A DNA stretch of 22,703 bases, from the IMG/VR virus record IMGVR_UViG_3300046799_000049, positions 1 to 22,703 of that record; one strand, 5' to 3'. Shown here piece by piece: positions 1 through 22,703 of the stretch. The number at the start of each line of letters is the position of its first letter. Position 1 is the first letter of the stretch. The position numbers and the translations under genes are program-made. Source of the DNA: a virus. The notes beneath the pieces are model-generated. The model saw only the letters and a list, made by a program, of their open reading frames with translations. It had not been told where the DNA came from and did not search any database.

Positions 1-159
1 ATGCCCGGTCCAGCCGATCGCGCCCTCGTAGTACTCGTCAGGCACGTACGGCAGGAGCGCCTCGCCGATGTTGTCGGCGCGCGCCGGGAGGCCCTCGAGC
101 ACATCGAACGCGTCGCGCTGGTCGGTGATCGCGGGCGTGAGGCCGACTAGTTGTTTCAT
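1..159 (-). CDS. Unrecognised protein, C-terminus cut by window edge
   Basis: The frame opens at an ATG at 159 and stays open for 53 codons to the left edge, so only the N-terminus is visible. It starts MKQLVGLTPA and continues with a mildly acidic stretch ending near YVPDEYYEGAIGW. The start is supported by GGGAGG five bases upstream, next to the stop codon of the LamG-like gene. I do not recognise the family. It sits last in the visible structural operon, so a virion or tail-associated role is possible, but nothing in the sequence shows it. Confidence 0.7.
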   Translation of the reverse strand, partial: MKQLVGLTPAITDQRDAFDVLEGLPARADNIGEALLPYVPDEYYEGAIGWTGH

Positions 160-169
160 GGACACCTCC

Positions 170-1003
170 CTACGCCGCGATTCCATAGATGGGCGCGAAG
201 AATGCGCCGAGCGAAGCAATCTCGGGCGCGGTCAGCGCGCGCTTGTAGACGAGGATCTGCGGAACGTGGCCCTTGAGCGACGACGACGCCGCTCCTGCGC
301 GGCCGACGCGGAGGGCGTACTCCGGGGCTGACGCGGACGGCGTCTGGCCGACTGCGTCTGCGTTAGTCAGCGTGCTACCGCTCACCGCGTGCTTCTGTGA
401 CCCGCCTCCGTAGGCCCACGCTCGCCACCGCGACACATCTCGTGCGTAGTGCGCCGCGTTCGCGTTGGTCCACGCGTTCTGGTATGCACCAGAACCATTG
501 CCCAGCCTGAGGATGATGCTCGTCGTCCCTAGCGCGCCGTACAGGCCTCGCTGCGCGGCGGGGCCGGAGAGCGTGCCGTACACGTGCTGAGAAGCAATGC
601 CCGTGCTGTCGACGCGCTCGACTGTAACGATGGTCGCACCCGTGTTGTCGTGCAGGAACGGCCAGTCGACAGGGTTCGCCGCCGACATGAAATCGTCCAC
701 GCCATCGAGCAGCACGCTCTGCTGGTTGTTCATCTCGGCGACGCCCAGCACGCGCAGAGGCTGGTTTGCTGCCACGCCCTGCGAGAGCGGCATGCCGCCC
801 ATCGACCCCGCGCGGGACATCCACGCTGTGATGTTCGCCCCGCTCAGCGCGAAATACGCGTCGGTGCGCGAGTCGTACCAGGCGGCCAGGTCGGGGATGA
901 GTTCGGGCGCCTCGAGCACGGGCGGCGGTGGGCCCGCCACGGCCACGCGGCGCCCGCCTCCCCCTCGCGTGCCGCGCACACTGCCACGTGGACGTCTGGT
1001 CAT
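170..1003 (-). CDS. LamG/concanavalin-like virion protein, candidate receptor-binding or decoration protein
   Basis: A 277-residue protein. Residues 1-30 are basic and Gly/Pro-rich (many RG pairs, then PPPP). From about residue 35 it follows the usual LamG-like jelly-roll layout: a PDLAAWYD opening, a VLLDGVDDFM motif after about 60 residues, an IVTVERVD strand, and a late SSLKGHVPQILVYKRALTAPEI segment of the type that ends these domains before a 'regions of the start' helix. In phages such domains bind glycans or decorate tail fibres; that role here is inferred. The ATG at 1003 overlaps the stop of the upstream gene (TGATG), which supports this start over the much longer open frame upstream. 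An alternative is a minor head-decoration lectin. Confidence 0.75.
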   Translation of the reverse strand: MTRRPRGSVRGTRGGGGRRVAVAGPPPPVLEAPELIPDLAAWYDSRTDAYFALSGANITAWMSRAGSMGGMPLSQGVAANQPLRVLGVAEMNNQQSVLLDGVDDFMSAANPVDWPFLHDNTGATIVTVERVDSTGIASQHVYGTLSGPAAQRGLYGALGTTSIILRLGNGSGAYQNAWTNANAAHYARDVSRWRAWAYGGGSQKHAVSGSTLTNADAVGQTPSASAPEYALRVGRAGAASSSLKGHVPQILVYKRALTAPEIASLGAFFAPIYGIAA

Positions 1004-1410
1004 CACACCACCGGCTGGTCGGAGACGTAGAACTCCAGGAAGCCCGCGGCGGCGTCCGAGATGAACGACAGGTGCGTGGTCGCAGAGTCGAGCCGCCACG
1101 ACTCTGCCGCGCCGTTCAGGTAGGTCGCGCCAGCCTGCGTGTTGCCCGTGCCCACCGCCGCCACCTGGTTGAGCACGACGGTCACGGCACCGACGCTCTC
1201 CACGAGCTGGACGTTCGCGCCCACGGCGAGGAGCCGGATGAACCGACTGCCCAGCGTGGACGCCTTGCCGGGCTCCCTGCCCGTGGTGGGAAGCGCGATG
1301 TTCTGCGCTGCGCCCGTGAGCGCGACGCGCGTCACACCCCGCCGCGCGGTGGGGTCTGCTGCCGAGATAGGGCCCGTGATCCGGGCCGCCTGCTCCATGT
1401 GTGAACCCAT
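1003..1410 (-). CDS. Small probable structural protein upstream of the LamG-like protein
   Basis: A 135-residue protein, beta-rich by eye, with alternating hydrophobic strands (for example RFIRLLAVGANVQLVES and FLEFYVSDQPVV). The start is the ATG at 1410, six bases after a purine-rich GGGAGGGAG. A TTG at 1416 sits too close to that site, and a second in-frame ATG is at 1398. Its stop overlaps the start of the LamG-like gene, so the two are likely translated together and may act in the same virion substructure. I do not recognise a named family. The composition (Ala/Gly/Thr/Val, no signal peptide, no membrane span) fits a small tail or head accessory protein. The function is unassigned. Confidence 0.7.
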   Translation of the reverse strand: MGSHMEQAARITGPISAADPTARRGVTRVALTGAAQNIALPTTGREPGKASTLGSRFIRLLAVGANVQLVESVGAVTVVLNQVAAVGTGNTQAGATYLNGAAESWRLDSATTHLSFISDAAAGFLEFYVSDQPVV

Positions 1411-1412
1411 GA

Positions 1413-4400
1413 TCAACTCCCTCCCAAGCGCGACGCCGCCACGGACGTCGCGTCAGTCTGCGATGCGTACATTTTCCCAAGGCGTGGCTCGCGCCGCGCG
1501 CTCGGGCTGAGCGTCGGCTCGCTGATCGGCCCCGGCTGCGACTGCGCGGGATCTGGCTGCGCGCCCGCCTGCGAGCGCGCGACGTTCTGCAGCGCCTGGA
1601 CCATCGCGGGCCGCATGGACGGGTCCGTGGGCGCGCCGACCAGGATCCCGAGCTTGAGCCGCGCCTCGTACGACGGCAGCTCCTCAGCGGTCGACACGTG
1701 CTGCAGCACCTCGTCGCGCACGCGCCGGTACATCCGCGGGTAGAGCGCCTGCAGCACCTCCACGTCCTCGCGCGTGACGTTGCCCGCGGCGATGCGGTCG
1801 AGCGCCCCGGCGGGGTTCGTGGCGGCGTCCACGTAGCGCGCCATCTTGTCGATCTTCGCGGGCGAGTGGCGGGGCTTCCGGTGCTGCCCGAACGGGTCAC
1901 CCGGGCGCGGCCCCACGCTCAGGTCGCCCGCCTTGTCGGCCAGGAAGTCAGCGACGCGCTGCGTATGGTTCTCCAGCGCATCCGCCAGCCGCGGGTTCGT
2001 CTGCCGGAGCTCGAGCCTGCTCAGCCGACCGGCGCGGCGCTCGTCGCTCTGCGGGTTCTGCAGCGCGCCGATGTTCCGGATGAGCGCCTCCGCCGATCCT
2101 GGGTTGCTCGAGGAGACCGATACCCCGAGCAGCGGGCCAGCCTTCGCGACCTGTCGGCCTGCAGCCGTGGCGCGCTCGCCGACGCGCGTGGCCGTGTCGC
2201 CCGCCTTGCGCAGCCACTTCCCGACGCCCTGGGCGGTGCGCACGATGGCGCCCTCGCTCTTCATGCCGTTCCGGATCGCCTGGCTCGCGGCACTCTGCGC
2301 GCCGCTCGAGGCGCCTGCACGCGCGGACGCCTTGCCGCCGGTGGCGCCGAGGCTGGTCGCCACGTCGGACTTCGCGATCAGGTTCGCGCTGCGCCCGAAC
2401 GCAATCTTGAGCTTCGCGAGCTGCTCGCCGTACAGCGGGATGTCCCGCAGCTCGTTGAGGGCCACGGCGTACTCCTCGGCCATCTGCCGGGTCGCTTTCA
2501 CGTCGCGGACCGAGCCCACGATCTTGTCCGTGAGCTCCTTCGCGCGCAGGGCCTGCGCCCTCATCTCGGGCGGCATGGCGTAGAAGTCGGCCTTGGTCTT
2601 GATCTTGTCGGCCTGGCGCTGCAGCCCCAGCGCAAAGGTGCGCTCCGCCTGCGGGTCGTCGCCGACCGTCTCCAGGAAGCTGCGGATCTTCGGGTGGCTC
2701 GCCTCGCTCACCTTGTCGAAGGTCTGGACCGCGTCGAAGGTCTTACCTTCCATGTCCTGGCCGGCGCGCTTGGTCTGCCGCGTCTCTGCCAGGCCGAACT
2801 GCTCGTCCCACGCGCGCGAGTAGTTGATCGCCTCCGACTCTGCCGCGTTCGTGATGCGCTGCAGCTCCGTCGCGCCCTTACCGTAGAGACTCTCGTCCTC
2901 GAGCAGCGCGCGGTGGCCCATGTACTCGCGACGCAGCGCCGCTTCGCCCGCATTGATATGGCTCGGCGATGCGTTGCCCGCCTTTTTCGACGCGCGCCCG
3001 AGTGCACCCTTGAACTTGTCGTGAAGGTCCTGGATCTCGGCGACCGCCTCCGCGTCGTAGCGGGCGGCGGGCGCGCTCGGCGACAGCGGGCCTTGCTGCG
3101 GCTGCACCTTGCGACCCGTGAAGCCCTTCAGGCGCGCCTCGAGCTCATTCGCCATGTCGACCGCGTCTTTGAGCGCAGCGTGCTGCGTGGCGTCGAGGGC
3201 GTACGTGTCCTCGCGCATCTTGCTCAGGCGCGTGCGCGACTCGTCCACAGAAGAGAGCACGCGCTGGAAGTGGTCGTCGGACCATTCGGGCGGCGCCGTC
3301 TCGATTGCGGCCTTCACAGCGTCTTTTTTGTGACCCTTGTTGATGTACGTTTCGAGCTGGTCCTCGATGCGACGGAACTCCTCGATGTCGCGCACGATCT
3401 CCGAAGTCTTCTGGCCCTTGGTGGCCTCGAAGCGCTTCGCCGCGTCCGCCTGCTCAGCGAGGCCGCGCACGCGCTCCATGGCCGTCACCCGCTCCGGGTT
3501 CGTCGGCACCGTGAGCTCAGCCATGAGGCTGTCGTCAGACTTGTATCCGATCTGTTGCAGGATCCGCTGGTCCGCCGAGAGCGTCGCCCCCGCCGCCTCC
3601 GCCTCGGCGCTGGTCGCCGCCCCGGAGCCCGCGCTCACGTCCCCGGCTGCCTCGCCCGTCGCGCTCGTGCCCGGGGTGGCGTCGACCGCCTCCTCGAGCG
3701 CGCGCGTCGCCTCGCGGTCCGCGTCCGAGCGCGTGAACGCGTCGCGCACCTTCTTGGCGCCCCGGCCCAGCAAGCCGCCCGCGAGGCCCAGCCCCGCGCC
3801 CAGGCCGCCGCCCATCCACATGCCGTCGCCCGCGCCCATCGCGATGCGCTCGGCGGTGATCTCGTGGTCGTTCAGGTAGTCGTCCGTGACCGCCTTCGCC
3901 GCGCCGAACAGGGCGCCCTCCGCGGCCCCGCCGACGCCCATCGCCGCAGCCTCGCGCAGCGCTCCGCCCAGGACGCCCGTGGCGGCCTCTGCGCCCAGCA
4001 GGCGACCTGTGCCCGCCGTGGCGGCCTCGCCCAGCCCCACCAGGGCACGCGCCGGGGCGGTGAGCACGCGGGCGCCACGAGCCGCCAGGCCCGCCCCACG
4101 CACACCCGCCTCGGCCGCCCCCGCGGCGCCGCCGGACAGCAGCGTGGCACCGAGGACGCCCACGCCCTCGCCGACCCCCGCGGCCGTGGGGTTGTACTCG
4201 CGCCGCGCGGCGAGACCCTCCGCGTATTCCGGGGCGATCGCCTTCGCCGCGACGTCGGATAGCCCGATCGTGGCGCCCGACAGGATGCCCTCGCCGAAGG
4301 CCGCGGCCTCGTTCCCGAAGCCCTCGCCGTACTGCTGGCGCTGCAGGTCTGCCGCGACCTCCTCGGGCGTCGCTGCGCGGTAGCCAGCCCCGATGCTGGG

Positions 4401-4484
4401 CAGGTCCGCCTCGTCGACGTTGACGACCTCGCCGGTCCGTTCGTCGACGAGGTTGACGGCAGCAGGCGCGGCAGGCTCGGCCAT
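1413..4484 (-). CDS. Large internal virion / DNA-ejection-type protein
   Basis: A 1023-residue protein. After a short N-terminus with DERTGEVVNVDEADLPS, residues about 55-240 are dominated by Gly/Ala-rich amphipathic or membrane-like helices, including GILSGATIGLSD and a GGGLGAGLGLAGGLLGRG run. The rest is mainly charged helix and coiled coil, with a Pro/Arg-rich C-terminus. This two-part design is typical of podovirus ejection proteins, which leave the capsid with the DNA and form a conduit across the envelope. I see no transglycosylase or peptidase motif. Its ATG overlaps the preceding stop (TGATG), and it is the third of three consecutive genes of this style. The ejection role is inferred from gene order and composition. 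Confidence 0.75.
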   Translation of the reverse strand: MAEPAAPAAVNLVDERTGEVVNVDEADLPSIGAGYRAATPEEVAADLQRQQYGEGFGNEAAAFGEGILSGATIGLSDVAAKAIAPEYAEGLAARREYNPTAAGVGEGVGVLGATLLSGGAAGAAEAGVRGAGLAARGARVLTAPARALVGLGEAATAGTGRLLGAEAATGVLGGALREAAAMGVGGAAEGALFGAAKAVTDDYLNDHEITAERIAMGAGDGMWMGGGLGAGLGLAGGLLGRGAKKVRDAFTRSDADREATRALEEAVDATPGTSATGEAAGDVSAGSGAATSAEAEAAGATLSADQRILQQIGYKSDDSLMAELTVPTNPERVTAMERVRGLAEQADAAKRFEATKGQKTSEIVRDIEEFRRIEDQLETYINKGHKKDAVKAAIETAPPEWSDDHFQRVLSSVDESRTRLSKMREDTYALDATQHAALKDAVDMANELEARLKGFTGRKVQPQQGPLSPSAPAARYDAEAVAEIQDLHDKFKGALGRASKKAGNASPSHINAGEAALRREYMGHRALLEDESLYGKGATELQRITNAAESEAINYSRAWDEQFGLAETRQTKRAGQDMEGKTFDAVQTFDKVSEASHPKIRSFLETVGDDPQAERTFALGLQRQADKIKTKADFYAMPPEMRAQALRAKELTDKIVGSVRDVKATRQMAEEYAVALNELRDIPLYGEQLAKLKIAFGRSANLIAKSDVATSLGATGGKASARAGASSGAQSAASQAIRNGMKSEGAIVRTAQGVGKWLRKAGDTATRVGERATAAGRQVAKAGPLLGVSVSSSNPGSAEALIRNIGALQNPQSDERRAGRLSRLELRQTNPRLADALENHTQRVADFLADKAGDLSVGPRPGDPFGQHRKPRHSPAKIDKMARYVDAATNPAGALDRIAAGNVTREDVEVLQALYPRMYRRVRDEVLQHVSTAEELPSYEARLKLGILVGAPTDPSMRPAMVQALQNVARSQAGAQPDPAQSQPGPISEPTLSPSARREPRLGKMYASQTDATSVAASRLGGS

Positions 4485-6139
4485 CAGCGCGCCCCGCGCC
4501 GCACGACGGGCGAGACCTCGTCGAGGCCCACGCTACGGCGGCGCGCGTTGTACTCGTCCAGCATCATGCGCATACCGCGCTTGCGCGCAGCCTCGCCGCG
4601 GTCGAGGCCCCAGGACTCCTCCTTCGACTTCTTGTCTCCCTCCGAGATGGATGCGCCCGACTCGTCGCGCAGCAAGACGTCCTTCATCGCAGCGATAGCC
4701 GTGTCGACCTCGTCGCCGTGCGCGCTGCGCATCCAGTTCGGAGCGTTGCGGCCGAACACACCAGGGGCGGCTTCGCCCTCGGCGACCAGGCGCGCGATGG
4801 TGCGGCCTGCGATGTCCTTCCCTTCGAACAGGCTCTGCCGCTTGAGTTGCTCCGCGGTGAGCCCCTTGCCGCCGCCGGCCTCGAGCTCGCGCCGCGCCTT
4901 CTCGTTCGCGAGCGCCTTGCCCTCGAGGTCGAGCGCTTGCCCAGGCGTGAGCCGCTTCTCACGCTGCGCTGCGGCGGCGGCCTGCTGCTGGGCGTAGCGC
5001 GCTGTCTTGAGGCGCATCTCGTCGCCGTAAGCCTGCTGAAAGCGCTGGTCGAAGACCTGGGTCTTCAGGTCGTCGCGCTCCATCTGCATTTTGGCGATCG
5101 CCTCGTCTGCAGTGGAGAGCGCCTCGCCCGCGAGGCCGCGATTCTTGATCGCCTCCATCTCCTGGATCGCCTGGTCGAGCTTCATGGAGCGCCCGAGCTT
5201 CATCGTGTCGAGGCTGTCGCCGTAGCGCTCGCGCAGCTGCCCGAGCTCGGTGCCTTTCGCGACCAGCGCGGTCTTCTTGTTGTCGAGCATGGCGCGCTGC
5301 TGCTCGAGGTCCCGATCGATGCCGCGCTGGATCATGGCCACGGTGCTGTCTGCGTTGCTCGTCTGAACGTTCATGCCCTGCATGAGGCCGGCAACGAGGT
5401 TGTTCTGGTCGGTCATCTGGCCGAGCCCGACAGCGAGCGCCCCCATGATCTTCGAGCTGCCGCTGCGCCGGTCCTTCGGCTCGTACTCGGAGATGAACTT
5501 GGTCAGGTCGCGCTGCTCGCTCCGCACCTTCTCGCTCGCCTTCACGTGGCTGTCCTGCGCGTCGAAGAGCTGGCGCTGGTACTCGCTACCCTCGCCCGCA
5601 AGGCGCTGGTAGATGTCGCCCACGCCGGCAGCCGTGCCCGCCTGGGACTGCGCCGTGCGCATGCGCGCTTCCCCCGCAGCGTCGGCAGCGAAGTCTCCCC
5701 GCGTCGCGGCGGCGTCGCGCTGCTGCTCGGCCTCCGCGCGCCGCGCGGCCGCATCATCGATCATGCCCGGCAGCGGGTTCCGCACGCCGCCGCCCATGCT
5801 GGGGTAGGTGGGCGCGCGAAGCTGCTGCTGCTGCGGCTGCGGCGCGAACGGCTGCTGTGGCGCGGGCGTCTGCGGCTCGGGCGCGTAGTTCGCGAGCGGC
5901 TCGGACATCTGCAGCGCCTCATTCTCCTCTGCTGGCAGCACGGGAGGTGGCGTGCTCATGAGCTGCTCGGGCGGCACCTGCGGCCCGAGCCCCGCCATGT
6001 CGAGGTCGGCCTGCGCATTCTGCGCATTCTGCGCGTCCACGTCCTCGAGCGTCGGGACGCGATACGACCCGCCCAGGGCGGCGTTCGCCTGGTTCACGAG
6101 GCTCGGGTCGAAGCCGTAGCGGGGGTCGAAGCCGGCCAT
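4484..6139 (-). CDS. Coiled-coil internal virion / ejection-type protein
   Basis: A 551-residue protein. Residues 1-130 are Pro/Gln-rich and probably disordered. From about 130 to 440 it is almost continuous charged helix with heptad-like spacing (AEAQRD, ASEKVRSEQRDL, DLEQQRAMLDNKKTAL), interrupted by a hydrophobic GALAVGLGQM segment near the middle. Helical segments continue to the C-terminus. No enzymatic motif is visible. ATG 6139 has GGAGG six bases upstream, inside the end of the previous gene, and its stop overlaps the next start. Together with its neighbours it fits the three-protein ejection set found next to the tail genes in P22-like phages. That match is by position and composition, not proven homology. 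Confidence 0.75.
   Translation of the reverse strand: MAGFDPRYGFDPSLVNQANAALGGSYRVPTLEDVDAQNAQNAQADLDMAGLGPQVPPEQLMSTPPPVLPAEENEALQMSEPLANYAPEPQTPAPQQPFAPQPQQQQLRAPTYPSMGGGVRNPLPGMIDDAAARRAEAEQQRDAAATRGDFAADAAGEARMRTAQSQAGTAAGVGDIYQRLAGEGSEYQRQLFDAQDSHVKASEKVRSEQRDLTKFISEYEPKDRRSGSSKIMGALAVGLGQMTDQNNLVAGLMQGMNVQTSNADSTVAMIQRGIDRDLEQQRAMLDNKKTALVAKGTELGQLRERYGDSLDTMKLGRSMKLDQAIQEMEAIKNRGLAGEALSTADEAIAKMQMERDDLKTQVFDQRFQQAYGDEMRLKTARYAQQQAAAAAQREKRLTPGQALDLEGKALANEKARRELEAGGGKGLTAEQLKRQSLFEGKDIAGRTIARLVAEGEAAPGVFGRNAPNWMRSAHGDEVDTAIAAMKDVLLRDESGASISEGDKKSKEESWGLDRGEAARKRGMRMMLDEYNARRRSVGLDEVSPVVRRGAR
6011..6034 (-). repeat. 9-bp tandem repeat coding for Asn-Ala-Gln
   Basis: The unit ctgcgcatt (plus strand) occurs twice in full and a third time in part. 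In the minus-strand gene it encodes a short AQNAQNAQ run near residue 37 of the coiled-coil ejection-type protein. It is an in-frame microsatellite that could vary in copy number without breaking the gene. Confidence 0.8.
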
Positions 6140-6141
6140 GG

Positions 6142-7200
6142 TCAGCCTCCCCCGCCGAACAGGCCGCCGATGACCTTGCCGACGACGCCACCGACGCCGC
6201 CCTTCGCGGCCTGCGATGCGCTCGCGTGCTTCGTGTCGGCCTCGAGCTGCGCTTTGTTCGTGTCGGTCTGCGCGCCGAGGAACTGGCCCTGCGACCCGAG
6301 CCCGAGCTGGCCCTGGCCGAGGCCAATGCTCCCGATCTGACTGCCGACCTGCCCGAGCTGCGTCGTGCCCTGCTGCGCCATGCCCGCGCCGACCCCGAGC
6401 TGCTGCCCGCCAACCTGCGAGGCCATCTGCTCCACGCCGATCTGACGGTTGAGCGCGGCCTGCTGCTCCGCGGCGCGCAGCTGCGCGGCCTGCATGTTCG
6501 TGCCCAGGGCCGCCTGTACGCCGCCCTGCTGCGCGCCACGCATCGCCGCGGCCTGGTTACCGCCACGCGCCTGCGCAGCCTGCGCGGCCATGGCCTGCTG
6601 GTTCTGCGCGAGCCCCTGCTGCAGCTGCAGCTGCGCGAGCGAGTCGGTCGACTGCCCCGCGAGCCCTCGAGCGTTCCCCACCGCCCCACGCTGCTGCGCC
6701 AGACCCTGGCCAGCGACGCCATAGCCGAACCCGCGGTCAGCCATGGACTGCTGGCCGGCCTGGCCGAGCACGCTCGCGCCGACCGCGGACGTATCTACGC
6801 CCTGGCCCATGAGGGTGTTGCCCTGCGTGAGGCCCTGCGCCTGCTGCTGCTGCAGCTGCGCGAGCGCCTCCGGAGAGCCGCCCAGATACTGCCGCGGCGG
6901 CGGCTTGTTCAGGCTGCGCAGCGCACCGGCTGTCATCGCGGACAGCACGCTCGAGCCGGCCTGCTTGAGGCCGCTTTTCGCTTTGTCCCAGTCGCCCGTG
7001 AACACGCCGCCGATCGTCTTCATGGTGCCGGCGCCGATGTCGTACGTCTCCTTCCCGGCCGTGCCGAGGAAGGGCGTCTCCTCCACCGCCTTGTCGATCT
7101 GGCCTGACAGGTACTTGTCGGCCTTGCCGGTCACGCGGTTGAGATCTGCCATGGGCTCGTCGCGCCGCGGCTGCACTGGTGGTGGCTGACCATTTGCCAT
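6142..7200 (-). CDS. Gln/Ala/Gly-rich internal virion-type protein
   Basis: A 352-residue protein. The N-terminal 100 residues are ordinary (a TAGKETYDIGAGTMKTIGG segment precedes a short helix). From about residue 105 to 330 the chain is very rich in Gln, Ala and Gly with many LQQQ, GQ and AAQA runs. It ends in a Gly-rich hydrophobic tail, GGVVGKVIGGLFGGGG. Similar Gln-rich proteins accompany ejection proteins in several podovirus-like genomes, but I cannot assign a family. The start is ATG 7200 after an AAGGGG site, directly following the nozzle-like gene. The low complexity points to a long, flexible or helical molecule packed inside the head. A tail-fibre role cannot be excluded. Confidence 0.75.
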   Translation of the reverse strand: MANGQPPPVQPRRDEPMADLNRVTGKADKYLSGQIDKAVEETPFLGTAGKETYDIGAGTMKTIGGVFTGDWDKAKSGLKQAGSSVLSAMTAGALRSLNKPPPRQYLGGSPEALAQLQQQQAQGLTQGNTLMGQGVDTSAVGASVLGQAGQQSMADRGFGYGVAGQGLAQQRGAVGNARGLAGQSTDSLAQLQLQQGLAQNQQAMAAQAAQARGGNQAAAMRGAQQGGVQAALGTNMQAAQLRAAEQQAALNRQIGVEQMASQVGGQQLGVGAGMAQQGTTQLGQVGSQIGSIGLGQGQLGLGSQGQFLGAQTDTNKAQLEADTKHASASQAAKGGVGGVVGKVIGGLFGGGG

Positions 7201-7205
7201 GACGG

Positions 7206-10200
7206 TTACCCCTTCACTCCGGCTCGGAGGTTCTTACCCTTGCTGGGACGCACGCCGACGCGCAGACGCAGCGCGAGCGGCTTCGGAAACGCTGTCGCCG
7301 AAGTCCCGCTCACGGAAATGGAAAACTTGAACGCGGTGCTTACCTGCTGGCGCGGCATAAAGGGCACCCTAACGACCACGTCGCCAGCAGCCGCCAGCGC
7401 AGCGAGCTCGGCGCCCGTCCACGTCACGGTCTGCACGAGGGTGTCAGACCAGTCCGTGTAATAGGAGATCGACACGGAGGAGTCCGCGGGGTCGGTCGCG
7501 AGCTTGAGCGCGAGCCACACCCGCCACAGGCGCGCCTGCCCGGCCACCTGGTCGAAGCGATACCACGGCGTGTCGATGCGCCAGCCGCCAGCCGCCTCGT
7601 CGTTGTACGCCGCGCCGACCTCCGAGTAGAGCTGCTCGCTGACCAGGAAGTCGGACCCGAACGCGCGGTCGGCGCGCCACAGCTTGCCTCTCGCAATGGC
7701 GAGGTCTGCCGTCGTCTGCGAAGGCTGCGTGTAGACGCTCCACTTCTGCTCGACGATGTTGTAGACGAGCCGCGTGGCGGCGGGCGTGAGGCAGTGGACC
7801 TCGTTCGTCTGCTCCTGGAAGACGACGCGCAGGCGGTAGCTGGCTGCCGTGCTCGGGTCGCCGGCGGCTGCCGTCAGCATCTCGTTGTCCAGGATCAGGC
7901 CGGGCGAGACGTTCAGGCCGTCTCCGAACACGTACAGGCCGCGGCGACCGCGGAACATGACGCCCAGCGGCGTGCGGCAGACGCTCACGGGGTCCAGGCA
8001 GTCGACCTCGTAGGGCAGCTTCTGGGCGGGCGAGAAGCTGCCGAGGCCGAGCGCGTCGGGGCCGGGCCCCGCGATCTGATAGATGCCGCCACGCGCGAGC
8101 ACAGTGGGCTGACCGCCCACGTCCACCACGGCGGTCGCGTCGTCGCCCACGGTGAGCGTGCAGATCGTCGACCACTCCACGCCGACGCCGGACACGAGCG
8201 GCTTGGAGAACCAGATCCGCGAGCGGTCCTCCGCGTCCACCGCCCACATGCGGTCCGCGATCTTGCTGATGTGGAGGAACGCGGGCGTCGGCTCGGGCGC
8301 AATCTCGGACGTGAAGATCGCGAGCGTGACGCCGGTCCCGTTGCCGGGGACCACGTTCGGGAACTTGTACCAGATGCTATCCGTGATGATGGTGGACCGC
8401 TGCTGCCGGCCGCCTGTGGAGGTCATCGCGAGCTGGAAGACGTCCGTGGTCCCGTTCGTGATGTAGACCTCCGTGGCCATCGTCGGGCCTGCGGAGTTGT
8501 CATAGGCAGTCATGGGGCAGCGCGACACGTACACATCGATCTGCTTGTTCGTGATGGCGCCCGTGAGGATGGGCGCGCTCGCGACGCGGTGGACGCGCCC
8601 TGCCGCGTCCGTCCAGCGCCAGACGCCAATCACCCCGAAGTTGCCCGTCTGGCCCGTCCCGAGACTGACGTCGACGCGGACGATCGGGAACATCACAGGC
8701 GCGGCCTCGGTCGCCATGTCGTTGTCGAAAAGCCACGGGTAGCCGCCGGCCACCAGCGCCACGCCGGGCGACGGCGACGCGCTGGGCATCGGCATGGGGC
8801 GCTTGCCGTCCACGCGGCACATCATGATGGTCTGCGGCCAGTACCCGGGCAGCGAGGCGTTGACGTAGGGGCTCGACGACGGATCGGCCGTGAGCACGAT
8901 CCAAGCGTTGCTGTACGCGTCCACGTACGTGCTCGGGAACACGTCGATGTCCACGAACTCGGTTGTTGACGTATCGATCTTTGCAAAAAAACGGTCGTGG
9001 CAGACTCGCGCGACGGGGTCGCAGCGGGCGACCCCAGAGACGTGGCCGACGTACCGCGCGACGACGCAGCTAGCTGGCTGGCTCTCCACGGTCAGCGTCA
9101 CCCCCTGACGCGGGAACCCCAGCGCGAGCGTCACATGTGCCCGCTCGTTCAGCGTGAAGGCGTTGCTCACTGCCCACGCGTGCGGGATGACGCACGTCTC
9201 CGGGCTCACGGTAGGAGCGGCGTTCGTGAAGTTGATCTCGTACGTCGTAACGTGAGTCGACACAGGCTCGCCGGCCGCGGTGGAATGCTCGTTCAGCCAG
9301 AGAACAGCGTCGTGCGTGCTGCCGACCCCGCGTATCTCCAGCGCAGCAGTGCATGTAATGAGCCCCGACGACGCCACGGTGGTCACGTACAGCGACGGCT
9401 GTCCGAACACTTCGGCGTAGGCGTTCGAGCCGAGCGTGCTCACGATGAGCGTGCGCGTCGGGCCCACGACGATGTCGCACCCGTACCGCACGTCGTGCAG
9501 CGCGGTGTGCGTGGTGGTGACGGTCGAGATGGTCCGGTCCTCGACCACGAGCACGTTGGCCGCGCTGCGGTAGGCGAGGTAGACGCGGTTCCCGTTCTTC
9601 TTGAGCCAGATTCGCGGGATGGTGAAGGGGAAGGACGCCGCCGCCACCATGGTCACGGGGGCAGTGAAGTCGCGCGTCGCGTAGTCGTACCGGATGGCCC
9701 GGATCGCGAAGGGGTCGGTCCCCAGGCGCGCGCAGTACGCAATCAGGACGCCCTCGCTGCCCGGCACGGTGTACTGGCACGCCGTGACGTGGGACTCACC
9801 CGTGAGCGTGATGAACTCGCGGACCGCGATCACCTTGCCCGTGTCAGCCTCCACGGCCTTCATGAACAGGCGATCGGTCGAGCCGCGCGTCGTCCACGCG
9901 ATGACCTGCACGCCCGCGTGCTGCGCACTGGCGATCTTGTAGACGCCGATCTCCTCGTTCTCGCCCTGCACGCGCTCGACAAGCTGGCGGGAGACGTCGC
10001 AGCTCACGGGTGCAAACTTGGGGAGCCCGGTCCCGCTCAGCGCCCACAGCGAGGCGGCAGACGGCTGGTCGTAGGCCATGGTCCCATGCGACCCGGTGAC
10101 GACCACGGGGACCGCGCCGCACACGGCCAGGCCGCACGCCTGCGTGGGGTTGTACATGGCGCCAGGCGACGTGGTCACCTGCACGGAGACCTCCGTGGCC

Positions 10201-10346
10201 GGCTTGCGCTCGATCTCGCCCGCGCCGCGCCAGTGGAGATTTTGCACGAGCCGCATCGACCCGGGGCTCTGCAGCTCGGCCGACTCCTTGGTGGCCATGC
10301 CCAGGTTGAGGAGGATCTCCTGCTCCTGCTTGTCGAGCTCGCTCAT
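7206..10346 (-). CDS. Large tail nozzle / stabilisation-type protein (probable beta-propeller)
   Basis: A 1046-residue protein built almost entirely of beta-strands, with repeated blocks of the type 'strand, turn, aromatic, strand'. The second half carries the hallmark segment DRMWAVDAEDRSRIWFSKP, then GGIYQIAGPG, GLYVFGDG and TRLVYNIVEQKWSVY. These resemble the propeller blades of podovirus nozzle and tail-stabilisation proteins (T7 gp12-like or P22 gp10-like). The start is ATG 10346, where ATGA overlaps the previous stop; this is favoured over an open frame extending 85 codons further upstream. At 1046 residues it is about twice the length of P22 gp10, so extra domains are likely in the N-terminal half. 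It would sit below the portal and adaptor and guide DNA exit. Confidence 0.75.
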   Translation of the reverse strand: MSELDKQEQEILLNLGMATKESAELQSPGSMRLVQNLHWRGAGEIERKPATEVSVQVTTSPGAMYNPTQACGLAVCGAVPVVVTGSHGTMAYDQPSAASLWALSGTGLPKFAPVSCDVSRQLVERVQGENEEIGVYKIASAQHAGVQVIAWTTRGSTDRLFMKAVEADTGKVIAVREFITLTGESHVTACQYTVPGSEGVLIAYCARLGTDPFAIRAIRYDYATRDFTAPVTMVAAASFPFTIPRIWLKKNGNRVYLAYRSAANVLVVEDRTISTVTTTHTALHDVRYGCDIVVGPTRTLIVSTLGSNAYAEVFGQPSLYVTTVASSGLITCTAALEIRGVGSTHDAVLWLNEHSTAAGEPVSTHVTTYEINFTNAAPTVSPETCVIPHAWAVSNAFTLNERAHVTLALGFPRQGVTLTVESQPASCVVARYVGHVSGVARCDPVARVCHDRFFAKIDTSTTEFVDIDVFPSTYVDAYSNAWIVLTADPSSSPYVNASLPGYWPQTIMMCRVDGKRPMPMPSASPSPGVALVAGGYPWLFDNDMATEAAPVMFPIVRVDVSLGTGQTGNFGVIGVWRWTDAAGRVHRVASAPILTGAITNKQIDVYVSRCPMTAYDNSAGPTMATEVYITNGTTDVFQLAMTSTGGRQQRSTIITDSIWYKFPNVVPGNGTGVTLAIFTSEIAPEPTPAFLHISKIADRMWAVDAEDRSRIWFSKPLVSGVGVEWSTICTLTVGDDATAVVDVGGQPTVLARGGIYQIAGPGPDALGLGSFSPAQKLPYEVDCLDPVSVCRTPLGVMFRGRRGLYVFGDGLNVSPGLILDNEMLTAAAGDPSTAASYRLRVVFQEQTNEVHCLTPAATRLVYNIVEQKWSVYTQPSQTTADLAIARGKLWRADRAFGSDFLVSEQLYSEVGAAYNDEAAGGWRIDTPWYRFDQVAGQARLWRVWLALKLATDPADSSVSISYYTDWSDTLVQTVTWTGAELAALAAAGDVVVRVPFMPRQQVSTAFKFSISVSGTSATAFPKPLALRLRVGVRPSKGKNLRAGVKG

Positions 10347-10735
10347 GGGTACGCCCAGACCATCACGCGCATGTGCGCCATGGTTCCAACGTTGAGCGCG
10401 GCGCCCGTCAGGTTGTAGAGGGTCACCGTCACCGTGTCGGGGGCGGTCACGCGGGCCAGGAGAAACGACCCCGGCGGCAGGATCTGCGACGTGTCGACTG
10501 CGCAGATGTGGGTCGTGGTTAGCGACGCGTACGTCGCACCCGGCACGCTGACCGTGGTGGAAGTGAAGCCGGGCGACGTCGGGATGTTCGGCGGGTTCCA
10601 ACCGCGCTGCACCGCCATCAGCAGCGGCGGGATCTCGTTGTTGAGCCGACGCCGCACCCAGTCAAAGAAGCCCTTGTTCGCGTACAGCGAAGGGTCCCGC
10701 GGATGCGTGATGGGCGATGGGACGCGCTCCGCCAT
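10343..10735 (-). CDS. Small beta-rich structural protein between adaptor and nozzle genes
   Basis: A 130-residue protein. Residues 20-45 form an amphipathic helix (FFDWVRRRLNNEIPPLL). The C-terminal half shows a beta-sandwich pattern, TVSVPGA followed by FLLARVTAPDTVTVTLYN and a closing MRVMVWAYP strand. I have seen this pattern in small phage structural proteins lying between head and tail genes, but I do not know a fixed name. ATG 10735 overlaps the upstream stop (TGATG), with GAGGA upstream at good spacing. A GTG three bases earlier is also open, but it is too close to that site. A role as a connector or small tail accessory is inferred from position only. Confidence 0.7.
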   Translation of the reverse strand: MAERVPSPITHPRDPSLYANKGFFDWVRRRLNNEIPPLLMAVQRGWNPPNIPTSPGFTSTTVSVPGATYASLTTTHICAVDTSQILPPGSFLLARVTAPDTVTVTLYNLTGAALNVGTMAHMRVMVWAYP

Positions 10736-11454
10736 CACCAGTCCTCGAACATGAGGCGGTCACGCCGCGCCCAGTGCGACTCCCACGTGCTGCCGTCGCC
10801 CGTGTCGCCAAGGCGCAGCGCTTCGGCCTCGTCGCGCTCGGGCATCTGCGCGCGGATGCGGCGCTCCCAGTCGGCCCGCTCGGCCTGGTAGCCCGCGGGC
10901 GAGGTCTCCTCCTTGTGTGCGATCTTCACGCAGACGTCGTTGACGACCCACTCCTGCCAGCCGGGGCCGGCCTCGAAGGTGTCGCCGTCCACGACCAGGT
11001 CAGCGGGGACCGCGATGAAGTCGCACGCCACCGTGTACGCGACGCTGGGCGCAGGCAGCCACTGGACCGTCTGCCCGGCGAGCCTGTAGCGCGGGCCGCA
11101 GCCGGTCCACGGGCGCGGCACGAAGCTGATCAGCCGCAAGTCGTCTGCAGTGCCACGACGGATCTGAATGACGTCGTCCGTGCCGCGAACCCACCACAGG
11201 CGAATGAGCTTCACGCACGTCGGCGGCAGGGCCGTCGTGGGCGCGTTCGCTGCCACCGCGAGGGTGGCGCGGGCGGCGAAGTAACTGTCGCCGTACGCCT
11301 CGCCGAGCATGCCGTAGAAGGCGCTCAGCGAGGCGTTGATCAGCTCGTTCACGTGAGCGAGCGTGACGAACGTGGAAGTGGAGAACGCCGTGGGCAAGTC
11401 GTAGCGCTGGCGCACCGACTCACGAAGCGCGCTGAACGTGACGAGCTTGCCCAC
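10735..11454 (-). CDS. Head-tail adaptor-like protein
   Basis: A 239-residue protein. It begins with a helix pair around RESVRQRYDLPTAFSTSTFVTLAHVNELINASL, then short beta segments (RYRLAGQTVQWLPAPSVAYTV, then FIAVPADLVVDGDTF), then a WQEWVVNDVCVKIAHKEE helix and a charged helical tail. This layout matches the adaptor-type proteins found after the capsid gene in podovirus-like genomes, which dock on the portal and connect it to the tail. GTG 11454 is used as the start: GAGGAGG lies four bases upstream, within the end of the small structural gene. The next gene begins inside its stop. I am fairly sure it is virion-associated, less sure of the exact adaptor role. Confidence 0.7.
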   Translation of the reverse strand: MGKLVTFSALRESVRQRYDLPTAFSTSTFVTLAHVNELINASLSAFYGMLGEAYGDSYFAARATLAVAANAPTTALPPTCVKLIRLWWVRGTDDVIQIRRGTADDLRLISFVPRPWTGCGPRYRLAGQTVQWLPAPSVAYTVACDFIAVPADLVVDGDTFEAGPGWQEWVVNDVCVKIAHKEETSPAGYQAERADWERRIRAQMPERDEAEALRLGDTGDGSTWESHWARRDRLMFEDW

Positions 11455-11463
11455 GTGGCCTCC

Positions 11464-11874
11464 TCAGATGCCCGCGCCGGGGACGTCAGACTCCGCGACG
11501 ATGGCCAGGAAGTGAATGCGGTTTGAGGTGCCTGCTGTGGCGACGTCGGCAGCGGCGAGATCCGTGATGGACACGTCAGCCGAACCGAGGTGTTTGATCT
11601 GGAAGAGGCGGTTCGCGATGGAGGTGTCGCCCAGCAGGAGCTGGTGCGCGTCGCCCTCCGTGGTCGCGAACTGCGGGGTGAGCAGGACCGCCACGATCCA
11701 CGCGAAGGGCGCGTCCAGCGTGACCGTGTAGAGCCCGATGCCCGCTCGCGCGACCGTGAAGCCCGTGCCGTACTTCGTGACGATCGCGCCCGTGCCGGCA
11801 GGGATGAACGACCCCGCGACGACGCGCTGGCATGCGCCCGTGAACGTTGCGTGGAAGCCTTGACGATGCGGCAT
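11464..11874 (-). CDS. Small capsid-associated (decoration-like) protein
   Basis: A 136-residue protein, mostly beta: FHATFTGACQRVVAGSFIPAGTGAIVTKYGTGFTVARAGIGLYTVTLD, then AWIVAVLLTPQF and NRIHFLAIVAESD. The GTGFTV…GLYTVTLD pattern recurs in small proteins directly after capsid genes in many phages; they are thought to be structural. The ATG at 11874 is chosen because GAGGAG lies six bases upstream; the longer open frame to 11964 only runs into the capsid gene. It follows the capsid stop by ten bases. Decoration or cement of the capsid is my inference. A connector accessory is the main alternative. Confidence 0.7.
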   Translation of the reverse strand: MPHRQGFHATFTGACQRVVAGSFIPAGTGAIVTKYGTGFTVARAGIGLYTVTLDAPFAWIVAVLLTPQFATTEGDAHQLLLGDTSIANRLFQIKHLGSADVSITDLAAADVATAGTSNRIHFLAIVAESDVPGAGI

Positions 11875-11884
11875 ATCAGGCTCC

Positions 11885-13069
11885 TCAGACCGGGATCTTG
11901 ACGCGCACCAGCAGCAGCGGCGCGTCGGTGTTGATCTGCCAGCGAGCGCCCACGCGACCCTCATAGGTGTCCGCGGTGGCCGCGCGCAGGATCTCGTTGC
12001 CGTCCGAGTTCAGAGGCTTCGGCGCGTCGCCGATGCTCATGAGCTCGACGTGGTCGAAGGGCACGCCCCACATCACGCCGCGCGGCACGTTGTTGTCAGG
12101 GATGATCTTCGCGCCGTACGCGGAGAAGGCCTCGTACCCGAACTTGTAGGTCCGGCTCTCGATCGGCACCATCTTCGCCGTGGAGAGGCTGATCTCCATG
12201 TTGGCCACGTCGGTCGGGTGCATGAACCATGCATCCGGCTTCGAGGGCAGGCGCCCCGCTCGAGCGTTCGCGCGGGAGAAGACCTCTTCGGGCGTGGCGG
12301 TCGACAGGTCCAGGCGCGTGCCGCCTAGACGGCTGTTCACGTTGCGCACGACCCCGAAAAAGGGCGTGGCGCCGGGCGGGAGCTCCGGGCACCAGTCCTC
12401 GAGGCCCGACGCCGCCGCAGCTGCGAAGCCCTGAATGAAGATGTAGTCGTTCACAGCGAGCGCGGTGATCGTGCCGGTGTACGTGACCTCGCCGGTGTTG
12501 TAGTCGATCCCGGTGATGACCCCGGAGCCCGCACGCGGCGTGGTCGCGTCGTTGGTGTCGTTGGCGGTGATGACCATGCCGAGCTCGAGCCCGTCCACGT
12601 CCTCGGGGTTCGCCATGGTGATGGGCGACGCGACGCCCGAGCCGACGCGGCCGACCGCGCCACCGCTCGAGCGGAACGCCTGCCACGCCATGCGGTTGGT
12701 GACCTCCTCCATGGAGTCGTCGACCATGTCGACGATCTCCTGCAGGAAGCGGTCGCCGTTCGCGATGGCGGCCTGCTCGATCAGGCGGCCCTGAATGTTG
12801 CAGACCTGATAGATGTCGACCGTGGGGACCTCGAAGGCCTCGGCCACGGCGGCGTAGGCGTTCGCCTGCGCGGTCGCGAACACGGGCGACGCGCCCTGGG
12901 GCTTGCCGTACTTGATCGGGATGCGCTTGAGGCGCTCGGAGAACTTCCGGTCGCGCTTGATCATGCCGAGCAGCGGATGGTCGCGCGCAAGCAGGTCATC
13001 CGTGGACCCGCCCTGGTACGCCTCCCGCAGTGCGTCCTGGATATCAGTGAAGGTGAGTGTATTGGCCAT
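11885..13069 (-). CDS. Major capsid protein
   Basis: A 394-residue protein with the layout of an HK97-fold coat protein. A short N-arm leads to KFSERLKRIPIKYGKPQGASPVF. A long helix (EQAAIANGDRFLQEIVDMVDDSMEEVTNRMAWQAF, about residues 99-132) follows in the place of the spine helix. A beta-rich inserted domain lies at about 150-215 (GLELGMVITAN … GEVTYTGTITAL … NDYIFIQGF), and then comes an alpha/beta axial-domain-like part with WFMHPTDVANMEIS. ATG 13069 has a TGGGG site six bases upstream. It lies directly after the scaffold gene, as expected. No delta-domain protease is seen nearby, consistent with a separate scaffold. High confidence as coat, moderate for the exact subgroup. Confidence 0.85.
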   Translation of the reverse strand: MANTLTFTDIQDALREAYQGGSTDDLLARDHPLLGMIKRDRKFSERLKRIPIKYGKPQGASPVFATAQANAYAAVAEAFEVPTVDIYQVCNIQGRLIEQAAIANGDRFLQEIVDMVDDSMEEVTNRMAWQAFRSSGGAVGRVGSGVASPITMANPEDVDGLELGMVITANDTNDATTPRAGSGVITGIDYNTGEVTYTGTITALAVNDYIFIQGFAAAAASGLEDWCPELPPGATPFFGVVRNVNSRLGGTRLDLSTATPEEVFSRANARAGRLPSKPDAWFMHPTDVANMEISLSTAKMVPIESRTYKFGYEAFSAYGAKIIPDNNVPRGVMWGVPFDHVELMSIGDAPKPLNSDGNEILRAATADTYEGRVGARWQINTDAPLLLVRVKIPV

Positions 13070-13072
13070 GGA

Positions 13073-14212
13073 TTACCCCAGGCTGGCGGCCCGCTTGTTT
13101 CGGACCGCAGCCGCTGCAGCCGCCTGGCGAGCCTCACGACCGGACAGACCCGGCGTGGAGCGCGCGCCGGGATCGGCTGCACGAGTCGCTGCAATGGCGT
13201 CGGGACCATTCCCGACGCGCGGCTTGCCCTGGGGTACTGGCTGGGCTGCTGGAGGGGCGGACTGGCTGCCGAGCGCACTCAGCAGCTGAGATTTGAAAGC
13301 AGGGTCTGCGGTCGCAAGCGCCTTGAGCGCGTCCAGCGACATCGTGGCACGCAGCTCTTTCTCGAGGTGCGCTGCAATGTCCGGGTAGGAGGCGTCTGGA
13401 TGCGCCTCCTTCAGGCGCTGGACGCGCGCGCCTGCGTCCGCGTACGACGCGAGGACGGGGTACGTGGCCGCGTGCTGCGCCTGCTTGAGCTCAGCCGTCA
13501 GGACGTCTGCGCGGCCCTTGAACTCGGATTCCTTGACCGTGTTGGCGCGCTCAGCCTTGATCGCGTCGAGCTCCTCGCGGAGCAGCTGCACCTCGGACTT
13601 TGTGCCCTGCAGCTCGAGCTGGTCGGCCGTGGGCGGCTTGTACTTGCCGTCCACGATCTCGCGGGTGAGCTGCTCGTACGTGAGCCCGCGCTCCTTCGCG
13701 AGGAGCTCCAGGGGCGACAGCTTGACCCGCGCCTCCTGCTCGGCCTTGTAGCGCTTGTTCTCGTCCTCGAGCTGCTTCGCGCGCTGCTTCGTCTCGTACG
13801 ACTCTCGCTCAGCCCGCAGGGCGTCCGCCATCGCCTGGCGTTGCGCGGGGCTGAGCGGGTCCGCCGTCGCCTGCGGCGTCTCCGCAGCCGCCCCAGCCGC
13901 CGGGGTCGTCGCGGCAGGGGCAGCAGCCTCCGCCGCGGCCGGCGGCGCGTCAGCAGCAGCGCCAGGGGCGGCCGCTGCGCGCTTCGCCTCCAGCTTCGCG
14001 GTGATGCGGGCGAAGCGGTCGCTGCGGGTCTCGCGCGCCGCAGGACCGTCAGACTGCTCGGGGGCCGCGGCAGGGGCGCCGCCAAGAGGAGCGCCACCAG
14101 CGGGCGCAGCAACAGGCGCAGGAGCAGCAGCGCCAGCATCGCCCCCAGCGGGGGCAGCAGCAGGGGCAGAGGCGGCTGCGGGCGCAGCAGAAGCGGGGCT
14201 ACCATCACTCAC
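13073..14212 (-). CDS. Scaffolding protein candidate
   Basis: A 379-residue, mostly helical protein between portal and capsid genes. Residues 1-50 and 75-118 are extremely Ala/Pro-rich and probably disordered. Residues about 120-160 and 195-240 are charged coiled coil (ALRAERESYETKQRAKQLED, VQLLREELDAIKAERAN). The end is a basic Ala-rich helix, GREARQAAAAAAVRNKR. A basic C-terminal helix is what coat-binding ends of scaffolds look like. It starts at GTG 14212, overlapping the portal stop (GTGA), and ends three bases before the capsid start codon. Scaffold is an inference from position and composition; no sequence motif settles it. Confidence 0.8.
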   Translation of the reverse strand: MSDGSPASAAPAAASAPAAAPAGGDAGAAAPAPVAAPAGGAPLGGAPAAAPEQSDGPAARETRSDRFARITAKLEAKRAAAAPGAAADAPPAAAEAAAPAATTPAAGAAAETPQATADPLSPAQRQAMADALRAERESYETKQRAKQLEDENKRYKAEQEARVKLSPLELLAKERGLTYEQLTREIVDGKYKPPTADQLELQGTKSEVQLLREELDAIKAERANTVKESEFKGRADVLTAELKQAQHAATYPVLASYADAGARVQRLKEAHPDASYPDIAAHLEKELRATMSLDALKALATADPAFKSQLLSALGSQSAPPAAQPVPQGKPRVGNGPDAIAATRAADPGARSTPGLSGREARQAAAAAAVRNKRAASLG

Positions 14213-16119
14213 ATCATCATCGGCACTCCGGGCGCCCCAGCGGGAAGCTGGGCTGCGTCAGGGGGTACGGGTTCACCGCCCGGCGGAAGTGCCGCGGCGT
14301 CTGCAGGGGCTGCCTGCTGCTGCTCAGGCGCGGCGTCCATGGGCGGGAGGCCCTGGAGCGCCAGACAGTCATTGATGTACTGACGCAGACGCTCGAGCAC
14401 GTCCTCGGGCGCGTCCTGGCAGCGCTGCGACAGGTACGAGCGGCGAGCGATGTCGGCGGCGAGCGCCAGGTCCTGGTAGGGCTCGGGGTACGACTCGTAC
14501 CCGTCCAGGATGCGCTCGACGTCGTACATGACCATGTCCATGTCCGCGAGCTCGATGCGCGCCGCCGCGTCCGTGTCGGGCAGGTCGAGCGCGAGCTGCT
14601 GCGCGGTGGGCCTCGAGATGAAGCCCGACGCGATCCACTCGCTGACCATCGCCATCTTGCCGGCGGGCGTGCTCGGCAGGAGCGACGTGGGCCAGCAGGT
14701 CAGCCGGTACTTGTTCTCGGCCATGTGCACGGCCGACCACTTGACCTGCTTCACGAGCGTCGCGCGGCCGCGCTGGGTGCGCGCCATGACCGTGTACTCG
14801 CTGTTATCCTCCGACGCGCGCTCGTTCAGCTCCTCGAGCAGCTTCACCACGCCCATGTACGCCTGCTCGAACGCGCGCCCCGGGATCTGCTGGCGCTGCG
14901 TGGTCTGGTCCTGATGCTCGCGCAGCGCGGCGCCCGAGTCGAGACCTGCAGGCTTCTTGGCCTCCGCGGCCATCTGACTGATTCCGAGCTCGCTCATGAA
15001 CTGTTCGCGGGCCTGGTTCACGACCTCGTCGAGCTGCAGCGGCTTCGGGTCGAAGGCTTGGATCATGGGAGGGATCGGCCCCTTGTACCGGACGATGCTC
15101 AGGGGCGCCGTGCTGAGCTTCTCGACGCGCACCTCAGCGTCTCCGTGCACCAGGCACCAAGCGGTGGCGCCACGGTCGAGCAGCTCGTCGCCGCGCTTCA
15201 GCGAGTACAGGATACGCGCCTGCGGGTCGCGACCGGCCTCGGCGATGCCGGAGCCGTAATAGCCCATCTGACGTTCCTGCCAGACGTAGCGGACGAACGG
15301 CAGACACCACTTCCAGCCGCCCTCGCCGGTGTCGTACAGGTCGCCGCTCGACAGGCTGATCACCAGCCGCCCGTCCTTGCCATCCTTGCGCGAAGGCCTG
15401 CGGAAAGCGAAGACCACCATGACGTCGTCGCACGTCGAGTCCTGCGTCAGCCACATGTCGAGCTTGTCGTTCGACTGCGGGCCGTCCGCGTCGTCAATGA
15501 CCTTGTCGAGCTTCGGGTCGTCCTTCAGGTTCCACATCTCGCGCACGACGTCGCGGGCGATCGGGATGCGGTAGTAGATGCACAGCGGGTCACCGCGCAG
15601 GCCGTCGCGCGGGTCTACCCAGACGGTGCCCGGCAGGCAGCGCTCAAGGCAGGGCTCGCCCGTGTCGGGGTCGAGGTAGCCGTAGACGAAACCCGTACCC
15701 ACCACCGCCGCGTCGACGAACACGCGGGGCATGATCTCGTACGCCTTCAGGTCGTGCAGCTGCCCCTCGAGCACACGCGTCCGGAGCCGCGCCTGACGCT
15801 GCAGGTTGAAGTCGCCTTCCGACGTCAGGTACATCGGCTTCGGCCGCTGCGTGGCGATCTGCGAGGCCGCGGTGTTGACCACCTGGGCGATCAAGTTGAA
15901 CCGCACGCGGTCGCGCGTGGAGACGGTCGAGCCGTTCCCGGCCACGTTCATGTTCGAATACAGCTCCATGTGGTGCCGATCGAACTTGAGCCGCGTCTCG
16001 CTGAGCTCGCGGATGCGCCGGAGGGTCGCCCAAACGTCCTCGTACGCCTTGCCCTCCTTCGCCTTCCACCAGCGGTCGGCGAGGCGCGTGCGCGTCCGGC
16101 TCGAGCGGCGGTCAGTCAT
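14209..16119 (-). CDS. Portal protein, podovirus type
   Basis: A 636-residue protein. The N-terminal part carries the mixed alpha/beta portal core: KFDRHHMELYSNMNV, then VRFNLIAQVVNTAASQIATQRPKP, then VDAAVVGTGFVYGYLDP and PGTVWVDPRDG. A long helix with PIPPMIQAFDPKPLQLDEVVNQAREQFMSELGIS follows in the clip/stem region. A Pro/Gln/Ala-rich tail ends in MMM. Portals form the twelve-subunit ring at the capsid vertex through which DNA is pumped by the terminase. ATG 16119 is used rather than a TTG at 16128: it overlaps the upstream gene by eight bases and has GGAG about eleven bases upstream. The length and motif order fit P22-like or related large portals. Confidence 0.88.
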   Translation of the reverse strand: MTDRRSSRTRTRLADRWWKAKEGKAYEDVWATLRRIRELSETRLKFDRHHMELYSNMNVAGNGSTVSTRDRVRFNLIAQVVNTAASQIATQRPKPMYLTSEGDFNLQRQARLRTRVLEGQLHDLKAYEIMPRVFVDAAVVGTGFVYGYLDPDTGEPCLERCLPGTVWVDPRDGLRGDPLCIYYRIPIARDVVREMWNLKDDPKLDKVIDDADGPQSNDKLDMWLTQDSTCDDVMVVFAFRRPSRKDGKDGRLVISLSSGDLYDTGEGGWKWCLPFVRYVWQERQMGYYGSGIAEAGRDPQARILYSLKRGDELLDRGATAWCLVHGDAEVRVEKLSTAPLSIVRYKGPIPPMIQAFDPKPLQLDEVVNQAREQFMSELGISQMAAEAKKPAGLDSGAALREHQDQTTQRQQIPGRAFEQAYMGVVKLLEELNERASEDNSEYTVMARTQRGRATLVKQVKWSAVHMAENKYRLTCWPTSLLPSTPAGKMAMVSEWIASGFISRPTAQQLALDLPDTDAAARIELADMDMVMYDVERILDGYESYPEPYQDLALAADIARRSYLSQRCQDAPEDVLERLRQYINDCLALQGLPPMDAAPEQQQAAPADAAALPPGGEPVPPDAAQLPAGAPGVPMMM

Positions 16120-16360
16120 AGTCGCCAAACTCCGCGCGTCGGGCCTTGAAGTCGCGCAGCGCGGCCAGCTCGTCGCGCTCGTCCTGGTTCAGCGGCAGCG
16201 ACCTGGTCTGCTCGCGCTCGAGTTCTGCCGCAGTCTGCTGCGGGACGGCGAACTCGACGGCGAACGCGCCCCAGGACGCCTTGACGGCGCCCCGAGCTCG
16301 CAGCTCATCTACGAGCGCGACCCACTCAGCAGGTGCAGCAGACGATGAACTCGCAGCCAT
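16112..16360 (-). CDS. Small unknown protein preceding the portal gene
   Basis: An 82-residue acidic protein. Its Ser/Ala-rich N-terminus leads into two helical blocks, AEWVALVDELRARG and ERDELAALRDFKARRAEF. There is no signal, membrane segment or cysteine motif. ATG 16360 is the only in-frame ATG, and its stop overlaps the portal start by eight bases, so it is the first gene of the head operon behind the candidate promoter at 16430-16456. Its position is where some phages keep small portal or terminase partners. I do not recognise a family and assign no function. Confidence 0.65.
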   Translation of the reverse strand: MAASSSSAAPAEWVALVDELRARGAVKASWGAFAVEFAVPQQTAAELEREQTRSLPLNQDERDELAALRDFKARRAEFGDYD

Positions 16361-16429
16361 ACGCCACCGCGGCGCCAGTCAAGGCGCTGTGCGGGTGGTG
16401 TGGGGCAGCTGGGAACATCGCCAAACAGG

Positions 16430-16456
16430 ATTACAGCCAGGCTGGCCGGGTGTCAA
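16430..16456 (-). promoter_or_regulatory. Candidate sigma70-like promoter for the head operon
   Basis: Reading the minus strand, a perfect TTGACA at 16456-16451 is followed 15 bases later by TGTAAT at 16435-16430, with TAATCC at 17 bases as the alternative -10 register. The spacer is short or the -10 is weak, so the match is good but not ideal. It lies in one of only two real gaps of the window, about 70 bases before the 82-residue gene, and points into it. The spacer holds a 6-bp inverted repeat (CGGCCA gcc TGGCTG) that could be a weak terminator of the lipoprotein gene or a binding site. Confidence 0.4.
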
Positions 16457-16468
16457 CTGCGCCGGCAG

Positions 16469-16924
16469 TCACAGTTCGGCGATGGGCTGCGGCGTGAACG
16501 TTCCGTCCTCGGCGTAACACCCATAGACCACCTGCCCGGGCGTGTCCTCGGCGGGCGCCCGCTCGAGCACCTTGGCGACCGACCCGCTCCCAATCTGGAG
16601 CGTGTCGCCGTCCACGGCATAGACCAGGCTCACGGTGTTTGGCCCCACGTCGCACGTGCCGTGGGTCTGGTGAATGGTGGCCTCCTCGCCCGTGGCCGTG
16701 TAGGTGCCCGCGTAGGCCTCCACGCCGATGCTGCCGTCCGAGAGCTGGCACGCCATCGCTTCGGCGTACGTGCCGTCGGCCTCGAAGCTCACCCCGTAGG
16801 CGCACTCGGTCTCGCTGCCGGGCGCGAGCCAGTCGCCCACCAGGGCCGGCACATCCTCGCCCCCGTCATCGCCGCAGCCCGCCGCCCATAGCGCCAAGAG
16901 CGCCACCAAAGTCGCTGATCTCAT
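16469..16924 (-). CDS. Secreted lipoprotein with lipocalin-like Cys-rich body (phage cargo gene)
   Basis: A 151-residue protein. Residues 1-16 form a type II signal peptide (basic MRS start, hydrophobic core, lipobox AAG before Cys17), followed by a CGDDGG linker. The body shows the compact beta pattern GDW … VSFEADGTYAEA … YAGTYTATG, with four further cysteines (in TECAY, AMACQ, GTCDV and YGCYA contexts) that could form two disulfides in the periplasm. The +2 residue is Gly, not Asp. ATG 16924 is used because a GGGGGAAA site precedes it and the signal peptide begins there; an upstream ATG at 16987 would bury the signal. It resembles host-type lipoproteins of myxobacteria. A superinfection-exclusion or surface-modifying role is possible but unproven. 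Confidence 0.8.
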   Translation of the reverse strand: MRSATLVALLALWAAGCGDDGGEDVPALVGDWLAPGSETECAYGVSFEADGTYAEAMACQLSDGSIGVEAYAGTYTATGEEATIHQTHGTCDVGPNTVSLVYAVDGDTLQIGSGSVAKVLERAPAEDTPGQVVYGCYAEDGTFTPQPIAEL

Positions 16925-16980
16925 GATTTCCCCCGGCCGGCGATCTTGCCACAGGCCTGAGGGCTTCGGGTAGTGAGGGC

Positions 16981-17003
16981 GCTGCACACAGTGGCTGCAC
17001 AGT
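16981..17003 (-). repeat. Imperfect tandem repeat upstream of the lipoprotein gene
   Basis: On the minus strand ACTGTGCAGCC is followed at once by ACTGTGTGCAGC; both contain TGTGCAGC, 13 bases apart. It lies 57-79 bases before the lipoprotein start codon, where a transcription-factor site could be, but no promoter element of good quality is visible next to it. It could also be chance. Confidence 0.3.
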
Positions 17004-17038
17004 CACGGGCTACACCGAAAGCAAACCTATGGCCCGCA

Positions 17039-17068
17039 AGGGGAGACGCCCCAGGGCCTGTCTCCCCT
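17039..17068 (-). terminator. Hairpin after terL, possible weak transcription terminator
   Basis: AGGGGAGAC (17039-17047) and GTCTCCCCT (17060-17068) form a perfect 9-bp GC-rich stem with a 12-base loop, starting nine bases after the terL stop. On the minus strand the stem is followed by TTGCGGG, not a real U-tract, so intrinsic termination is doubtful. It may instead pause polymerase or stabilise the terL transcript's 3' end. Its position between the packaging genes and the lipoprotein supports a transcript boundary. Confidence 0.45.
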
Positions 17069-17076
17069 CCCTTGAC

Positions 17077-18543
17077 TCAGCGGTTCCACCAGTCGCCAGC
17101 CTCCGACGCCCGCAGCGCCGCGCGTTCGCGCTCGACGTAGGCGGGGTCGTCCGGGGTCTGCCGCGTCGTGTTCGCCTTTGGCGGCAGCGCCTCGTTCAGG
17201 TAGGCCATGTGGGCCTTTTCGCCGTACAGGAGCGTGTCGCAGCAGTGGTTTTGCATGCCCTTCTTCTCCTCGAGGCGGTACTCGTCCCTCCAGGGCAGCG
17301 AGACGGCCTCCTCGGACAGCGGCGCACACGCAGGCTGGCAAAGGATGATGCGCGCCGCGAAGAGCTCCGTGTTCACGAACTCGATGCCGGCGCGCTTCTC
17401 GGTCTTCTCCGCAGCCAGCATGATCGGCATGCCGTACTCCCCGGGCTTTGGACGCTCGCCCGCCTTGGTCATGCCGACGTAGCGCTGGTTCCACTCTTTC
17501 ACGTAGGGCGCGCCCAGGCCGCCTGCGTCGCCCACCAGCATGTCCGGCCGGTACGTGTGGCACAGGTCCGCGGTGACCTTGGCCGCTTGGTCGGTCAGCA
17601 GCCCGACCTGCTTCATGCTGCAGAGCACGTATACGGTGTTCGAGTGCGGGGCCGAGCAGAGCACCGACCACGCGCAGGCGCTCGTGGTGCCGAAGTCCAC
17701 CGCGATGGTGTGCGTCCAGGTCGCGCGGTTGTAGAGCGGCGGCGCCTCGGCCAACAGGTCGTTGCGCCCTGCCACGTACTGATACACCTGCATGCCCGGG
17801 TCGTTCACGAACAGGCCCAGCCACTCGCGCTGATAGGTCGCGCTCTCGATGCCGCCCAAGCGCGCCGCAGCCTTCGCAAGCTCCTCCTCGGCGTCCCGCG
17901 GAAAGCACTTGTTCTGCAGCATGTCCCAGTGGTGGACGCTCCAATTGTGCTTCTCGGTGCCCTTACAGATCTCGAACCAGTGCCCGGCGCGCGTGAGGCT
18001 CGGCGTGCCGCACAGGGTGAGCTTGCCGCCCGTGGTCGCGAGCATCGGGTGCATGACGTCGTTGCACAGGTACTTGAGCAGGGACGCGTACGTGGCCACC
18101 TCGTCAAAGTACGCCGCGGCCACAGCGAAGCCGCGCAAGAGGTCCACCGCGCCCTCGTCGCTTATGCCCCAAAACAGAATGACCGCGCCCCACGGCGTGC
18201 GGAACGTCCCATCGGTCTTGTTTGACACGAGCGGGATACCGGCTCGTTTCGCCGCGCGCTCGAGCTTGTGCCAGTGCAGGGCCTTCGCTTTCTTCTGCGT
18301 CTCGGCGCCGATGACGACGTACTCCTCGAAGCCCGCGTCCAGCGCGTCGAGCAGGGCCGAGCGTGGGATGAACTCGCTCTTACCCGCGCGCCGTCCAGGG
18401 TGCGCCGCCTTGAACTGCGCGGGGTCGTCGCGGAGGGCGAGCTGCTTGTCGAACAGCTCCGAGCGCAGGGACTCGCGCATGTCGGCGCGCTGCGCCTTCA
18501 GCTCCTCCAGGGTCAGGAACTCGACCTCGAGCGCGCAGCCCAC
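17077..18543 (-). CDS. terL: Terminase large subunit (packaging ATPase/nuclease)
   Basis: A 488-residue protein with all expected motifs. Walker A is PGRRAGKS (49-56). Walker B is AAAYFDEV with Asp147/Glu148. A coupling-type motif, LTLCGTP, lies at 175-181. The RNase-H-like nuclease acidic residues are Asp283 (AVDFGTT), Asp339 (VGDAGG) and Asp436 (HCCDTL). It pumps DNA into the prohead through the portal and cuts the concatemer. GTG 18543 is the start: AGGAGG lies seven bases upstream, within the end of terS. It is the last gene before the hairpin. The length is normal for the family. The cysteine content is high for a terminase but spread out, so no metal site is claimed. Confidence 0.95.
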   Translation of the reverse strand: MGCALEVEFLTLEELKAQRADMRESLRSELFDKQLALRDDPAQFKAAHPGRRAGKSEFIPRSALLDALDAGFEEYVVIGAETQKKAKALHWHKLERAAKRAGIPLVSNKTDGTFRTPWGAVILFWGISDEGAVDLLRGFAVAAAYFDEVATYASLLKYLCNDVMHPMLATTGGKLTLCGTPSLTRAGHWFEICKGTEKHNWSVHHWDMLQNKCFPRDAEEELAKAAARLGGIESATYQREWLGLFVNDPGMQVYQYVAGRNDLLAEAPPLYNRATWTHTIAVDFGTTSACAWSVLCSAPHSNTVYVLCSMKQVGLLTDQAAKVTADLCHTYRPDMLVGDAGGLGAPYVKEWNQRYVGMTKAGERPKPGEYGMPIMLAAEKTEKRAGIEFVNTELFAARIILCQPACAPLSEEAVSLPWRDEYRLEEKKGMQNHCCDTLLYGEKAHMAYLNEALPPKANTTRQTPDDPAYVERERAALRASEAGDWWNR

Positions 18544-18546
18544 GCC

Positions 18547-19125
18547 TTAGCCTCCTGACAGGAGCTTCTTCGCCCGCGCCTTGGCCTCGGCCTCAAGCTC
18601 CGCCTGGCTCATCTTCTCGAAGCGCCCGAAGTCGCCAGGGTTGCCCTGTTCTGTCTTCTTCGGGGCGTCCATGCCCAGGTGGTCCATGAGCATGCGCAGC
18701 GCCGCGATCTTCGAGTGCATCTTGACCTTGGTCTGCACCGTCTCGAGCGGGTCGCCCCCATCAGGCGATAGACGCTCCGAGCGGGTCTGCGTGATGGACT
18801 CCACGCTGCGCTGTACCCGCGGCCTGAGTGTGTGCAGCGGGCGCACCCTTACGTCGCCCGTGTCGCTCACCTCCACCAGGTCGGTCACGTTCCCAAAGGC
18901 GATGCACCCGAGCTCGCGCAGTACGTCGTCCGCCTCGATCTCCACCCGCTTCGCGCGCTTCGCTTTGCCCTGCTGGATCGCTGTCGCAATGTCAACGTTT
19001 GTCAACATCAGCGAGCCCTGGGCGCGGGCCGTCCGCTTGCTGTAGCCCGCCCGCTCCGCCGCTTTCGTGGCGTTCAGGTCCTTGAGATACTCGCGGACAA
19101 ACCGCTCTTGCTTCGGCGAAAGCAC
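18547..19125 (-). CDS. terS: Terminase small subunit
   Basis: A 192-residue protein. Residues 2-60 match the Terminase_2-type N-terminus: LSPKQERFVREYLKDLNATKAAERAGYS is the typical helix-turn-helix opening that binds packaging-site DNA, followed by a second helical region. The middle holds a short beta stretch and an SRS-like linker. The C-terminal third (MSQAELEAEAKARAKKLLSGG) is helical and basic, as used for contact with the large subunit. GTG 19125 follows a 32-residue gene by three bases. The terL start site lies inside its end, so the two are coupled. Together with terL it sets the packaging start; whether cos or pac type cannot be told from this window. Confidence 0.9.
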   Translation of the reverse strand: MLSPKQERFVREYLKDLNATKAAERAGYSKRTARAQGSLMLTNVDIATAIQQGKAKRAKRVEIEADDVLRELGCIAFGNVTDLVEVSDTGDVRVRPLHTLRPRVQRSVESITQTRSERLSPDGGDPLETVQTKVKMHSKIAALRMLMDHLGMDAPKKTEQGNPGDFGRFEKMSQAELEAEAKARAKKLLSGG

Positions 19126-19128
19126 GCC

Positions 19129-19227
19129 CTACCACCACCTGTGCTCGAACAGCCACCCGACCACCAGCAGCAGGCCCAGCCCGCACACGAAGCGCGTCGC
19201 CCACAGAACGACCTCCGCGTGATTCAC
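19129..19227 (-). CDS. 32-residue single-span membrane protein
   Basis: A GTG at 19227 overlaps the previous stop (GTGA), and the frame ends TAG three bases before the terS start. The peptide has a short polar start, one hydrophobic span of about 20 residues (LWATRFVCGLGLLLVVGWLF) and a C-terminal EHRWW. Its exact fit between two genes and its membrane span argue that it is translated; a longer ORF in the same frame starting at 19416 is overlapped by the upstream gene. A small holin-like or signal-anchor role is conceivable. I assign no function. Confidence 0.6.
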   Translation of the reverse strand: MNHAEVVLWATRFVCGLGLLLVVGWLFEHRWW

Positions 19228-19682
19228 GACTCGCCCCCGTGGAAGATCAGCGAGACGTCCGCGACGTGTACCTCGAGCCGCAGGGCACGCCGCAACGCCT
19301 CCTCCTGGGGCAGACGCTGCGAGGCGAGCAGGGCCTGGCGGTACGCGCTGCGCAGTCGCCGCTCGAGCAGCGCGCGCAGGCTCTGCCGGTTCCTGAGCGC
19401 CTCGGACTGCGAGCACGTCACCACCTGCTGCGCCAAGCCGTGGGGCATCGTCCCGGTCGTCTCCCAGCGGATGCGCGGCTCCTGGAACGGGTCGTGCGGG
19501 TAGGGCGGCTCGGGCTTCTGCACCACGGTCACGACGTCGCGCACGTCCGCGTCCGCGTCCGCTCGAGCGGCGCCAGACAGCTCCCGCTGGCGCAGGGCGT
19601 CGCGGTCGGCGACGAGCTGCTGGGCGCCAGTGCGCAGCTTCTGCTGCACGTACTCGCGGTCAAACTCGCGCTTGAGTGGCAT
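19224..19682 (-). CDS. Unknown charged helical protein
   Basis: A 152-residue protein, highly charged. Residues 1-45 are helical (FDREYVQQKLRTGAQQLVADRDALRQREL). A Pro-rich middle around PEPPYPHDPFQEPRIRWETTG follows. Then comes a long Arg/Leu/Ala-rich helix of about 45 residues (ALRNRQSLRALLERRLRSAY onward) and a short beta end. ATG 19682 overlaps the upstream stop (TGATG); the longer frame to 19778 is inside that gene. No known motif. The helix would be compatible with oligomerisation or nucleic-acid binding, but nothing proves it. Confidence 0.65.
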   Translation of the reverse strand: MPLKREFDREYVQQKLRTGAQQLVADRDALRQRELSGAARADADADVRDVVTVVQKPEPPYPHDPFQEPRIRWETTGTMPHGLAQQVVTCSQSEALRNRQSLRALLERRLRSAYRQALLASQRLPQEEALRRALRLEVHVADVSLIFHGGES

Positions 19683-19969
19683 CACCGCCCCCGCTGCTGC
19701 TGAAGGCGCGGCGGCTCGACCGCGGCGGGCGGCTGCTCGCGCTTGCGCATCCGCTCGGCGAACTCGACCCCGGACCACGGGATCTCCACCACCCGGTAGT
19801 CGTGCGACGGGTCGGCGCTCTCCACCGTGACCGTGTCGCCCTCGCGCGTGATTCGGTACAGCCGCTTGTCGCCCTGGAAGGCGGAGAAAGCCATGGGCTT
19901 CTCGGCGACGCTGGGGCGTGCCGGGTTCGCGGCCTTGGCCGCCAGTTTGACGTATGCGTACTCGATCAT
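19682..19969 (-). CDS. Unknown small protein
   Basis: A 95-residue protein. The central part reads as short beta-strands (RLYRITREGDTVTVES, then DYRVVEIPWSGVEFAERM), giving a compact domain of about 60 residues. The C-terminal 25 residues are Pro/Arg/Gln-rich and probably disordered. ATG 19969 overlaps the preceding stop (ATGA). There are no cysteines, signal or membrane span. I do not recognise the family. Confidence 0.65.
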   Translation of the reverse strand: MIEYAYVKLAAKAANPARPSVAEKPMAFSAFQGDKRLYRITREGDTVTVESADPSHDYRVVEIPWSGVEFAERMRKREQPPAAVEPPRLQQQRGR

Positions 19970-20439
19970 GGATGGCTCTCCTCTGCGTCCGCGTGTCCAG
20001 CCGCGTACGCGTAACCGTGGCGTGTCAGGGCGTCCGTGAACGGCGGACGCAGGTGCGTGAAGCGCAGCGCACCTCGCGGCTCGAACTCGGGCACGAGCGC
20101 CCACAGGATGCTGCGGCCGGTGTTGCGGGCGCGGTGGCGCTTCCGCACGTGCGCCCAGTGGAGCAGGAACGCGTCGCGCGTCTGCTCACCACAGGCCCAG
20201 CCCATGATGCCCTCCGGCCATTCAGGCGGGCGGGCGATGAACACGCGCGAGCGGGCGAGCAGGCGCTCGATGCGCCGCTGCATGCTCGCGTCGTACGCCT
20301 CCTCCGCCGCGTCTCGATGCCGCGACGCGACTGCGCGCACCCAGCCCATCTCGGGCGAGTCGCGGTAGCCGGCCTTCCACGACGCGAACACGAAGGCCCG
20401 GTCGCACGGGCGCATGGGCGTGGCGACGTACTCAGTCAC
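19966..20439 (-). CDS. GNAT-like phage protein
   Basis: A 157-residue protein. The opening DRAFVFASWKAGYRDSPE is the form seen in a phage group of acetyltransferase-like proteins, which begin with a 'xxFVxxSWxxxYR' helix. Residues 78-112 (GIMGWACGEQ … LHWAHVRKRHRARNTGRSILWAL) follow the GNAT core order of strand 4, a VRK beta-bulge and an R-N-T-G-R loop like the acetyl-CoA pyrophosphate loop, then helix. The degenerate loop could mean a weak or lost activity. It begins eight bases inside the upstream gene. What it would acetylate is unknown; a virion, DNA-packaging or host-protein target are all open. Moderate confidence in the fold. Confidence 0.6.
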   Translation of the reverse strand: MTEYVATPMRPCDRAFVFASWKAGYRDSPEMGWVRAVASRHRDAAEEAYDASMQRRIERLLARSRVFIARPPEWPEGIMGWACGEQTRDAFLLHWAHVRKRHRARNTGRSILWALVPEFEPRGALRFTHLRPPFTDALTRHGYAYAAGHADAEESHP

Positions 20440-20902
20440 GAGACGCCCTCCACGGCCAGCCCCTGGTCAGTCCCAGGACGAGCTCCTTCTTGGCATGGTC
20501 GACAGCCTGCACGATGAACGACATGCCGGGATCGAAGTCGCCAACGTTGACCTTACGGCCCATCGCAGACACACGCACACGTGCCTGTGGGGGCTTGTCG
20601 CCGTGCGAGAAGCGCGCGAACCGGATCGGGACGGACAGCGTATCGTCCAGCGTCCACTGCACCTCCGCGCGGCTGCTCTTCGTGTACTCGCGCGGCGCGT
20701 CAAACACGGCGCACACGAATACGCCGCGCGCATGCTCGAACGCGAGCTCCCAGTGGCGGTCCGTCTTCCTCACGCCGACAGTCCGCCACTCCGTTCCACG
20801 CGTCGCAGCCGCCGCGGCGTTCGTGAAGTCAGCGAACGCCCACGGCCGCGGCGGCGTCGTGGTCCTCTTCTTGGCCGCTGTCGTTCGCTTGCGAGCACTC
20901 AT
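20432..20902 (-). CDS. Unknown protein with basic N-terminus
   Basis: A 156-residue protein. Residues 1-20 are Lys/Arg/Thr-rich (histone-tail-like). The rest alternates strands and short helices: WRTVGVRKTDRHWELAFEHARGVFVCAVFD, then QARVRVSAMGRKVNVGDF and KKELVLGLTRGWPW. ATG 20902 follows the upstream stop by two bases; the longer frame to 20983 is only read-through inside that gene. The basic tail could bind DNA or RNA. I do not recognise a family. Confidence 0.65.
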   Translation of the reverse strand: MSARKRTTAAKKRTTTPPRPWAFADFTNAAAAATRGTEWRTVGVRKTDRHWELAFEHARGVFVCAVFDAPREYTKSSRAEVQWTLDDTLSVPIRFARFSHGDKPPQARVRVSAMGRKVNVGDFDPGMSFIVQAVDHAKKELVLGLTRGWPWRASRD

Positions 20903-20904
20903 GG

Positions 20905-21429
20905 TCAGCCCCCCGCCTTCGTGGCGTTCTCGAGCCAGCGCGCGAGCGCGAGCGTGTGCCGCGCTCGCGGCCCCTCGACGCACTTACCGCTACGGTAGAA
21001 TCCGAGAGCAAGCCCCCGGTGCCCCCTGCAAGCCACGAGGCCGTCGCGCAGGGCGAACGCGCCCCATTGGGCGTTGAGCCGCTCGACCTCGGTCTCAGGG
21101 GCCGTCCTGCGCCCCCTGCGGGCACGCCTGCAGGCCTCCTGCCAGCCCTTGCCCCATGGCGAGGCCGGGAGCAGCTGCAGAGCGCCCAGCGCGCCTTCGC
21201 TCGAGGTCCTGGCGTGGTCGACCGCAGACTCGTCGGCGGCGAGCGCGGCGAGCAGCGAGACGTCCACCTCGGCGAGCCGCGCGGCGCGCTCGAGCTGCTC
21301 AGCGAGCTCGACGGCGCGGCCTTCCGCCCCGAGCGGGTGCTGGCGCATGTGCCGGGCGTACACGGGCGTCAGGTCCGCCCGGACGTGGACGGTCAGCAGG
21401 ACCAGCAGCGCGGCCGCGAGGGCGTTCAT
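20905..21429 (-). CDS. Secreted SLT-type lytic transglycosylase (probable lysis enzyme)
   Basis: A 174-residue protein. Residues 1-18 are a hydrophobic signal sequence (NALAAALLVLLTVHVRA) with a possible cleavage after Ala18. The soluble-lytic-transglycosylase core follows: the catalytic Glu67 in LAALAADESAV, then SSEGALGALQLLP (residues 76-88), matching the family's 'ES … S.GA.G..Q..P' pattern. The later LALGFYRSGKC segment stands where the 'YNAG' motif normally is, so that motif is degenerate. It cleaves murein by forming 1,6-anhydro ends. The signal peptide suggests Sec export, as with signal-arrest-release or secreted endolysins. ATGA overlap with the upstream gene supports the start. Alternatively it helps DNA entry, but it lies outside the virion gene block. 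Confidence 0.8.
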   Translation of the reverse strand: MNALAAALLVLLTVHVRADLTPVYARHMRQHPLGAEGRAVELAEQLERAARLAEVDVSLLAALAADESAVDHARTSSEGALGALQLLPASPWGKGWQEACRRARRGRRTAPETEVERLNAQWGAFALRDGLVACRGHRGLALGFYRSGKCVEGPRARHTLALARWLENATKAGG

Positions 21430-21632
21430 CGCGTCTCCTTGCGCGCCCGGATGTGCGCGCCCTCCCAGTCGCAGTAAGACGCCCAGCACGGCTCGCACAG
21501 GTCCAGGCCGTTCAGCCTTACCCAGCCTTCGGGCAGGTCGCCGTGCTCGACCTCGACCACGCCGCGGGGCACCCGACGCTCGGGCGCGCGGGCGACGCAG
21601 CGGTCGCACAGGACGGTCAAGAGGTGGGCCAT
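21426..21632 (-). CDS. Small protein with two CxxC motifs (putative zinc-binding)
   Basis: A 68-residue protein with Cys9-x-x-Cys12 near the start and Cys46-x-x-Cys49 later, plus Cys54. The pair LCDRC … LCEPC with an LPEGW turn in between is the pattern of small zinc ribbons in phage and bacterial genomes. It could bind DNA, RNA or a protein partner. ATG 21632 directly abuts the upstream stop, and its own stop overlaps the transglycosylase start. The function is unassigned. Confidence 0.7.
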   Translation of the reverse strand: MAHLLTVLCDRCVARAPERRVPRGVVEVEHGDLPEGWVRLNGLDLCEPCWASYCDWEGAHIRARKETR

Positions 21633-21764
21633 TCACCTTCCCCTTTCGTCGCTGGCACGGCGTGCGGCCAGCGCGTACTCGATGACGAATTGCAGCGCGC
21701 AGTAGACGATGACGCCCCAGATCAGCTCACCGCGCTCGAAAACGATGGTGATGGCCTGCGTCAT
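21633..21764 (-). CDS. 43-residue single-span membrane protein
   Basis: ATG 21764 overlaps the upstream stop (ATGA). The peptide has a short N-terminus (MTQAITIVFERGE), one hydrophobic span of about 18 residues (LIWGVIVYCALQFVIEYA) and a basic/acidic C-terminal tail, AARRASDERGR. The arrangement is N-out or N-in ambiguous. It lies two genes upstream of the secreted transglycosylase, so a small holin is a natural guess, but length and topology do not prove it. The longer frame to 21971 lies within its neighbour. Confidence 0.6.
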   Translation of the reverse strand: MTQAITIVFERGELIWGVIVYCALQFVIEYALAARRASDERGR

Positions 21765-22027
21765 GGCCGCCTCACGCCGAAGAACGTGCCCGCGCTGCTG
21801 GGCGCCCACACAGCCAGCACCTCGTGCCACGGCTGGCCGTTCGGGTCGCCCGCCAGGAGCCTGAGCCAGCACGCGGCCAGCGACGCACTGAGGTGCGCGT
21901 TCGTGAGCGCGACCCAATCGTCGCCGAGCACATGCGTCTGTGCGGGCAAGCTCATCACCTGCTCGACGCAAGCCGCCTGCTCGCGCTCGAGCCGCCCGTC
22001 ATTCCACCAGCGTCGGCCGCACTTCAT
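21761..22027 (-). CDS. Unknown small protein
   Basis: An 88-residue protein. The N-terminus is Trp/Arg-rich (MKCGRRWWNDGRLEREQ), followed by a helix and a hydrophobic helix, ALTNAHLSASLAACWLRLL, and a Pro/Trp-containing end. The hydrophobic helix is too polar to be a clear membrane span. ATG 22027 overlaps the upstream stop (ATGA). The long open frame up to 22255 lies inside the upstream gene. No family recognised. Confidence 0.6.
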   Translation of the reverse strand: MKCGRRWWNDGRLEREQAACVEQVMSLPAQTHVLGDDWVALTNAHLSASLAACWLRLLAGDPNGQPWHEVLAVWAPSSAGTFFGVRRP

Positions 22028-22329
22028 GTGCGCCTCCACGGCCTGTAGCCACGCGTGCCTGCGCCGAGCCTGGGCCGCGGCCGCATGTCGTAGCGCCGCT
22101 CGCGTGTGCCCAGCTCGACGGCCTCGCGCATGCCGTTGTCGATGAACTGAGCGAGCGCCATGGCGCTGCTGCCGAATCTCGACCCGCGCAACAGCCTGCC
22201 GGGGATGGCGACCTCGAAGCGCAGCAGCACCGTGTCGCGCATCGGGTCCATGCACTCGCCGAGCATGCGAATGTTATCCGCGAGCTCCCATGGGTACGCG
22301 TGCGCGAGGCTCTGCGTCCTGATGCTCAT
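22024..22329 (-). CDS. Unknown small protein downstream of RusA
   Basis: A 101-residue protein. It has a mixed N-terminal part (LAHAYPWELADNIRMLGECMDPMRDTVLLRFEVAIPG), a helix (SAMALAQFIDNGMREAVEL) and an Arg/Pro-rich C-terminal tail, RERRYDMRPRPRLGAGTRGYR, which could contact nucleic acid. ATG 22329 overlaps the RusA stop (ATGA), with AGGAAGG nearby upstream. The frame upstream to 22623 is only the shadow of RusA. No family recognised; its coupling to RusA hints at a DNA-related role. Confidence 0.65.
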   Translation of the reverse strand: MSIRTQSLAHAYPWELADNIRMLGECMDPMRDTVLLRFEVAIPGRLLRGSRFGSSAMALAQFIDNGMREAVELGTRERRYDMRPRPRLGAGTRGYRPWRRT

Positions 22330-22703
22330 GTCCGCCTCGCCTTCCTGCTCAGCGCCACGCTCTCCACGCTCATGCCCGCGCGTCGGCTCGCTCTCTGCTT
22401 CACCGGCCAGTCGCCGATGCGCGTGATGTGCACGACCACGTACGGCTGCACGAGCGGGTCCACGCGCTTGGTTACGCGCCCGTCCATCACCTGGTTGTCG
22501 TCGCGATAGGCCACGCCGTTCAGGGCGTCGCTCACCGCCTTGCCGAGGTTGTCCCAGTCGCGCGTGGCGTAGTTCGGCAGCACGCACGTCACGTGCAGTT
22601 CGTACGCACCGTCGAGCCGCCATGAGCCGCCGAGCCTCAGCGCTGCCGTGTCGCGCACCAGCGCTTCGAAGTGCCGCGTGTCGACGCGCGTGAGGTATCG
22701 CCC
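22326..22703 (-). CDS. rusA: RusA-family Holliday-junction resolvase (partial, start beyond window)
   Basis: 125 residues are visible, and the frame is open to the right edge, so the start lies outside. The fragment holds the family core: a central RDWDNLGKAVSDALNG segment, then YRDDNQV. These contain the acidic residues that bind metal in E. coli RusA (two in RDxDN, one in the DDNQV block) and the conserved Lys. RusA cuts four-way junctions symmetrically, resolving recombination intermediates and branched replicating phage DNA before packaging. A GTG at 22658 is possible but would drop residues that read as part of the domain (RVDTRHFEAL). It heads the visible gene cluster. Confidence 0.9.
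   Translation of the reverse strand, partial: GRYLTRVDTRHFEALVRDTAALRLGGSWRLDGAYELHVTCVLPNYATRDWDNLGKAVSDALNGVAYRDDNQVMDGRVTKRVDPLVQPYVVVHITRIGDWPVKQRASRRAGMSVESVALSRKARRT

Follow-up and report, generated by a model that had tools for sequence, protein, structure and literature searches.

The DNA analysed here (the window) is a linear, 22.7-kb IMG/VR record of 22,703 nucleotides, in which the packaging, head and tail-side genes follow one another on the minus strand (Table 1). Between the gene for the large terminase subunit (terL) and a small gene that precedes the portal gene lies a single open reading frame (ORF), here denoted the lipoprotein gene, which is separated from the terL stop by 152 bp and from the 82-aa gene by 108 bp. 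The initial annotation, which had singled out this gene as isolated amid tight junctions, was exact in its coordinates and gap distances and correct about the isolation: between terS and position 1003, all remaining junctions measure between -17 and +10 bp. An orthologue is present at the same place in another IMG/VR record, IMGVR_UViG_3300046656_000472 (L002).

Table 1. Genes and candidate signals around the lipoprotein gene
Feature	Position	Strand	Basis or remark
terS	19125-18547	minus	gene order
terL, terminase large subunit; near edge of the slot	17077..18543	minus	phrog_2, E 4.6e-31
Hairpin GGGGAGAC...GTCTCCCC, terminator-like without T run	17038..17069	minus	z -2.3; less pronounced in L002
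Conserved leader of the lipoprotein gene with GGGGG ribosome-binding-like run	16925..16973	minus	alignment with L002
Lipoprotein gene, 151 codons, 151 aa	16469..16924	minus	ORF (ATG at 16924, TGA ending at 16469) and translation; L002 orthologue under purifying selection
Type II signal peptide MRSATLVALLALWAAG, predicted cleavage before Cys17	16877..16924	minus	lipobox pattern scan; 15/16 residues identical in L002
Mature acidic domain (135 aa; pI 4.05) with the lipidated Cys and four others	16472..16876	minus	predicted all-beta, lipocalin-like (low-confidence models)
Promoter-like TTGACA-15-TGTAAT, directed towards the head operon	16430..16456	minus	identical in L002; short spacer (15)
Small pre-portal gene, 82 aa; far edge of the slot	16112..16360	minus	leave-one-out HMM finds counterpart beside portal in relatives
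Portal / head-tail connector	14209..16128	minus	phrog_332, E 3.1e-9
Scaffold-like gene	14212-13073	minus	gene order
Major capsid gene	13069-11885	minus	gene order
Tail-side genes		minus	follow the major capsid gene

Comparison with L002 indicates that the lipoprotein gene is a real coding sequence, because dN is lower than dS (0.095 and 0.336, respectively; dN/dS 0.28) and the nucleotide differences are biased towards third codon positions (12/18/31). The two proteins are 82% identical and differ by a single in-frame codon indel. Purifying selection rules out a spurious ORF, and ORFs on the opposite strand were rejected as true genes given that the third-position excess matches the minus frame. 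The GC content (0.700), GC3 (0.895) and codon z (-1.84) of the gene are inside the range of the other genes in the window. By the same comparison, the lipoprotein changes faster in amino acids than the products of the neighbouring genes: terL is 97% identical at the protein level with dN/dS 0.20, and portal 99% with dN/dS 0.035, so that at similar synonymous divergence (portal dS 0.290) the nonsynonymous rate of the lipoprotein gene is ~9 times that of portal. The terS products are just 64% identical, compared with the 97% of terL, which places a mosaic boundary within the packaging genes; just before terS (19227-19129, minus strand), there is a micro-ORF for a 32-aa membrane peptide, MNHAEVVLWATRFVCGLGLLLVVGWLFEHRWW, with a clear counterpart in L002.

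Around the lipoprotein gene, a consensus scan called neither a terminator nor a promoter. A hairpin begins ~8 bp past the terL stop, and the 108-bp downstream gap, which is 96% identical to that of L002, contains the only TTGACA-15-TGTAAT pair in the window (0 in 60 shuffles), a string with matches only in the window and L002. No clear promoter precedes the gene and no terminator follows it, while the hairpin follows terL and the promoter-like site follows the gene; from these signals, the lipoprotein gene therefore appears to occupy the boundary between two operons, one ending before it and the next starting after it. The promoter-like site probably drives the small pre-portal gene, portal and the head genes.

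A predicted exported lipoprotein

The N-terminus of the product (MRSATLVALLALWAAG followed by CGDDGGE) conforms to the type II signal/lipobox pattern, with the N-terminal positive charge, the hydrophobic core and the lipobox ending in Cys all recognizable. In a scan of the window and all fetched relatives, this pattern matched only the lipoprotein ORF and its L002 orthologue, against an average of 0.25 for the shuffled window. The mature protein contains 7 prolines among 135 residues and four cysteines beyond Cys17 (C41, C59, C91 and C136); in L002, the lipobox, Cys17 and all four further cysteines are kept. Pattern and conservation thus bear out the initial description of an exported lipoprotein with a CGDDGG linker and four extra cysteines, and the protein is predicted to be exported and lipid-anchored. 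In Myxococcus xanthus, Lys at position +2 is common in inner-membrane lipoproteins and Ala at +7 in those of the extracellular matrix (PMC3222651). The phage lipoprotein has Gly at +2, and because neither +2 Lys nor +7 Ala is present, the outer membrane is our default guess for its location, if the host sorts lipoproteins like Myxococcus.

No known family matches the lipoprotein sequence above its cut-off, and the protein appears to be new at the family level: the match to DUF5640 (PF18692; E 0.053) scores 13.8 bits, below the gathering cut-off of 28.5, that to TIGR03066 scores 18.7 bits, below the cut-off of 93.25, and a PHROG search yielded no virion or other family. The two AlphaFold2 models are poor (pLDDT 40 and 42) and consist of beta strands in an all-beta arrangement; a Foldseek search with the second model returned nothing significant, and its weak matches included NlpE, CirpA, ToxS and retinol-binding protein. 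These models and matches weakly hint at a lipocalin-like beta domain.

Searches of phages, plasmids, IMG/VR and ~85,000 genomes of bacteria and archaea retrieved L002 as the only relative of the lipoprotein, and a model of the protein run against the records used for the comparison below found nothing beyond the window and L002. The bacterial and archaeal genomes were scanned with short exact peptide patterns, by which distant relatives would be missed; these scans detected no relative of the lipoprotein or TerL in bacterial genomes and no provirus via terL. With the major capsid protein as the probe, no relatives were found. This uncultured phage group has no close named member.

A variable slot between terL and the pre-portal gene

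Relatives for comparison of the slot were fetched with TerL, both as a single sequence and as an alignment. Leave-one-out HMMs recovered the pre-portal gene in each of the nine contigs compared, with one weak match: E values range from 9e-8 to 7e-17 for the window, L002, L003, L004, L007, L008 (where it is the second-best match), L010 and L011, and the gene of L005 is the best match at E 0.04; L006 matches the same as L005. The L009 contig is rearranged, with terL not followed by portal.

The comparison of the terL-portal gap, which the initial annotation had proposed as a check, places the lipoprotein gene only in the window and L002; the slot is empty in L003 (3 bp), L005/L006 (53 bp in L005) and L008 (114 bp). 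In other relatives, the slot is occupied by a PhoH gene (L007, 3018-3731; PF02562, E 3.5e-86), by a phrog_11049 protein (L010), by a 99-aa orphan (L004), or by a 130-aa protein that matches solved structures of Tad1 (L011, 4987-5379; 8kbb, E 3.3e-23; PF24729 at 1.3e-5, just under the cut-off), accompanied by further genes. Slot sequences show no similarity among the relatives except for the window with L002. Because the slot of the relatives is empty or holds unrelated genes, and the lipoprotein is confined to the window and L002, the comparison supports the classification of the lipoprotein gene as moron-type, an accessory gene in a cargo slot that is flanked by the packaging genes and the head operon and varies in content. 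The moron reading of the initial annotation thus stands, with additional support from the faster amino acid change of the protein and the placement of its gene between the hairpin and the promoter-like site. The simplest history would be a gain of the gene later than the divergence from L003, the slot being one that repeatedly accepts cargo. In L010, extra genes also separate the pre-portal gene from portal and, therefore, the region around the slot is labile as a whole.

Two further features of these contigs deserve mention. In L011, ORFs on the opposite strand come after the homologue of Tad1 (Thoeris anti-defence 1), and one of the extra genes before portal in L010 (8139-8521) resembles the window protein encoded near 21.8-22.3 kb.

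The lipoprotein gene is of an ordinary kind, a moron-type accessory gene, and its interest is raised by the cargo slot that it revealed. For this uncultured phage group, the slot provides a simple positional rule by which more anti-defence and other accessory genes could be found, and the comparison stands even if the guess about exclusion discussed below fails. The suggestion that the phage arms its lysogen, also made at the outset, found no support: the 22.7-kb record of the window, possibly a fragment, contains no tyrosine integrase, the short-peptide scans found no relatives in bacterial genomes, and tyrosine integrases occur only in two distant relatives, L004 and L010 (records of 27 and 37 kb), so the claim is unsupported for the window phage. 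No record, whether of the window or of the relatives, contains DNA polymerase A; this is of no help on lifestyle.

Possible roles at the host envelope

The reading that we favour, tentatively, is that of an accessory gene in a variable slot whose product is exported to the outer membrane, binds an envelope component and, most likely, blocks rival phages. Produced during infection, the lipoprotein would pass through export and lipidation and be sorted to the outer membrane, where its acidic, probably disulphide-bonded, lipocalin-like domain would bind a component of the host envelope. The host surface would thereby be altered in favour of the phage, most likely by preventing rival phages from adsorbing or from getting their DNA into the cell, in a manner resembling that of T5 Llp and Rtp45 without kinship to either. 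Such a mechanism would fit the predicted export and anchoring of the protein, its rapid evolution, and its gene's place in an accessory slot and absence from relatives whose virion genes are homologous. Superinfection exclusion or receptor masking, as proposed in the initial annotation, is a plausible guess for the function of the lipoprotein, with exclusion the leading one, which would make it a small candidate for phage-phage competition at the level of the envelope.

The main rival to exclusion is a different envelope role, namely, that a lipocalin-like lipoprotein serves to bind or scavenge small molecules, or to counter a defence that senses the envelope. This possibility draws on the Tad1 anti-defence protein and the metabolic-type PhoH that occupy the slot in L011 and L007, respectively, and on the weak lipocalin-like hints from DUF5640 and Foldseek; nevertheless, PADLOC yields no match for the lipoprotein and the models are too poor for a ligand site to be read, and we consider such a role somewhat unlikely. 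A broader proposal, in which the gap between terL and the pre-portal gene is a standing slot for counter-defence and host takeover, and the lipoprotein is the first of a new lipocalin-like outer-membrane family that remodels the host surface, seems doubtful to us.

The gene could, alternatively, be a passenger, that is, a lipoprotein gene acquired fortuitously from a host and of no present benefit to the phage. The protein is indeed a lipoprotein of host style, and its only phage relative is that of L002, yet the short-peptide genome scans found no donor bacterium, and the purifying selection noted above, with the signal, lipobox and cysteines kept over ~0.3 synonymous substitutions per site, makes this explanation quite improbable.

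Two roles in the phage's own lytic and assembly functions are unlikely. Outer subunits of spanins are lipoproteins, and Rz1 is small, proline-rich and encoded beside or inside the gene for the inner subunit. With no obvious spanin pair elsewhere in the window, the lipoprotein might be taken for an unlinked outer-membrane spanin or another lysis lipoprotein; against this, it is not proline-rich, has four extra cysteines and lacks a C-terminal membrane segment, its isolated gene has no adjacent coiled-coil inner subunit, no PHROGs spanin match was obtained, and the relatives with an empty slot lack the gene. Furthermore, the likely lysis genes are located 4-5 kb upstream (21761-20905, minus strand), where an ORF for a 43-aa membrane protein is followed by one for an SLT transglycosylase that has a signal peptide of its own, a probable lysis cassette; a lysis role is accordingly very unlikely. 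The least likely of the explanations is a virion component or an accessory packaging or head protein expressed together with the late genes: the gene shares its strand with the packaging and head genes on either side, but the product has a signal peptide and lipobox, relatives whose head genes are homologous lack the gene, it evolves at the elevated nonsynonymous rate given above, and no virion PHROG family was matched, in agreement with the initial statement that the protein is not a known virion part.

Comparison with known systems

Like Llp, Cor and Rtp45, the window protein is a phage-encoded, exported, predicted outer-membrane lipoprotein with cysteines that likely form disulphides. The members of these families block adsorption or infection through receptor binding. 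Those known work on outer-membrane receptors from the periplasmic side, and complexes of Llp and Rtp45 have been deposited in the PDB (PMC9586334, PMC12685063). Searches of PHROGs, Pfam and PDB chain sequences revealed no resemblance of the window protein to any of the three. The window lipoprotein (135 aa when mature, with four extra cysteines) is about twice as large as Llp and Rtp45 (~6-7 kDa), and llp adjoins a receptor-binding gene, whereas the lipoprotein gene does not.

Bacterial lipocalin-like lipoproteins of the DUF5640/TIGR03066 type share with the phage protein the LVGxW...DGTY...GTYT...VDGDTL...ER spacing, the all-beta prediction and a short acidic linker after the lipidated Cys, although the phage protein scores far under the curated cut-offs. 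The likeness to phage moron genes consists in presence or absence within an otherwise syntenic region, separation from the neighbouring operons, and hairpin and promoter-like signals nearby. Morons have a promoter and terminator of their own and are transcribed separately from the phage operons, whereas the lipoprotein gene showed no clear promoter before it and no terminator after it; nor is its composition foreign. Differing base composition or codon use is a commonly noted trait of morons, not a strict requirement.

At the level of the locus, P2-like phages and P4-like satellites carry hotspots of accessory and anti-viral genes (PMC9122126). The slot described here resembles these hotspots in being a fixed position with different accessory cargo in each relative, and differs from them in its location between terL and a small pre-portal gene and in its occurrence in an uncultured phage group.
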